NCBI RefSeq assembly: GCF_029961185.1
Contig: NZ_JASBQQ010000010.1
Coordinates: 62,001 to 126,000 of the forward strand
DNA length: 64,000 nucleotides
Origin: Albidovulum aestuarii
GTDB taxonomy: Bacteria > Pseudomonadota > Alphaproteobacteria > Rhodobacterales > Rhodobacteraceae
Direction of reading: 5' to 3'
Made by a program: the position numbers and the translations under genes. The notes under the pieces were generated by a model. It was not told where the DNA came from and searched no databases. It worked only from the letters and a program-made list of their open reading frames with translations. How positions within the stretch are numbered: position 1 is the stretch's first letter; each line of letters begins with the position of its first letter. This document shows, piece by piece, positions 1 through 64,000 of this stretch.

Positions 1-291
1 GCCATCGGTGACGAAGATCACGCCTTGGGCGACCGGATCGGGTTCGGGCAAGTCCGACCCGCCGCCGGGGCCGACCTCCATCACATACTGGCTGAAGGTT
101 TCAGCAAAGCCTGACATCGGGCGGGCGATGAGCCAGAGCCGGGTGTTCTTCCAGCCGGGCAAGGCGCTGGTGACAATGTCGGAAAAGCATCCCTTGGGGA
201 TCACGCAATAGGCCTCGGTAAAGACCGCGCGGCCGGTCATGAGCTGCGTCTGCGGCGGCAGGCCGCCTTCGGGGGCGTAATAGGGGCTCAT
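1..291 (-). CDS. allE: (S)-ureidoglycine aminohydrolase, N-terminal part (cut by window edge)
   Basis: Only the first 97 codons are inside the window; the gene runs off the left edge. The reading begins MSPYYAPEGGLPPQTQLMTG and continues with a TRLWLIARPMSGFAETFSQ stretch, both typical of the N-terminal cupin half of ureidoglycine aminohydrolase (AllE/YlbA). This family deaminates (S)-ureidoglycine, the product of allantoate hydrolysis, to (S)-ureidoglycolate and ammonia. Its ATG overlaps the stop codon of the PuuE-UraD gene by 4 bases (ATGA), so the two are probably co-transcribed and translationally coupled. Position in a urate/allantoin pathway operon agrees with the call. The metal site and C-terminal cupin cannot be inspected. 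Confidence 0.87.
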   Translation of the reverse strand, partial: MSPYYAPEGGLPPQTQLMTGRAVFTEAYCVIPKGCFSDIVTSALPGWKNTRLWLIARPMSGFAETFSQYVMEVGPGGGSDLPEPDPVAQGVIFVTDG

Positions 292-1703
292 CGTGGCAGC
301 ATGTCCTTCAGACGCCATTCGGCGATGCGTTCGACCTGACGGCAAGCCTCGTCGAACTCGGTTTCATTGTCCTGTTCCAGCCTGCGGCGGAAGGCATCGA
401 GGATCGAGGCCTTGGTATTGTCCCGGACCGCGATGATGAAGGGGAAGCCGTGGCGCGTCGTGTAGGCGTTGTTGAGGTCGGTGAACTCGTTCCGTTCCGC
501 GTCGGTCAGCGCGTCGAGGCCGACGCTGGCCTGTTCGGCCGTGGACTCTGCCGTCAGCCGTTTGGCGGCGGCGAGCTTGCCCGCAAGATCGGGATGCGCC
601 GTCAGCACCCCCAGCCGTTCGGCGCGGGAGGCCGTGCGGAACATGCGGGCGAGCGCGTTATGGAGGCCGGTCGCCGTGTCGTGCGCGGGACCCAGTTCGA
701 GCGCGAAGGCGCGTTCGGCGATCCAGGGGGAATGTTCAAAGATGCCGCCGAAGCGGGCGACGAATGTGGATTTGTCCATCCGGCTCGGCCGTTCGTACCG
801 CTGCGGCGGATGGGTTTTCGCCCAGTGGCGGGCGATGTCGATGCGGCGGGGGAACCATACTCCCGCGTGCCCCTTGGCATAGTCGAGGAAGCGTTTCAGC
901 CCGGCGATCTTGCCAGGCCGCCCAATCAGGCGGCAATGAAGGCCGACGCTCATCATCTTCGCAGCCCCGGCCTCACCCTCGGCATAGAGCGTATCGAAGG
1001 CGTCCTTGAGGTACTGGAAAAACTGCTCGCCCGTAATATAGCCCGGCGCGGTGGCAAACCGCATGTCATTGGCCTCAAGCGTATAGGGAATGACCAACTG
1101 ATCGCGCTCGCCAACCTCCAGCCAATAGGGCAGGTCGTCGTCATAGGTGTCGGAAATCCAGTCGAGTCCCTGCTCGGCGGTGAGGCGCACGGTGTTGACC
1201 GAACAGCGCCCGGTATACCAGCCGGTCGGGCGGCTGCCCGTCACCTCGGTATGCAACCGGATCGCCTCGGCGATCTGGCGGCGTTCCTCGTCTTCCGCCA
1301 TGTCCCGGTGTTCGACCCATTTCAACCCGTGGGACGCAATCTCCCACCCCGCGGATTTCATCGCCGCGACCTGTTCGGGCGAACGGGCGAGCGCGGTGGC
1401 GACGCCGTAGATCGTGACCGGGACATCCATGCCGGTGAAGAGACGGTGAAGCCGCCAGAACCCGGCGCGGGCGCCGTATTCGTAAATCGATTCCATGTTC
1501 CAGTGGCGCTGGCCCGACCATTGGGCGGCACCGGGAATATCCGACAGGAACGCCTCTGACGCCGCATCGCCATGCAGGATGCAGTTCTCGCCGCCCTCCT
1601 CATAGTTCAGCACGAGCGAGACGGCGATTTTCGCACCGCCGGGCCATTTGGCGTCAGGAGGGGTCGGCCCGTGGCCGGACATATCGCGAGGGTAGCGGTT
1701 CAT
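288..1703 (-). CDS. puuE-uraD: Bifunctional allantoinase PuuE / OHCU decarboxylase UraD fusion
   Basis: A 471-residue fusion of two purine-catabolic enzymes. Residues 1 to about 300 form a polysaccharide-deacetylase-like PuuE domain that opens (S)-allantoin to allantoate (LNYEEGGEN at 32-40, SHGLKW at 124-129, YDDDLPYW at 187-194). Residues from about 308 form UraD, which decarboxylates 2-oxo-4-hydroxy-4-carboxy-5-ureidoimidazoline to (S)-allantoin; HPDLAGK at 370-376 carries the family's catalytic His and HGFPFI lies at 418-423. The two steps are consecutive, so fusion makes metabolic sense. The ATG at 1703 is preferred over an in-frame TTG at 1718 because it matches the PuuE N-terminus (MNRYPRD). 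It overlaps allE by 4 bases and is divergent from uraH. Confidence 0.93.
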   Translation of the reverse strand: MNRYPRDMSGHGPTPPDAKWPGGAKIAVSLVLNYEEGGENCILHGDAASEAFLSDIPGAAQWSGQRHWNMESIYEYGARAGFWRLHRLFTGMDVPVTIYGVATALARSPEQVAAMKSAGWEIASHGLKWVEHRDMAEDEERRQIAEAIRLHTEVTGSRPTGWYTGRCSVNTVRLTAEQGLDWISDTYDDDLPYWLEVGERDQLVIPYTLEANDMRFATAPGYITGEQFFQYLKDAFDTLYAEGEAGAAKMMSVGLHCRLIGRPGKIAGLKRFLDYAKGHAGVWFPRRIDIARHWAKTHPPQRYERPSRMDKSTFVARFGGIFEHSPWIAERAFALELGPAHDTATGLHNALARMFRTASRAERLGVLTAHPDLAGKLAAAKRLTAESTAEQASVGLDALTDAERNEFTDLNNAYTTRHGFPFIIAVRDNTKASILDAFRRRLEQDNETEFDEACRQVERIAEWRLKDMLPR

Positions 1704-1849
1704 CTGCAGGATTCCCAAAACTGTCCCGACCCTAGTCTCGCAACCGCCAGAGCATTATCAATAAAAAACTGAAAGACTTATTAGGCTCTGGCAATGTCGC
1801 CTTCCGGCCGTTTCCGCGCCATGATGCGGGCCGCAACAGGGAGAGCACC

Positions 1850-2209
1850 ATGGCCGAGGGTTATCTGACCACGCATGTTCTGGACACTGCGCGGGGCGTT
1901 CCCGCTGAGGGGATTGCCATCACGCTCTTCCGTCTGTCTGGCGAGGGGCGCGAGAAGATTGCCGAGGCGGTCACCAATGACGACGGGCGCACCGACAGCC
2001 CGATCCTGCCAAAGGACCGTTTTTTCACCGGCACATATGAGCTTGTTTTCCATACCGGCGCCTATCTCGACGCGACCGGCGTGCCGCCCGAGGCTCCGCG
2101 TTTTCTCGATGAAATCCCGATCCGCTTTGGTATCTCGGACCCCGGTTCGCACTACCACGTGCCGCTGCTTTTGTCGCCGTTCGGTTATTCGACTTATCGC
2201 GGAAGCTGA
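1850..2209 (+). CDS. uraH: 5-hydroxyisourate hydrolase (transthyretin-like)
   Basis: A 119-residue transthyretin-related protein that hydrolyses 5-hydroxyisourate to OHCU, the substrate of UraD encoded divergently next door. Signature elements are the N-terminal TTHVLD (His9), Arg47 in the DDGRTD turn, [10 protein letters not shown] at 101-110, and the C-terminal YRGS tetrapeptide that separates true HIU hydrolases from transthyretin. Length and all catalytic positions are normal. A GGGAGAG-type ribosome binding site precedes the ATG. The 146-base gap to puuE-uraD is AT-rich and should contain the divergent promoters. A urate-oxidising enzyme would be expected nearby but is not in this window. 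Confidence 0.95.
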
Positions 2210-2215
2210 TCCGGA

Positions 2216-2542
2216 TCAGAGGTCGCGAAAATAGGGGTCGATATTCCAGTAGTCGACCATATCGGCGGCCCTTGCGCACGTCAGGCCTGCCGCATCCATC
2301 GCGTAGAAATCGACGCCGAGCAGCGCGGCCAGCCGCCAGGCCTTTGCAGCGGACTCGTGGGCCGGGCTGCCTGCCGCGAAGGTGGCCTCGATCTCGCTCG
2401 CGGCGCTCACGAGCACATAGACCAGTTCTGCAGCCGGAGCGTCGGGCCAGCGCGCGACGAGATTGCGGACAAGCGGTCGCCAGCCTTCCGGCGTATCGAG
2501 CAACTGCTCGATCGCGAAATGCACCTTTTCCAAATCGGCCAT
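2216..2542 (-). CDS. Conserved hypothetical protein, 108 aa
   Basis: A short, acidic, soluble, probably helical protein with no signal peptide or membrane segment. I do not recognise a family. It is tail-to-tail with uraH, only 6 bases separating the two stops, and divergent from deoC. Codon usage and third-position GC resemble the neighbours, and the reading (MADLEKVHFAIEQLL at the start, an Ala-rich middle, WNIDPYFRDL at the end) looks like a real protein rather than a shadow frame. A role in purine or nucleoside metabolism is only an inference from position. Confidence 0.62.
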   Translation of the reverse strand: MADLEKVHFAIEQLLDTPEGWRPLVRNLVARWPDAPAAELVYVLVSAASEIEATFAAGSPAHESAAKAWRLAALLGVDFYAMDAAGLTCARAADMVDYWNIDPYFRDL

Positions 2543-2638
2543 CCCGTCTTACTTGCGCCGGTCGTACCGTATTCCCCTGCCGGCCTGAAATCTCGCAACC
2601 AAATTCCGGGCCACTTGGGCCCTGTTTTCCTCCTGCGA

Positions 2639-2684
2639 GTCAACAAGTTTGACAGGTGGCGGCTAATGTTTGACCTTTTGGTCA
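2639..2684. promoter_or_regulatory. Two inverted repeats upstream of deoC (candidate operators)
   Basis: In the 221-base divergent gap between the small hypothetical gene and deoC there are two perfect dyads: GTCAA-N5-TTGAC at 2639-2653 and TGACC-TTTT-GGTCA at 2671-2684. They are placed to control deoC, or the gene on the other strand. The regulator cannot be named from sequence, and no convincing -35/-10 pair could be fixed around them. Confidence 0.35.
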
Positions 2685-2763
2685 GGTTTTCGCGTTGCAG
2701 TTAACCGGGACAAACGCTAGCGTGATGTGTCAGGATCAAAGCACAGTGACCGCAGGTTGAACC

Positions 2764-3738
2764 ATGTCGCAGAGCGCGGCCCCCGCCCTTTCCAATACCG
2801 ACCGCAATCCGGGCATGCCGCTCAGGATCGACTGGTTCGACCAGATCGCGGTAAACACGCAGGCGGCCGAACGCCGGGCGGCGACGCTGACCACGCGTCG
2901 GACTGTGAAAAAGGAATGGCAGGCGGCGTGGCTCGTCAATGCCATCCGCTGCATCGATCTGACGACGCTCGCCGGTGACGATACCGAGGATCGGGTGCGC
3001 AGGCTTTGCGCCAAGGCGGTGCGGCCGCTCGCCGACCACATCATGGCGGGACTGGGGCTGGAGCATCTGACGACCGGTGCGGTCTGCGTCTATCCGACGA
3101 TGGTCGCTGCCGCCGTCAGGGCCGTGGCGGGCACCGGCATCCCGGTCGCCTCCGTCGCGACCGGTTTTCCTGCGGGGCTGATGCCCCTCGACCTCAGGCT
3201 GGCCGAGATCCGCTATGCCGTTGATCAGGGCGCGGAAGAGATCGACATCGTCATCACCCGCGCCCATGTGCTGGATGGCAACTGGACCGCGCTTTACGAC
3301 GAGGTCGCAGCAATGCGCGAGGCTTGTGGCGCGGCCCATATGAAGGCGATCCTTGCAACCGGCGATCTGCAGACGCTGAGGAACGTCTACAAGGCCTCGA
3401 TGGTGGCGATGCAGGCGGGGTCGGACTTCATCAAGACCTCGACCGGGAAAGAGGGCGTAAACGCCACCCTGCCCGTCTCGCTCATCATGGTCCGGGCGCT
3501 CCGCGACTATATGGACCGCACCGGCCACCGGGTCGGCTTCAAGCCTGCAGGCGGCATGAAAACCGCCAAGGACGCCATCGCCTGGCAGATCCTGATGAAG
3601 GAAGAGATGGGGAACGACTGGCTGCGCCCGCACCTCTTCCGGCTCGGCGCGTCCTCGATGCTCGGCGATATCGAACGCCAGCTGGAACACCACATCACCG
3701 GACGCTACTCCGCGTCCTCGCGTCATGCACTTGCCTGA
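2764..3738 (+). CDS. deoC: Deoxyribose-phosphate aldolase
   Basis: A 324-residue class I aldolase that splits 2-deoxyribose-5-phosphate into acetaldehyde and glyceraldehyde-3-phosphate, the last step of deoxynucleoside catabolism. The Schiff-base lysine lies in DFIKTSTGKEG (Lys224), the second active-site lysine in GFKPAGGMKT (Lys260), and the conserved Asp in EEIDIVI (about 161). At 324 residues it is the longer form, with an N-terminal extension compared with the roughly 250-residue bacterial type. It ends 7 bases before the ATG of the ALDH16 gene, so the two enzymes are almost certainly co-expressed and could pass acetaldehyde from one to the other. Confidence 0.96.
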   Translation: MSQSAAPALSNTDRNPGMPLRIDWFDQIAVNTQAAERRAATLTTRRTVKKEWQAAWLVNAIRCIDLTTLAGDDTEDRVRRLCAKAVRPLADHIMAGLGLEHLTTGAVCVYPTMVAAAVRAVAGTGIPVASVATGFPAGLMPLDLRLAEIRYAVDQGAEEIDIVITRAHVLDGNWTALYDEVAAMREACGAAHMKAILATGDLQTLRNVYKASMVAMQAGSDFIKTSTGKEGVNATLPVSLIMVRALRDYMDRTGHRVGFKPAGGMKTAKDAIAWQILMKEEMGNDWLRPHLFRLGASSMLGDIERQLEHHITGRYSASSRHALA

Positions 3739-3745
3739 GGGACCG

Positions 3746-6103
3746 ATGCCAACAGTGACCGAGATACTGGAAACGATGGATTACGGACCGGCACCGGAGG
3801 CTTCGGGAGAGGTGACCGCCTGGCTGAAGGCGCGGGGGCAGTTCGGCCATTTCATCGACGGGGCCTTCACCAAACCCGGCAAGGGCTTTGCCAGCGCGAA
3901 CCCCGCGAATGGCGAGGTACTGGCCAAGGTCTCGCAAGGAACGCAGAAAGACGTGGAGGCAGCGGTGAAGGCCGCGCGCGCCGCCCTTCCGGGCTGGTCG
4001 AAACTGGCAGGCCATGAACGGGCCAAATGGCTCTACGCCATCGCCCGGCATATCCAGAAGCGGGAACGTTTCCTCGCGGTGCTGGAGGTCATGGACAACG
4101 GCAAGCCGATCCGCGAGGCGCGCGACATCGACGTGCCGCTCGTCGCGCGGCATTTCTACCATCATGCCGGCTGGGCCGAGATGCTGGAGGACGAGTTCCC
4201 CGGCGCCAGACCCGTGGGCGTCTGCGGCCAGATCATCCCGTGGAACTTTCCTCTGCTGATGCTGGCCTGGAAGATCGCACCCGCGATTGCCGCCGGGAAC
4301 ACGGTCGTCCTGAAGCCCGCTGAATACACTCCGCTGACGGCCCTCGCCTTCGCCGAGATCTGCGCCGAGATCGGACTGCCGAAGGGGGTGGTGAACATCG
4401 TGACCGGCGACGGTGAAACCGGCGCGGCGCTGGTCGGCTCGGACGCCGACAAGATCGCCTTCACCGGCTCCACCGAGGTCGGCCGCGCGATCCGCAAGGC
4501 AACCGCCGGAACGGGCAAGAAACTGACGCTGGAGCTTGGCGGCAAATCGCCCTTCATCGTCTTCGCCGACGCCGATCTCGACGCCGCGGTCGAGGGCGTG
4601 GTCGATGCGATCTGGTTCAATCAGGGGCAGGTCTGCTGCGCGGGCTCGCGCATTCTGGTTCAGGAGGGCATTGCGGCCACCTTTCAATCCCGCCTCAAGG
4701 CGCGGCTTTCCAAGCTGCGCGTGGGCGACCCCCTCGACAAGTCCACCGATGTCGGCGCCATCGTCGATCCCGTCCAGCTGACCCGCATCCGCGATCTGGT
4801 CGCCAAGGGCGAGGCCGAGGGCGCGGTGCTGCATCAAGCCGAGGCGCAACTGCCCGCTAAGGGATGCTTCTTTGCGCCGGGCTTCATGACCAATGTCCAA
4901 CCCGCCAATATCGTCTCCGAGGTCGAGATCTTTGGCCCGGTCGCGACGCTGACCACCTTCCGCACCCCCGCCGAGGCGGTGGAACTGGCCAATAACAGCC
5001 GCTACGGGCTCGCTGCTTCGATCTGGTCGGAAAACGTGAACCTCACGCTCGACATCGCCGCGAAGGTGAAGGCGGGCGTCGTCTGGGTCAATTCCACCAA
5101 TATCTTCGACGCGGGCGCGGGTTTCGGCGGCTACCGCGAAAGCGGCTTCGGCCGCGAAGGCGGGCGCGAGGGGATGCGGGAATACCTCTCGTCCCCCGTC
5201 GTGAAGGCAAAGCCCGAAGCCGAGGCACCGGACCTGTCGGCGGCCCCGGTTCCCGGCGCGCCGTCGAAAGGACCCGCCCCCATCGACCGCACCGCAAAGA
5301 TGTATATCGGCGGGGCGCAGAAACGGCCCGACAGCGGTTATTCCTACGCGGTGATGGGAAAGGCGGGCGAGATCGGGCTGGCGGGCCTCGGCAACCGCAA
5401 GGACATCCGCAACGCCGTCGAGGCAGCGCATAAGGCGTCGGGCTGGGGCAAGGCCACCGGGCACAACCGGGCGCAGGTGCTCTATTACCTCGCCGAGAAC
5501 CTTTCGGCCCGCAAGGCCGAATTCACCGCCCGGCTGAAAGCGGCGGGCGTAGCGAAAGCCGCTGATGAAGTCGCCACCTCCATCCGCCGCGCCTTCTACT
5601 ACGCCGCGCAGGCCGACAAGTTCGACGGCGCGGTGCATTCCACGAAATCGGCGCATGTGACGCTGGCCATGCCGGAACCTTTCGGTGTGATGGGCGTGGC
5701 CTGCCCCAATGACGCGCCACTCCTCGGCTTCCTCAGCCTGATCCTGCCCGCCATCGCGATGGGCAACCGGGTCGTGGCGATCCCATCCGCGTCGATGCCG
5801 CTCGCCGCGACCGACCTCTATCAGGTCTTCGACACATCCGACCTGCCGGGGGGCGTCGTGAACATCGTGACCGGGGCCAAGGATGAACTGGCCAAGACGC
5901 TGGCGGGCCACGACGATGTCGCCGCGATGTGGTATTGCGGCGGGCCGGACGGCGCGCGGATGACCGAGGCGGAAAGCTCGGGCAATCTCAAGGTCACATG
6001 GACCTTCGCGAACCGCGACTGGCACGGTTCCGATGGTCAGGGCCGCGACTTCCTGCTACGGGCAACACAGGTGAAAAACATCTGGGTTCCCTACGGCGAA
6101 TGA
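3746..6103 (+). CDS. ALDH16-type tandem aldehyde dehydrogenase
   Basis: A 785-residue protein with two aldehyde-dehydrogenase modules. The first (to about residue 490) keeps the full catalytic set: PWNF Asn167, NAD-site Lys190, LELGG Glu263 and the nucleophile in GQVCCAG (Cys297). The second module (about 515-785) keeps the Rossmann-like part (PEPFGVMGV, GGVVNIVTGA) but has lost the catalytic cysteine and Glu regions and ends early. This is the layout of the ALDH16 superfamily, where the second half is a non-catalytic structural domain. The start at 3746 has a GAGGGA ribosome binding site; an in-frame ATG at 3725 inside deoC is less likely. The probable substrate, acetaldehyde from DeoC, is inferred from the operon. 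Confidence 0.92.
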   Translation: MPTVTEILETMDYGPAPEASGEVTAWLKARGQFGHFIDGAFTKPGKGFASANPANGEVLAKVSQGTQKDVEAAVKAARAALPGWSKLAGHERAKWLYAIARHIQKRERFLAVLEVMDNGKPIREARDIDVPLVARHFYHHAGWAEMLEDEFPGARPVGVCGQIIPWNFPLLMLAWKIAPAIAAGNTVVLKPAEYTPLTALAFAEICAEIGLPKGVVNIVTGDGETGAALVGSDADKIAFTGSTEVGRAIRKATAGTGKKLTLELGGKSPFIVFADADLDAAVEGVVDAIWFNQGQVCCAGSRILVQEGIAATFQSRLKARLSKLRVGDPLDKSTDVGAIVDPVQLTRIRDLVAKGEAEGAVLHQAEAQLPAKGCFFAPGFMTNVQPANIVSEVEIFGPVATLTTFRTPAEAVELANNSRYGLAASIWSENVNLTLDIAAKVKAGVVWVNSTNIFDAGAGFGGYRESGFGREGGREGMREYLSSPVVKAKPEAEAPDLSAAPVPGAPSKGPAPIDRTAKMYIGGAQKRPDSGYSYAVMGKAGEIGLAGLGNRKDIRNAVEAAHKASGWGKATGHNRAQVLYYLAENLSARKAEFTARLKAAGVAKAADEVATSIRRAFYYAAQADKFDGAVHSTKSAHVTLAMPEPFGVMGVACPNDAPLLGFLSLILPAIAMGNRVVAIPSASMPLAATDLYQVFDTSDLPGGVVNIVTGAKDELAKTLAGHDDVAAMWYCGGPDGARMTEAESSGNLKVTWTFANRDWHGSDGQGRDFLLRATQVKNIWVPYGE

Positions 6104-6798
6104 CAAAGCTTCTCTTTCCCACCCCCGAACCGGTCACCGTCCCAATGCGGGTCGAGGATGCCGCATTTCCCGTCAGCCGCATCTTCTGCGTCGGCCGCAA
6201 CTATGCCGACCATGCGAAAGAGATGGGGCATGAGGTCGACCGCGAAGCACCCTTCTATTTTACCAAATCGCCCGCCCATCTGATCCATTCAGGCGCGACC
6301 GTCCCCTATCCGCCCGGCACCGCCGATTTCCACCATGAAATGGAGTTCGTCGTGGCCATTGGCGCACCGGGGTTCCGGGTCGCCGAGGCGGATGCGATGG
6401 ACCTCGTCCTCGGCTACGCCTCCGGCCTCGACATGACCCGCCGCGACCTGCAAGGGGTGGCAAAGGACAAGCGCCGCCCATGGGATACCGGCAAGGATTT
6501 CGAAAATGCCGCCGTAATCGGGCCGATCACCCGCGCCGGGGATTTCGGCGCGCCGGGACCGCAGGCGATCTCGCTGCATCTGAACGGCAAACCCGTGCAG
6601 CAGGCGCATCTGTCCGACATGGTCTGGTCGGTGGCCGAACTGATCGCCCATCTCTCGACGCTCTATCATCTGCGCCCCGGCGACCTGATCTTCACCGGCA
6701 CGCCTGCCGGGGTCGGGCCAGTCAGCCCGGGTGACATGCTCCACGGTGAGGTGGAGGGGCTGTCGCCCGTCACGCTGACGATCGCACCCGCCGGATAG
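6100..6798 (+). CDS. Fumarylacetoacetate hydrolase family protein
   Basis: A 232-residue FAH-fold protein, like the acylpyruvase/isomerase-hydratase type. Typical features are VGRNYADHAKEMG near the N-terminus, PFYFTKSP, the metal-binding HHEMEFVV (Glu residues), GYASGLDMTRRDLQ, and the C-terminal DLIFTGTPAGVGPV loop. The ATG overlaps the stop of the ALDH16 gene (ATGA), placing it third in the deoC operon. Members cleave C-C bonds in acylpyruvates, decarboxylate oxaloacetate or hydrate 2-keto-4-enoates, so the substrate cannot be assigned. An open frame extends upstream to 5929 inside the ALDH gene, but homology begins at MTKLLFP. Confidence 0.88.
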   Translation: MTKLLFPTPEPVTVPMRVEDAAFPVSRIFCVGRNYADHAKEMGHEVDREAPFYFTKSPAHLIHSGATVPYPPGTADFHHEMEFVVAIGAPGFRVAEADAMDLVLGYASGLDMTRRDLQGVAKDKRRPWDTGKDFENAAVIGPITRAGDFGAPGPQAISLHLNGKPVQQAHLSDMVWSVAELIAHLSTLYHLRPGDLIFTGTPAGVGPVSPGDMLHGEVEGLSPVTLTIAPAG

Positions 6799-6859
6799 GG
6801 CGGATTCTGACCCGGACAACGTGCATCTTGTCTCTCGCCGCAGACAGACAGGTTGCCAT

Positions 6860-6919
6860 ACGTTTTGCCGACACTCTGCCGACGTTTTGCAGATCGCAGT
6901 TTTTGTTATAATACAAAAA
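6860..6919 (+). promoter_or_regulatory. Promoter with embedded operator upstream of the PF06684 gene
   Basis: The 251-base gap after the FAH gene contains a consensus -10 (TATAAT, 6907-6912) centred in an inverted repeat TTTTTGT-TATAAT-ACAAAAA (6900-6919). Upstream are two direct copies of ACGTTTTGC at 6860-6868 and 6882-6890, 22 bases (about two helical turns) apart, with the second covering the -35 position. This looks like a repressor site over the -10 plus a tandem site, controlling 7050 onward. Functional reading is inference. Confidence 0.5.
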
Positions 6920-7049
6920 CTTACCCTCTCATCACGCCCGAGCAGCGCCCCATCGTTAACCTTTCCGACGCGCCGGGACAGCCGAACGATGGCATTGCCT
7001 TGCGGGTCCGGTTGCGGCAGGGTCTGTCCAATTCAGAAGGAGCGGTCCC

Positions 7050-7631
7050 GTGACAGATTTCCGACTTCGCAAGCTTTGCCTTGTCCTTGACGAAACTCAT
7101 CACGACGGCGGTGCGGACATTGAATCGCCACGTCAACGAGCAGCCGTTCTGGCCGTGGTTTCGAACCCTTTCGCGGGGCGGTATGAGCCCGATCTGCAAT
7201 CGGCGATGGAGGCTCTCAAGCCGCTCGCCCTGACCATGGGCAAACGCCTGATCGAGGCGCTTGGCGGGCCGGAGGGCATCGACGCCTATGGCAAAGGTGC
7301 GCTTGTCGGCCTGAACGGCGAACTGGAACACGGCGCACTCTGGCATGCGCCGGGAGGTTACGGAATGCGGGCGCTTCTGGGGGAGAGCAAGGCCATCGTG
7401 CCCTCGGTGAAGAAGGTCGGCGCGGCGGGCACCACGCTCGACCTGCCGCTCGCCCATATCAACGCGGCCTATGTGCGCAGCCATTTCGACACGATGACGG
7501 TGATGGTGCCGGACGGACCGAAACCGGATGAGATCGTCTTTGCCCTCTGCATGGCGAAGGGTCCGCGCATCCATTCGCGGATGGGCGGGCTTGAGGCGCA
7601 TCAGATCAAGGGAGAGGACGGCCTGCGCTGA
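7050..7631 (+). CDS. PF06684 (DUF1185, 'amino acid synthesis') family protein
   Basis: A 193-residue soluble protein matching my recollection of the PF06684 family, whose biochemical role is not settled. It has LVLDETHHDGG near the start, an AVVSNPFAGRYEPDL stretch and EHGALWHAPGGYGMR in the middle. It starts with GTG preceded by AGAAGGAG. Its stop overlaps the ATG of the next, membrane-protein gene (TGATG), so the two form a translationally coupled pair just upstream of a branched-chain-type ABC importer. Proteins of this family often lie beside such importers and hydrolases, which fits here. Confidence 0.72.
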   Translation: MTDFRLRKLCLVLDETHHDGGADIESPRQRAAVLAVVSNPFAGRYEPDLQSAMEALKPLALTMGKRLIEALGGPEGIDAYGKGALVGLNGELEHGALWHAPGGYGMRALLGESKAIVPSVKKVGAAGTTLDLPLAHINAAYVRSHFDTMTVMVPDGPKPDEIVFALCMAKGPRIHSRMGGLEAHQIKGEDGLR

Positions 7632-8989
7632 TGCGGTGGCTCGCGGCCTGTCTGGCGCTGATCCCAGGCGCGGCCCTTGCCCATGCCTCCGAGCGGATGG
7701 TTATCCTGACCCTGCCCACCGGCTGGTACATGCTGGGGGCGGGCATCGCGGTGGCGCTGACAGCCCTTGCCGGGCTGATGGCCGGGCGCCTACCCGGTTT
7801 CAGGGCGCGGGTTCTGTTCGAACGGCGCGCGATCCTTTCCCGGACAACGATAAGCTGGCTTGCGGCCTTCGCCTTCTGGTCGCTGATCGCCACCGGCATC
7901 TGGGGCACGCGCGATCCGCTGGGCAATCTTCTGCCGCTGACCGTGTGGACGGTGCTTTGGGTCGGCCTCACACTCGCTTCGATCCTCTTCGGCAATCTCT
8001 GGCGCGATATCGAGCCCTGGACCGGGCCCGCCCGAACCATCCGCCACCTGATGGCCCGCACGGGAAACGTCGGACTGTCGCACCTTTGCCACTGGCCCGC
8101 CGTTGCAGGTTATCTGGGCTTCGCGTGGTTCGAGATCGTCTCGCTGTCACCCGCCGACCCCCTCGACCTCGCCCGCGTCGCGGCGGGCTACTACCTCCTG
8201 ATCCTCGCGTTGGCCGTGCTGGAAGGTGAGGACTGGCTGGAGCGGGGTGAATTCATGACCGTCTATTTCGCAATGGTCTCCCGCATCGCGCCCTTCTGGG
8301 CCGAACATGAAGAAACACGGGTGAAGACGATGGCAGGGCTGCCCGGTGCGCAGATTCTGCGCCTGCCACCGCTGACGCCCTCGGCCATTGCTTTCGTCAC
8401 GCTCGTGCTCGCTTCCGTCAGTTTCGACGGGCTGACCGAAACCTTCTGGTGGCTTGCACGGCTTGGCATCAACCCGCTGGAGTTTCCCGGCCGCTCGGCG
8501 GTCCTTGGGGTCAACTCGGCTGCGCTCCTCGCCTTCTGGACCGTCAGCGCCGCGCTGATCCTTGGCGCGATCAGGGCAGGGTTGCCGCATGAGACGTTCC
8601 GTCAGGGGGTGGGGGCGGTCATGTTGTCGTTCCTTCCCATCGCGGCGGGCTATCACGTCGCCCATTATTTCATCGCGCTGCTGACCAACGGACAATATGC
8701 CATCGCCGCGCTGAACGATCCGTTCGGGCGCGGCTGGCAATTGCTCGGCCTGCCGGATCACTGGGTGTCCTTCGGGTTCCTGACGACGCATTCCGGTGTG
8801 CAAATGATCTGGATGGCGCAGTTTGCGGTCATCCTTGGCGCGCATCTTCTGGCTGTTCTTCTCAACCTGAAACTGACCGAGCGCTTTCCTGAAGCAGATG
8901 GCGTCAGGGCACATCTGCCGATGACGCTGCTGATGATCGCCTACACGGTTTTCGGTCTCTGGCTGCTTTCCTCGCCTACGGCCGGGTAA
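7631..8989 (+). CDS. Polytopic inner-membrane protein of unknown function
   Basis: A 452-residue protein with a cleavable-looking signal sequence (LAACLALIPGAALAHA) followed by roughly ten hydrophobic segments separated by short loops. No transporter signature, ATPase or heme motif is visible. Conserved-looking polar spots inside membrane segments include NLWRDIEPWTGP, AGYHVAHYFIAL and THSGVQMIWMAQF. It faintly resembles membrane proteins annotated after the fenitrothion-hydrolase gene product FedB, but I cannot verify that. It is translationally coupled to the PF06684 gene and is followed about 100 bases later by an ABC importer operon, so it may take part in handling the imported compound. 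Confidence 0.7.
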   Translation: MRWLAACLALIPGAALAHASERMVILTLPTGWYMLGAGIAVALTALAGLMAGRLPGFRARVLFERRAILSRTTISWLAAFAFWSLIATGIWGTRDPLGNLLPLTVWTVLWVGLTLASILFGNLWRDIEPWTGPARTIRHLMARTGNVGLSHLCHWPAVAGYLGFAWFEIVSLSPADPLDLARVAAGYYLLILALAVLEGEDWLERGEFMTVYFAMVSRIAPFWAEHEETRVKTMAGLPGAQILRLPPLTPSAIAFVTLVLASVSFDGLTETFWWLARLGINPLEFPGRSAVLGVNSAALLAFWTVSAALILGAIRAGLPHETFRQGVGAVMLSFLPIAAGYHVAHYFIALLTNGQYAIAALNDPFGRGWQLLGLPDHWVSFGFLTTHSGVQMIWMAQFAVILGAHLLAVLLNLKLTERFPEADGVRAHLPMTLLMIAYTVFGLWLLSSPTAG

Positions 8990-9095
8990 GAAAGAGTTGC
9001 ATTATTGCGCGACTCCGTGTTCCGTAACCAAAGGAACAGGAACGCCGGAACGAAAATCGGCGAGAGCTGCTTATTTCCAACAGCGGAGATGTTTG

Positions 9096-10388
9096 ATGGC
9101 AAACAAATCAACCCCCTTGAACCCGACCCGCCGCTCGGTTCTGACGGGCATGGCAGCTGGCGGCGCCCTGCTGACTACCGGCCTCGGCGCGCGCTTCGCG
9201 CAAGCCCAGTCGTCCGAGCCGATCCGCATCGGCTTCCAGCTTCATCGCACCGGCATCGGCGCATCCTATGGCCGCTGGTACGAACGCACCGCCACCGCCG
9301 CGCTGAACGTGCTGAACGAAGGCGGCGGTATCAATGGACGCCCGGTCGAACTGGTCTTCGAGGATGACGGTACCGACCCCAAGCGCGGCGCGGAAGTCGT
9401 CGAGAAACTTACCACCCAGTCGAACTGCGATCTGGTGATGGGGACGCTCTTTTCCCATGTCGTAATCGGCTCTGCCCCCCGCGCGGGCGAGTTGAAGGTG
9501 CCCTATCTGGTCTGCTCCGAAGGTCATCACGTGGCCTCCGGCATGTTGAACCGCTGGACCATGCAGCCCGGCATCACGGACGTGAAAAGCCAGGTTCAGG
9601 GCATGGCGCCTTTCGTGACCTCGAACCTTGGCAAGAAGATCACGATGATCTTCCCCGATTTCGCCTTCGGCCACGATCACCGCGACTATTTCACGGCTGC
9701 CGTCGCAGCCCAGGGTGGCGAGGTGATCAAACATATCGCGATCCCGCCGACCGAAACCTCGTTCACCCGCTATTTCCCGCAGATCCCCTCGGATACCGAT
9801 GTGATCTATCACGTCATGGTCGGCCCCGCCGTCCTGACCTTCGTGAAGGAACTGGGCGAGTTCTACGGCTCGGGCGCGCGGCCGCAGCTTTTCGGCTTCA
9901 TCGACTCGCTTGAGGCAGTGGACATCAACTCGCCGGGCCTCGAATTCCTCGACGGATCGCATTTCTGGGAAGGTCATCCGCGCTACAAGCAGGCGGATGC
10001 GTCCGAGCACGAGGCATTCTATCGCGCGGCGGTGGGTGTCGATGACAACGGTGCATCGGTCTCCGACCCCGCCGATATCGCCACCTATGCCCACATGTTC
10101 TCCACATGGGAGACGCTGTTCGTCATCAAGCACGCGATGGAAGCAGCGGGTTATCAGGGCCCGGCAGACCGGCAGAAGATCGTTGAAGCCATCGAAGCGA
10201 TGACGGATTTTGCCGAGGGGCAGGCCCATCCGCAGGGGCCGAAGACCTTCAACGGCAAGACCCACCAAACCTTCGGCCTGCAATCCATCACCAAGGTCGA
10301 GGGCGGCAAGCTTGTGCGCGTGCATCAGACCACGATGGAGGACGGGTTCTACCCAGACGAAGTCGACTACACGACGATGAGTTTCTGA
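9096..10388 (+). CDS. Branched-chain amino acid/amide-type ABC substrate-binding protein
   Basis: A 430-residue periplasmic binding protein of the LivJ/AmiC superfamily (HAAT importers). The N-terminus has a twin-arginine motif (TRRSVLTGMAAGG) and a cleavage site after GARFAQAQ. The mature protein begins EPIRIGFQLHRTG and has the expected NEGGGINGRPVELVFEDDG loop. The ATG at 9096 is preceded by CGGAGA; the frame is open further upstream but without a signal sequence. It heads a complete SBP-permease-permease-ATPase-ATPase operon. The ligand is not readable: amino acids, short amides, urea and aromatic acids are all known for this group, and the ureide/nucleoside setting makes a nitrogen compound plausible. 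Confidence 0.92.
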   Translation: MANKSTPLNPTRRSVLTGMAAGGALLTTGLGARFAQAQSSEPIRIGFQLHRTGIGASYGRWYERTATAALNVLNEGGGINGRPVELVFEDDGTDPKRGAEVVEKLTTQSNCDLVMGTLFSHVVIGSAPRAGELKVPYLVCSEGHHVASGMLNRWTMQPGITDVKSQVQGMAPFVTSNLGKKITMIFPDFAFGHDHRDYFTAAVAAQGGEVIKHIAIPPTETSFTRYFPQIPSDTDVIYHVMVGPAVLTFVKELGEFYGSGARPQLFGFIDSLEAVDINSPGLEFLDGSHFWEGHPRYKQADASEHEAFYRAAVGVDDNGASVSDPADIATYAHMFSTWETLFVIKHAMEAAGYQGPADRQKIVEAIEAMTDFAEGQAHPQGPKTFNGKTHQTFGLQSITKVEGGKLVRVHQTTMEDGFYPDEVDYTTMSF

Positions 10389-10396
10389 TTTCGGGA

Positions 10397-10420
10397 CGGG
10401 CGGGGCTGAACCCCCGCCCG
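10397..10420 (+). terminator. Intercistronic hairpin between binding protein and permease genes
   Basis: A perfect 9-bp GC stem (CGGGCGGGG / CCCCCGCCCG arms) with a 6-base loop lies in the 34-base gap after the binding-protein gene and just before the TTG start of livH. There is no strong U tract. Such hairpins commonly protect the upstream mRNA or attenuate downstream expression, giving more binding protein than permease. Confidence 0.62.
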
Positions 10421-10422
10421 AT

Positions 10423-11310
10423 TTGCGCTTGGCCTTCGGACCATTCCTGCTTCTCGCCCTGATGGAGGGGCTCGTGACCGCCGCGGTGCTTGCGCTGACG
10501 GCGTCAGGCCTGTCATTGGTCTTTGGTATAATGCGGGTCGTGAATGTCGCCCATGGCGCGTTCTTCATGCTGGGCGCGGTGCTGGCGTGGTTCGTGTCTG
10601 AGTGGGTGCCGGGGCCTGCCGGGCTGTCCTTTGCCGTCGCGCTTGTGGTCTGCCCGCTGATCGTCGGCGCCATCGCGGCGGCGGCCGACATGGCTGTCCT
10701 GAAACGGCTGAACTATGAACCCGAGGCGACCATCGTCGCGACCATCGGCCTCCTCTACATCCTCGAACAGGCGGCGCTGAGTTTCTTCGGACCCGATGCG
10801 CGCCCCGTCCCCGCGCCGCTGGATTTCCGTATCCAACTGCCGTGGTTTGGCTATTCCGGCTATAAGCTGGCGGTAATTGTCGGGGCCGCTCTGGTGCTGC
10901 TGATGGTGTGGCTGATCCTGAAGCATACCAAGGCCGGTCTGATCATGCGGGCGACGCAGATCGATCGCGACACGGCGCGGGCCTTCGGCATCAATGTCGA
11001 CCGCGTTTATGCCGGCGTCTTCGCCATGGGCGCGGGGCTGGCGGCCATCGCCGCCGTGCTGATCGTGCCGATCCAGCAGGCGCATTACCTGATGGGGGGC
11101 GATCCGCTGCTGCTCTCGTTCATCGTGGTGATCATCGGCGGCCTTGGGTCCTTGCGCGGCACGCTGGTCGCGGCGCTGATCATCGGCCTTGGCGATGGGG
11201 TCATCTCCACCTTCTTCGCCCCGACACTGGCCAAGATCCTCGCCACGCTCGCCGTCGGTCTGATCCTCGTTCTCAGGCCGCAGGGCCTTTTCGGGAAACG
11301 TGCGGCATGA
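10423..11310 (+). CDS. livH: Branched-chain-type ABC importer permease (LivH family)
   Basis: A 295-residue polytopic permease with about eight membrane segments and the LivH-type motif GIMRVVNVAHGAFFMLGA near the N-terminus, as well as QIDRDTARAFGIN, the cytoplasmic coupling region. The start is probably TTG at 10423, right after the intercistronic hairpin; an ATG at 10462 would remove part of the first helix. Its stop overlaps the ATG of livM (ATGA). It pairs with LivM to form the channel of the importer whose binding protein is at 9096. Confidence 0.93.
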   Translation: MRLAFGPFLLLALMEGLVTAAVLALTASGLSLVFGIMRVVNVAHGAFFMLGAVLAWFVSEWVPGPAGLSFAVALVVCPLIVGAIAAAADMAVLKRLNYEPEATIVATIGLLYILEQAALSFFGPDARPVPAPLDFRIQLPWFGYSGYKLAVIVGAALVLLMVWLILKHTKAGLIMRATQIDRDTARAFGINVDRVYAGVFAMGAGLAAIAAVLIVPIQQAHYLMGGDPLLLSFIVVIIGGLGSLRGTLVAALIIGLGDGVISTFFAPTLAKILATLAVGLILVLRPQGLFGKRAA

Positions 11311-12248
11311 CTGTGGACCGGGCGCTTTTCCTGCATCTCGGCCTGATCGCCGCACTTCTCGCGTTCCACTTCGTGGCACCCGCCTATCACCACACCAATA
11401 TCGCCCGGATCATGGTGCTGGCGATCTATGCGATGGGTTACAATATCGCGTTCGGCTATACGGGCCTCCTCAGTCTCGGTCATGCGCTGTTCTTCGGCTC
11501 GGGGCTCTATGCCGCTGGGTTGCTTGCTTATCACGCGGACGGAACGGCGGGGATCGGGCTGATCGCGGGGCTTCTTGCCGGTGGAGCGGTGGCCTTTGCG
11601 CTTGGCCTCTTCGCGCTTCGCACCGCCGGAGTCGCCTTCATGATCGTGACCCTGATGTTCGCGCAGGCGGGCTATCTGACGGTGCTTTATTTCGGCAGCT
11701 ATACCCGCGGGGATGAGGGCATCGTGATCCCGAAAGCGGGGCGGATGCTGGCCTCGCTCGACCTTTCCGACGACAACACCCGCTACCTCGTCGCGCTTGC
11801 GCTCTTCGCGGTTGCCCTCCTCGTCAACCTCTGGCTCGCCCGCTCGCCACGCGGGCGGATCATGGTGGCGATGCGCGAGAATGAGGAAAGAAGCCGTATG
11901 CTCGGCTACAACCCCTACACGGTGAAACTGACTGCATTGACCATATCGGGCCTCTATGCGGGGCTTTCGGGGGCGGCCTATGCGCTGATGTTCGGCTATG
12001 CGGGCGCAAGCCTTGCTTCGGTGCAATACTCGATCCTGCCTCTCCTGTATGTCCTTCTCGGCGGGGCGGGCACTGTTATCGGCCCGTTCCTCGGCGCGCT
12101 ACTGATGTTCTATCTGATCGACTATGCGTCCTCGATCACCGACGCCCATCAGTTCGTCACCGGCGTGGCATTGGTCCTGCTCATCCTTTTCGCGCCGAAG
12201 GGTATTCTTGGCACGATCCGCGAACGGGGGCTGAAATGGCTGCCGTGA
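11307..12248 (+). CDS. livM: Branched-chain-type ABC importer permease (LivM family)
   Basis: A 313-residue permease with about ten hydrophobic segments. It shows the LivM signature NIAFGYTGLLSLGHALFFG and a cytoplasmic VAMRENEERSRMLGYNPY coupling loop. The ATG overlaps the livH stop by 4 bases, and its own end overlaps livG by 13 bases, so the permease and ATPase genes are tightly coupled. A longer open frame reaches back inside livH, but homology starts at MTVDRALFL. Confidence 0.93.
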   Translation: MTVDRALFLHLGLIAALLAFHFVAPAYHHTNIARIMVLAIYAMGYNIAFGYTGLLSLGHALFFGSGLYAAGLLAYHADGTAGIGLIAGLLAGGAVAFALGLFALRTAGVAFMIVTLMFAQAGYLTVLYFGSYTRGDEGIVIPKAGRMLASLDLSDDNTRYLVALALFAVALLVNLWLARSPRGRIMVAMRENEERSRMLGYNPYTVKLTALTISGLYAGLSGAAYALMFGYAGASLASVQYSILPLLYVLLGGAGTVIGPFLGALLMFYLIDYASSITDAHQFVTGVALVLLILFAPKGILGTIRERGLKWLP

Positions 12249-12946
12249 CCCTGCTGGAAGCGCGCGGTCTGACCCGCCATTTCGACGGGCTGAAGGCCGT
12301 CGACGGGGTAGATTTCGATCTGCATCAGGGCGAGATTCACGCGTTGATCGGCCCCAACGGCGCGGGCAAGACGACATTTGTCAGCCTTTTGTCGGGCCGC
12401 ATCCCTGTACAGTCGGGCACGATCCGCTTTTCCGGGCGCGACATCACGCACCTGCCCGCCCATGCCCGCGTCCGGCTCGGCATCGCCTATACGTTCCAGA
12501 TCACGCAGGTCTATGGTGCGCTGACGGTTTTCGACAACGTCGCCCTTGCGGTGCAAAGCCGCCATTCCCACCGCCTGCGCGATGATGCGATGGCGGCGCT
12601 GACCCGGGTCGGCCTTCAGGACCGCGCCGACCAGACAGCGGGGACGCTGAGTTACGGCCACCAGCGGCTGCTGGAAGTCGCCATGGGCCTGGGGCTTGAC
12701 CCAAAGCTCCTGATCCTCGACGAGCCGACGCAGGGACTGGCGCAGGGCGAGATCGAGACCTTCAAGGACATCGTGCGCGGCGTGGTGCCGGCGGCGACGG
12801 TTCTTCTGATCGAGCACAACATGGATGTGGTCATGGACCTTGCCCAGCGCATCACGGTCTTGAATTTCGGTGAAGTTCTGGCCACCGGCACGCCAGAGGC
12901 GATCCGGGCCGACAAGGCGGTACAGACCGCCTATCTGGGGGGCTGA
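12236..12946 (+). CDS. livG: Branched-chain-type ABC importer ATPase (LivG family)
   Basis: A 236-residue ABC ATPase with Walker A GPNGAGKT, a degenerate signature TLSYGHQRLLEVAMG, Walker B LLILDEPTQGL and the switch His in LLIEHNMD. The IPVQSG and ITHLPAHARVRLGI segments are characteristic of the LivG branch. It starts inside the end of livM and ends directly against livF (TGA then ATG). It forms a heterodimeric motor with LivF. Confidence 0.94.
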   Translation: MAAVTLLEARGLTRHFDGLKAVDGVDFDLHQGEIHALIGPNGAGKTTFVSLLSGRIPVQSGTIRFSGRDITHLPAHARVRLGIAYTFQITQVYGALTVFDNVALAVQSRHSHRLRDDAMAALTRVGLQDRADQTAGTLSYGHQRLLEVAMGLGLDPKLLILDEPTQGLAQGEIETFKDIVRGVVPAATVLLIEHNMDVVMDLAQRITVLNFGEVLATGTPEAIRADKAVQTAYLGG

Positions 12947-13642
12947 ATGCTGAAGCTCGATGGCATCGAGGCAGGATACGGCGCGGTGCAGGTGCTGCGC
13001 GGCCTCACGCTGTCGGTCGCGGCGGGCGAGGTTTTGTGCCTGATGGGCCGGAACGGCGCGGGCAAATCCACAGCGCTGAAAACAATCATGGGACAGGTCC
13101 GGGCAAGCGCCGGGACGATCGAGCTTGACGGGACCCGGATTGACGGCCTTCCCGCCCATGAAGTGCCCCGCTACGGGATTGGCTATGTCCCCCAGGGGCG
13201 GCGGCTTTTCGGTGATCTGACCGTAGCCGAGAATATCGAGGTCGGGTTGATGACGCGGGGGCGCGGGGCGCGGGTGCGTGACCACGTGCTCGACCTCTTC
13301 CCGCGCCTGCGCGAACGCATGGGGCAGATGTCCCGCACACTTTCGGGCGGCGAGCAGCAGATGCTGGCCATTGCCCGCGCGCTTTGCCTTGAACCCAAGG
13401 TCCTGCTTCTGGATGAGCCGACCGAGGGCCTGCAACCCTCGATGATTGCGCTGATCCGCGACACGGTCGTGGCGCTGAAGAAAACCGGGGTGGCGACGGT
13501 GCTGGTCGAACAGCGCGTGGATGCCGCGCTGTCCGTTGCAGACCGCATCGCCTTCATGGTGGGGGGGAGCGTTGCCGAAACGGTGCAGGTCGGCGACCTG
13601 ACGTCCGGCGCGCCTCAGTTCATTTCCTACGTCGGCGTCTGA
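12947..13642 (+). CDS. livF: Branched-chain-type ABC importer ATPase (LivF family)
   Basis: A 231-residue ATPase, last gene of the liv-type operon. It has Walker A GRNGAGKST, the LivF hallmark GIGYVPQGRRLF, the full signature LSGGEQQMLAIARAL and Walker B VLLLDEPTEGL. LivF and LivG each contribute one nucleotide site half. There is no obvious terminator in the 96 bases before the next operon, which instead contain an AT-rich promoter-like stretch. Confidence 0.94.
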   Translation: MLKLDGIEAGYGAVQVLRGLTLSVAAGEVLCLMGRNGAGKSTALKTIMGQVRASAGTIELDGTRIDGLPAHEVPRYGIGYVPQGRRLFGDLTVAENIEVGLMTRGRGARVRDHVLDLFPRLRERMGQMSRTLSGGEQQMLAIARALCLEPKVLLLDEPTEGLQPSMIALIRDTVVALKKTGVATVLVEQRVDAALSVADRIAFMVGGSVAETVQVGDLTSGAPQFISYVGV

Positions 13643-13681
13643 CGCCACATACAGAATTTTCTTGCGCGAATCCGAAAAAAC

Positions 13682-13697
13682 TTTACCAATTGATAAA
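13682..13697. promoter_or_regulatory. Near-palindromic operator candidate before the BMP importer operon
   Basis: TTTACCAATTGATAAA reads as a palindrome with one mismatched pair, centred on CAATTG, inside an AT-rich patch (13655-13705) that stands out from the GC-rich surroundings. It sits about 42 bases upstream of the ATG of the BMP-family binding-protein gene, in the right place for a repressor site of the nucleoside-importer operon. The cognate regulator is unknown. Confidence 0.4.
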
Positions 13698-13738
13698 AAT
13701 TTTCCGTTGAACCGCAATCAAACGACAGGGGGCTGACT

Positions 13739-14764
13739 ATGACTTCAATATTCAAACCGGCCGGGCTGAACCGGCGGCATCTGATGGCGACCGCGGCGGG
13801 CGCAGCAGCGACGGGGATCGTCGGTCTGCCGAAGCGGGCTTTTGCCGCCGATCCGATCAAGGTCGCGGGCATCTATACCGTACCGGTCGAACAGCAATGG
13901 GTCAGCCGCATCCATGTCGCGGCTGAAGCCGCCGTAGCGGCGGGTGCTGCCGAGTACACCTACACCGAAAACACCGCCAATACCGACTATCCGCGCGTGA
14001 TGCGGGAATATGCCGAACAGGGCTACAAGCTGATCATCGGCGAGATTTTCGGGGTGGAGCAGGAGGCGCGCGAGGTCGTGGCCGACTATCCCGAAACCGC
14101 GTTCCTGCTTGGCTCAAGCTTCCTGCATGACCCGGCGCTGCCGAACCTTTCCGTTTTCGACAACTACATCCAGGATGCGAGCTACCTTTCCGGCATCATC
14201 GCGGGCGCGATGACGCAGTCCGGCAATATCGGCATCGTCGGCGGCTTCCCGATCCCTGAGGTCAACCGACTGATCCATGCCTTCATGGCGGGCGTGCGCG
14301 AGACGCGTGCCGATGCCAGCTTCCAGGTCTCTTTCATCGGCTCGTGGTTCGATCCGCCGAAGGCCAAGGAAACCGCCTTTGCGATGATCGATGGCGGGGC
14401 GGACCTCCTCTATGCCGAACGCTTCGGCGTCTCGGATGCGGCGCAGGAACGTGGCATCCTTGCCGTCGGCAATGTGATTGACACCCAAGCGGACTATCCC
14501 GAAACCGTCGTCGCCTCGGCGCTCTGGCATTTCGAACCGACGCTGAACGCGGCCCTCGCACGTGTCGCCGATGGCAGCTTCACTGCCGACAATTACGGCA
14601 CCTATAGCTTCCTCAAGGAAGGCGGCTGCTCGCTCGCCCCCCTAGGCACGTTTGAGGGCAAGGTGCCTGAAGCGGCAATGGCGCTGGTGGCCGAGCGGGA
14701 GGCGGCGATCCGCGACGGCAGCTTCACCGTCGAGATCAACGACGAAGAACCGACGTCGTCCTGA
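13739..14764 (+). CDS. BMP family ABC transporter substrate-binding protein
   Basis: A 341-residue binding protein of the basic-membrane-protein (BMP/PnrA) family, which binds nucleosides or related purines. A twin-arginine-like leader (LNRRHLMATAAGAAA) and cleavage near KRAFAADP precede the mature chain IKVAGIYTVPVEQQW. The body has the family's ADYPETAFLLGSS and SGIIAGAMTQSGNIGIVGG segments. It heads a five-gene unit with an ATPase, two permeases and a cytosine-deaminase-like enzyme, joined by overlapping start/stop codons. The gene order and the deaminase suggest import of a pyrimidine or purine base or nucleoside. Confidence 0.93.
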   Translation: MTSIFKPAGLNRRHLMATAAGAAATGIVGLPKRAFAADPIKVAGIYTVPVEQQWVSRIHVAAEAAVAAGAAEYTYTENTANTDYPRVMREYAEQGYKLIIGEIFGVEQEAREVVADYPETAFLLGSSFLHDPALPNLSVFDNYIQDASYLSGIIAGAMTQSGNIGIVGGFPIPEVNRLIHAFMAGVRETRADASFQVSFIGSWFDPPKAKETAFAMIDGGADLLYAERFGVSDAAQERGILAVGNVIDTQADYPETVVASALWHFEPTLNAALARVADGSFTADNYGTYSFLKEGGCSLAPLGTFEGKVPEAAMALVAEREAAIRDGSFTVEINDEEPTSS

Positions 14765-16308
14765 TGGCGGGGCGCGAGGGGGCGGAGGTTGTCCTCCGCC
14801 TCGACGGCATCACCAAGCGGTTCGGGCCGCTTGTCGCCAATGACGCGATCAGTTTCGATCTGAAGAAGGGCGAGGTCATCGCCCTTCTCGGCGAAAACGG
14901 CGCAGGCAAGACGACGCTGATGAACATCCTCTTTGGCCATTACACGGCCGATGCGGGCAGCGTGGAGGTGTTCGGCCAGACACTCCCGCCCGGTCATCCA
15001 CGCGCGGCGCTGGCGGCAGGCGTCGGCATGGTGCATCAGCATTTCACGCTGGCCGACAATATGACAGTGCTGGAAAATATCCTGCTTGGCACCGGTTCGC
15101 TTCTTTCCGCCCGGCTCAACGCCCGCGCGGCGAAGGCCAAGGTGCAGAAGCTCTCGGCGGATTTCGGGCTGTCGGTCCATCCCGATGCCAAAGTCGGCAG
15201 CCTCTCGGTTGGCGAGCGTCAGCGGGTGGAGATCCTCAAGGCGCTCTATCGCGATGCCCGCATTCTGATCCTTGATGAGCCGACCGCCGTTCTGACCCCG
15301 CAGGAAACCACGGCCCTGTTCGAGACACTTCGGAAGGCGGTGGCGCTCGGCCTCTCGATCATCTTCATCTCGCACAAGCTGAACGAGGTGATGGCGATTT
15401 CCTCCCGCGTGCTGGTTCTCCGCCACGGGCGTCTGGTGGGCGAGGTCGCGACTGCCGAGACCGACCGCCACAGACTGGCCGAGATGATGGTGGGCGCCGA
15501 GATCACCGCGCCGAAACTGGCCGACCGCGCGCCGGGCGCGGCACTGATGACGCTGACCGGCATCCGCACGGCCCCACGCGGCAATGCGCCGGGTCTGTCG
15601 GGCATCGACCTGACCTTGCGGGCGGGCCAGATCATCGGACTTGCCGGTGTCTCGGGCAACGGCCAGTCGGCCCTCGCCGACCTGATCGGCGGACTTGAGA
15701 TGCCGACCGGCGGAACGATGGTGCTTCACCCAGAACATTCCGGCGACTGGTCACCCCGTGCGGCGCTGGCCTCGGGCGTCGCCCGCATCCCCGAGGACCG
15801 GCACAAGACCGGCACGGTCGCTGATTTCACACTGACCGAAAACGCGGTTCTGGAGGCTTACGAAAACGCCCCCTACAGCCGGAAGGGCTGGATGGACTGG
15901 TCCGCCGCCGAAGGCTTTGCGAAGAAGATCATCGAAACCTACGATGTCCGCTGTCCGGGCCCCGAGGCAGCGATCCGGCTTCTGTCCGGCGGCAATATGC
16001 AAAAGCTGATCCTCGGCCGCGCGCTGGAGGCGGGCCCTCAGATCATACTCGCCAACCAGCCGGTGCGCGGGCTCGACATCGGCGCGGTGACCTTCGTGCA
16101 CAACCGCCTGATCGCGGCGCGCGACGCGGGCGCGGCGATTCTGCTGATCTCGGAAGACCTCGACGAGGTCATGGCGCTGTCGGACTTGATCCATGTGATC
16201 TACGAAGGCCATCTGTCACCCGCCTTCCCGCGTGGCGAGAAAACGCCCGCGGAACTCGGCGTCTGGATGGCCGGGCAGGGTTTTGAAGGGGGTGCAGATG
16301 CGGCTTGA
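14764..16308 (+). CDS. BMP-type ABC importer ATPase with two nucleotide-binding domains
   Basis: A 514-residue ATPase of the sugar/nucleoside importer type with two ABC domains. Domain 1 is canonical: Walker A GENGAGKT, signature LSVGERQRVEILKAL and Walker B ILILDEPTAVLTPQE. Domain 2 (from about residue 260) has the usual degenerate Walker A replaced by GVSGNGQSALADLIGG, signature LLSGGNMQKLILGR and a modified Walker B (IILANQPVRGLDIGA) lacking the catalytic Glu, so only one site should hydrolyse ATP. The start overlaps the binding-protein stop (TGATG). Confidence 0.94.
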   Translation: MAGREGAEVVLRLDGITKRFGPLVANDAISFDLKKGEVIALLGENGAGKTTLMNILFGHYTADAGSVEVFGQTLPPGHPRAALAAGVGMVHQHFTLADNMTVLENILLGTGSLLSARLNARAAKAKVQKLSADFGLSVHPDAKVGSLSVGERQRVEILKALYRDARILILDEPTAVLTPQETTALFETLRKAVALGLSIIFISHKLNEVMAISSRVLVLRHGRLVGEVATAETDRHRLAEMMVGAEITAPKLADRAPGAALMTLTGIRTAPRGNAPGLSGIDLTLRAGQIIGLAGVSGNGQSALADLIGGLEMPTGGTMVLHPEHSGDWSPRAALASGVARIPEDRHKTGTVADFTLTENAVLEAYENAPYSRKGWMDWSAAEGFAKKIIETYDVRCPGPEAAIRLLSGGNMQKLILGRALEAGPQIILANQPVRGLDIGAVTFVHNRLIAARDAGAAILLISEDLDEVMALSDLIHVIYEGHLSPAFPRGEKTPAELGVWMAGQGFEGGADAA

Positions 16309-17347
16309 ACCGATTCCGAACCCCTCGGCCCTCCGCCGCTTCGGCCTGCCCACCGGGGCGCTGGCGTTAACGGTCCTCATCGCCTCGGCGCTCGCGCTTC
16401 TGGCGGGCGCCAATCCCTTTGCCACACTCGGCCTGATCCTGAAGGGTGCGGCAGGGTCGAAATTCGCGCTGCTGGAGACCCTGAATCGGGCCACTCCCAT
16501 GATCTTCACCGGGCTGGCGGTGGCCGTCGCCTTCCGCGCCAAGCTCTGGAATATCGGCGCTGAGGCACAGCTTTACGGCGGGGCCATTGTGACGGTTCTG
16601 CTGGGCACCGGGGCGCTGCCCCTGCCCTCCCTCCTCCTGCTTCCGGTCATCGCCCTTGCCGCGATGCTTGCGGGCGCGCTGATCCTCTTGGGACCGGTCC
16701 TGATGAAGACGCGGCTGGGCGTGGACGAGGTCGTCACCACGCTTCTCTTCAACTTCATCATGCTGCTCTTCGTCTCTTACCTTCTGGAAGGGCCGATGAA
16801 GGATCCGATGGGCATGGGCTGGCCGAAATCCCCCGCACTCGACAAGGCCGCGCGCCTGCCGCGCATTGTCGAGGGGCTCAGGCTGCATTGGGGCTTCGCG
16901 CTGGCGATCCTTTCGGCCATCGCGGTCTGGGTGATCCAGACCCGCACGACCTTGGGCTACGAAATCCGCGCCGTTGGCCTCAATGCCGAGGCTGCGCGTT
17001 TTGCGGGCATTCCGGTGGGCCGCGTCATGGTCAAGACGGCGCTTCTTTCCGGCGGCCTCGCCGCCCTTGCCGGGTTTTCCGAGGTTGCGGGGCTGAAGGG
17101 CAACCTGACCTTGGACCTCTCGCCTGGCTTTGGCTACACCGGCATCATCGTCGCGATGCTGGCGCTTCTGAACCCCCTTGGCGTCGTCATCTCCGCAATC
17201 TTCGTCGCGGGCGTCTTTGTCGGCGCGGACAGCATGAGCCGGGCGGCAGGTGTGCCGACCTATATCGCCGACATCCTGATGGCGACGGCGCTTCTGACCA
17301 TGGTTCTGGCGCTGAAACTCACCACGACACGGGTAAGGTGGCGCTGA
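16298..17347 (+). CDS. BMP-type ABC importer permease 1
   Basis: A 349-residue permease with about nine membrane segments, of the YufP/NupP type. Characteristic stretches are LNRATPMIFTGLAVAVAFRAKLWNIGAEAQL (split over one helix and its loop) and LGVDEVVTTLLFNFI. The ATG at 16298 lies inside the 3' end of the ATPase gene, 11 bases overlapping, with AAGGGGGT as ribosome binding site. It pairs with the next gene to form the membrane channel. Confidence 0.92.
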   Translation: MRLEPIPNPSALRRFGLPTGALALTVLIASALALLAGANPFATLGLILKGAAGSKFALLETLNRATPMIFTGLAVAVAFRAKLWNIGAEAQLYGGAIVTVLLGTGALPLPSLLLLPVIALAAMLAGALILLGPVLMKTRLGVDEVVTTLLFNFIMLLFVSYLLEGPMKDPMGMGWPKSPALDKAARLPRIVEGLRLHWGFALAILSAIAVWVIQTRTTLGYEIRAVGLNAEAARFAGIPVGRVMVKTALLSGGLAALAGFSEVAGLKGNLTLDLSPGFGYTGIIVAMLALLNPLGVVISAIFVAGVFVGADSMSRAAGVPTYIADILMATALLTMVLALKLTTTRVRWR

Positions 17348-18291
17348 TGGACATTCTCGACATCCTCCTCTCCGCCACCTTCTGGGCCGCCGTGATCCGC
17401 ATCGCCTCGCCCCTGATCTTCGCGACCCTCGGGGAACTCATCTGCGAACGCGCGGGCGTGCTGAATCTTGGGATCGAGGGCATCATGGTGATCGGCGCTT
17501 TTGCGGGTTGGATGGCGGTATATCTGGGAACCGGCCTCTGGGCCGGGGTCGGGGTTGCCATGCTGGCGGGGATGCTCTTCGGCCTTCTGCACGCGACGCT
17601 GACGGTGCCCTTCGGTCTGTCGCAGCATGTCGTGGGCCTTGGCGTCACATTGCTGGCCACGGCTACGGCCAGTTTCGCCTACCGCCTGTCGCTGCCCGAG
17701 GTCACCTCGCCGCCCAAGATCACGCCCTTCCAGCCATGGGAGATTCCGGTTCTGTCGGACATTCCGCTGATCGGTCCGGCGCTGTTCTCGCAGACCGCGC
17801 TGACCTATCTGGCCTTCATCCTTGTCATGATAGTCTCGCTCATCCTCTACCGCACGCCGCTTGGCCTTGCCCTGCGGGCCGCAGGCGAAAACCCCGCCTC
17901 GGTCGAGGCGCAGGGGCTTTCCGTCACCGCAATCCGCATGGGGGCCGTGATCGTCGGATCGGGTCTCATGGCGATCGGCGGAGCCTTCCTGACCATGTCG
18001 GCCTTTTCCAGCTTCTTCTTCGAGATGGTCAACGGCCGTGGCTGGATCTGCATCGCGCTGGTGGTCTTCGGCGCGTGGAAACCGAGCAAGGCGCTTCTGG
18101 GTGCGCTCCTCTTTGCCGGGTTCGACGCGCTTCAGGTCCGGCTGCAACAGACGCCGATGGGGGCGGTCGTGCCCTATCAGGTCTTCCTGATGGTGCCCTA
18201 TGTGCTCTCCATTCTCGCGCTGATCCTGATGTCGCGACGGGCCGAAGTTCCGGCAGCGCTGATGGTTCCGTTCAACAAGGGGGAGCGGTGA
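17347..18291 (+). CDS. BMP-type ABC importer permease 2
   Basis: A 314-residue permease of the YufQ/NupQ type. It has the diagnostic LGELICERAGVLNLGIEG near the N-terminus, the loop QHVVGLGVTLLATA and the coupling segment ALRAAGENPASVEAQG. Start overlaps the previous stop (TGATG), and its own stop overlaps the next start the same way. The C-terminus (RRAEVPAALMVPFNKGER) is typical. An open frame begins upstream within permease 1 but is not homologous. Confidence 0.92.
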   Translation: MDILDILLSATFWAAVIRIASPLIFATLGELICERAGVLNLGIEGIMVIGAFAGWMAVYLGTGLWAGVGVAMLAGMLFGLLHATLTVPFGLSQHVVGLGVTLLATATASFAYRLSLPEVTSPPKITPFQPWEIPVLSDIPLIGPALFSQTALTYLAFILVMIVSLILYRTPLGLALRAAGENPASVEAQGLSVTAIRMGAVIVGSGLMAIGGAFLTMSAFSSFFFEMVNGRGWICIALVVFGAWKPSKALLGALLFAGFDALQVRLQQTPMGAVVPYQVFLMVPYVLSILALILMSRRAEVPAALMVPFNKGER

Positions 18292-19571
18292 TGTTCGACC
18301 TTCTGATCAAGGGTGGCACGCTGCCGGATGGCACGGTGTCCGATATCGCCATTGCGGGCGACCGGATCGCCGCGACCGGACGCGTCGAAGGCGACGCAAG
18401 CGAGGTGATCGACGCGACCGGCGACCTCGTCTCTCCCCCCTTCGTCGATCCGCATTTTCACATGGACGCGACGCTGAGCTACGGCCTGCCACGCGTGAAC
18501 GCCTCCGGCACGTTGCTGGAAGGCATCTCGCTCTGGGGCGAGTTGCGCGAGATTGCGACGGTGGATGAGATGATCGCCCGCGCGCTGACCTATTGCGACT
18601 GGGCGGCCTCGATGGGGCTTCTGGCGATCCGCACCCATGTTGATACGACGCCGGACCACCTTCGCGGGGTCGAGGCGATGCTGGAGGTGAAGCGCCGCGT
18701 CGCGGGCTATATCGACCTGCAACTCGTGGCCTTTCCGCAGGACGGGCTTTACCGGACCGCCACCGGCCGCGCGAATGTCCTCCGCGCCCTCGACATGGGC
18801 GTGGATGTCGTCGGCGGCATACCGCATTTCGAACGCACCATGGAGGAGGGCGCAGAATCCTTGCGCGACCTCTGCCGCGTCGCCGCCGAACGGGCGCTGA
18901 GGATCGACATCCATTGCGACGAGACCGACGACCCGATGAGCCGTCATGTGGAGACATTGGCCCGCGAAGTCACGCGCCATGGCTTGGGTAGCAGGGCGGC
19001 GGGCAGCCACCTGACCTCGATGCATTCGATGGACAATTATTATGTCTCCAAACTGCTGCCGCTGATCGCCGAAAGCGGCATGACCGCGATCCCCAACCCC
19101 CTGATCAACATCACCCTGCAGGGCCGCCACGACACCTATCCGAAGCGCCGTGGCCTGACGCGGGTGAAAGAGATGCAGGCCCATGGCATCACTGTCGGCT
19201 GGGGGCAGGACTGCGTTCTGGACCCGTGGTATTCGCTGGGCACCGCCGACATGCTGGACGTGGCCTTCATGGGCCTGCATGTCGCCCAGATGACCCATCC
19301 CGAGGAAATGGCCCGCTGTTTCCGCATGGTGACGGAGGACAATGCCCGGATCATGGGGCTGGAGGGTTATGGCCTGAAGAATGGCGATTTTGCGTCGCTT
19401 GTGATCCTCGATGCGGGCAACCCGACCGAGGCGCTGCGGCTCAGGGCCGAACGGCTTGCCGTTGTGTCAAAGGGCAAGGTCATCGCCCGGCACAACCGCA
19501 ACGATACCTGCCTGTCGCTGGCGGGGCGGCCAGAGTCTGTGCGGCGGCGGCATGAGGGGCCGGAACGGTAG
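18291..19571 (+). CDS. codA: Cytosine-deaminase-like amidohydrolase (CodA family)
   Basis: A 426-residue amidohydrolase that closely follows E. coli cytosine deaminase: PHFHMDATLSYG (metal-binding HxH), IHCDETDD (metal/substrate His and Glu), SHLTSMHS, NPLINITLQGRHDTYPKRRG and WGQDCVLDPWYSLGTADML. In E. coli the last motif reads GHDDV; here it is GQDCV, so the metal-binding Asp is kept but its neighbours differ, which probably changes specificity. It is the last gene of the BMP importer operon (TGATG overlap) and is the likely first intracellular step for the imported base. Alternatives are isocytosine or other cyclic-amidine deaminases. Confidence 0.82.
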   Translation: MFDLLIKGGTLPDGTVSDIAIAGDRIAATGRVEGDASEVIDATGDLVSPPFVDPHFHMDATLSYGLPRVNASGTLLEGISLWGELREIATVDEMIARALTYCDWAASMGLLAIRTHVDTTPDHLRGVEAMLEVKRRVAGYIDLQLVAFPQDGLYRTATGRANVLRALDMGVDVVGGIPHFERTMEEGAESLRDLCRVAAERALRIDIHCDETDDPMSRHVETLAREVTRHGLGSRAAGSHLTSMHSMDNYYVSKLLPLIAESGMTAIPNPLINITLQGRHDTYPKRRGLTRVKEMQAHGITVGWGQDCVLDPWYSLGTADMLDVAFMGLHVAQMTHPEEMARCFRMVTEDNARIMGLEGYGLKNGDFASLVILDAGNPTEALRLRAERLAVVSKGKVIARHNRNDTCLSLAGRPESVRRRHEGPER

Positions 19572-19586
19572 ACGGGCGCCGGAGGC

Positions 19587-19925
19587 TTACTCTGCTCCCT
19601 CCTCGCGGCAGAGAAGTTTGGTAAAGACGCCGGTGCAGATCGTGCGCTTTCCGAACCCCTCGGCGCGGATACGGGTGTAAAGCACCCGGTCTTCAACCGA
19701 AACATCCAGCCCGTCGCGCACCATCGAAAAGCAATCGGACGGGCTGAGCTTGCACGCGACAAGGGCGATGGCGGCGATCGGGTCACCCTGCTGACCGATA
19801 TCCTCGGTCGCGATCCGGTGCTGAAGCTCTGCCCGCAGCATGTCGTCAAAGGCGGCTTCACCGGGTTTCGTCAGCCACGCCGCACCCGCCGCGAGGACGA
19901 TCAGCAGAACCACCCATTTGAACAT
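19587..19925 (-). CDS. Hypothetical secreted or membrane-anchored protein, 112 aa
   Basis: A small protein with one N-terminal hydrophobic segment (FKWVVLLIVLAAGAAWL), which could be an uncleaved anchor or a signal peptide. The rest is soluble and contains three cysteines (VACKLSPSDCFSM and the C-terminal TICTGVF / LLCREE), suggesting periplasmic disulfides. It resembles small DUF4359-like proteins (start followed by TKPGEAAFDDML) but the match is from memory. It is convergent with the codA-like gene and is the downstream neighbour of cpdB on the same strand, 84 bases away. Confidence 0.68.
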   Translation of the reverse strand: MFKWVVLLIVLAAGAAWLTKPGEAAFDDMLRAELQHRIATEDIGQQGDPIAAIALVACKLSPSDCFSMVRDGLDVSVEDRVLYTRIRAEGFGKRTICTGVFTKLLCREEGAE

Positions 19926-20009
19926 ACGACACCTCCACCGACAGATTGCCGATGGTTATGCCTGCGGGGCCGATCACTGTCGAGCCCCGCCAGAAGCCGC
20001 TAACGCAGG

Positions 20010-21989
20010 TCAGAGCGCGATGCGGAACCGTGCAAAGCCGTCCGGCCCGTCACCCGCCGGTTCTATCTTCACGGCCTTGACGTCACCGATATGATCGGCC
20101 GCCTTTGGTCCGGTGTCGAACAGCACGCTCGTCCCCGGCAGGGCCTTGAAATGCCAGTTTGAATCGGCCGCCGGGTTGATCGTGCCCTGTTCAACGATAT
20201 AGCGCACGATGATGTCGCGGTTGGTGTCTGGCCCCTCGAAGATGGTCGTGTCGCCTTTTGCCCCCGGGAAATCTCCGCCGCCCGAGGCGCGGTAGTTATT
20301 TGTGGCAATGACGAACTCGGCCGCCGGATCGACCGGTTTGCCGTCATACATCAGGTTGACGATGCGGCTGGCATCGGGGTTCAGATTCTCGCCCTTGGGC
20401 CCGTATTTCGAGGGCTGAGAGATGTCGATCTCATAGGTGACACCGTCAATCACATCGAAATTGTAGGACGGGAATTCAGCGTTCAGCAGGACCTGATCAG
20501 CCTCGCCCGACACCACCTGATTGAAGATGCCGGCCGAGCGTTCCAGCCAGTCCTTGAGTTGCGCGCCCGTCACCTTCACCGCGCGGATCGTGTTGGGGTA
20601 AAGGTAGAGGTCGGCCACGTTCTTGATCGCCACGTCGCCGGGTGCCACATCTGTGTAATAGTCCGGGCCTCCGCGCCCGCCAGCCTTGAACGGCGCCGCC
20701 GCCGAGAGGATCGGCAGGCCCTCATGCGCGGTGCCCTTCATCATCTCCTCAATATACCATTTCTGGGCGATGGAGACGATCTGCACCGAAGGGTCATCGG
20801 CCACGAGCGCAAAGTAGGAATGCAGCGGGGCCGAGGTCTTGCCCACCGCACGACGGATATAGCCGAGCGTCTCGTCATGTTCCTTTTGCACCGATGCCAA
20901 TACACCCGGCACGCTTTCGACCAGCGCCGTGACGGACCGGTCCTCATTCCGCTTGGAAATCGGCCGGGCTTCGGTCGTAAAGCTGATCACCCGCCATTCA
21001 TTGCCGTCGCGTTCCAGGAGAAGGTCGATCAAGCCCATATGCGAGCCCCAGAACCCGGCCATCACGGCCGGCTTGCCGGACAGCGTTCCGGACGTAATGT
21101 CGACTTCGGCCATTCCCTCAAACGCTGGTGAGGGAAAGACGAGGTGGTTGTGCCCTGTGAGAAGCGCGTCGATACCGGCAACGCGTGCAAGCGGCACGGA
21201 GGCGTTCTCCATTCCATCGCTGTGTTCAGCGGAACCTATACCAGAATGGCTGAGCGCAATGATGATGTCGCAGCCCTCCTCACGCATCTGCGGCACCCAA
21301 GCCTCGGCGGCACTGACGATGTCACGCGTTTCCACCTTTCCTTCAAGGTGACGGCGATCCCAGGTTATGATCTGCGGCGGCACGAAACCGATCAGGCCGA
21401 CGCGGATCGGGTGCACGGTCCCAGTGCCGTCGGTGACTTCGCGGTCGAGGATGATGTATGGCTTCAGTAGCGTTTCATCTTCGCGCGGTGTCGCACCGAG
21501 CGTCTTCGCGACATTGGCCGAGACTACTGGGAAGTTGGCTCCTGCGAGGGTCTTCGTCAGGAAGTCGAGCCCGTAATTGAATTCGTGGTTGCCAAGCGTC
21601 GATGCATCGAACCCAAGCGTGTTCATCGCTTGGATGATCGGATGCATGTCGCCCTCCTTCATCCCCCGCTCATAAGCGATATAGTCGCCCATCGGATTGC
21701 CCTGCAGGAAGTCGCCGTTGTCGACGAGCATGGAGTTTGTCGCCTCGGCCCGGATCCCCTCGATGATCGCGGCCGTGCGGGCAAGGCCCACGGTGTCGAT
21801 CGCCTTGTCGGAGTAATAGTCGTAGGGGAAGACATGAACGTGGATGTCGGTCGTCTCCATGATCCGCAGATGCGCCTGATTGGCGGCGGCAAAGGCGGAA
21901 TAGGGATGCAGCGCGATCAAAGACACTCCGGCAGTCGTCCCGGCGAGGAAGCCCCGGCGGGATAGGGTCGATGGGTTAGTGGTTGTCAC
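20010..21989 (-). CDS. cpdB: Periplasmic 2',3'-cyclic-nucleotide 2'-phosphodiesterase/3'-nucleotidase
   Basis: A 659-residue bifunctional nucleotidase. A twin-arginine leader ([19 protein letters not shown]) targets it to the periplasm. The N-terminal metallophosphoesterase domain has [16 protein letters not shown], the metal ligands of [28 protein letters not shown] and [10 protein letters not shown]. The C-terminal 5'-nucleotidase domain has [15 protein letters not shown] and [15 protein letters not shown], the substrate-stacking region. It would turn extracellular cyclic and 3'-nucleotides into nucleosides that the upstream-region importers could take up. The start is GTG at 21989 with GGGAGG as ribosome binding site. 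A strong hairpin directly precedes that site. Confidence 0.94.
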
Positions 21990-21998
21990 GGGAACCTC

Positions 21999-22030
21999 CC
22001 TTGGTGTGATGATCAGGGATCACGCCAAGG
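21999..22030 (-). promoter_or_regulatory. 5'-UTR hairpin abutting the cpdB ribosome binding site
   Basis: An inverted repeat of two 12-base arms (21999-22010 and 22019-22030, one G-T wobble) with an 8-base loop. In the cpdB mRNA the 3' arm ends CACCAAGG and the Shine-Dalgarno GGGAGG shares its last bases, about 10 bases from the GTG start. The structure could limit ribosome access or serve as a protein site. Confidence 0.5.
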
Positions 22031-22204
22031 TACCACTACTTTGCTCAGATTCTAACCGGAGATATTCCATTGGGTCACCAAATAAGAGATAAATCAGTAT
22101 TACTTTCTACCAATAGTTGTTCAATGGAGGCAATTGAGGCGCATTGATCCGTTTGCACGCGCCTTTCCGTCATGCCACATCTGATCCTGCATGAGGAGAG
22201 ACGT

Positions 22205-23164
22205 ATGCGCGACGCGGAAACAGTAACTTTCGGTGGATCGGGTCTGGATCGTGCTGCCTGGCTTCGGGGCAATCCCGAGGAACTGGCTATGCGCAGGAGA
22301 GACGGATCCGCATGCGTCCTGCCGATCTGGCGCGGCAAACCTTTGTTCGCGGGGCATTCAGCAGCATGGGTGGCGCCAGGCCATTCGGTTCTAGAAACGG
22401 CTGCAGAAACGCCGGTCTTTCTCGGACTTGACGAGGGGCAGGCGCGTTTCGCCGCCGACATCTCGGCATGGGAGCCCGAGACCGGCGACACACCGCCTGC
22501 GGGTGTCTTCTTCGATCCGACCGAACAACGCCACCCCGCCTTGCCGGATGACCACCGGTTCGCAGAGCTGCGCGGTGTGATGGCGGACCTCACGCCGCGC
22601 GATGCCGAACTGGTGGCGACCGCGAAGGCGATCCTTGGCTGGCACCGCAGCCACCGCTTCTGCTCGGCCTGCGGACAACCGAGCGCGGTTGCCGACGGTG
22701 GATGGCAACGCCGATGCGCGGCCTGCGGGACATTCCATTTCCCGCGCACAGACCCGGTGGTGATCATGCTTATCACGCATGGGAACAAGACGTTGCTCGG
22801 CCGTTCGCCGGGTTGGCCGGAAGGCATGTATTCCTGCCTCGCCGGGTTCGTCGAACCGGGGGAGCCGCTTGAGGCGGCGGTGCGTCGCGAAGTAGCAGAG
22901 GAGACCGGCATCAGGGTCGGCCCAGTCCGCTATCTCGCCAGTCAGCCGTGGCCCTATCCGTCATCGCTGATGATCGGCTGCGCGGGTGAAGCGGTGACGG
23001 AAGAGATCACCATCGACCCGCATGAGATCGAGGATGCGATCTGGGTCAGCAGGGAGGATGTCGCACTGGCACTATCCGGGGAACACCCGACGATCCGGCG
23101 GCCGCGCAACGGTGCCATCGCGGGTTTTCTGCTTGCCAACTGGGTTGCGGACCGGCTGGATTGA
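22205..23164 (+). CDS. nudC: NADH pyrophosphatase (Nudix hydrolase)
   Basis: A 319-residue NudC that cleaves NADH to NMNH and AMP and removes NAD caps from RNA 5' ends. It has the N-terminal substrate domain, a zinc ribbon (CSACGQ ... RCAACGTFHFPR), the Nudix box beginning GFVEPGEPLEAAVRREV and the NudC-specific SQPWPYPSSLM array. The ATG at 22205 has an ideal GAGGAGAG ribosome binding site; an in-frame ATG at 22172 lacks one. The gene is divergent from cpdB across an AT-rich 215-base gap. It continues into the SRPBCC gene after 38 bases. Confidence 0.93.
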   Translation: MRDAETVTFGGSGLDRAAWLRGNPEELAMRRRDGSACVLPIWRGKPLFAGHSAAWVAPGHSVLETAAETPVFLGLDEGQARFAADISAWEPETGDTPPAGVFFDPTEQRHPALPDDHRFAELRGVMADLTPRDAELVATAKAILGWHRSHRFCSACGQPSAVADGGWQRRCAACGTFHFPRTDPVVIMLITHGNKTLLGRSPGWPEGMYSCLAGFVEPGEPLEAAVRREVAEETGIRVGPVRYLASQPWPYPSSLMIGCAGEAVTEEITIDPHEIEDAIWVSREDVALALSGEHPTIRRPRNGAIAGFLLANWVADRLD

Positions 23165-23202
23165 CGCCAATAGTCGGCGCGGGAAATGGGGAGAGTTGAG
23201 AC

Positions 23203-23676
23203 GTGAAGTTTTCCACCAAGGAAGACGTCGAGGTGCCCGCGGAAAAGGTCTTTGATTTCTTATCCGATTTCACAGCGTTCGAACGGGCGGCGGTGCGGCG
23301 TGGTGCCGAAGTCACGCGGGTGGACCGGATTGCCGAGGTCGGACCGGGCCTGACCTGGAGCGTCCGCTTTCCCATGCGCGGAAAGATGCGGCGGCTCCTG
23401 TGCGAGCTTGACCGTTTTGACCGGCCAGCGGCCCTGAATGTCAACGCCGAAAGCACTGGTTTCAACATGGTGCTATCTGTCGGGCTGGTCGCCCTGTCTC
23501 CCAAGCGGACCCGTTTGACCGTGGATGCTGAAATTAAGCCGCGTACCCTGGCGGCGCGACTGATGCTGCAATCTGTGCGGCTGAACAAGGCGGGCTTTAG
23601 CCGCCGGTTCGAAGCGCGCGTGCAGAAATTTGCCGCTGACGTCGAGCTCAGGCATCTGGGGCACGGGGTATCCTGA
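23203..23676 (+). CDS. SRPBCC (START-like) family protein
   Basis: A 157-residue single-domain protein of the polyketide-cyclase/START-like fold: MKFSTKEDVEVPAEKVFDFLSDF at the N-terminus is the standard opening of the family, split over the first strand and helix, and it ends with a long amphipathic helix. No catalytic residues can be named; these domains bind small hydrophobic ligands or act as chaperones. It starts with GTG after GGGGAGAG. It follows nudC closely, but no functional link is apparent. Confidence 0.75.
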   Translation: MKFSTKEDVEVPAEKVFDFLSDFTAFERAAVRRGAEVTRVDRIAEVGPGLTWSVRFPMRGKMRRLLCELDRFDRPAALNVNAESTGFNMVLSVGLVALSPKRTRLTVDAEIKPRTLAARLMLQSVRLNKAGFSRRFEARVQKFAADVELRHLGHGVS

Positions 23677-23831
23677 AAAGCGAGCCCTTTGCGCGGAGGG
23701 ATAGCCTGCATGATTGCCAAAGCGCGCCCTATCAGGGCCACATTCATGGTCAAAATCGCAGCAATACGTTCGAGATTTACGGTATTGTAAGAAAACCCCG
23801 CACAATACAGGCGGGACAGAAGGAGAGGATG

Positions 23832-24428
23832 ATGGATCGTCGTTCACTCATGACCGGGGCCCTTGCGGCGGCAGCTTTTGGTGGAAGGGCCGCACCTGTC
23901 GCGGCGCTGACCAGGGCCGAGATCGTCCTGCCACCCGCACCGATCGCCGGGCTGAAGATTGCGCCCGAACTTTACCCGACCGTGGTGCGCGTGAAACGCA
24001 GCTTCGAACCCGGTTCGATCCACGTGATATCGTCCCAGCATTTCCTCTACTACATTGTCCAGCCACGCACCGCGATCCGCTATGGTGTGGCTGTCGGCAA
24101 GGCAGAGCTTGTCTATCGTGGTGAGGCGGTGGTCGGACGCAAGGTCGAATGGCCAAGCTGGAAGCCCACGCCAGAAATGATCGAACGCAATCCGGCGGCC
24201 TATGAGAAATATGCCGACGGTATGCCCGGCGGGCCGAAGAATCCGCTCGGCGCGCGGGCGCTCTACCTTTACCATGACGACATCGACACGGCGATCCGCA
24301 TCCATGGCACGACCGAACCGAACTCCATCGGGCGTTCCGTCTCGAACGGCTGCCTGAGGATGGTCAATGATCATGTGATCGACCTTTACAACCGCGTGGA
24401 ACTCGGCGCACCGGTCACGGTCTACTGA
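23832..24428 (+). CDS. L,D-transpeptidase (YkuD domain) with signal peptide
   Basis: A 198-residue periplasmic enzyme that crosslinks peptidoglycan 3-3 or attaches proteins to it. A twin-arginine-like signal (MDRRSLMTGALAAAAFGG) precedes a YkuD domain with catalytic motif HGT (His158) and SxGxSNGCxRM-type SVSNGCLRM (Cys174). A PSWKPTPEMIERNP segment and GGPKNPLGARALYL are typical. Two adjacent ATG codons (23829, 23832) are possible; the second has better spacing from AAGGAG. Confidence 0.93.
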   Translation: MDRRSLMTGALAAAAFGGRAAPVAALTRAEIVLPPAPIAGLKIAPELYPTVVRVKRSFEPGSIHVISSQHFLYYIVQPRTAIRYGVAVGKAELVYRGEAVVGRKVEWPSWKPTPEMIERNPAAYEKYADGMPGGPKNPLGARALYLYHDDIDTAIRIHGTTEPNSIGRSVSNGCLRMVNDHVIDLYNRVELGAPVTVY

Positions 24429-24465
24429 CCCTTTCGGAGCACAGCACAGGGCGCTATGAGGGGCC

Positions 24466-25530
24466 ATGGCCCTGACCCTGACCTCCCTTCAGCAAATCGC
24501 TGCGTTCACCTTTGACGCGGTGATCGACGTGCGCGCGCCGTCCGAATTCGCGGAGGATCATCTGCCGGGCGCGATTAACCTGCCGGTGCTGGACGATGCG
24601 GAACGGGCTCATGTGGGCACGGTCTACAAGCAGCAATCGCCCTTCCTCGCCCGCAAGATCGGCGCGGCACTGGTGGCGCGCAATGCCGCCAAGCATCTGG
24701 AAGGACCGCTGGCCGATCTGCCGGGGGGCTGGCGACCGCTGGTCTATTGCTGGCGGGGCGGGCAAAGGTCGGGGTCCTTCGCGTCGATCCTGTCGCAGGT
24801 GGGCTGGCGGGTGGAACTGGTTGAAGGGGGCTACAAAAGCTGGCGGCGGCTCGTGGTGGCGGAACTGCAGGATCAGCCGGTCCGGTCGCCGCTCGTGGTG
24901 CTGGACGGCAATACCGGCTCGGCCAAGACGGAACTGCTCGGGCTGCTTGGCGATCATGGGGTCCAGACCATCGACCTGGAAGCGCTCGCCAATCATCGCG
25001 GCTCGCTCTTCGGCGATATGCCGGGTGGCCAGCCCGCGCAGAAGGGGTTTGAGGGGCAGCTTGCCGTGGCGCTTGCGACCCTCGATCCGGCGCGGCCGGT
25101 GGTGGTGGAAGCGGAAAGTTCGCGGGTTGGCAATATCGTCTTGCCGAAGCAGCTTTGGGCCGCGATGTGCGCCGCGCCCCGGATCCGCGTCGCGGCCCCG
25201 CTGGAGGCGCGCGCCGACTACCTCGCCCGCGCCTATGCCGATGTGACCGGGGACCGGGACCGGCTGAAAGCGGTCGTTGCGCGGCTGAAGCCGCTGCATC
25301 CGGCTGAGCGGATCGAGGCATGGCTTGCCCTTGCCGAGAGGGATGATTTTGTCGGACTGGCGCGGGACCTGATGGCGGCCCATTACGACCCGCGCTATGA
25401 AAAGCACCGCGCCCGGTTCGCGCCGGAGCGCGAGGCGGTGATCGAGACCGCCGACCTCGCGGCAGCAACGCTCGACCCGGTTGCCGCCCGTATCGCGGAC
25501 GCGGTGCGCGCGCTCACCACGGCCCGCTGA
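24466..25530 (+). CDS. mnmH: tRNA 2-selenouridine synthase
   Basis: A 354-residue MnmH/SelU. The N-terminal rhodanese domain has VRAPSEFAEDHLPGAINLP and the catalytic Cys95 in YCWRGGQRSGS. The C-terminal P-loop domain has GNTGSAKTELL (148-158) for binding geranyl- or seleno-modified tRNA. It replaces sulfur by selenium in the wobble 2-thiouridine of Lys, Glu and Gln tRNAs, using selenophosphate from SelD, encoded convergently 105 bases away. Start ATG has TGAGGGG upstream. The gap downstream carries an intergenic repeat with a hairpin. Confidence 0.95.
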   Translation: MALTLTSLQQIAAFTFDAVIDVRAPSEFAEDHLPGAINLPVLDDAERAHVGTVYKQQSPFLARKIGAALVARNAAKHLEGPLADLPGGWRPLVYCWRGGQRSGSFASILSQVGWRVELVEGGYKSWRRLVVAELQDQPVRSPLVVLDGNTGSAKTELLGLLGDHGVQTIDLEALANHRGSLFGDMPGGQPAQKGFEGQLAVALATLDPARPVVVEAESSRVGNIVLPKQLWAAMCAAPRIRVAAPLEARADYLARAYADVTGDRDRLKAVVARLKPLHPAERIEAWLALAERDDFVGLARDLMAAHYDPRYEKHRARFAPEREAVIETADLAAATLDPVAARIADAVRALTTAR

Positions 25531-25533
25531 CCA

Positions 25534-25622
25534 GCGCCGTCTCGGGGGGCATCGAGCCCCCCTCACCGGGCGTCGCGTTCCGCGCCGCAGCCTCCGGCGT
25601 GAGTATTTTCGCAAAGAAGAAG
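25534..25622. repeat. Intergenic repeat, copy A (terminator-like hairpin)
   Basis: Between the convergent mnmH and selD genes lies an 89-base element starting GCGCCGTCTC. It has a perfect 7-bp hairpin GGGGGGC-atcga-GCCCCCC (25544-25562) and ends GCCTCCGGCGTGAGTATTTT. A second copy lies at 36128-36220, also between convergent genes. It probably serves as a bidirectional transcription terminator. Confidence 0.75.
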
Positions 25623-25635
25623 GTGGTGGGCGTGT

Positions 25636-27816
25636 TCAGTCCTCGACCGTGAGGAAAGGCGGGCCCTCCAGCACCTCACCGATGATCGCCGCCGCCTCGC
25701 CCGCTGCATGGAGCCGCCGGACAAGATCCATGGCGCTATCCGCGGGAACTGCGGCCAAAAGCCCGCCCGCAGTCTGGGGGTCAAAGAGCAGATCGGCGCG
25801 CGGGCTTTCGGTCAGGAACATCCGAGCCATGACCGCCCGGTTCGCGGGAAGAAGCGTGGAGCCATGGCCGGCCGCTGCGAGCGCCTCGACACCCGGCAGG
25901 ACGGGCACATGCGAGAGCGATATGCGTGCCGCGGTGCCGGACGCCTCCATCATGGTCATCAGGTGTCCGGCAAGGCCGAACCCCGTAATGTCGGTCATTG
26001 CTCCCGCCGCAGGCGCAAGAATGCGCGCCGCCGCGCCCTGCGGGCGGGTCATGGAGGCGAGCGCCCCGGCAACCACATCGCCCGGCGCGGCGCGGGCCAT
26101 CTCGGCGGCGAGGATCACACCGGTGCCGATCGGCTTGGTCAGGATCAGCCAGTCGCCCGGCCGGGCTTCGGCCTGCGTAACAGCGCCGCCGGCGGTGAGC
26201 CCGGTGACCGTGAACCCCACGGTCAGTTCGGCCCCGAGGCTGGTATGCCCACCCACCACGTCCGCGCCTTCGGCCCCGAAGGTCTCGGCGGCGGCCGTCA
26301 TGATTTCGCGCAGGGTATCGGCCTGCATCCGGGGCGACATACGGGGCAGGATCACCTGCGCCAGCGCCGCCTGCGGACGCGCGCCCATCGACCAGACGTC
26401 GCCCATGGCATGGACCGCTGTGATTTTCGCCAGAAGGTAAGGGTCTTCAGTGAAGGCGCGGACATGATCGGTCGTCAGGACCTGCTGGTCCTTGCCATGC
26501 ACCAGCACAGCCGCGTCGTCCCCCGGACCCGACAGAACATCGGGCCGCACCGGCCTCGGCAGACCCGCGAGAGCCGCACGCAGATCGGCCTGCCCGACCT
26601 TGGCGCCGCAGCCGCCGCAAAGGGGCTTGCCCTTGCCAAGCTCGTCCCGCACCCCGGCAGCAACGCGTTCGGGCAAGGGCGGTGTTTCCATGACGGGCAA
26701 TTCGTGGAACTTCTCCATGAACTTCCGGTCGATCCGATCCTTCCAGCGCCAGAGCAAGGCGCTGTCGAGCGGCAGGCCCCACTTGTCGGCGACCGCGCCC
26801 CTGAACCCGGTGGAAATGAGCTTGAGATAGTCGCGCTGTGGCCGATAGGCCTGCATACTCCCGCGCCCGGTCAGGGCAACTTCGAGATTGTGCGCAAGCA
26901 CCGGCGCCTGCCGCACGGCGAAAACCCCGGCTTTGGGGCGTGGTGCGAACCCCATCTGGGCGATGTCGCCACAAGCGAAAATCGCCGGATCGGTCAGGCT
27001 TTGCAGGGTCGGACCGATCTGAATGAACCCGTTTTCAAGCGCGAGCCCGGTATCGGCAAGCCAGCCCCCAGCCCGCGCCGCAGCCGTGCCGATCACAAAA
27101 TCCGCGCGCACCAGATGGCCATCAGCCAGCCGCACGCCACCGCGCTCGACGCTTGTCGCTGCCATACCCTCGATCAACGAAATGCGCGCCCGCGTCATGT
27201 GCGCCCGGAGCGCCCGGTTTGCCCCCGCCCCGATCGCGGGCAAAGCCCTCGCCTGTTCGATCACGCTGATCGTGGCCGCCTCACCCAGACGGTGGCGGGC
27301 GGCAAGCGCCAGTTCCACTCCAGCGACGCCGCCACCGATCACCGCGACCGATCGTGTCGTATCGCGCTTTGCGTGACCGGCGACGAACTCCTCCCACCGG
27401 TCAGCGAAGGCATCGAGCGGCTTGGCCGGAACCGCATGATCGGCAAAGCCGGGAAGGCCGGGCATCTCTGACGTGATGCCAACGTCGATAGACGCGATGT
27501 CATAGGCAATGTCAGGCCGACCCGGCACGGTGATGCGGCGGGCCGCAAGATCGATACCCGTCGCCCGGCCGAGGATCAGCCGTGCCCCCGCGTGGCGGGC
27601 AAGTTTGACAAGGTCGATCTGCAATTCGTCGCGCGCGTAATGCCCGGCGATATGGCCGGGCAGCATGCCGGAATAGGCCGCCGTCGGGAGGGGATTGATC
27701 AGTGTCAGCCGCACACCCGACACAGGCCGCATCCCCCACATGCGCAAGACGAGCGCATGTGTGTGACCGCCGCCAATCAGGACGAGGTCGCGGGTGAACG
27801 GGATCTGCACCTGCAT
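25636..27816 (-). CDS. selD: Pyridine nucleotide-disulfide oxidoreductase / selenide water dikinase fusion
   Basis: A 726-residue fusion. Residues 1 to about 385 form an NDH-2-like FAD oxidoreductase: FAD-binding VLIGGGHTHALVL (12-24), NAD-binding VAVIGGGVAGVELAL (157-171) and the C-terminal FACGDIAQM. Residues from about 395 are SelD, which makes selenophosphate from ATP and selenide: the catalytic region GGCGAK (Cys403, Lys406), SGPGDDAAVL, TTDHVRAFTEDPY and DVVGGHTSLG. The catalytic position is Cys, not selenocysteine. The oxidoreductase half may supply selenide by reducing a selenium species (inference). The start has an AAGGAGG site. Such fusions have been reported in selenium-using bacteria. 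Confidence 0.95.
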   Translation of the reverse strand: MQVQIPFTRDLVLIGGGHTHALVLRMWGMRPVSGVRLTLINPLPTAAYSGMLPGHIAGHYARDELQIDLVKLARHAGARLILGRATGIDLAARRITVPGRPDIAYDIASIDVGITSEMPGLPGFADHAVPAKPLDAFADRWEEFVAGHAKRDTTRSVAVIGGGVAGVELALAARHRLGEAATISVIEQARALPAIGAGANRALRAHMTRARISLIEGMAATSVERGGVRLADGHLVRADFVIGTAAARAGGWLADTGLALENGFIQIGPTLQSLTDPAIFACGDIAQMGFAPRPKAGVFAVRQAPVLAHNLEVALTGRGSMQAYRPQRDYLKLISTGFRGAVADKWGLPLDSALLWRWKDRIDRKFMEKFHELPVMETPPLPERVAAGVRDELGKGKPLCGGCGAKVGQADLRAALAGLPRPVRPDVLSGPGDDAAVLVHGKDQQVLTTDHVRAFTEDPYLLAKITAVHAMGDVWSMGARPQAALAQVILPRMSPRMQADTLREIMTAAAETFGAEGADVVGGHTSLGAELTVGFTVTGLTAGGAVTQAEARPGDWLILTKPIGTGVILAAEMARAAPGDVVAGALASMTRPQGAAARILAPAAGAMTDITGFGLAGHLMTMMEASGTAARISLSHVPVLPGVEALAAAGHGSTLLPANRAVMARMFLTESPRADLLFDPQTAGGLLAAVPADSAMDLVRRLHAAGEAAAIIGEVLEGPPFLTVED

Positions 27817-27932
27817 CGGGCCTCCTTCGGCCTATCCCTAGCGCGGACGCGCGCATTTGGCGATGCCCGGACTTTCGCATCGGCGGGGATGCGGCTATTC
27901 ATCGCCCCCATGGTCCGGAAAGGGAGCTGAGG

Positions 27933-28943
27933 ATGCGCGTCTATATCACCGGGGTCGCCGGCTTTATCGGCTTCCACCTTGCCGACCTTCTCCTTGACGA
28001 AGGCATCCGAGTCCACGGCATGGACGGGATGACCGATTATTACGACGTCAATCTGAAGCGGGGCCGCCTTGCGGTTCTTAACCAGAAACCGGGTTTCGGC
28101 TTCACCGAATGTATGCTGGAGGACAGCCCCACCCTTGCCGCCGACATGGCCGCCTTCAAACCGGATATTGTCGTCCATCTCGCGGCGCAGGCAGGCGTCC
28201 GCTACAGCCTGGAAGCGCCGCGCAGTTACCTGTCTTCGAATATCGAGGGCACGTTCAACGTGATGGAGGCGTCGCGCGATCTGGGGGTCAAACACCTGCT
28301 GCTTGCTTCCACCTCATCGGTTTTCGGCGCCAATACCGAGATGCCATACCGCGAGACTGACAAGGTCGACACGCAGGTCTCGCTCTATGCCGCGACCAAG
28401 AAAGCGACTGAGGCGCTGAGCCATTCCTGGGCGCATCTTTACAACCTGCCCACGACCTGTTTCCGTTTCTTCACGGTCTATGGCCCGTGGGGGCGCCCGG
28501 ACATGGCGCCTTTCAAGTTCACCAAGGCGATCCTCGCCGGCGAACCCATCGATGTCTACGGCCACGGCGAGATGTTCCGCGATTTTACCTATGTGACCGA
28601 CCTTGTACGCGGGGTCCGGCTGTTGATGGACGCCGTGCCGGAACGGCCGTCATCCGCCGAGGCGATAGAGACGGGCGACAGCCTTTCGCCGGTCGCACCC
28701 TGGCGGGTCGTCAATATCGGCAATGGCGAGAAGGTCGCACTTGGCGATTTCATCACGGCGATCGAAGCGGCAACGGGCAAGGTCGCGAAGCGCAATCTGA
28801 TGGAGATGCAGAAGGGCGATGTGCGCGCAACCTGGGCCGACAATTCGCTCCTGCGCCGCCTGACCGGTTACCGGCCCCAAACGGATATCCGCACCGGCAT
28901 GCAAAGCTTCGTCGACTGGTACCGCGACTATTATCGTCTTTGA
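27933..28943 (+). CDS. NAD-dependent epimerase (UDP-glucuronate 4-epimerase type)
   Basis: A 336-residue short-chain dehydrogenase/epimerase. The NAD-binding GVAGFIG (7-13), the catalytic pair Ser-Thr in STSSVFG and YAATKK (YxxxK), and FFTVYGPWGRPDMA are all present. The HGEMFRDFTYV segment and length match UDP-glucuronate 4-epimerases (LpsL/CapI group), which make UDP-galacturonate for surface polysaccharides or lipid A. It is divergent from selD (116 bases) and followed by a short hairpin GGGAG-att-CTCCC at 28952-28964, then tRNA-Met. No polysaccharide cluster surrounds it, so this is a stand-alone gene. Confidence 0.9.
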   Translation: MRVYITGVAGFIGFHLADLLLDEGIRVHGMDGMTDYYDVNLKRGRLAVLNQKPGFGFTECMLEDSPTLAADMAAFKPDIVVHLAAQAGVRYSLEAPRSYLSSNIEGTFNVMEASRDLGVKHLLLASTSSVFGANTEMPYRETDKVDTQVSLYAATKKATEALSHSWAHLYNLPTTCFRFFTVYGPWGRPDMAPFKFTKAILAGEPIDVYGHGEMFRDFTYVTDLVRGVRLLMDAVPERPSSAEAIETGDSLSPVAPWRVVNIGNGEKVALGDFITAIEAATGKVAKRNLMEMQKGDVRATWADNSLLRRLTGYRPQTDIRTGMQSFVDWYRDYYRL

Positions 28944-28964
28944 TCCTTTGGGGGAGATTCTCCC

Positions 28965-28993
28965 TTGACGGGCGGCGGGGGCTGGCATAGCTA
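28965..28993 (+). promoter_or_regulatory. tRNA-Met promoter
   Basis: TTGACG (28965-28970), a 17-base spacer and TAGCTA (28988-28993) sit about 12 bases upstream of the tRNA 5' end. The -10 hexamer lacks the final T, a common feature of alphaproteobacterial promoters. The -35 directly follows the epimerase-gene hairpin. Confidence 0.6.
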
Positions 28994-29005
28994 CACCGCC
29001 GGTGT

Positions 29006-29082
29006 GGCGAGGTAGCTCAGCTGGTTAGAGCACACGACTCATAATCGTGGGGTCGGGAGTTCAAGTCTCCCCCTCGCCACCA
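29006..29082 (+). tRNA. tRNA-Met (anticodon CAT), elongator type
   Basis: A 77-base tRNA with a 7-bp acceptor stem (GGCGAGG 29006-29012 with CCTCGCC 29072-29078), discriminator A and encoded CCA (29080-29082). The D arm is GCTCAGCTGGTTAGAGC, the anticodon stem CACGA/TCGTG holds loop CTCATAA, with CAT at 29040-29042, and the T arm contains GTTCAAGTC. Absence of the three G-C pairs typical of initiators and a paired acceptor end make it elongator Met; tRNA-Ile with lysidine (CAT) is the alternative but is less alike. Confidence 0.93.
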
Positions 29083-29159
29083 CATTTCCTCCATGCGAAA
29101 ACTCGGCACAAACGGCAGGTAACATTGTCGGTTAAGGCGGGCTTACACCCACCTAAAGA

Positions 29160-29552
29160 TCAGGTTGGGCTTTTGCCGTCTTCCAGTACCTTCCGCGCCA
29201 CCCGGAAACATTCCAGCGCCTGTGGCACGCCACAATAGATGCCGACGACATGGATGATCGCGCGGATCTCGTCCTGAGTGACGCCGTTGTTGATTGCGCC
29301 ACGGCAATGAATCTCCCATTCGTGCATCTTGCCGAGGGCGCCGATCATCGCCAGGTTCATCATCGACCGGGTCTTTGCGGGGATGACATCGTCGCCCCAG
29401 CCGAAGCCCCAGCACCAGGCGGTCATCGCCTCCTGAAACGGGCGCGTGAAATCGTCGGCGGCGGCAAGATTTTTCTCAACGTATTCAGCGCCGAGTGTCG
29501 CCTTGCGCTGCTCCAGCCCCTTCAGGAACAGGTCTTCATCGAATGTGCTCAT
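29160..29552 (-). CDS. Carboxymuconolactone decarboxylase family protein
   Basis: A 130-residue all-helical protein close to 4-carboxymuconolactone decarboxylase (PcaC): RSMMNLAMIGALGKMHEWEIH followed by RGAINNGVTQDEI and YCGVPQALECFRVA. PcaC decarboxylates a beta-ketoadipate pathway lactone, but many single-gene relatives act as small-molecule decarboxylases of unknown substrate. No other protocatechuate genes are nearby, so the substrate is open. It lacks the CxxC of AhpD-type peroxidases (HEWEIHCRGA has only one Cys). Ribosome binding site GGAGAG. The 147 bases between it and recR hold no gene that I can see. Confidence 0.85.
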   Translation of the reverse strand: MSTFDEDLFLKGLEQRKATLGAEYVEKNLAAADDFTRPFQEAMTAWCWGFGWGDDVIPAKTRSMMNLAMIGALGKMHEWEIHCRGAINNGVTQDEIRAIIHVVGIYCGVPQALECFRVARKVLEDGKSPT

Positions 29553-29699
29553 CGTTCTCTCCGGTCAGTTCAAAGGTGACATTAGCGGGAAATGTCCGGA
29601 GCGCCACGGGGGTTGGCATTTGCCCGTCATCCGTTCGCATGTGGGACCGACGAAACCAACCTCGCACCCATTCTTGCGTTGCAGATGCGGCTTTCGTTG

Positions 29700-30299
29700 T
29701 CAGACCTTCTTGCGGGCCCGGAGCGCGGCCTGAATCGTACCGTCGTCGAGGTAATCGAGTTCACCGCCAATCGGCACGCCTTGAGCGAGCGACGTGACCG
29801 CGACACCGCTGCCTTCCAGCATCTCGGCGATGTAGTGGGCCGTGGTCTGCCCGTCGACGGTGGCATTCAGCGCGAGGATGACCTCGGTGACGTCAGTGTC
29901 GCGGATTCGGGTCAGGAGTTTCGGGATGCCGAGTTCTTCGGGACCCACGGCATCAAGTGCCGAAAGGGTACCGCCAAGCACGTGGTACCGCCCCTTGAAC
30001 GCCTGTCCCCGTTCCATGGCCCAGAGATCGGCCACATCCTCCACCACGCAGATCTCACCCGTCGCGCGGCGATCATCGCGGCAGATGTCGCAGATATCGG
30101 CCGTGCCGATATTGCCGCAGGTCGCGCATTCCCGCGCGGTGGCGGCCACCTCGGCCATGACCTGCGCCAGCGGTGCCATAACCTTTCCGCGCTTCTTGAT
30201 CAGGTGCAGCACCGCCCGCCGCGCCGAGCGGGGGCCGAGGCCCGGCAGCCGGGCCATCAGCTCGATCAGCGCCTCGATATCGCGGGTCGCGTCGGACAA
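29700..30299 (-). CDS. recR: Recombination protein RecR
   Basis: A 199-residue RecR, which acts with RecF/RecO to load RecA at gaps. It shows the helix-hairpin-helix ([16 protein letters not shown]), the zinc finger Cys58, Cys61, Cys70, Cys73 ([17 protein letters not shown]) and the Toprim segment [15 protein letters not shown]. The start is TTG, preceded by GAGG at correct spacing, and lies 7 bases after the ybaB stop. dnaX-ybaB-recR is a classic conserved operon. Confidence 0.96.
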
Positions 30300-30306
30300 G
30301 GGTGCC

Positions 30307-30660
30307 TCAGAACGGCAGTTTCATGTCGGCGGGCAGGCCGAGGCTCTCATAAAGCCGCTTCATCTCGTCCTGGCTGCGGTCGGTGGCCTTCTTCTGCGCG
30401 TCCTTGATCGCCGCGACGATCAGGTCTTCGACAACTTCCTTCTGGGTCGGATCAAAGATCGATGGGTTGATATCCAACGCCTTCAACTCACCCTTGGCCG
30501 AGCAGGTTGCAGTGACCAGTCCTGCACCGCTTTCGCCGACGACGTTGATGTTATTGAGGCCCTCCTGAAGCTCGGCCATCTTGCCCTGCATCTCCTGCGC
30601 GGCTTTCATCATCTTGGACATATCGCCAAGGCCACCAAGCCCACCCAAACCTTTAAGCAT
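30307..30660 (-). CDS. ybaB: YbaB/EbfC nucleoid-associated protein
   Basis: A 117-residue DNA-binding protein that forms a tweezer-like dimer. Glycine-rich N-terminus ([19 protein letters not shown]), then the family helix [16 protein letters not shown], a central sheet and [19 protein letters not shown]. The ATG at 30660 has an AAGGAGA ribosome binding site; the frame is open upstream inside dnaX without homology. It sits between dnaX (10 bases) and recR (7 bases). Confidence 0.95.
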
Positions 30661-30670
30661 CTTTCTCTCC

Positions 30671-32416
30671 TTAACCTTCCTCGAACGGGTCCCATTCGTC
30701 CTCGACCTCGGGCAGCGCTTCTGCCTGGGCTTCGGCCTGAACCTCGTCCGGGGTTCTGATAGCGGTGATATGGGCCTTGGGGAAGGCCGCGAAAACCGCC
30801 TGCACCAAGGGATTTTCCTTTGCCTTCTCGCGGGCCGCGTCTTCGCGGGCGTTCCGCGCCTCGACGATGGTCTTTGCACCGCCTTCGGACACCACCGAGA
30901 CACCCCAGCGCACGCCGGTCCAGCTTTGCAGGCGCTGGGCGAGCGTGGCCGCAAGATCGCGCGGCGCATCGGCGGTCGGTTCAAACTCGATCCGGCCCGG
31001 AGCGTAGTGAACAAGGCGGATATGGCTTTCCACCTCCAGAAGCAGCTTCACATCGCGGTTGGCGCGGATAAGTTCGACTACGGCGGGGAAGCTCGCGTAA
31101 CGGGAGAGCGCCACTTCCGGATCGCGGGCGAGCGCGGTGGCCGTGCCGTTGCCGGTTGGGCTGGCCGTCACCTGCGCGCGCGGCGCGGCATAGGTCACCC
31201 CGCCACCGGGCGTGGGGCCACGTCCGGTCGGTGAGGGGGCGGAAGGACCGGGGCCTTCGACCATGCGGCGCATGAGTTGTTCAGGGTCGGGCAGGTCGGC
31301 GACATGGGTCATGCGGATGACCGCCATTTCGGCCGCCATCATGGCGTTCGGGGCGGCCGCGACCTCTTCCAGCGCCTTCAGCAGCATCTGCCACATGCGT
31401 GTCAGCACCCGCATCGGCAAGGCGTCGGCCATTTGAAGCCCGCGCGCGCGTTCTTCGGGCGGAACAGTCGGGTCGTCGGCGGCCTCGGGCGTGATCTTGA
31501 TGACAGAAACCCAATGGGTGATCTCTGCCAGATCGCGCAGGACCGCCATCGGGTCGGCGCCGTCGCTGTACTGCCCGCCGATTTCGTTCAAAGCCCCAGC
31601 TGCATCGCCCTTGAGGATCAGATCGAAAAGGTCGAGCACCCGACCACGATCAGCGAGTCCCAGCATGGCGCGGACCTGATCGGCGGTGGTTTCCCCTGCG
31701 CCATGGCTGATTGCCTGATCGAGAAGCGAGGTCGCGTCGCGGGCGGAACCCTCGGCCGCGCGGGTGATCAGCGCCAGCGCATCGTCGGTGATCTCGGCCT
31801 TCTCAGCCGTCGCGATCTTTTTCAGAAGTGCGATCATCACTTCGGGCTCGATCCGGCGCAGGTCGAAGCGCTGGCAGCGTGACAGGACCGTGACCGGCAC
31901 CTTGCGGATCTCGGTCGTGGCGAAGATGAACTTCACATGGGCGGGGGGTTCCTCAAGCGTCTTCAGAAGCGCGTTGAACGCGCTTGTCGACAGCATGTGG
32001 ACCTCGTCGATGATGTAGATCTTGTAGCGCGCCGAGGCGGCCCGGTAATGGACGCTTTCGATAATCTCGCGGATATCGCCGACGCCGGTGCGGCTGGCCG
32101 CGTCCATCTCCATCACATCGACATGGCGGCCCTCCATGATCGCCACGCAATGCTCGCACTTGCCGCAGGGATCGGTGGTAGGCCCGCCTGCACCGTCCGG
32201 CCCGACGCAGTTCATGCCCTTTGCGATGATCCGGGCGGTCGTGGTTTTACCCGTCCCCCGGATGCCGGTCATGATGAAGGCCTGCGCGATCCGATCAGCG
32301 GCGAAGGCGTTCTTCAGCGTACGAACCATCGCCTCCTGGCCGACCAGGTCGGCGAAGGTTTCAGGGCGGTATTTACGGGCGAGGACCTGGTAGCGGGTCC
32401 CTGTCTCTTCACTCAT
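30671..32416 (-). CDS. dnaX: DNA polymerase III subunit gamma/tau
   Basis: A 581-residue clamp-loader ATPase. Walker A GIRGTGKTTTA, the zinc-binding DPCGKCEHC, Walker B-like IIDEVHMLS, sensor LEEPPAHVKFIFATTE and the arginine region SRCQRFDL are all in place. Domain III and a tau-like C-terminal domain follow after a Pro/Gly-rich linker around residue 395, ending EDEWDPFEEG. The frame is open far upstream, but homology starts at MSEETGTRYQVLARKYRPETF, split at the usual N-terminus. It is divergent from the cupin gene (198 bases). I did not find a clear programmed-frameshift site. Confidence 0.96.
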   Translation of the reverse strand: MSEETGTRYQVLARKYRPETFADLVGQEAMVRTLKNAFAADRIAQAFIMTGIRGTGKTTTARIIAKGMNCVGPDGAGGPTTDPCGKCEHCVAIMEGRHVDVMEMDAASRTGVGDIREIIESVHYRAASARYKIYIIDEVHMLSTSAFNALLKTLEEPPAHVKFIFATTEIRKVPVTVLSRCQRFDLRRIEPEVMIALLKKIATAEKAEITDDALALITRAAEGSARDATSLLDQAISHGAGETTADQVRAMLGLADRGRVLDLFDLILKGDAAGALNEIGGQYSDGADPMAVLRDLAEITHWVSVIKITPEAADDPTVPPEERARGLQMADALPMRVLTRMWQMLLKALEEVAAAPNAMMAAEMAVIRMTHVADLPDPEQLMRRMVEGPGPSAPSPTGRGPTPGGGVTYAAPRAQVTASPTGNGTATALARDPEVALSRYASFPAVVELIRANRDVKLLLEVESHIRLVHYAPGRIEFEPTADAPRDLAATLAQRLQSWTGVRWGVSVVSEGGAKTIVEARNAREDAAREKAKENPLVQAVFAAFPKAHITAIRTPDEVQAEAQAEALPEVEDEWDPFEEG

Positions 32417-32614
32417 CGGTCTTCCCGGGATTCGTATCGGGTGAAGACTAGGCGGGTGCGTGGCTGCCGTCCACCCGAAGGCTGACGCGACCCGGATCGA
32501 ACGCGGATTGCCCCAATCGCACATTAACGACCGGGTTTTCGTCGCGATTGGATCAGTCTCCGCTGAAAAAACGGCACAAGACTGGCCGAAAGTCTTGGCT
32601 GAAAGGTCCGCGAT

Positions 32615-33223
32615 ATGCACCCGCCGGTTTTTGACGCACTCCTGACTGCGCTTGCCGATATCTACCGCGTCGAAGGACGGGATGCGGCAGAGCGGACGGC
32701 GCATGCCCTGACGACAACACCCGCGCCCGAGGCCTTCGCGCTTCAGGAGCCCTGTGCACTCGACGCCCTGATGCGTGACCTGCTTGCGACCGCGGAGCTT
32801 CCGGCCGCAAAGGCCATCCTTGCCGCACAGCACCTGATCCCCTGGGGCACAAATCCCGTGGCCGACCGGATGAGCGACGACGCCGCCGCGATCTGCGCTG
32901 TGACCACTCTCATGGGGCCGGAAGGGCCGATCCCGGCGCCGGACCTCCGCCTTGGCCTCTTCTACCAAAGCCCGAACAGCTACTATGCGCTGCACAATCA
33001 TGATGCCGACGAGACCTATGTGATCCTAGCCGGTGAAGCGTTCTGGACCGCCGGAGAGGATCGCCGCATCCGTCGTCCGGGCGACATGATCCACCACCCA
33101 AGCCTGATGCCGCATGCCTTCCGCACCGGTCCCGAGGGGGTTCTGGCGCTCTGGCGCTGGTCGGGCGATGTGAACACCCATTCCTATGCCTTTCTGCCCG
33201 ATCCCGAAGTGCAGGTTGCCTGA
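32615..33223 (+). CDS. Cupin protein, candidate DddQ-type DMSP lyase
   Basis: A 202-residue protein with a C-terminal cupin barrel. The motif at 124-135 gives Tyr124, His127, His129, Glu133 and Tyr135, and His167 follows in SLMPHAF. Relative spacing matches the DddQ catalytic set as I remember it (Tyr120, His123, His125, Glu129, Tyr131, His163), an exact offset of four. DddQ cleaves dimethylsulfoniopropionate to dimethyl sulfide and acrylate in marine Rhodobacterales. The family (PF16867) may include members acting on other substrates, and no acrylate or DMS genes are adjacent. A 7-bp hairpin (CAAGACT/AGTCTTG, 32577-32597) lies in its leader. Divergent from dnaX. Confidence 0.72.
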   Translation: MHPPVFDALLTALADIYRVEGRDAAERTAHALTTTPAPEAFALQEPCALDALMRDLLATAELPAAKAILAAQHLIPWGTNPVADRMSDDAAAICAVTTLMGPEGPIPAPDLRLGLFYQSPNSYYALHNHDADETYVILAGEAFWTAGEDRRIRRPGDMIHHPSLMPHAFRTGPEGVLALWRWSGDVNTHSYAFLPDPEVQVA

Positions 33224-33289
33224 CCGGGGCGCATTGCCCCCACTCGGGCACCGCGATAGGGTCCGCCCGTACTCCTCGGACGGACAGAC

Positions 33290-34033
33290 ATGCGTACCTA
33301 CGCGATCGGCGACATTCATGGCCATCTCGACAAGCTGGAAGAGGCGCATCGGTGGATTGCCGAGGACCGGGCGCGGGTTGGCGACGCGGACGCGCCCGTG
33401 GTGCATATTGGCGATCTTGTTGATCGCGGACCCAACAGCCGGGGCGTTGTCCACTATCTGATGCGGGGGCATGAGGCCGGGAAGCCGTGGGTCACGCTCA
33501 AGGGCAATCACGACCGGATGTTCACTGGCTTCATGGCCGATCCCGACAGCCACGACCCCGGCCTCAGGGCAGAGCTGCACTGGATTCACCCCCGTCTTGG
33601 CGGCGAAACGACGCTGGCCTCCTACGGGGTCGAGCGGGCAGGCGAACGTCTGCTGCACGACCTGCACGAAGAGGCGTCTTCGAAGGTGCCCGAGGCGCAT
33701 ATGACCTTTCTGCGGGGTCTGCCGACGTCCTTTGCCCGGGGAGGAGTGCTTTTCGTTCATGCCGGTATCCGGCCGGGTGTTCCGCTTGCTGCGCAGAGCG
33801 AGGACGATCTTCTGTGGATCCGGCGCGATTTTCATGATTTTCGTGGCGATCATGGGCACCTGGTCGTTCATGGCCATACGCCGGTCGATGCCGTCACCCA
33901 CTACGGCAACCGTCTGAACATCGACAGCGGAGCAGGTTATGGCCATGCCCTGTCGACGGTGGTGGTTGAGGATGGCAAAGTCTGGCTGCTCGATGGGTTC
34001 GGACGGGAAGCGATCCGCCCCAACACGGCATGA
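33290..34033 (+). CDS. PPP-family metallophosphoesterase
   Basis: A 247-residue serine/threonine-phosphatase-like metallophosphoesterase. The three PPP motifs are clear: GDIHGHLDKL, GDLVDRGPNSRG and GNHDRM, with later metal-binding His in FVHAGIRPG and VHGHTPVD. Relatives include phage lambda-type protein phosphatases, PrpA/PrpB and diadenosine tetraphosphatases; this one cannot be assigned further. It starts 67 bases after the cupin gene and precedes another metallophosphoesterase of a different branch. Confidence 0.9.
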   Translation: MRTYAIGDIHGHLDKLEEAHRWIAEDRARVGDADAPVVHIGDLVDRGPNSRGVVHYLMRGHEAGKPWVTLKGNHDRMFTGFMADPDSHDPGLRAELHWIHPRLGGETTLASYGVERAGERLLHDLHEEASSKVPEAHMTFLRGLPTSFARGGVLFVHAGIRPGVPLAAQSEDDLLWIRRDFHDFRGDHGHLVVHGHTPVDAVTHYGNRLNIDSGAGYGHALSTVVVEDGKVWLLDGFGREAIRPNTA

Positions 34034-34079
34034 CTCCGAGGCATTACAATCCCCCCAGAACCGACCAGGGTCGGTTTCT

Positions 34080-34916
34080 GTGAAGCCGCGAAAGCTCTTC
34101 GCGCCGATCACGGCCTACAGTCATCCGCGCGTTGTCCGCCATGTCATCACCGATCCGCGCTGGACGTTGCCGGATCTGACCATGGCGATCTTTGCCGATC
34201 TGCATGTCTGCGATCCGTGGACATCGCTTGCCGCACTTCGGCGTATGGTCAGTCAGGTAAATGGACTCGGAGCAGACCTTATCCTTCTGCCGGGCGATTT
34301 CATCGTCGACAGGAAGCTGCCCGCGCGCTTTGTCGAGGCGGAACAGATTGTTGCAGAGCTTGCGTCGCTTTCCGCCCCGCTCGGGGTCTTCGCGGTTCTG
34401 GGAAACCATGACTGGTGGGATTGCAGGCTGGCGCGGCAAAGCCGTTTTGCCCGCAACTCGGTGGCCCAGGCGCTTGAGACGAGCCCGATCAGCCATCTGG
34501 CCAACCGGTCTTGCGAAATCGCCCATGGCAGCGGCAGCTTCTGGCTGGCTGGGATGGACAGCCAGGGCGCCCGTAAACACCTGCACCTGCCGGGGTTTCA
34601 TGATCCCGAGGCCGCATTTGCCGATGTACCCGAGGGTGCGGCCGCAATCCTGATGGCGCATGAACCTGACTATTTCGCCGAAGGTGATGCTCGCGCATTT
34701 CTTCAGATCTCCGGCCACACTCATGGCGGGCAGGCAAACCTCTTCGGCTGGCGGCCAATGACACCGTCGCGCTATGGCGGGCGTTATGCCTATGGTCATA
34801 TCCAGGAGGGCGATCGGCATCTGATCGTGTCGGGCGGGATCGGGTATTCCGGTCTTCCCTTGCGGATTTTACAGCCGCCCGAAATCACACTAGTCATGCT
34901 GCGCCGCGGCATCTAA
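34080..34916 (+). CDS. Metallophosphoesterase, YkuE/LpxG-like
   Basis: A 278-residue calcineurin-like phosphoesterase with FADLHVCDPW (DxH), LLPGDFIVD (GD), VLGNHDWWD (GNHD), MAHEPDYF and ISGHTHGGQANLFGW (GHTHxGQ). This set resembles the YkuE branch, some members of which hydrolyse UDP-2,3-diacylglucosamine in lipid A synthesis. No signal peptide or membrane anchor is seen in this start choice. The best start is GTG at 34080 (MKPRKLFAP); the frame stays open upstream within the preceding gene. It is not similar in sequence to its neighbour at 33290 beyond the metal motifs. Confidence 0.85.
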   Translation: MKPRKLFAPITAYSHPRVVRHVITDPRWTLPDLTMAIFADLHVCDPWTSLAALRRMVSQVNGLGADLILLPGDFIVDRKLPARFVEAEQIVAELASLSAPLGVFAVLGNHDWWDCRLARQSRFARNSVAQALETSPISHLANRSCEIAHGSGSFWLAGMDSQGARKHLHLPGFHDPEAAFADVPEGAAAILMAHEPDYFAEGDARAFLQISGHTHGGQANLFGWRPMTPSRYGGRYAYGHIQEGDRHLIVSGGIGYSGLPLRILQPPEITLVMLRRGI

Positions 34917-34945
34917 CATCCACCCAACATCCATGGAGGGCTGAC

Positions 34946-36124
34946 ATGAACGACGACATCGTGATTCTTTCCGGCGCACGCACGGCGATCGGGACCTTTG
35001 GAGGAAGTCTGGCGGGCATGGCCCCCATCGACATCGCCACCGTGGCTGCCAAGGCGGCCCTGGAGCGCGCCGGGGTCGAGGGTGAAAAGATCAGCCATGT
35101 CGCCTTTGGTCATGTCATCAATACCGAACCGCGCGACATGTATCTGAGCCGCGTTGCTGCGATGCAGGCCGGTGTGCCGAACGGCACGCCCGCGATGAAC
35201 GTGAACCGGCTCTGCGGGTCGGGCGTGCAGGCCATCGTCTCTTGCGTGCAATCGCTGGCCCTGGGTGACGCCGATTTCGCCCTTGCCGGCGGGGCAGAGA
35301 ACATGAGCCGCTCTCCTTACGCGTTGCAGGCCGCCCGCTGGGGCCAGAAGATGGGCGACACCAAGGCGCTGGACATGATGACCGGGGCGCTGACCTGCCC
35401 GTTCGGAACCGGCCATATGGGCGTGACGGCGGAGAACGTCGCGGCGGAGCACGACATCAGCCGGGAGGCACAAGACGCCTTCGCAATGGAAAGCCAGGAG
35501 CGGGCCGCGAAGGCGATCGCTGAAGGCCGGTTCAAGGATCAGATCGCGCCGGTGGAGATCGCCTCGCGCAAGGGCACCGTGGTTTTCGACACCGACGAGC
35601 ATCCGAAGGCCACGAGCCTCGAAGCGCTTGGCGGGTTGAAAACCGTGTTCAAGAAGGACGGCACGGTGACGGCAGGCAATGCGAGCGGCATCAATGATGG
35701 CGCGGGCGCGGTTGTGCTCGCCCGTGCCGATGCGGCGGCAAAGGCGGGTTTGAAACCCCGCGCCCGGGTTCTGGGTTATGCCCATGCCGGGGTGCGGCCG
35801 GAAGTTATGGGGATCGGCCCGGTTCCGGCAGTCGAGGCCCTTCTAAAGCGCACCGGCCTGTCGGTCGGTGATTTCGACGTGATCGAATCGAACGAAGCCT
35901 TCGCGGCGCAGGCTCTGGCGGTTACGAAGGGGCTCGGCTTCGATCCGGCCAAGGTGAACCCCAATGGCGGCGCGGTGGCGCTTGGCCATCCGATCGGTGC
36001 GACAGGCGCGATTATCACCATCAAGGCGATGTACGAACTGGAGCGCATCGGCGGCAAGAAGGCGCTGATCACCATGTGTATCGGGGGCGGTCAGGGCATC
36101 GCGCTGGCCATCGAGCGGGTCTGA
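34946..36124 (+). CDS. Acetyl-CoA acetyltransferase / beta-ketothiolase (BktB-like)
   Basis: A 392-residue thiolase with the acyl-accepting Cys in NRLCGSGVQAIVS, catalytic His in NGGAVALGHPIGATGA and the second Cys in TMCIGGGQGIALAIERV. Details such as VINTEPRDMYLSRVAAMQAG and DPFG-like region GHMGVTAENVA follow the BktB type, which accepts C4-C5 beta-ketoacyl-CoAs and supplies polyhydroxyalkanoate precursors. No phaB or phaC is in the window, so degradative or biosynthetic use is undecided. GGAGGG ribosome binding site. Confidence 0.93.
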   Translation: MNDDIVILSGARTAIGTFGGSLAGMAPIDIATVAAKAALERAGVEGEKISHVAFGHVINTEPRDMYLSRVAAMQAGVPNGTPAMNVNRLCGSGVQAIVSCVQSLALGDADFALAGGAENMSRSPYALQAARWGQKMGDTKALDMMTGALTCPFGTGHMGVTAENVAAEHDISREAQDAFAMESQERAAKAIAEGRFKDQIAPVEIASRKGTVVFDTDEHPKATSLEALGGLKTVFKKDGTVTAGNASGINDGAGAVVLARADAAAKAGLKPRARVLGYAHAGVRPEVMGIGPVPAVEALLKRTGLSVGDFDVIESNEAFAAQALAVTKGLGFDPAKVNPNGGAVALGHPIGATGAIITIKAMYELERIGGKKALITMCIGGGQGIALAIERV

Positions 36125-36127
36125 CGG

Positions 36128-36220
36128 GCGCCGTCTCTGGGGGCATCGAGCCCCCACTCGCCGGGGCCGCGCGGTTCGCGAGGCCTGCCTCCGGTGGGGA
36201 GTTTTCGCACTGAAAAAAGA
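36128..36220. repeat. Intergenic repeat, copy B (terminator-like hairpin)
   Basis: A second copy of the element at 25534-25622, between the convergent thiolase and pbpC genes. The hairpin is TGGGGGC-atcga-GCCCCCA (36138-36156): the outer G-C pair of copy A is replaced by T-A, a compensatory change that keeps the stem. The loop atcga and the flanking GCGCCGTCTC and GCCTCCGG segments are conserved. Confidence 0.75.
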
Positions 36221-38254
36221 TCAGGGACGAAGCGTCACCGTGGAGGTGGCGCTTTTTCCGTTCGCGTCGATGACCGAGAGGCTGAGGTAGCCCTGTCCGG
36301 GATCGCGCAGCGCGGTTTCGCGGGCGCGGTCGGCGAGGATCAGCGGTGCGCCATTGGCGAGCCAGGTGAAGGGCGGCGTGCCGCCCCGGACCTTGAGCGC
36401 GAGCGCCGGACCGGCTTCCACTTCGGCGCCGTCGGGCGGGAAGGCGATTTCGGGGGCGTCGGCGGCGGTTGCGAACGCGGCCCCCCGCGGGCGGAACTGT
36501 TGCAGCGGTTGCGGCAGCCGGGCGGTGGGCAGGATCAGTGTCGCGGGCGGCGGCGCGGGCAGCGGATCGGTCGCGGGCTTCAACCTTGCGAAGGCGTCGA
36601 AGAGGATCGGAGCCGCCAGGTCGCCGCCGAAGGCGCCGGGGACCGAGGCACCATCGGCCCGACCCATCCAGACGCCCGCCACATGCGCCCCGTCGAAACC
36701 CAGAGCCCAGGCGTCGCGGTGGCCATAGCTTGTGCCGGTCTTGTAGGCGATCCGGTGGGCGGGCGCGCCCGCGGGCGGGGGGAGCCCGGCGAGAATATCG
36801 GAGGTGAGCCAGGCTGCTTCGGGCCCAAAGAGGCGCTGGCCTGTCGCTTCGGGCGCATCAGAAATTGTACGAAGCCGGATCGGCTCGCCGAGCCGAGCAA
36901 GCGCGGCATAGGCCTGAACGAGGTCTTCGAGAGTAATCCCCACGCCGCCGAGCGCGACGGCAAGGCCGGGCTGCCCGCCGGGCAGGTCCGGATGCCCGCC
37001 TGACTGGCACAAGGCGCTAAGAAGCCGGGTCGGACCGATCGCCTCGGTCAGGCTAACCACGGGGATGTTCAGTGACAATTGCAGCGCCTCGCGCGCGGTG
37101 ATCGTGCCCCGGAACTGCCGGTCGAAATTCTGCGGGGCATAGGTGCCGAAGGCGATGGGTCGGTCCTCGATCAGGGTTTCGGGATGGGCGAGGCCTTCGT
37201 CGAAGGCCAGCGCATAGACAAAGGGTTTCAGGGTTGAGCCGGGGGACCGCACCGCACGGGTCATGTCGATGAAGCCCGCCCGTTTGTCGTTCGTCCAGTC
37301 CGGCGAGCCGACGGAGGCGAGGATCTCGCCCGTGCGATGATCGGCGACGAGAAGCGCGAGCGAAGCACGCGCGAACGAGGAGCGGGCGCTGCGGGCGGCC
37401 AGCGCCTCAAGGCTTTGTTGCAAGCGGGCGTCGATCGTGGTTTCGATGCGGTGGGTTTTTGGCATCTCACGCCTGAGGCGTTCGGCGAGATGTGGCGCAA
37501 GTGCAGGGAATGTCAGGCGGATGTCTGGCACGGGTTCGGTCAAAGCGGCGGCCCGGCGGTCTGGTCCAATCGCACCGTCGGCGACCATCCGGTCGAGGAC
37601 ACGGGTGCGGGCCTCGGAAGCCGCGTTCCGGTAGCGGTCGGGGCGGCGTGTTTCGGGCGATTGAGGCAGGGCTACCAGCAGAGCTGCCTCGGCGGGGGTC
37701 AGGCGGCGCGGTTCCTTGCCGAAATATGAGAGTGTGGCCGCGCGGATGCCTTCGAGGTTACCGCCATAGGGTGCGAGGCGAAGATAGAGGCCAAGGATGT
37801 CCTCCTTGGTCAGCCGCCGTTCCAGTGCCAGCGCAACACGGATCTGGCGCAGCTTGCCCTCCAGCCTGCCGGTGCCGCTTTCCTCCAGCAGCCGCGCCAC
37901 CTGCATGGTCAGGGTCGAGCCGCCCGAAACCACGCGGCCATTCCACGCGGCCTGCAGGCCCGCCCGCAGCATCGCAATGGGATCGACACCGGGATGGTCG
38001 TAGAACCTTTTGTCCTCATAGGCGATCAGCATGGCAACAAAACCCGGATCGACCGGGCCGGGATCGAGCCGCCAGCGGCCGTCGGCCACGGTAAAGGCGC
38101 GCAGAAGCGTGCCGTCGCGGGCGACAACCTCGGTCCCGGTCTCGACGGTCAGGAGTGGCAGGTCGGTACGGTCGATCCATTGATCAACCGCGTCCCGTGC
38201 CAGCCCGGTCGTAAAAAGAAGACCGGCCAGCAGGAAGGCCGCGTGGCGTTTCAC
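36221..38254 (-). CDS. pbpC: Penicillin-binding protein 1C
   Basis: A 677-residue bifunctional peptidoglycan synthase. A signal anchor at the N-terminus is followed by the glycosyltransferase domain (catalytic Glu80 in YEDKRFYDHPGVD, then SGGSTLTMQVARL), the transpeptidase with STLK (Ser340-Lys343) and KTGTSYGHRDAW, and the PBP1C-type C-terminal domain. The start is GTG at 38254 overlapping the yfhM stop (GTGA), the conserved yfhM-pbpC arrangement in which the macroglobulin guards the periplasm and PBP1C repairs the wall. It ends against repeat copy B. Confidence 0.95.
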   Translation of the reverse strand: MKRHAAFLLAGLLFTTGLARDAVDQWIDRTDLPLLTVETGTEVVARDGTLLRAFTVADGRWRLDPGPVDPGFVAMLIAYEDKRFYDHPGVDPIAMLRAGLQAAWNGRVVSGGSTLTMQVARLLEESGTGRLEGKLRQIRVALALERRLTKEDILGLYLRLAPYGGNLEGIRAATLSYFGKEPRRLTPAEAALLVALPQSPETRRPDRYRNAASEARTRVLDRMVADGAIGPDRRAAALTEPVPDIRLTFPALAPHLAERLRREMPKTHRIETTIDARLQQSLEALAARSARSSFARASLALLVADHRTGEILASVGSPDWTNDKRAGFIDMTRAVRSPGSTLKPFVYALAFDEGLAHPETLIEDRPIAFGTYAPQNFDRQFRGTITAREALQLSLNIPVVSLTEAIGPTRLLSALCQSGGHPDLPGGQPGLAVALGGVGITLEDLVQAYAALARLGEPIRLRTISDAPEATGQRLFGPEAAWLTSDILAGLPPPAGAPAHRIAYKTGTSYGHRDAWALGFDGAHVAGVWMGRADGASVPGAFGGDLAAPILFDAFARLKPATDPLPAPPPATLILPTARLPQPLQQFRPRGAAFATAADAPEIAFPPDGAEVEAGPALALKVRGGTPPFTWLANGAPLILADRARETALRDPGQGYLSLSVIDANGKSATSTVTLRP

Positions 38255-41200
38255 TCCGTCACCGCAACCTGCCCGACCGCCGTCCGTGCCCGGTAATCGG
38301 GTCGGTACATATCCTCGACGCTCGCCGCCGGGTGGCGGAACGTGCCGGGAGTGATGGCGCGCAGGATATAGGCCAGCCGGAAGGGCCGGTCCGATCCCCA
38401 GTCAACGGCGGCAAGGAACCGTTCCTGCCGGAACTCGGTCATCCGCGTATCCGCCGTCTCCAGCCAGTCGAGCGCCGCGATATCGCCCGCGCGCAGAAGC
38501 GAGGGGTTGTCGATCTCGAACCCGGCGGGCAATGGATCGTTGACCATCAGCCGCGCCTCGCTGCCGTCATGCGGCGTGACCTCGATCACCGCGACAAGGC
38601 GGGTGCCTTGTTTGAGCGTCGCGATGTCGGCCGGTTCGCCATCGAGCGTGTAGTAGCTGCGCGCGATTGCATAGCCCTTGCCGCCCGCCGGTTCGGGTTC
38701 TGTCGGCACACCGAAGGTGGTCAGCGTGACGGTTGCGTCGCGGGCCGTGGTGTTGGTGATCACCTGCGGGATCGCCGTATCGGCGTCCAGCACCCGGACC
38801 ATCGGACCGTCAACAGCAGCGCCATTGACGGTGAAGCCCTCTGCCCCCGCCCGGTCAATCAGCGCATTGGTGGCCAGAAGCGCCCAGCTCGCTTCCTGCG
38901 TGGACAGCCGTTGCCCCGCCATGACGGATGCAACGGTGTTGCCAAGCGTATCGGCATTCACGGCCTGCGATCCGGCCTCGGCCGCGAGCGTCAGCAGGGC
39001 GGTCGCGTCGCGAAGGTTGGTGCCATAGTCGGCCCGCCAGATCCGGTTTTCGTTGAAGCCGCGCCGGTTGAGCTGTTCGGCGGCCTGCGTGAACATTTGG
39101 TCGGCGCGCCGCTGATCGCCATAGGAGGCAAGTGCTGCCCCAAGCTGGGCCGAGGCGATCGGCGTATCGAAGGCCCCGGATTTGACATCGGCATAGTAGC
39201 GCAGATCGCCCATCGCCGCCGCCCCTTCGCGCGCCAGCACCATCAGCGCATAGGCATAGGCCCCGCCGCCCTCGTCGAAATCGGGGGCGTAGTTGAGTTG
39301 GTTGCGCAGGTTGTCGAGCGCATTGCGGAAGGCGGTGTCGGGCACAGCATAACCCTGCCCCTTCGCCCGGCTCAGGAAGTCGGTGACAAAGGCGTCAAGC
39401 CAGAGGTCACCGCTATCGGGATACCAGAGCCCGAACGAGCCGTTGGAGGACTGGTTGATCAGGATCTCCGCGATGCTCTCCTCCACCCGCTTGCGGATGT
39501 CGCTCGCCGGTGCGCTGCCCACGGCCGAGGCGACCTGTTCGAAGTATATGAGCGGCAGCGCCTTGGAGGTCAGTTGCTCGGTGCAGCCATAGGGATAGCG
39601 GTCGAGCGAGGCCAGAAGCCCCGGCGCATCGAAGCGGGCAATCGGTCCGGCGGCCAGAGTGGCGCGGCCGGAACCGGGCAGGAGGTCGGCGAAGACATTC
39701 TGATCCAGCGTGAAACTTTGACCGGCGGCCAGATCGAAACGGGTCTGGCGCGCGGTTTCGGGATCGTTGGCCTGAACCGGGATGGTCAGGTCCTTGACCA
39801 GTTGCTTGCCGTCGGGAGTCGTCAGCGCGACCCGGATCATGCCCAGACCCTCAGCCCCGCCTGCCGTGACCGGGACGGTGATCGCGGTCTTGCCCTTTTC
39901 GGCCAGATCGAGACCCGATGGCGCATTGCCAAGGCTCAGACCGGAGGCCGTCACATCAAGCCCCATGCGCCCGGCAGGACCGGCGGCATGGACGATTTCC
40001 AGCAGCATCCGCGCCTGATCGCCGGGTGCGAGGAAGCGGGGGACCGAGGCGGTGACGACCACCGGGTCGCGCACCAGCACATCACTTTCCGCCTGCCCGA
40101 CCGCCTTGTCGGACCAGACCACGGCCATCAGCCGGACGGTGCCGTTGAAGCTCGGCAGGTCGAATTCCGTGCGCGCGTAGCCATCGGCGCCGATGGTCAG
40201 GGGCCCCGCGAAATAGGCGACCAGTTCCTCGGTCGGGGGCGGCGATTGCATCTTCATGCCCGCCGCCGCATCGCCGCCGGAGCGGACAGCGCCCATGGCA
40301 CCGGTCTGACCGTCGATCAGCCGCCCGTAAAGATCGCGAATGCCAACGCCGAGTTTCTGCTGGCCGAAATAGTGACCCTCGGGGTCGGGGGATTGGAAAC
40401 CGGTCAGATTGAGGATGCCGAGATCGATTGCGGCGATGGTGGCGAAGACCTCCGCCCCTTCGGGCGCATCGACCTTCAGCGCGACGGGCAATGGCCCGCG
40501 CGGATCGGCTTCCGCCGCGACCTCGAAGGCGGCGGATAGCCTGCGTGCGCCGGGATCGACCGGCGCGTAGGAGAGGCCCAGCGCCCGCGTCGGCGCCCGG
40601 CCGGCATCATCGTTCAGGGGCCGGATCACCGAGGCGGTGACATAGGCCCCCGCGCCCCAATCATCGGTGACCGGCAGTTCGATCACGTTCTCACCCGCCG
40701 TCACCGGGACGGCCTTCATGTCGACCAGACGGTTCGACAGGACCGTGACCAGCGCCACGCCGTCGCTGCGCGGTTCGATCCTGAGCCGCGCCGTGTCACC
40801 CGGCCGATAGGCGTCTTTGTCGAGTGCGACGGTCAGCGTATCAGGCGTTTCCGCAGCATCGGCGGGGACGTACCAGCCTGCGTAGAATTCGACAGATGAG
40901 GCGGTATGGGCGCCCTCCGCCGCCTCCACCACCAGTTCGTAATTGCCCCAGTCGACCGGGGCGGAAATGCCCACCGGCCCTTCGGGCGTCAGTCGCGCCT
41001 CGCCGCTTGCCACGCGGGAGCGGGTTGTCGTCACCTCCCAGTCCCAGTTGCCGTAGAGCGAATACCACTGATAGTTCCGTTCGATCCGGTTGATCGTCCA
41101 GGTGACATTGCGGGTGGCCGGTTCTTCATCCGGCCCGACCGCGATCAGGTTGAAACCGGCCTCGGCCCCCTGCGGCACTGTGCCATCCTCAAACAAGGGT

Positions 41201-43689
41201 TTGATGCCGATGACCGGGTCATCAGGCAGGATGCGCCGGGCGATGCTGCGTTCGACCGGACGGCCGGACCCTTCCTTGACCCGCACGGCGATGCTGGCCT
41301 CCAAGGGCCGGTTCGCGGCCTCGCCCAGATCGGGGAAGCTGACCGAGAGGACTGCGCTTCCATCGGCATCGGTCTGTGGCGCGTCCTCCAAGGCGTCGCG
41401 ATGGGGCGAGAACGGCTCATCGTAGCGGTCAAAGATATAGCCGGGGAAGGCGTCGAGCGCGGTCAACGCCGTGATCCGCAGATCACCCTCGACATCCAGT
41501 TCCGCCCCCGGCGCGCCAAAGAGGTAGCGCGCCGCGACCGTCAGCGGCGGCTGGTCGGTCAGGCGCAGGGCACCTTCGGGCAGGGTCAGGTCAAAGTCGA
41601 TGCGTTCGGGCAGGAAATCCTCGACAAGGAAGCTCTGTGAGGCGAGCAGCTTGCCCTCTTCGACAAAGCCCTCGATGCGCCATGTCCCATGCGGTGCGCT
41701 TCCGGCAAGCGGCAGATTGCCGACGAAACCGCCCGCGCCTGCGTGGTCGAGAAGCGCGCGTGAATATTCGACCCCGTCGGGGCGGATCAGCCGCGCGGTC
41801 ATCGGCAGCCCGGCCAGCGCGTCGACCTTCTGGTCGCGGGCAAGGATGGTGGCGTTCACGGTTTCGCCCGCGCGGTAGGCGCCCCGGTCGGTCGAGAGGA
41901 AGACGTCGATAGGCGGGGCCGCCTCACGCCCCGCGACGCCGCGGTCTGAAAGGTCAAACTCGGCCTCGGTCAGAGGCAGAAAGGCCATATCCTCGCCCTT
42001 CTCGACCATCACCAAGGCCGGCGCGGCCCCGCCCGTTCCCGCGGTCAGCCCGGCATCGAACCGGGCATACCCCCCGGCATCCGTGGTCACCGTCCCGATT
42101 ACCGCATTGGCGCGCGACAGCAGCGTGGCGGTCACGCCCTCGTTGGCGGAAGTGTCTGACAGGGCGCGGACAAAGACATGCAGCCCGTCCACGCCTTCCA
42201 TCGCCGTCAGCCCAAGGTCGGAGATCACGAACCACTGCGTCGCGGCGGGATTGTCATAGGGGTCCTTGCCCGGAATGGCGGCCTGAAGCGCATAGATGCC
42301 GGGGCCGAGGTCGGACATGATCCCGTCAAGCGGCAGCAGCGTGGTCATGTCGCGGTTGACCTCTGACGTGACCTCGCCAGTCCCCTGCCACACTTCTTCG
42401 GCCACCTCGGATTTCAGGTTCTCGGCCGACCAATAGTCGAGCGGGCGGCCGAACATGCCGCCCTGAATCGCGCGGATCAGGTTGCGGTCGGAAAGGCGCA
42501 GAAGCGTGAGGTCGAGCGTATCGGCATTCACCGTCTCGACCGGGATGCCCTTCGCCCCCACGCGCGGCAGGACATAGGCGCGGCCGGGGAAGCGGACCGC
42601 AGGCGAGCGGTCGCGGATGTATTGGGTGATCTGGATATCCCTGGCCAGAACCTCACCCGAACCGGCGGGCAGCCCTTCGCGGAAAGTCAGCGTTGCCCTT
42701 GTGCCATGGGTAAAGCCGACGACACAGATCTGGCGTCCCGATACCTCCACTGACAGGCCCGCTTCGGGCAGTTTCACAAAGGGGGCGTAGTCGGTGCCGG
42801 ACCGGACGAGGTCTTCGTTGAAGAAGGCACATATCCGTGGGCTGGCGCCGTCCGCCTCGACCTGCGTTTCGGAAATGCGGAACCCGTATTTGCCGATGGC
42901 GTCGTCTAGCATCGCCGCCGTGTCATCACGTGGCTGGACACTTTGCGCCAGTCGCAGGGCCGGAATCATGTCGCGACCCCGTTTCATCTTCTCCATCGCG
43001 CGGGCCAGGGTCACCAAGGCCGTGACCCTCAGGCCCGTATTGTCGGTCCGAAGATAGGCATTGATCGCGGCAGAGGCCGATTTGCGCGGGTTCTGCCGGA
43101 CCTTGTCATTCGCATAGTCGCGCAGGTCCAGTTGCAGGTCGGCATAATCCGCCCATTGATCTGCGGCATCGGTGATGTTCAGCGCGGCGCCCAGCCGGTT
43201 TGCCGCGGCTTTCGTATTGCCGTTCCGGCGGGCGGTATCGGCTGCGGCGAGCAAATCTGCGGCAGTCGCACCACCTGACACATGTTCGGCGGCAAGATCG
43301 CGCGCCTGATCGTAGGCCGCCTGAAGGTCGTCCGGTGACAGAAAGCCAAGCTCCGCCGCCCGGACCTGAGCGCGCTCTGCGGCTCCGGGCGCGGCTTCCA
43401 GAATGTGGCCCGAGATCGCGCCGTCATAAGGCACCGGTTCCCCGGCACCGGATTTCGCGAAGCAGGAAGAGGCGCGGCGGTTATAGGTGAATGCCGTGCA
43501 GGCGTTGTCGGAAAGGCAAGCCGCGTGGCACGCATCAAAGCCAATGTCATAAAGCGCGCGCAGATCACCGCCCGGAAAATCCATATTCTCGACCAGAACC
43601 GCGCGGCGATCGGGGATCAGATCCTGCGCCGGCGCTTCACCAGCCACCAGAAGACTAGCCGCGAGGGCCGCTGTCACAAGGGCGCGCAT
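38251..43689 (-). CDS. yfhM: Bacterial alpha-2-macroglobulin with N-terminal PAN/apple domain
   Basis: An 1812-residue secreted or lipoprotein-like protease inhibitor. Signal peptide MRALVTAALAASLLVAGEAPA, then a Cys-rich PAN/apple-like domain (about 25-85, with CHAACLSDNACTAFTYN), a long helical spacer, and the MG-domain scaffold. The thioester site is YGCTEQLTSKALPL, where CTEQ replaces the common C-x-EQ variants, followed by the alpha-helical TED domain and receptor-binding-like end. There is no lipobox Cys directly after the signal peptide. The ATG at 43689 has GGAG at good spacing; an upstream ATG at 43701 is possible. Operon with pbpC. Confidence 0.94.
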   Translation of the reverse strand: MRALVTAALAASLLVAGEAPAQDLIPDRRAVLVENMDFPGGDLRALYDIGFDACHAACLSDNACTAFTYNRRASSCFAKSGAGEPVPYDGAISGHILEAAPGAAERAQVRAAELGFLSPDDLQAAYDQARDLAAEHVSGGATAADLLAAADTARRNGNTKAAANRLGAALNITDAADQWADYADLQLDLRDYANDKVRQNPRKSASAAINAYLRTDNTGLRVTALVTLARAMEKMKRGRDMIPALRLAQSVQPRDDTAAMLDDAIGKYGFRISETQVEADGASPRICAFFNEDLVRSGTDYAPFVKLPEAGLSVEVSGRQICVVGFTHGTRATLTFREGLPAGSGEVLARDIQITQYIRDRSPAVRFPGRAYVLPRVGAKGIPVETVNADTLDLTLLRLSDRNLIRAIQGGMFGRPLDYWSAENLKSEVAEEVWQGTGEVTSEVNRDMTTLLPLDGIMSDLGPGIYALQAAIPGKDPYDNPAATQWFVISDLGLTAMEGVDGLHVFVRALSDTSANEGVTATLLSRANAVIGTVTTDAGGYARFDAGLTAGTGGAAPALVMVEKGEDMAFLPLTEAEFDLSDRGVAGREAAPPIDVFLSTDRGAYRAGETVNATILARDQKVDALAGLPMTARLIRPDGVEYSRALLDHAGAGGFVGNLPLAGSAPHGTWRIEGFVEEGKLLASQSFLVEDFLPERIDFDLTLPEGALRLTDQPPLTVAARYLFGAPGAELDVEGDLRITALTALDAFPGYIFDRYDEPFSPHRDALEDAPQTDADGSAVLSVSFPDLGEAANRPLEASIAVRVKEGSGRPVERSIARRILPDDPVIGIKPLFEDGTVPQGAEAGFNLIAVGPDEEPATRNVTWTINRIERNYQWYSLYGNWDWEVTTTRSRVASGEARLTPEGPVGISAPVDWGNYELVVEAAEGAHTASSVEFYAGWYVPADAAETPDTLTVALDKDAYRPGDTARLRIEPRSDGVALVTVLSNRLVDMKAVPVTAGENVIELPVTDDWGAGAYVTASVIRPLNDDAGRAPTRALGLSYAPVDPGARRLSAAFEVAAEADPRGPLPVALKVDAPEGAEVFATIAAIDLGILNLTGFQSPDPEGHYFGQQKLGVGIRDLYGRLIDGQTGAMGAVRSGGDAAAGMKMQSPPPTEELVAYFAGPLTIGADGYARTEFDLPSFNGTVRLMAVVWSDKAVGQAESDVLVRDPVVVTASVPRFLAPGDQARMLLEIVHAAGPAGRMGLDVTASGLSLGNAPSGLDLAEKGKTAITVPVTAGGAEGLGMIRVALTTPDGKQLVKDLTIPVQANDPETARQTRFDLAAGQSFTLDQNVFADLLPGSGRATLAAGPIARFDAPGLLASLDRYPYGCTEQLTSKALPLIYFEQVASAVGSAPASDIRKRVEESIAEILINQSSNGSFGLWYPDSGDLWLDAFVTDFLSRAKGQGYAVPDTAFRNALDNLRNQLNYAPDFDEGGGAYAYALMVLAREGAAAMGDLRYYADVKSGAFDTPIASAQLGAALASYGDQRRADQMFTQAAEQLNRRGFNENRIWRADYGTNLRDATALLTLAAEAGSQAVNADTLGNTVASVMAGQRLSTQEASWALLATNALIDRAGAEGFTVNGAAVDGPMVRVLDADTAIPQVITNTTARDATVTLTTFGVPTEPEPAGGKGYAIARSYYTLDGEPADIATLKQGTRLVAVIEVTPHDGSEARLMVNDPLPAGFEIDNPSLLRAGDIAALDWLETADTRMTEFRQERFLAAVDWGSDRPFRLAYILRAITPGTFRHPAASVEDMYRPDYRARTAVGQVAVTE

Positions 43690-43853
43690 CGAAATCTCCA
43701 TTTCCGGTCAATGCTCTGATGCTGGCAGGCGGGGGCAGGATTCGCAAGTCAGGCGCTTCGGAAAGTCACGGCATTTAAGCGTTCCTTCACCCCCTTCCGC
43801 GATTGTCGAAAACGCGTGGGCATCATCCAGCGCGGACGGGCCGGAGACAGGAT

Positions 43854-46097
<2,244 letters not shown>

Positions 46098-46141
46098 CCC
46101 TGACGTGAGGTGGGAACAAACCCGACTGCCTTCCCGCCCTT

Positions 46142-48187
46142 TCAGCCTTCCGTCGTGAGAATGCCCAGAAACGCCGCGCCAAACCGTTCGGCCTTCTGCT
46201 CACCCATACCCTGGATGCGCCCCAGTTCAGCGAGGGTCCTCGGTCGGGCTTCCGCGATTTTCTTCAGCGTCGAATGCGTGCAGCTCAGGTATTTGTCGAT
46301 TCCATCGGATCCGCGCGACAATTCGGCTTGTGCCAGCATCAGGAGGTCGAACAGTTCACCCTCAGCACGGCCGGCCAGCTTGCGGCGGGTTGGGTGCATC
46401 TCCTCTCCGGCGCCAGTGATCACCTCAAGAAACGCCTGACCGTAGCTTTCCAGTTTTTTCGCACCGACCCCGCTGACCCGCGCCATCTGGTCCAGTGTTG
46501 TGGGCCGGGTTTCGGCCATTTCGATCAAGGTGCGGTCGGGAAAAATCATGTACGCGGGCATACGCGCGGCCTCGGACAGTGCCCGGCGCTTGGCCTTGAG
46601 CGCCGAGAGAAGTGGCGCATCTTCTTCCGAAACCAGTGTCTTCACCACAGGCTTTCCCACCGCCTTGCGGATTGTATCGCGGCGCAGCGTGATCGAGGCT
46701 TCACCCTTCAGGATTGGCCGCGCCGCATCGGTCATGCGAAAGGCGCCGTGGCGTTCGGGATCGGGGCGGATCAGGTCGTATCCCATCATCTGCCGGAATA
46801 TCGCCTGCCACTGCACCTTGGGCAGGTCTCGGCCCACGCCGAAGGTCGGCAGTTCATCGTGCCGACGCTGGCGGACCTTGTCGGTGACACTGCCGGTCAG
46901 GATGTCGATCAGATGCCCGGCACCAAAACTTTCCCCGGTTCGAAGGATCGCTGACAGCGCCTTCCTCACCGCTTCCGTGCCGTCGAACAGGTCCGGCGCG
47001 GTGTCGCAGAGGTCGCAATTGCCGCAGGGCTCTGCGGTTTCGCCAAAATAGGACAGCAGGCGACGACGGCGGCAGCAGGTCGCCTCGGCCAGACCCAGCA
47101 GAGCGTTCAGGCGTGCATGATCGGCGGATTTGCGGTCAGCGGGCGCCAGCCCCTCGTCAATCTGCGTGCGGCGAAAGCGGATATCGTCGGGACCGTAAAG
47201 CGTCAGCGTCTCGGCTGGCGCTCCGTCGCGTCCGGCGCGGCCAATCTCTTGATAATAGGCCTCAATCGATTTCGGCAGGTCTGCATGGGCGACCCAGCGG
47301 ATATCGGGTTTGTCGATGCCCATGCCGAAAGCGACGGTGGCCACGACGATCAGCCCGTCCTCGCGCTGGAACCTGCCCTCGACCTCGCGCCTTGTATCGG
47401 GGTCGAGACCGGCGTGATAAGCGCATGCGATGTGCCCAGCTTCGCACAAGGCCTGCGCCAGCGTCTCAGTCTTGGCCCGCGTGCCGCAGTAGACGATGCC
47501 CGACTGTCCCTTGCGCGTCGCGGCGAAGGTCAGGATCTGGCGGCGGGGCTGGTCCTTGACCTCGAAAGCCAGATGGATGTTCGGTCGGTCGAAGCCGCGC
47601 AGGAAGGTTTCTGGCGCGTGCCCGTCGAACAGGCGGGTCACGATCTCGGCCCGTGTCTCCTCATCCGCCGTTGCGGTGAAGGCAGCCAAGGGCACGTTCA
47701 GCGCGCGGCGCAATTCGCCGATGCGCAGATAGTCGGGGCGGAAATCGTGACCCCATTGGCTGACGCAATGCGCCTCGTCCACCGCGATCAGGCTGGTGCC
47801 GATCCGTCTTAGCAGCGTCAGCGTGCCGCCCGAGGCGAGCCGCTCTGGCGCCATGTAAAGCAGACGCAGCCGCCCCTCATCCAGCGCCTGAAAAACCTCT
47901 TCGGTTTCCTCCTCGGTATTGCCCGAGGTCAGCGCCCCAGCTTCCACCCCCGCTTCGCGCAGCGCGCGAACCTGGTCGCGCATCAGTGCGATCAGCGGTG
48001 AAATCACCACCGTCACGCCATCGCGCATCAGGGCCGGAAGCTGAAAGCAGAGCGACTTACCGCCGCCCGTGGGCATGATGGCAAGCGTATTTCGCCCGTC
48101 CGCGACGGCGGCGACGATCTCGGCCTGTCCGGGTCGGAAAGCCGAAAATCCGAATATGGAGGCGAGAAAATCCTCGGCGCGGGTCAT
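46142..48187 (-). CDS. recQ: ATP-dependent DNA helicase RecQ
   Basis: A 681-residue RecQ. Helicase motifs include FRPGQAEIV (motif 0), MPTGGGKSLCFQLP (Walker A), VDEAHCVSQWGHDFRP (DEAH plus aromatic loop) and YQEIGRAGRDG. The zinc-binding Cys cluster (CCRRRRLLSYFGE ... PCGNCDLC) and winged-helix domain follow. Two HRDC domains are readable near the C-terminus (around RPTTLDQMARVSGVG and RPRTLAELGRIQGMG), one more than in E. coli RecQ. It is convergent with the hybrid kinase gene, 44 bases apart. Confidence 0.95.
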   Translation of the reverse strand: MTRAEDFLASIFGFSAFRPGQAEIVAAVADGRNTLAIMPTGGGKSLCFQLPALMRDGVTVVISPLIALMRDQVRALREAGVEAGALTSGNTEEETEEVFQALDEGRLRLLYMAPERLASGGTLTLLRRIGTSLIAVDEAHCVSQWGHDFRPDYLRIGELRRALNVPLAAFTATADEETRAEIVTRLFDGHAPETFLRGFDRPNIHLAFEVKDQPRRQILTFAATRKGQSGIVYCGTRAKTETLAQALCEAGHIACAYHAGLDPDTRREVEGRFQREDGLIVVATVAFGMGIDKPDIRWVAHADLPKSIEAYYQEIGRAGRDGAPAETLTLYGPDDIRFRRTQIDEGLAPADRKSADHARLNALLGLAEATCCRRRRLLSYFGETAEPCGNCDLCDTAPDLFDGTEAVRKALSAILRTGESFGAGHLIDILTGSVTDKVRQRRHDELPTFGVGRDLPKVQWQAIFRQMMGYDLIRPDPERHGAFRMTDAARPILKGEASITLRRDTIRKAVGKPVVKTLVSEEDAPLLSALKAKRRALSEAARMPAYMIFPDRTLIEMAETRPTTLDQMARVSGVGAKKLESYGQAFLEVITGAGEEMHPTRRKLAGRAEGELFDLLMLAQAELSRGSDGIDKYLSCTHSTLKKIAEARPRTLAELGRIQGMGEQKAERFGAAFLGILTTEG

Positions 48188-48250
48188 GGGCTCGCGTTCT
48201 TGTTGGCTCGATGACCGGAGCTTTTCACATGCCCCCGGTAGGGGCAAGGC

Positions 48251-48544
48251 TCAGTAGCCGTAGAAGAAGCCGGCGTTGTTGGTCAGAACGATACGGATGG
48301 CGATCAGGCCGATAAAGGCGACCAGCGGCGCGAGGTCGAGCCCCGGCGTATGGGGCAGGAATCGGCGGATCGGGGCATAGATCGGTTCGAGAAGCCGGTT
48401 CAGCCCGTACCAGATCTGCGAAACCAGCGGTTGGCGCAGATTGAGCACCTGAAAGCTGATCAACCACGACATGACGATATGCGCGATCATGACGACCCAG
48501 ACGATTTGTAGGATCAACATCAGGATTTGGTACAACGACTGCAT
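48251..48544 (-). CDS. YggT family membrane protein
   Basis: A 97-residue protein with two hydrophobic segments, typical of YggT: MQSLYQILMLILQIVWVVMI followed by SWLISFQVLNLRQPL and the conserved NRLLEPIYAPIRRFLP loop. Function is not firmly known; family members are linked to osmotic tolerance or cell division. The ATG at 48544 has GGAG at good distance, while another in-frame ATG (48559) would add five residues. It is upstream of recQ on the same strand, 63 bases away. Confidence 0.9.
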   Translation of the reverse strand: MQSLYQILMLILQIVWVVMIAHIVMSWLISFQVLNLRQPLVSQIWYGLNRLLEPIYAPIRRFLPHTPGLDLAPLVAFIGLIAIRIVLTNNAGFFYGY

Positions 48545-48683
48545 CAGGTGCTCCGGCATATCTCGGTCCGGCCAGAAGTAATGGCCGGGACGACCCGGCG
48601 CAACATCTTACGCAACGTGACTGATTGACGGCGCGGTCAGCCTGCGGCAGGCCAGCGGCGCGCCAATTCCCGCGAGGAGCCCG

Positions 48684-49214
48684 ATGTATCCTTTCCTCCG
48701 CATGACCAAGGAAATCTGGACCTCAAGCCGGGCCACGCCGCTTGGCCTGACCGACACCCATGTCTCGCATCACATCTGCTGGCCCTGGGACCTCGACCTC
48801 TGGGCCGAACTGAACAACGGCCGCACGCTGACCCTGTTCGATCTGGGGCGCATACCCCTCGCGGTGCGCACCGGCCTTGGCCGGGTACTGCGGCAGAAAC
48901 GCTGGGCGATCACGGTGGCGGGCAATACCGTGCGCTATCGCCGCCGGGTGCGGATGTTCGACCGGGTGGAGATTCTCAGCCGCTGCATCGGCTGGGACGC
49001 GCGGTTCATCTACATGGAACAGAGCATGTGGCGGAAAGGCGAATGCACGAGCCATATGCTATTGCGTTCTGCCGTGACCTCGCCGCAAGGGATTGTGCCG
49101 CCGGCCGAGGTGCTTGAAGCGCTTGGTCTGGAGGCGACGAGCCCCGATTTGCCTGGATGGGTTCGGGGCTGGATCGCGGCGGATGCCGAACGCCCCTGGC
49201 CGCCGCTTCGCTGA
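48684..49214 (+). CDS. Acyl-CoA thioesterase-like hot-dog protein
   Basis: A 176-residue hot-dog-fold protein of the 4HBT/DUF4442-like group: ELNNGRTLTLFDLGRIPL carries the typical helix, followed by AGNTVRYRRRVRMFDRVEILSR. Such proteins hydrolyse acyl-CoA or acyl-ACP thioesters. The residues that decide substrate range cannot be identified. It has a GAGGAG ribosome binding site and lies 59 bases before the MFS gene. The 139 bases back to yggT contain the divergent promoters. Confidence 0.82.
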   Translation: MYPFLRMTKEIWTSSRATPLGLTDTHVSHHICWPWDLDLWAELNNGRTLTLFDLGRIPLAVRTGLGRVLRQKRWAITVAGNTVRYRRRVRMFDRVEILSRCIGWDARFIYMEQSMWRKGECTSHMLLRSAVTSPQGIVPPAEVLEALGLEATSPDLPGWVRGWIAADAERPWPPLR

Positions 49215-49273
49215 GTGCTTGCGCGCGGGCGGCTTTTCGGGCTTGATCGCCGCCAACAGGCGAGGGCAGGAAA

Positions 49274-50647
49274 ATGACCGTATCGGCACGCAAGCGCATC
49301 TGGGGCTGGTGGTTCTTCGACTGGGCAAGCCAGCCTTACAACACCCTGCTGCTTACCTTCATCTTCGGCCCCTATTTCGCCAAGGTCGCGACGGCGGAGT
49401 TCATGGCCGCGGGACTGACGGAATCCGTCGCCAAGGCCGAGGCGCAGGCCTATTGGGGCTTTGGCCTGTCAATCTGCGGGATTGCGATCGCCATTCTGTC
49501 GCCGATCCTTGGGGCCATTGCCGACGGGTCGGGGCGGCGGATGGTCTGGATCTGGTTCTTCTCGCTCCTCTATGTCGTCGGTGCCCTTGGCGTCTGGCAA
49601 CTGACGCCCGAGGCACCGATGCTGGCGCAGGCGGTCTTTTTCTTCGGCATCGGCTTCATCGCGATGGAGTTTGCCACGACCTTCACCAATGCGCTCATGC
49701 CCTCGCTGGTCGAGGATGAAAAGCTCGGCTCGGTCTCGGGCAGCGGCTTTGCTTTCGGTTATCTCGGCGGGCTGATCGCGCTGATCATCATGCTTCTGTT
49801 TTTTGCCGAGAATGGCGACACCGGGCGCACGCTGATCGGCTTGGCACCGGCTTTCGGGCTTGATCCGTCAACGCTGGAGGGCACCCGCTTTGTCGGGCCG
49901 TTCTCGGCGATCTGGTTCATCGTCTTCATGATCCCGTTCTTCCTCTGGGTGCGTGAACCAAAGCGCCCCGCAGGGATGGTGCAGCGCGCGGGCGCGGCAT
50001 TGACGGGGCTCTGGCAGTCGATACGGGGCCTGACCGGGCGCAGAAGCCTGGCCGCCTATCTCGGGTCCTCGATGTTCTACCGCGACGCGCTGAACGGGTT
50101 GTTCGGCTTTGGCGGGGTCTATGCGTCTGGTGTGCTTAACTGGTCGATCACCCAGATCGGCATTTTCGGAATTCTGGGCGGGGTCACGGCGGCTCTGGCA
50201 AGCTGGCTCGGCGGCTACGCCGACCAGAGGTTCGGGCCGAAGCCGGTGATCAAGGCCTCGATCCTCGTGCTGATTGCCGTATGCTGCATCGTTGCAGGGA
50301 TGAACCGGGAAAGCATCGTCGGCATCGCTATCGCCGCGAACTCCGCCCTGCCCGACGTGATCTTCTATGTCTGCGGCGGCCTGATCGGTGCGGCAGGCGG
50401 GACGATTCAGGCTGCCAGCCGGACATTGATGGTGCGCCATACGACGCCCGACCGCGCCGCCGAGGCCTTTGGCCTCTTCGCGCTTTCAGGAAAGGCGACG
50501 TCATTCCTTGCGCCGGGGCTGATCGCGATCATGTCGACGATGACCGGCAGCCAGCAATTGGGCATTACTCCGCTTATCGGTCTTTTTCTTATCGGCCTTG
50601 TCTTGCTAGTCTGGGTGAAACCCGATGGCGACAGAGGAATGGCATGA
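49274..50647 (+). CDS. MFS transporter, UMF1/Atg22-like family
   Basis: A 457-residue permease with about twelve membrane segments. The N-terminus RIWGWWFFDWASQPYNTLLLTF and the segment SPILGAIADGSGRRMVW are hallmarks of the UMF1 group related to yeast Atg22. Substrates in bacteria are unassigned; amino acids are proposed from the yeast relative. Its stop overlaps the start of mepA (ATGA), linking it to a periplasmic murein endopeptidase, which raises the possibility of handling cell-wall fragments (inference). Confidence 0.87.
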   Translation: MTVSARKRIWGWWFFDWASQPYNTLLLTFIFGPYFAKVATAEFMAAGLTESVAKAEAQAYWGFGLSICGIAIAILSPILGAIADGSGRRMVWIWFFSLLYVVGALGVWQLTPEAPMLAQAVFFFGIGFIAMEFATTFTNALMPSLVEDEKLGSVSGSGFAFGYLGGLIALIIMLLFFAENGDTGRTLIGLAPAFGLDPSTLEGTRFVGPFSAIWFIVFMIPFFLWVREPKRPAGMVQRAGAALTGLWQSIRGLTGRRSLAAYLGSSMFYRDALNGLFGFGGVYASGVLNWSITQIGIFGILGGVTAALASWLGGYADQRFGPKPVIKASILVLIAVCCIVAGMNRESIVGIAIAANSALPDVIFYVCGGLIGAAGGTIQAASRTLMVRHTTPDRAAEAFGLFALSGKATSFLAPGLIAIMSTMTGSQQLGITPLIGLFLIGLVLLVWVKPDGDRGMA

Positions 50648-51540
50648 GGCGGATACTCGCGGCTTTTCTGGCTTTTTCACTCGCTGCCGGCGGCCCGGCT
50701 CTGGCCGATCCGCTGGCGAACCAGTTGTTCGGCGCCAAGCGCGCCGCCTCGACGCAAAAGCCGCATGCGATCGGCACCTATGCCAAGGGCTGCGGCGCGG
50801 GGTTCGTGGAACTGCCGGAAACCGGGCCGACCTGGCAGGCGATGCGGCTTTCCCGGAACCGCAACTGGGGCCATCCAGAACTTGTGCAATATGTCATGGA
50901 CCTGTCGGTTACGGCCCGACAGATGGGATGGGCCGGGCTTTATGTCGGCGATATGAGCCAGCCGCGCGGCGGGCCGATGACATCGGGCCATTCCAGTCAC
51001 CAGATCGGGCTCGACGCCGACATCTGGATGCTGCCGCCGAAACGCCTGAACCTTAGCCGGGGCGAGCGGGAGAGCATCAGCTCCATTTCCGTGCGGACCG
51101 AGGATCAGACCCGCGTCAATGGCAACTGGACACGCACCCATCATGCACTCCTGAAGGCCGCCGCCTCGGACCCGCGCGTCGACCGGATCTTTGTCGCGGC
51201 CGCGGTGAAAGTCGAGATGTGCAAGACCGCCAAGCGGTCGGACAAGTCCTGGCTTCAGAAGATCCGCCCGCTCTACGGCCACAACACGCATTTCCACGTG
51301 CGGCTTAAATGCCCGAAAGGCTCGGGCCTTTGTCAGACCCAGACACCGACGGTTTCGGACCTGTCCAATGGCGGAACCGGCTGCGACGAGACCCTGACCT
51401 GGTGGGTGACGGACTATCTGGAGCAGCTCAGAAACCCGCCGAAGCCGTCAAAGAAGAAGGGGCCGCGCAAGAAAGGCGCGCGTGAGTTCACAATGGCCGA
51501 TCTGCCCAAGCAATGCTCAGCCGTTCTCGCCTCGCAGTAA
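50644..51540 (+). CDS. mepA: Penicillin-insensitive murein endopeptidase
   Basis: A 298-residue LAS-family (M74) metallopeptidase that cuts D-Ala-mDAP crosslinks. Signal peptide MRRILAAFLAFSLAAGGPALA, then GDMSQPRGGPMTSGHSSHQIGLDADIW (split zinc-binding His and Asp) and GHNTHFHVRLKCP (second zinc site). The cysteines in CGAGF, EMCKTA, LKCP, LCQT and CDE could make disulfides. A basic tail (KPSKKKGPRKKGARE) is unusual. It overlaps the MFS gene upstream and the phytase-like gene downstream (28 bases). Confidence 0.94.
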   Translation: MRRILAAFLAFSLAAGGPALADPLANQLFGAKRAASTQKPHAIGTYAKGCGAGFVELPETGPTWQAMRLSRNRNWGHPELVQYVMDLSVTARQMGWAGLYVGDMSQPRGGPMTSGHSSHQIGLDADIWMLPPKRLNLSRGERESISSISVRTEDQTRVNGNWTRTHHALLKAAASDPRVDRIFVAAAVKVEMCKTAKRSDKSWLQKIRPLYGHNTHFHVRLKCPKGSGLCQTQTPTVSDLSNGGTGCDETLTWWVTDYLEQLRNPPKPSKKKGPRKKGAREFTMADLPKQCSAVLASQ

Positions 51541-52409
51541 TCCTGACCGCGACGCTGATCGTAGCGGGAGGTGCATCGGCGCCGCCGCGTGCGACTTATG
51601 TCGGAACTTTTATCTGGCAACTGGCCGATGACCCGCATTTCGGAGGTTTCTCCGGGTTCGATCTGACCGATGGCGGTGTGCTTTTTTTTGCCATCTCCGA
51701 CACTGCGGCGATCTATTCAGGCGTTCTGAGTCGTGGCGAAAAGGGACAGGTCAATGCGGTATCCGCAGGTTCGGCCACGCCGCTGCCTTCTCGGGCCGGC
51801 GCGCCTCTGGCAGACCCGATGGACGATGCCGAAGGACTGGCAATCGGCGGCGACGGCACGATCTATGTCTCCTACGAAACCGAGGACCGGATCGTCGAGT
51901 ACCGGGATGGCGGCAGGACATGGGTGCGGGAAACACCGCCGCGCATGCTGCTGAACCGGTTTCCGCTGAACAAGGGGCTGGAGGCGCTTGCGATCAATGC
52001 GAACGGCGATCTTTATGCCCTTCCGGAGGAAGAGCGTCGACCGACCGCACTGATTTCGGTCTACCGGCTTCGCGGTGAGACGATCGACATTCCCTTCACG
52101 CTGCACCGGGATGGTGACTGGCTGCCGGTGGGCGCCGATTTCGGGCCCGACGGGCGGCTCTACGTGCTGGAACGCGACTTTTGGCCGTTGATCGGCTTCA
52201 TGAACCGGGTGCGGCGTATCACACTGGACGACGACGACGTCACTGCCGACGAGGTGTTATTCGAGACCCGCGCGGGTGCTCACGACAACCTTGAAGGGCT
52301 CGCCGTCTGGCGCGACGCAGAGGGAGCGATCCGACTGACGATGGTCTCGGATGACAACTTCCTGCCGGTGCAGCGGACCGAGATCGTGGACTACCGCGTC
52401 GCCGAATGA
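51513..52409 (+). CDS. Esterase-like activity of phytase family protein (secreted)
   Basis: A 298-residue beta-propeller-like protein of PF13449 type. Signal peptide RLAVILTATLIVAGGASA, then FGGFSGFDLTDGG, the acidic DDAEGLAIGGDGTIYVSYE, NKGLEALAINANGDLYALPE and HDNLEGLAVWRD, repeated blade motifs with clustered Asp/Glu likely binding calcium. Phytase-like proteins hydrolyse phosphate esters, but this subfamily's activity is mostly untested. It starts inside the end of mepA, and a preQ1-type leader follows downstream before yhhQ. Confidence 0.87.
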   Translation: MLSRSRLAVILTATLIVAGGASAPPRATYVGTFIWQLADDPHFGGFSGFDLTDGGVLFFAISDTAAIYSGVLSRGEKGQVNAVSAGSATPLPSRAGAPLADPMDDAEGLAIGGDGTIYVSYETEDRIVEYRDGGRTWVRETPPRMLLNRFPLNKGLEALAINANGDLYALPEEERRPTALISVYRLRGETIDIPFTLHRDGDWLPVGADFGPDGRLYVLERDFWPLIGFMNRVRRITLDDDDVTADEVLFETRAGAHDNLEGLAVWRDAEGAIRLTMVSDDNFLPVQRTEIVDYRVAE

Positions 52410-52461
52410 CTTGACCGCCCCCGGACAAGGGCTTAAACGCCGCCCGTTCCCGGTATGGGAC

Positions 52462-52490
52462 CAAGTCTCCGCGACCTTGTAAAAAACGGA
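52462..52490 (+). promoter_or_regulatory. Candidate preQ1-I riboswitch
   Basis: Immediately before yhhQ: P1 CAAG/CTTG (52462-52465 with 52476-52479), a 10-base loop, then an A-rich tail TAAAAAA (52480-52486). Loop bases TCCG (52468-52471) pair with CGGA (52487-52490), closing the H-type pseudoknot of preQ1-I aptamers. The C just before the P1 3' strand (52475) is at the ligand-reading position. CGGA is also the likely Shine-Dalgarno, six bases from the ATG, so ligand should block translation. P1 is only 4 bp. Confidence 0.62.
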
Positions 52491-52496
52491 CAGAAC

Positions 52497-53123
52497 ATGA
52501 CACGCAAGCTTCTTCCTGGCATCATTGCCATGGCCGCAATCGTCGTGGCCGCCAATATCCTCGTTCAATATGTGATCGACGGCTGGTTCCTCACATGGGG
52601 CGCCTTCACCTATCCCTTCACCTTCCTCGTCACCGATATCACCAACCGCATCCACGGTCCCGCCGCAGCGCGCCGCGTGGTCTATGCCGGTTTCGTCGTC
52701 GGTGTGATCTGTTCGCTGATCGGCACGCAGATCATTGGCGAGTTCGGCCCGCTCGTAACCCTGCGCATCGCAATCGGCTCTGGCCTGGCCTTCCTTGTCG
52801 CCCAGCTTCTGGATGTCGCGATATTCGACCGGATGCGCCGGGGCGCCTGGTGGCGCGCGCCGCTGGTCTCCACCCTGGTCGGGTCGGCCGTCGACACCGC
52901 GATCTTCTTCACCATCGCCTTTGCCGCCTCGCTCACCTTCCTTGAACCGGCCAATGACGTTGCTTGGGCAGGTGAGATGATCCCGCTCCTGGGCGTGGGT
53001 GCAGTGGTGCCGCTTTGGGTGTCGCTGGCCACGGCAGACTGGATTGTGAAATTATCGCTTGCCTTGGTCGCGCTTGTCCCGTTTCGGGCAATTGTTACAA
53101 GATTGACGGCAAACGTTGCGTAA
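52497..53123 (+). CDS. yhhQ: Queuosine precursor transporter
   Basis: A 208-residue VUT-family membrane protein (YhhQ/QueT-like) with about six membrane segments, importing preQ0/preQ1 for tRNA queuosine synthesis. Recognised by NILVQYVIDGWFLTWGAFTYP, FTFLVTDITNRIHG and the cytoplasmic FDRMRRGAWWRAPLVST region. The ATG at 52497 lies six bases after CGGA of the candidate riboswitch; an in-frame ATG at 52455 sits inside that leader and is unlikely. The riboswitch and transporter support each other's identity. Confidence 0.92.
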   Translation: MTRKLLPGIIAMAAIVVAANILVQYVIDGWFLTWGAFTYPFTFLVTDITNRIHGPAAARRVVYAGFVVGVICSLIGTQIIGEFGPLVTLRIAIGSGLAFLVAQLLDVAIFDRMRRGAWWRAPLVSTLVGSAVDTAIFFTIAFAASLTFLEPANDVAWAGEMIPLLGVGAVVPLWVSLATADWIVKLSLALVALVPFRAIVTRLTANVA

Positions 53124-53156
53124 AAACAATTGACAGACACAAAATCTGTGGCAGCC

Positions 53157-53165
53157 TGTGGATAA
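53157..53165 (-). promoter_or_regulatory. Perfect-consensus DnaA box sequence
   Basis: TTATCCACA on the minus strand (TGTGGATAA on plus) matches the DnaA box consensus exactly, 14 bases upstream of the 16S-complementary segment. A single box can arise by chance in a window of this size, and no cluster or AT-rich unwinding region surrounds it. Confidence 0.3.
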
Positions 53166-53193
53166 CGGCAACGCAGAGAAAGGAGGTGATCCA

Positions 53194-53250
53194 GTGTCTA
53201 GAGTGATATTGGAGAGAGGTGTCGGGACAGTCAGGGGGGCCGTGGCCTGA
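53194..53250 (+). CDS. Possible 18-codon leader ORF
   Basis: GTG at 53194 sits seven bases after a perfect AGGAGG and opens an 18-codon frame reading MSRVILERGVGTVRGAVA. Codons are atypical for this genome (two AGA, one AGG, ATA, TTG, TCT, ACA), so the sequence is probably constrained by RNA structure or by regulation through rare codons rather than by protein function. It may still be translated as a leader peptide. Confidence 0.3.
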   Translation: MSRVILERGVGTVRGAVA

Positions 53251-53331
53251 GGGCAAACCCTAGGGTTTCAAACCCTGACTGGGCCTAGTCGATCTTCGAC
53301 ACCCTAACTGGCCCATCTCCGTAGATCTCGG

Positions 53332-53360
53332 AGGGCCGCTCCAACCCGGAGCGGCCCTTT
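53332..53360 (+). terminator. Terminator-like hairpin ending the structured RNA
   Basis: Perfect 11-bp stem AGGGCCGCTCC/GGAGCGGCCCT (53332-53342, 53348-53358) with loop AACCC, followed by TTTCCGTTT. Almost the same stem forms the cycM terminator at 62683-62706, supporting terminator function. Confidence 0.68.
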
Positions 53361-53403
53361 CCGTTTCACGCTATTGGAAAATTCGGTCCCGCGTGGGCCC
53401 GTC

Positions 53404-54150
53404 TCAGCCGGGCATGCCGCCATCGGTATCGTCGCCCGCCTCTTCCAGAAGCCGGTCGAAATTCGGGATTGTCACGTGGCGCTTGCCTTCCAGCTCGATC
53501 ACCCCGTCGCGCTTCAGTGCCGACATCTGTCGGCTGACGGTTTCGAGGGTCAGGCCAAGGTAGTCCGCCATCGCTTCGCGGGTCAGCGGCAGGTCGATGA
53601 CAAGCTTGCCCGCAGCGGGCAGCATTTTCAAAGATGCATCGCGCCGCGCAACGATAGCCAGCAGGCTGGCGATCTTTTCCCGTGCGGTCTTGCGGCCAAG
53701 AAGCAGAAGCCATTCGCGCGCCGCATCCAGCTCATCCAACGTCATTTCCAGAAGCCGCTGGGCGATGTGGGGCGTCTTCGCCATAAGTTCCTCGAACGGC
53801 TTCTTGCGGAAGCAGCACATCAGAAGATCAGTTGTGGCCACGACGTTGTAAGGGGCGGTATCGCGGCCCGGGCGACCGACGAAATCAGATGGGAAAAGAA
53901 GCCCAACCGTCTGGGTCCGACCGTCTTCCATCACCTGGCTGAGTGTCGCAACGCCGGTCACGACCGAAGCCACGAATTCCATCCGGTCGCCGGACCAGAT
54001 CAGGGTCTGACCCGCCTCGAAGCTGCGATAATACTTGATCGCGTCAAGCGCCATCAGTTCATCGGCCTCGCAACGCGCGCAAACGGCCCGGTGGCGGATC
54101 GGGCAAGAACCGCATTGTGGCTGGGCGAGGGGTATTTCCTGTAGGGCCAT
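53404..54150 (-). CDS. fnrL: FnrL, oxygen-responsive Crp/Fnr transcription regulator
   Basis: A 248-residue FNR-type regulator that binds an oxygen-labile [4Fe-4S] cluster and activates anaerobic genes. The N-terminal Cys set (Cys13, Cys16, Cys24, Cys27 in CGSCPIRHRAVCARC) and the internal Cys112/113 (LLMCCFRKK) supply the ligands. The cNMP-like barrel and DELDAAREWLLLLGRKTAREKIASLL dimer helix (split) lead to the HTH TREAMADYLGLTLETVSRQMSALKRDG, with the E--SR recognition pattern of FNR. Start MALQEIPL at 54150 matches FnrL; MQ at 54156 is possible. A FNR box covers its own start region. Divergent from hemN. Confidence 0.96.
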   Translation of the reverse strand: MALQEIPLAQPQCGSCPIRHRAVCARCEADELMALDAIKYYRSFEAGQTLIWSGDRMEFVASVVTGVATLSQVMEDGRTQTVGLLFPSDFVGRPGRDTAPYNVVATTDLLMCCFRKKPFEELMAKTPHIAQRLLEMTLDELDAAREWLLLLGRKTAREKIASLLAIVARRDASLKMLPAAGKLVIDLPLTREAMADYLGLTLETVSRQMSALKRDGVIELEGKRHVTIPNFDRLLEEAGDDTDGGMPG

Positions 54151-54157
54151 CTGCATT

Positions 54158-54171
54158 TTGATCTGTGTCAA
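54158..54171. promoter_or_regulatory. FNR box between fnrL and hemN
   Basis: TTGAT-CTGT-GTCAA matches the FNR consensus TTGAT-N4-ATCAA at 9 of 10 positions. Its centre (54164.5) lies 41.5 bases upstream of the hemN ATG, the class II activator distance if transcription starts at that ATG; TAAAGC (54193-54198) fits the -10. For fnrL the box lies just 8 bases upstream of the ATG, a position suited to autorepression. Confidence 0.87.
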
Positions 54172-54205
54172 GGTGGGGAACCGGCCCCGGTCTAAAGCTA
54201 GGCGC

Positions 54206-55561
54206 ATGACTGCTGAATCGCAACTCTCGCGGTTCGGACTCTTTGACGCGCGTGTACCGCGCTATACAAGTTATCCGACCGCCCCGCATTTCAATTCGTG
54301 CGTCGGCCCCGAAGATTTTCGGGACTGGATCGGTGCGATCCCGGAAGGGGCACGGATATCACTCTATCTGCACGTGCCCTTCTGCCGCCGTCTGTGCTGG
54401 TTCTGCGCCTGCCGGACACAGGGAACAACTTCCGATGACCCGGTCCGGGCCTATATCGAAGTCCTGAAGGCCGAATTGCAGTTGCTGAAAACGCGGCTTC
54501 CCGCCGGTGTCACCCTGTCCCGGCTGCATTGGGGTGGCGGCACACCAACCTTGATGCCTGCGCGCGTGATGGAGGATCTTGCCCGCGCCGTGTTCGACGT
54601 CGTGCCAATGGGCGACGGGGCGGAATTCTCGGTCGAGATCGACCCGAATGAGATCGACGACGACCGGCTCGATGCGTTGGCCTCGGCGGGGATGAACCGG
54701 GCCTCCATCGGGGTGCAGGATTTCGACCCGGCCATTCAGAAGATGATCGGCCGCGATCAGTCTTTCCAGATCACGAAGAAGGCCGCGGACATGATCCGGG
54801 ATCGGGGCGTCGCATCTCTCAACGCCGATATCCTCTTCGGCCTGCCGCGCCAGAACCGCGACAGGATCGCCGCGTCTGTGCAAAAGCTCTTGTCGCTCAA
54901 TCCCGACCGGGTCGCCCTCTATGGCTATGCCCATGTGCCCTGGATGGCGCGGCGGCAGGTGATGATCCCATCAGACACCCTGCCCCGGCCGGAAGAACGG
55001 CTGGAACTGTTTGAGACGGCGCGCAAGCTTTTTGTCGCTGATGGATATGACGAGATCGGGATCGACCATTTCGCGTTGCCGACCGACGGTCTGGCCTGTG
55101 CAGCGCGCGAAGGACGGTTACGGCGGAACTTCCAAGGCTATACCGATGACACGGCCGAGGTGCTGATCGGCGTTGGTGCGTCATCGATTTCCCGCTTTCC
55201 ACAGGGCTATGCACAGAATGCGCCTGCGACCTCGGCCTATACCAAGGCGGTAAGGGCGGGTGAATTCGCCACCGCAAAGGGCCATGGTTTCGCAGGGCAG
55301 GACCGGATGCGCGCACGGATGATCGAGGCGTTGATGTGCGATTTCCGCATCGACGCAAATGAGATCTGCCGAGACTTCAACATAAGTGCAGAGCAGCTTC
55401 GTACGCTCTTCGACACTGCGGCACGCGACTTTGGCGATATGGTGGAGATTGGGCCCGGCGCGTTCAGCATTCCGGAACGCGCGAGGCCACTGACCCGGAT
55501 GATCGCAAGGGCATTTGACGCCTATGATCTGTCAAAGGCGGGGCACAGCCCGGCGGTGTGA
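54206..55561 (+). CDS. hemN: Oxygen-independent coproporphyrinogen III oxidase
   Basis: A 451-residue radical-SAM enzyme (called hemZ in Rhodobacter) that converts coproporphyrinogen III to protoporphyrinogen IX without oxygen. The cluster motif is CRRLCWFCAC (Cys60, Cys64, Cys67 plus Cys69), the HemN form rather than HemW. YTSYPTAPHF at 20-29 and LHWGGGTPTLM are also diagnostic, as is FQGYTDD near 320. Divergent from fnrL across an FNR box, so it should be induced under low oxygen. The ATG coincides with the expected transcription start, so the mRNA may be leaderless. A stop is followed by the paired hairpins at 55566. Confidence 0.95.
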   Translation: MTAESQLSRFGLFDARVPRYTSYPTAPHFNSCVGPEDFRDWIGAIPEGARISLYLHVPFCRRLCWFCACRTQGTTSDDPVRAYIEVLKAELQLLKTRLPAGVTLSRLHWGGGTPTLMPARVMEDLARAVFDVVPMGDGAEFSVEIDPNEIDDDRLDALASAGMNRASIGVQDFDPAIQKMIGRDQSFQITKKAADMIRDRGVASLNADILFGLPRQNRDRIAASVQKLLSLNPDRVALYGYAHVPWMARRQVMIPSDTLPRPEERLELFETARKLFVADGYDEIGIDHFALPTDGLACAAREGRLRRNFQGYTDDTAEVLIGVGASSISRFPQGYAQNAPATSAYTKAVRAGEFATAKGHGFAGQDRMRARMIEALMCDFRIDANEICRDFNISAEQLRTLFDTAARDFGDMVEIGPGAFSIPERARPLTRMIARAFDAYDLSKAGHSPAV

Positions 55562-55565
55562 CGGG

Positions 55566-55623
55566 GCAGAAAAGTTCTGTTCCAAAGCTTTTCTGCGTAA
55601 GGATTTTGGAACAAAATTCTTAC
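55566..55623. terminator. Adjacent hairpins with complementary loops between convergent genes
   Basis: Hairpin A: GCAGAAAAG/CTTTTCTGC (55566-55574, 55588-55596). Hairpin B follows with no gap: GTAAGGATTTT/AAAATTCTTAC (55597-55607, 55613-55623; one G-T pair). Loop A contains GTTCC and loop B is GGAAC, fully complementary; TGTTCCAAA (55578-55586) and TTTGGAACA (55605-55613) could form an alternative 9-bp helix. The AT-rich element separates hemN from the converging glycosyltransferase gene and may terminate both. Confidence 0.6.
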
Positions 55624-55637
55624 GGCACCACCCGCGA

Positions 55638-56845
55638 TCACCGACCTGCATTCTCAACGAATTCCACGAGGCGCGGAAGACTGTGGCGTTTCAGGTCATA
55701 GCTGTCGCTGATTGTCGCCCGCGCCGCCGCACGCAAGGGCGCCGCCGCTTCTGGGTCAGCCAGCGCAGCGGTCAAAGCCTCTGACCAGCCGTTCACGTCG
55801 AAGAAATCGACCAGCCGCCCGTTTTCCCCGTCGCGGATCAATTCCTCGACCGGTTTCGTACGTGAGCCCACGACCAGCGCTCCGGCGCTCATCGCCTCCA
55901 GCATCGACCATGAAAGGACGAAGGGATAGGTCAGGTAGGCGTGGACCCGTGTGACCTGCAAGAGCGACAGAAATTCAGGATAGGGAACGTTGCCGAGAAA
56001 ATGGATGCGGCTGAGGTCGACCCGATCCTTCACCTCGTCGAGGAATATCTGCTTCCACGTCATGCCCTTGGCTGGCGCGGGCCCATAGCTTTGCGCGTCA
56101 CCTCCGACGATCACGATCTGAGCTTCGGGCCGCGCCTTCATCACCTCGGGCAGGGCGCGCATAAAGATGTGATAGCCGCGATAGGGTTCAAGGTTGCGGT
56201 TCACGAAACTCAGAACCTCATCCCCTGGTGTCAGAACCCGGCCGTTCGGCAGGGTCAGCCGTGCGCGGGGATCTGGTTGCACCCGGTCGGTGTCGATGCC
56301 GTCGTGGATCACGCTGATCTTGTCGCGCAATTCCTCAGGGTAGGTTGAAGCCTGCCAGGCCGTCGGTGCAAGGGCCGCGTCCGCCTCCACCAGCGCCTGC
56401 AAGAGATGCGCGCGCCTTGCGACAACCGACAGGTTAGGGCCGTCGACGTTCTGGAATTCGGGATCAAAGCCGGTATCGGCGCACTTCGCGCGATAATAGA
56501 ACTCAGCGTAGGTCAGATGCCGCGCTTCCGGCCAGACCTCGCGCAGGAACAGCGTTTCACCCCAGCCGCCATGGCCGAATACGATGTCGGGCACGAAGCC
56601 CTTCTGACGCGTCAGTTGCAGTGCGGCGCGGGCCACCGACACTCCTCGTTCCGACATCTCGGCATAGGTCTTGGCGGCACCCTCCACCTTTCTCTCTGCC
56701 GGATCGCGATAGCGCAGAACCGGAACGGGAGCGGTGCGCTTGTTGCGCGCAGCCGTCAGTCCCACGACCTGATGACCCCGGCTGACCAGCGCAGGCGCGA
56801 GATGCAGAAATTGGCCGGGGAAGTTCTGATGAACGAAAAGAATCT

Positions 56846-56849
<4 letters not shown>
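55638..56849 (-). CDS. Glycosyltransferase family 4
   Basis: A 403-residue GT-B enzyme: MKILFVHQNFPGQFLHLAPAL at the N-terminus, FGHGGWGETLFLREVWP, VIHDGIDTDRVQPDP, the donor-binding NRNLEPYRGYHIFMRAL and the C-terminal SWSMLEAMSAGALVVGS with EPV-like Glu in KPVEELIRDGENG. The family transfers sugars from nucleotide donors in cell-surface synthesis. Its ATG overlaps the yejF stop (ATGA), so it is the last gene of the peptide-transporter operon, an unusual partner. No other polysaccharide genes are nearby. Confidence 0.88.
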
Positions 56850-58443
<1,594 letters not shown>

Positions 58444-58447
<4 letters not shown>

Positions 58448-59547
58448 TTGAAGGTCTTCCGGGGGTCGAAGGCATCGCGGACGCCTTCGAAAATGAAGAC
58501 GAGAAGCGAAAGCATGATGGCGAAGGTGAAGAAAGCCGAAAACCCCAGCCAGGGCGCCTGAAGGTTCGACTTGCCCTGCAATGCCAGTTCGCCGAGCGAG
58601 GGCAGGGAGGAGGGCAGGCCGTAGCCGAGATAGTCGAGTGCCGCGAGCCCGCCGATGGCCCCGGTGACGATGAAGGGCAGGAAGGTGAGCGTCGCCACCA
58701 TCGCGTTCGGCAGGATGTGGCGGAACATGATAACCCGGTCACTGACCCCGAGCGCGCGGGCAGCCCGGACATACTCGAAGTTGCGCGCCCGCAGGAACTC
58801 CGCCCGCACCACGCCGACAAGCGCAGGCCAGCCGAAGAGGATCGTCACGAAAACCAGAAGCCCAAAACTGCGCCCGAGGATCGCGAAGAGGATGATGATG
58901 ACGTATAGGCCGGGGGTCGATCCCCAGATTTCCAAGAGCCGCTGGAAGATGAGATCGACCCAGCCACCGAAATAGCCCTGCACGGCGCCCGCCGCGATGC
59001 CGATCAGGCTGGAGATCGTTGTGACGATCAGCGTGAAGAGGATCGACAGGCGAAAGCCATAGATGATCCGTGCCAGGACATCGCGGGATGTGTCGTCGGT
59101 ACCCAGCCAGTGATCGCCATCGGGAGCAGAGGGCGCGGTACCGACGTTGTTGATCGTATTGTAGCGGTAGGGGATCGGCGGCCAGAGCATCCAGCCCTTC
59201 TTGATCGCTTCGCCATTGACGATACCGTCGTCGGCATCCTCGATCACGCCTTCCGGGTCATCGAAACAATCTTCCAACCCGCCCGAGACGATCAGGCAGC
59301 GCACTTCGGGTTCGCGGTAGACGGCCTCGGTCCGGAAATCGCCGCCGAAGGCGGTTTCGGGATAGAACTTGTAGATCGGGAAATGCAGCCCGCCGCGATA
59401 GGAAACCACAATTGGTTTGTCGTTCGCCACGACCTCGGCCATCAGCGAGAGGCCAAAAAGTACAAGGAAGATGCCCAGCGACCAGACCGCGCGTCGGTTG
59501 GCCTTGAAGTTGCGCCAGCGGCGCTGGTTCAGGGGCGACAACCGCAT
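58444..59547 (-). CDS. yejE: Oligopeptide-type ABC importer permease YejE
   Basis: A 367-residue permease with one N-terminal membrane segment, a long periplasmic region (residues about 40-140, including GGLHFPIYKFYPETAFGGDF and MLWPPIPYRYNTINN) typical of YejE, and five further segments. The coupling EAA-like loop is RAARALGVSDRVIMFRHILPNA. The start overlaps the yejB stop by one base (TGATG). It pairs with YejB. Confidence 0.93.
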
Positions 59548-60632
59548 CAGCCCGCCCGCTTTTCAAAGTCGATGCGTGGATCGACGAAGACATACATGAG
59601 GTCCGAGAGGATCCCGATCAGAAGGCCCAGCAGGCCAAAGACCCAGAGCGTGCCGAAGACAACCGGATAGTCGCGCGCCACCGCCGCCTCATACCCAAGG
59701 CGCCCAAGCCCGTCGAGCGAGAAAATCGTTTCGATCAGAAGGCCGCCGCCGAAGAGGACAGCGAGGAAGAGGCCGGGGAACCCGGCGATGACGATCAGCA
59801 TCGCGTTGCGGAAGACATGGCCGTAAAGCACGCGGCGCTCGCTCAGGCCCTTGGCCTTTGCGGTCAGCACATATTGCTTGTTGATCTCATCGAGAAAGCT
59901 GTTCTTGGTCAGAAGCGTCAGCGTCGCGAAACTGGAGATAGTGGAGGCGACAACGGGTAGAGTAATATGCCAGAAATAATCAGCGATCTTGCCAATCAGG
60001 CTCATCTGTTCCCAGCCGTCCGAGGTCAGCCCGCGAAGCGGGAAAATGCGCCAGTAGCTGCCGCCGGCGAAGAGGACAATGAGCAGGACCGCAAAGAGGA
60101 AGCCCGGAATCGCATAGGCGACGATGATCGTGCCGGAGGTCCAGGTGTCGAAGGCCGACCCGTCCTTTACCGCCTTGCGGATGCCCAAGGGGATCGAGAT
60201 CAGATAGGCCAGCAGCGTCGACCATAGGCCGAGCGTGATCGAAACCGGCATCTTTTCGATCACCAGATCGACGACCGAGATCTTGCGGAAATAGCTCTCC
60301 CCGAAATCAAAACGCAGATAGTCACCCATCATCTTGATGAAGCGCTCATGCGCGGGCTTGTCGAGGCCGAACTGTTTTTCAAGCTGTTCAATGAATTCCG
60401 GCGGCAGACCACGCGCACCGAGATAGCGGTCGTCACCCCCCGTCTGGCTTTGGGTTTCGACATCGCCACCGCCCGAGATGTTCTGAAAGACGTCGCCCGA
60501 TCCTTCCAGCCGGGCGATGATCTGCTCCACCGGCCCGCCGGGCACGAACTGCGTGAGCGTGAAATTGATCAGCATGATCCCGAACAAGGTCGGGATCATC
60601 AGCAGTATTCTTCGCAGGATATAGGCGCCCAA
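59547..60632 (-). CDS. yejB: Oligopeptide-type ABC importer permease YejB
   Basis: A 361-residue DppB-like permease starting [22 protein letters not shown], with an extended periplasmic part (about 45-100, containing [18 protein letters not shown]) and the conserved coupling loop [21 protein letters not shown]. The start is TTG at 60632, 19 bases after yejA, with a weak ribosome binding site that suggests lower expression than the binding protein. Confidence 0.93.
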
Positions 60633-60651
60633 AGTGCTGTTTTCCCGGTGT

Positions 60652-62565
60652 TCAGTAGGCGCCAGCCGCCTTCAGCCGTTCGGCGGCTTCCGCGTCATAC
60701 CACCAGAAATCCAACTCGCCCACGGAAAGCGGCGGCAGGTTTTCAGGGTGGCGGTAATAGTCGTAATAAGCGACCCATGTCGCAGGCAGGTACCAGAGCG
60801 GGATGTCAAAGCCCACGGCTCTGAGCGCCCGGTCGAGCGCATGGACCGATGTCTTCAGATCATCAAGGCTCTGCGCGGCAACGACATGGGTGATCAACCT
60901 GTCGATGGCGGGATTGCGAAGCCTCATGAGGTTCCGGGAACTGTCGTCGGCGGTCTTCGACCCGAACCACTGCTCCAACCCACCGGAAGGTTCGAATCCA
61001 AGATCGAAGCCTTGATTGGCAAGGTCAAAGTCGCCCTTCCGACGCCGCTCCACATATTGCGAGATGTCGATGCGGTCGAGCTTCCCTTGCACGCCGATCA
61101 GCGCAAGGTTTTCGATGAACGGATTCACGAATCGGTCATAAGTCGGGCTGAACTGGATGATTGTCAGTTCCAGTGTCTCGCCCTTGTCGTTGCGCCGGAT
61201 CCCGTCGTTGCCGGTCGCCCAGCCAGCCTCGTCGAGCAGTTTGCTCGCCTGTCGAATAAGGCTGCGCGACGGGCGGTTTGCCGTTTCATCATGCGTGACC
61301 GGAACTTTCGCGTCTTCAGTCAGGATCGCCGGACCAAGAAGTCCCTCATCAACCAGTGGCTTCAATAGTGCAATCTCGCCTTCGGATGGCGTTCCGCTTG
61401 CGGCAAGGTCCGAACCCGGCCAATACGACGTCGGGCTTTGGAAGAACCCGTACTGCAGGGTCTTATTGGACCAGGCGAAATTGTACATCATCCCGATCGC
61501 TTCACGCACCTTGACGTCCTGCCAGTGCGGTCGGTCAAGATTGAAGACCCAGGAGAGCCGCGTGCCGACATTGCCGTCGGGGATTTCCTCCCGCTTGACC
61601 CAGCCGTTGTTGATCGCCTGAAAATCGTAACCCGTCGCCCAGTTCTGCGAGTTGTTCTCGGTCCGGAATGTGTAATCCCCGGCCTTGAACCCCTCGAAAG
61701 CGGCGTCGCTGTCGGCGAAGTACTCGACCCGGATCGTATTGAAGTTGTTGCGCCCCTTGTTGAATGGGATGTCATTGCCCCAGTAATCGGGATTGCGCTT
61801 GTAGACGATGCGACTGTTGAACTTGGCGCTATCGAGCACATAGGCACCAGTCGACATGAAAGGTTGCTGTGTCGACTTGTCGAGCCGCGTGCCGGTTTCC
61901 TCGAACCACGCCTTGGAAAAGACAGGTGTCCCCCCCGCAAAACCCACCCGGTCCCGCATCGGGGCCGTGTCGGTAAAGTAGAAGGTAATCCGGTAGGGGC
62001 CTTCAACCTCCACCCGATCGATGTAGCCTTCCACAACGCGGCGGTATTCGAGGATGCCCTGCGTCAGGAACAGATTGAAACTGTATTCGACGTCATCCGC
62101 CGTCATTGGCGTACCATCGGCGAATGTCACGTCTTCGCGCAGGTTGAAGGTCACGTAAGACAGGTCTTCGGGGTATTCCAGCGTTGTGCAGAGAAAGCAA
62201 TACGAGCCATAGGGATCGTCCGACGTTGAGGTCAGAATGGCCTCGCTGCCGATGGTGTTGAGTGCGGCGGGAACCCCGTCACTGGCATATTGGTTGAAGC
62301 TGTCAAAACTACCCTGTGACCAGATCGAGATTTCGCCCCCTTTGGGCGCGTCCGGATTGACGTAGTCGAGATGGTCGAAATCAACCGGGTATTTCAGTTC
62401 GCCAAAATTAGAATAGCCATACGAGGTAGTGACGGTTGCCTGCGAGAGGACTGCAGTGGGAAGAATAAACGAGAAAGCCGCGATTCCCGACAGCAGGGCA
62501 ACGCGCATGTTGTGCAGTCTTTGCGGCATGTTTCCGGCCGGTGTGTCGGGACCCTGCAACCTCAT
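60652..62565 (-). CDS. yejA: Oligopeptide-type ABC importer substrate-binding protein YejA
   Basis: A 637-residue family 5 periplasmic binding protein. The ATG at 62565 has GGAGG at optimal spacing; the protein then has an unusually long n-region before the hydrophobic signal core [19 protein letters not shown], so an internal ATG at 62529 or 62508 could also be used. Mature features include [21 protein letters not shown] and [21 protein letters not shown], which are typical of YejA. First gene of yejABEF plus glycosyltransferase. Nothing but AT-richer spacer separates it from the cycM terminator. Confidence 0.93.
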
Positions 62566-62677
62566 CGCCTCCTCCATGGCACGCCTTAACCGGCGCCCGG
62601 TTTTCTGGTTAAGGACCCTAGAACGGCGCAGGGGCGGGCTTCAAGTTGCGAATTTGTGAGAATGGCCGTGAGCCAAC

Positions 62678-62706
62678 GAAAAAGGGCCGCTCGGATGAGC
62701 GGCCCT
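62678..62706 (-). terminator. Rho-independent terminator of cycM
   Basis: On the minus strand, downstream of cycM, a perfect 10-bp stem AGGGCCGCTC/GAGCGGCCCT with loop ATCC (62683-62706) is followed by TTTTT (62679-62683). A textbook intrinsic terminator 22 bases after the cycM stop. Confidence 0.9.
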
Positions 62707-62728
62707 GTGATTGTTCTGCCCGCAGAGG

Positions 62729-63253
62729 TTAGCCGCCGATTGACGCCAGATAGGCAATGACGTTGGCGCGGTCCTCGACCTTCTTCAGGCCGGCGAAAGA
62801 CATCTTGGTACCGGCGATGAACCCTTTCGGGTTTTCCAGGAAGTGGCTCAGCGTCTCGGCGTCCCAATTGCCGCCATGGCTGGCCATGCTGTCGGAATAG
62901 CCGAACCCGGCGACCCCACCGACCGCCCGATCAACGACGCCGTCGAGATGCGGGCCGGTGCCGTTGGAACCGTCGAGCTTGTGGCAGGCCTTGCACTTGC
63001 CGAAGACCTTCTCACCGGCCGCCGCATCGGCGGAGGCATAGATGGTCGCGAAGTCCGGACCCTCTTCGGCTGCGGCATCGCCGCCCTCTTCGGCGCCAGT
63101 GTCGATGACATAGGCTTGCGCCACTTCCTCATCGCCATGGGCCACGGCACCGGTATGATAAAGCGACTCGGCCGCCCATTTGCCCAGAAGGAAGATCAGG
63201 AACGCGCCGCAGAGCGCGCCGCCAGCCTTCGTTACAGTCATCGTGTCGAACAT
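62729..63253 (-). CDS. cycM: Membrane-anchored cytochrome c-552 (CycM/cytochrome cy type)
   Basis: A 174-residue electron carrier. N-terminal uncleaved anchor ([19 protein letters not shown]), an acidic Ala/Glu linker (about 40-66), and a class I cytochrome c domain with CKACH heme attachment (87-91) and axial Met151 in GTKMSF. In Paracoccus the homologue carries electrons from the bc1 complex to the aa3 oxidase. The start [10 protein letters not shown] has GAGG seven bases upstream and matches that protein. Followed by a strong intrinsic terminator and divergent from pheA. Confidence 0.95.
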
Positions 63254-63373
63254 GTCGCGCCTCACCATGGCATAGAGTTGCGGCGTATCTATCCGCTTCC
63301 CCTACCGGGTTTCAAGGTATAGTTAGCGCGGCACATCGCCCAACCCCCGGGCTGTCGCCAAGGAGCCACCCGC

Positions 63374-64000
63374 ATGACCGGACGGATTGCTTTCCAGGGA
63401 GAGCCCGGAGCCTATTCGCATCAGGCCTGCCGCGAGGCCTATCCGGAGATGGAGCCTCTGCCCTGTCGCACCTTCGAGGATGCGATTCAGGCGGTGCGCA
63501 AGGGCGATGCCGAACTTGCGATGCTGCCCGTCGAAAACTCGACCTATGGCCGTGTGGCCGACATTCACCGATTGTTGCCGGAAAGCGGGCTGCATATTGT
63601 TGATGAGGCCTTTGTCCGCGTCCATATCAATGTCCTCGGCGTGAAGGGCGCGAAACTCGCCGACGTCAAAGAGGCTTACAGCCATCTCGTGCTCTTGCCG
63701 CAATGCGAGGCGTTCCTGCGTGAACACGGCATTCAGGGGCGCATCAGTTCCGATAACGCCCGGGCGGCACGGGACGTCGCCGAGCGGGGGGACCGTTCGG
63801 TTGCGGCGCTTGCCTCTGAACTTGCTGGAGAGATCTACGGGCTCGATGTGCTTGCACGGCATATCGAGGATGCCGAGCACAACACGACCCGCTTTCTCGT
63901 CATGGCGCGGCAGCCCGACCTCAAGCGGCGCGGCGATCACGGCATGATGACCACCTTTGTTTTCCGTGTCCGCAACATCCCGGCCGCGCTCTACAAGGCA
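63374..64000 (+). CDS. pheA: Prephenate dehydratase, N-terminal part (cut by window edge)
   Basis: The first 209 codons are present; the gene runs off the right edge. The prephenate dehydratase domain starts TGRIAFQGEPGAYSHQACRE and contains LPVENSTYGRVADIHRLL and the catalytic Thr in HNTTRFLVMA (around 170-180). The frame ends in RVRNIPAALYKA, the opening of the C-terminal ACT domain that binds phenylalanine for feedback inhibition. It is a stand-alone dehydratase without a chorismate mutase domain. AAGGAG ribosome binding site at 63360-63365. Confidence 0.94.
   Translation, partial: MTGRIAFQGEPGAYSHQACREAYPEMEPLPCRTFEDAIQAVRKGDAELAMLPVENSTYGRVADIHRLLPESGLHIVDEAFVRVHINVLGVKGAKLADVKEAYSHLVLLPQCEAFLREHGIQGRISSDNARAARDVAERGDRSVAALASELAGEIYGLDVLARHIEDAEHNTTRFLVMARQPDLKRRGDHGMMTTFVFRVRNIPAALYKA

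Follow-up and report, generated by a model that had tools for sequence, protein, structure and literature searches.

Among the described RNAs that come closest to the one considered here are CC2171, a small RNA that is expressed in Caulobacter and is represented in Rfam as RF01867, and rnTrpL, which ends at an attenuator hairpin. RF01867 is among the revised structures in the available part of the Rfam 15 paper, and the accessible text of two further studies tabulates the sequencing coordinates of a Mesorhizobium homologue of CC2171, MH_s33 (PMC5596092), and describes two predicted Caulobacter ncRNAs as translated (PMC4117421). A search of the open-licence literature returned no account of a 16S complementarity, an ORF or a function of CC2171. 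The RNA analysed here was found in a window of 64,000 nucleotides (the whole stretch of DNA that was analysed) from Albidovulum aestuarii, contig NZ_JASBQQ010000010.1. According to the available parts of the respective papers, a short translated ORF within a small RNA, akin to that of the window RNA, occurs in rnTrpL/peTrpL (PMC10117765), a CUCC-type segment is likewise carried by the anti-Shine-Dalgarno sRNAs of the SmelA075/RS0680a family and by SisA-D (PMC3927594, PMC12559287), and long 16S complementarity in front of small ORFs is found in the extended Shine-Dalgarno initiation of Staphylococcus aureus (PMC13009471). Compared with the anti-Shine-Dalgarno sRNAs, however, the window RNA is dominated by the opposite polarity, a maximal Shine-Dalgarno sequence to which the anti-segment is paired: in all 46 aligned sequences from the window's family, the Rhodobacteraceae, the Shine-Dalgarno is the internal partner of the CUCC segment that precedes the terminator. 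Unlike the leader-peptide attenuators, rnTrpL/peTrpL among them, it has no conserved downstream operon, and its peptide lacks a run of one regulatory codon. In S. aureus, long complementarity is a species-level feature of initiation, as far as the accessible text goes (PMC13009471), whereas the window genome has one exact site with an intramolecular cover. The available portions of the sRNA literature on Caulobacter (PMC4117421, PMC5988900, PMC12559287), Rhizobiales (PMC3927594, PMC5082802, PMC4842269), Paracoccus (PMC5107571) and R. sphaeroides (PMC6238624, PMC3320616) contain no description of the window RNA.

The maximal Shine-Dalgarno sequence, located by pattern match at 53179-53194 on the forward strand and conserved in relatives, is an exact complement, AAAGGAGGTGATCCAG, to the last 16 bases of 16S rRNA without a single mismatch, and the match ends on the G of a GTG start codon (53194). 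A pattern search of the source assembly found no 16S 3' end, and the reference tail was therefore taken from G353, a genome of the same family. The 16S 3'-end pattern GGAACCTGCGGCTGGATCACCTCCTTTCT was present in one of five relatives tried, G353, which has two copies, and a shorter 16S 3'-end pattern was not found in the remaining four. The 16S rRNA of G353 ends with CTGGATCACCTCCTTT, which is the end of a full-length SSU rRNA match, and the window element is its exact complement. A chance match is ruled out by the counts, as the window contains three matches to AAAGGAGGTGATCCAG at up to three mismatches versus 0.31 expected from shuffles, of which that at 53179-53194 alone is exact, and it is the single exact copy in the 4.24-Mb assembly. 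A stray fragment of a 16S gene is likewise ruled out because the site is followed by a start codon at the loci inspected, where 16S rRNA has CCG. The original prediction had claimed a complement to the 16S tail beyond chance and had made its case depend on the segment being kept in relatives, and both were borne out: the pattern AAAGGAGGTGNTYCNRTG occurs in 147 of 198 family genomes, in single copy in all except one, while the reversed-pattern control occurs in 0 of 198; in its strict form the pattern is absent from the other 51 genomes. The one exception, G465, has two matches (G465:C46:2223-2240 and G465:C131:1952-1969), the second of which (GTTCCTGTG) differs. Across the class, 50 of 289 genomes carry the pattern and one carries the reversed control; the window's own genome is counted here as well as among the 147 of the family.

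A permissive Rfam scan aligned the whole RF01867 model (1-159) to the window RNA at 38.1 bits, with E-values of 1.1e-6 and 6.2e-7 and, genome-wide, of 2.7e-6. This score lies below the curated gathering cut-off of 75 bits; the idea that the RNA is covered by the curated cut-off was rejected, as a scan of the window at the gathering threshold gave no match here. A tRNA gene at 29006-29079 is the window's sole Rfam match at that threshold. The cut-off was exceeded by one of ten loci tried, L056, which lies outside the family. RF01867 matches were obtained in 61 of 289 class genomes, nine of them above the cut-off, and a separate search with the DNA sequence gave matches in 34 of 61 genomes (the window's own genome being counted in both cases). 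The window RNA and CC2171 share the 5' module GAAAGGAGGUGAUCCAGUGUCU, which is identical in the Rfam alignment, a terminator-like 3' hairpin, with 53333-53357 aligning to the last helix of the model, and an architecture in which the early RNA pairs with the stretch before the terminator. They differ in that CC2171 has a long-range CAUUGUC/GACAAUG helix at a place where the window RNA has non-standard pairs; in the window's family this helix is replaced by H1, in which the Shine-Dalgarno is paired, by H3 and by a hairpin over the start codon. Judged by this alignment, the window RNA is a diverged relative of RF01867/CC2171, and the original description of it as an undescribed RNA is not supported.

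A 22-base pattern of the ribosome site identified at least 120 loci in named genomes. Their titles include Bradyrhizobium, Methylobacterium, Bosea, Brevundimonas, Phenylobacterium, Acetobacteraceae and Rhodobacteraceae, and we take nearly all titled genera to be Alphaproteobacteria. The RNA is also present in L159 and L218, relatives of Rhodobacter/Cereibacter laboratory strains. Among these at least 120 loci, three are titled only "Proteobacteria" (L133, L139, L211) and one "uncultured bacterium" (L228), and two belong to metagenome bins titled as other groups, L229 (Ramlibacter) and L202 (Acidobacteriaceae). The RNA of L229 resembles the CC2171 type, and its contig may be mis-binned. In L202, the same 22-base ribosome site precedes a 104-codon frame, and the site is thus not quite exclusive to the RNA. 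By eye, the L202 frame resembles an ordinary conjugation protein, presumably of the VirB3 type. The first 80 of the at least 120 loci were used in the tests described below and 40 others were translated only; of these 40, 37 carry ORFs between 14 and 25 codons long, contig ends truncate two, and one is L202 with its 104 codons. Six loci (L029, L033, L039, L050, L057, L061) have no serine codon after the start, and some of these, for example L050, may be chance matches.

The ribosome site opens into an ORF of 18 codons with a GTG start and a TGA stop (53194-53250, forward strand). Of 57 family loci, 54 begin with GTG and three with ATG; the stop is TGA in 28, TAA in 17 and TAG in 12, with codon 19 being the stop in 49. 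The ORF comprises 18-57 codons at 39 class loci outside the family and 14-33 codons at the first 80 of the at least 120 named loci. At all 39 class loci frame 0 stays open over 18 codons or more, compared with 16 and 28 of 39 for frames +1 and +2; of those 80 loci, 64 lie outside the family, and there both alternative frames are often open as well, reaching 14 codons or more in 43 and 56, so that an open frame is a weak argument outside the family. Codons AGA, AGG and ATA of the window ORF are rare, as had been predicted, with 1.2, 3.4 and 3.3 occurrences per 1000 codons in 41 long ORFs of the window. Codon 3 is AGA in 45 of 49 family loci but in none of the 39 class and 64 other named loci, where AGA or AGG occur anywhere in the ORF in 12 and 7, respectively. 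Entropies at codon positions 1, 2 and 3 are 0.63, 0.69 and 0.72 (49 family loci), a test that is weak because the RNA structure overlaps the ORF and confounds it. Within the family the entropies give few hints of selection on the peptide, while start, stop and length are kept. This agrees with the earlier proposal that the RNA rather than the peptide seems constrained; the presence of an ORF is constrained as well. In Bradyrhizobium and kin the ORF has 14 codons and is near-constant (VS..KRCHLAGIAR; L137, L142, L145, L146, L154, L162, L163, L170, L182, L183, L217, L219, L226, L236), and Microvirga (L179) has VSHCHCRRLAVVAR and Rhodopseudomonas (L223) VSHSKRCHLAEAAR. In this group the peptide itself may matter.

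The region 53150-53375 is predicted to fold at -100.9 kcal/mol (z -3.3 versus shuffles), and the predicted fold of 53160-53362 amounts to -92.9 kcal/mol. Alignment A1 comprises 46 of 54 family loci, eight being left out at 90% similarity or above, and excludes the divergent loci L029, L105 and L110. In A1, 94.5% of the pair cells hold standard pairs compared with at most 50.9% for slid partners, 19 of 39 pairs show changes on both sides, and 0 of 500 shuffles reach any of five measures, although kinship alone can exceed such shuffles. A structured RNA with kept, covarying stems, as originally claimed, is thereby corroborated within the family. In helix H1, the Shine-Dalgarno core GGAGGUG (53182-53188) pairs with an internal anti-Shine-Dalgarno, CAUCUCC (53314-53320), in 46 of 46 sequences; the 3'-strand variants CGCCUCC and CACCUCC retain pairing via G-U, the two variable pairs being 28 G-U plus 18 G-C and 33 U-A plus 13 U-G. 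Helix H2 is a hairpin over the start codon, UCCAGUGUC/GAUAUUGGA (53190-53213), with 97.1% of cells paired in the 46 sequences. Neither H1 nor H2 has a pair with changes on both sides, and their support is therefore one-sided. H3 joins GUCGG within the ORF (53221-53225) to CUGGC (53308-53312), with 94.3% of cells paired and four of five pairs doubly changed; its 5' stretch has another partner in the window's own predicted fold. H4 joins UCAGGG in the late ORF (53231-53236) to CCCUGA (53273-53278), with 84.4% of cells paired and six of six pairs doubly changed in the same alignment. All strands lie on the forward strand. The predicted pairing probability of the Shine-Dalgarno core is near 1 in the window and averages 0.5 or more in 45 of 46 family members. 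Just 5' of the internal anti-Shine-Dalgarno, CCUAACYGGCC (53303-53313) is conserved in A1 beyond the bases that the fold explains. By this comparison, members of the window's family share a fold in which the 3' portion of the RNA shields the ribosome site, and a hairpin the start codon.

The stems are followed, as predicted, by a terminator-like hairpin, GGGCCGCUCC/GGAGCGGCCC, with a short T tail (53333-53362, forward strand), in which 95.0% of the cells are paired and eight of ten pairs are doubly changed; a simple terminator scan called neither the hairpin at 53333-53357, whose T tail is short, nor anything else. The sequence of the hairpin region recurs at G026:C10:258846-258881, G026:C23:89-117, G030:C3:817958-817986 and G012:C17:317136-317171, and since it recurs elsewhere in these genomes the region may be a shared or mobile terminator module. 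Upstream, TTGACA at 53130-53135 (forward strand) is a putative -35 box, which would place the RNA start near 53160. In 44 of 57 family loci a TTGAC is found no more than 75 nt upstream of the ribosome site, at 48-50 nt in 42 of them, and 13 loci have none. A consensus promoter scan passed over the box at 53130-53135 and flagged a different promoter-like site at 53103-53130.

Elsewhere in the class, base pairing joins the early ORF (codons 2-9) to the segment preceding the terminator, with CAUUGUC and GACAAUG as one instance. Across 33 loci, the cognate duplexes average -18.66 kcal/mol versus -12.17 kcal/mol (sd 0.61) for species-swapped ones, and 0 of 2000 permutations were as good (z -10.7; z -9.6 for the 24 loci outside the CATTGTC group), whereas two other segments in the same permutation test gave no cognate preference (z +1.8 and +0.7). 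This first set represents 33 of 42 loci, those removed being four without a called terminator, three redundant ones, and two whose terminators were mis-called (L045 and L060). For 42 named loci taken from the at least 120 as a second set, z was -7.1 for the early-ORF duplex and -0.4 for a control segment; without the CATTG group nine loci are left, with 71 of 2000 permutations equal or better (z -1.9). Since cognate duplexes beat swapped ones, most clearly in the first set, the pairing is kept as its letters change. For 74 non-redundant class loci (from 92), the best internal partner of the Shine-Dalgarno is stronger than in shuffled RNA (mean z -1.53, with 47 of the 74 below -1), and in a number of these loci it is CCUGGAUCNUCGCCUCCG or near it, within the ORF. 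A motif resembling the 16S tail occurs in 22 of the 74 loci versus 0.08 expected, as counted by a regular expression that was written after the data had been seen. It is read in the Trp frame in 20 of the 22 and in each other frame once, so that selection on the peptide is possible at this motif. Equilibrium folds of these 74 loci, all outside the family, give the core a main partner no farther than +20 in 51, which disfavours a dominant role of the 16S-like segment, and a farther main partner with a probability of at least 0.5 in 20. Going by these folds, the 16S-like segment might act during transcription alone, or have no role. The cover by H1 and H2 in the window's family would be a similar effect reached via different partners than in the rest of the class.

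The explanation that we favour, with a confidence that falls somewhat short of an even chance, is a self-repressed mini-mRNA which is opened by capture of a 30S subunit and in which translation matters rather than the peptide. Without a ribosome, the internal anti-Shine-Dalgarno segment would hold the ribosome site shut. A 30S subunit would open it by pairing of the 16S tail, which is the stronger partner; this order is allowed by predicted duplex energies of -28.1 kcal/mol for the 16S pairing versus -17.1 kcal/mol for the best internal 3' partner, values for isolated duplexes that leave out the cost of unfolding. A translating ribosome would then melt the helices that involve the ORF and expose the 3' segment until translation stops, and what regulates would be whether the RNA is translated or not, by way of its stability or of the exposed 3' segment. 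We infer that translation is needed for function, that ribosomes and self-pairing compete for the site, and that the result would be a switch.

Some of the same observations would suit other explanations. Conservation of 53303-53320 beyond the bases explained by H1 and H3 in A1, and the existence of further alphaproteobacterial sRNAs with anti-Shine-Dalgarno motifs in the accessible text of PMC3927594 and PMC12559287, would agree with a trans-acting sRNA in which CCUAACYGGCCCRYCUCC serves as the seed for repressing mRNAs and is masked by the ribosome site until a ribosome binds. However, the motif C[AG][TC]CTCC precedes the terminator in 15 of 16 Rhodobacteraceae-like loci but in only one of 64 other named loci (from the at least 120), so that an anti-Shine-Dalgarno seed is not a class-wide function, and we consider this explanation unlikely. 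Still less probable is a 30S decoy or hibernation RNA, whose long duplex with the 16S tail would stall or store 30S subunits: the complement does span the 16S 3' end up to the start codon, with at least 14 bases kept in the loci inspected, but a decoy needs neither start, stop nor open frame, all of which are kept, it requires high abundance, and the family fold hides the very site that a decoy would present, which together place it lowest among the explanations weighed here. A conventional small mRNA encoding a functional peptide, or a peptide that senses arginine or rare codons, would account for the kept frame, start and stop, for the AGA codons conserved in the family, for a T-W-I-x-A-S motif that recurs in the peptides of other families and for the near-constant Bradyrhizobium peptides. 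Yet third codon positions are barely more variable than first and second ones, the C-terminal residues vary freely within the family, the peptides of other families look unrelated, and AGA at codon 3 is confined to the family as compared with the class and other named loci, which leaves a peptide-centred role quite improbable.

The genomic context bears on the remaining explanation, a leader or attenuator in which translation of the ORF would choose between termination and read-through into arfB, a gene for ribosome rescue. The upstream neighbour is a gene for a queuosine-precursor transporter of the Vut_1/YhhQ type, which is present in 51 of 57 family loci. In 39 of the 57, arfB lies downstream on the same strand, at most 500 nt away, and a link between ribosome state and a rescue factor is attractive. 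In the window, however, arfB does not follow the RNA and the downstream neighbour is fnrL, which is convergent on the opposite strand. (Beside fnrL, 54260-55561 encodes a radical SAM protein (Pfam Radical_SAM), which we take to be a HemN-type enzyme.) The extracted flanks of 39 class loci outside the family gave no match to arfB or yhhQ beside the RNA, and the neighbouring frames at these loci vary in kind and strand, as seen by eye from translations. On these grounds an arfB attenuator was rejected as a general role and is hardly to be expected as an explanation of the RNA; the suggestion that the RNA might be a leader for the next gene does not fit for the same reasons. Since neighbours differ across the class loci, the comparison favours a stand-alone gene of about 200 nt and speaks against control of a single downstream gene as a role shared by the whole class.

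Returning to the self-repressed mini-mRNA, a broader version of it, which we regard as rather doubtful, would be that of an ancient alphaproteobacterial RNA that combines the best complement to the 16S tail with a partner of its own that imitates this tail. The 30S subunit and the imitation would compete, and the RNA would act as a gauge of free ribosomes whose states have different effects on the cell. According to the sequence comparisons, the relatives of CC2171 across the class are RNAs that keep an ORF behind a maximal ribosome site, and this site is self-covered at least in the window's family. They may thus offer a small and easily altered candidate for how bacteria sense free ribosomes, for example in Caulobacter or Rhodobacter.
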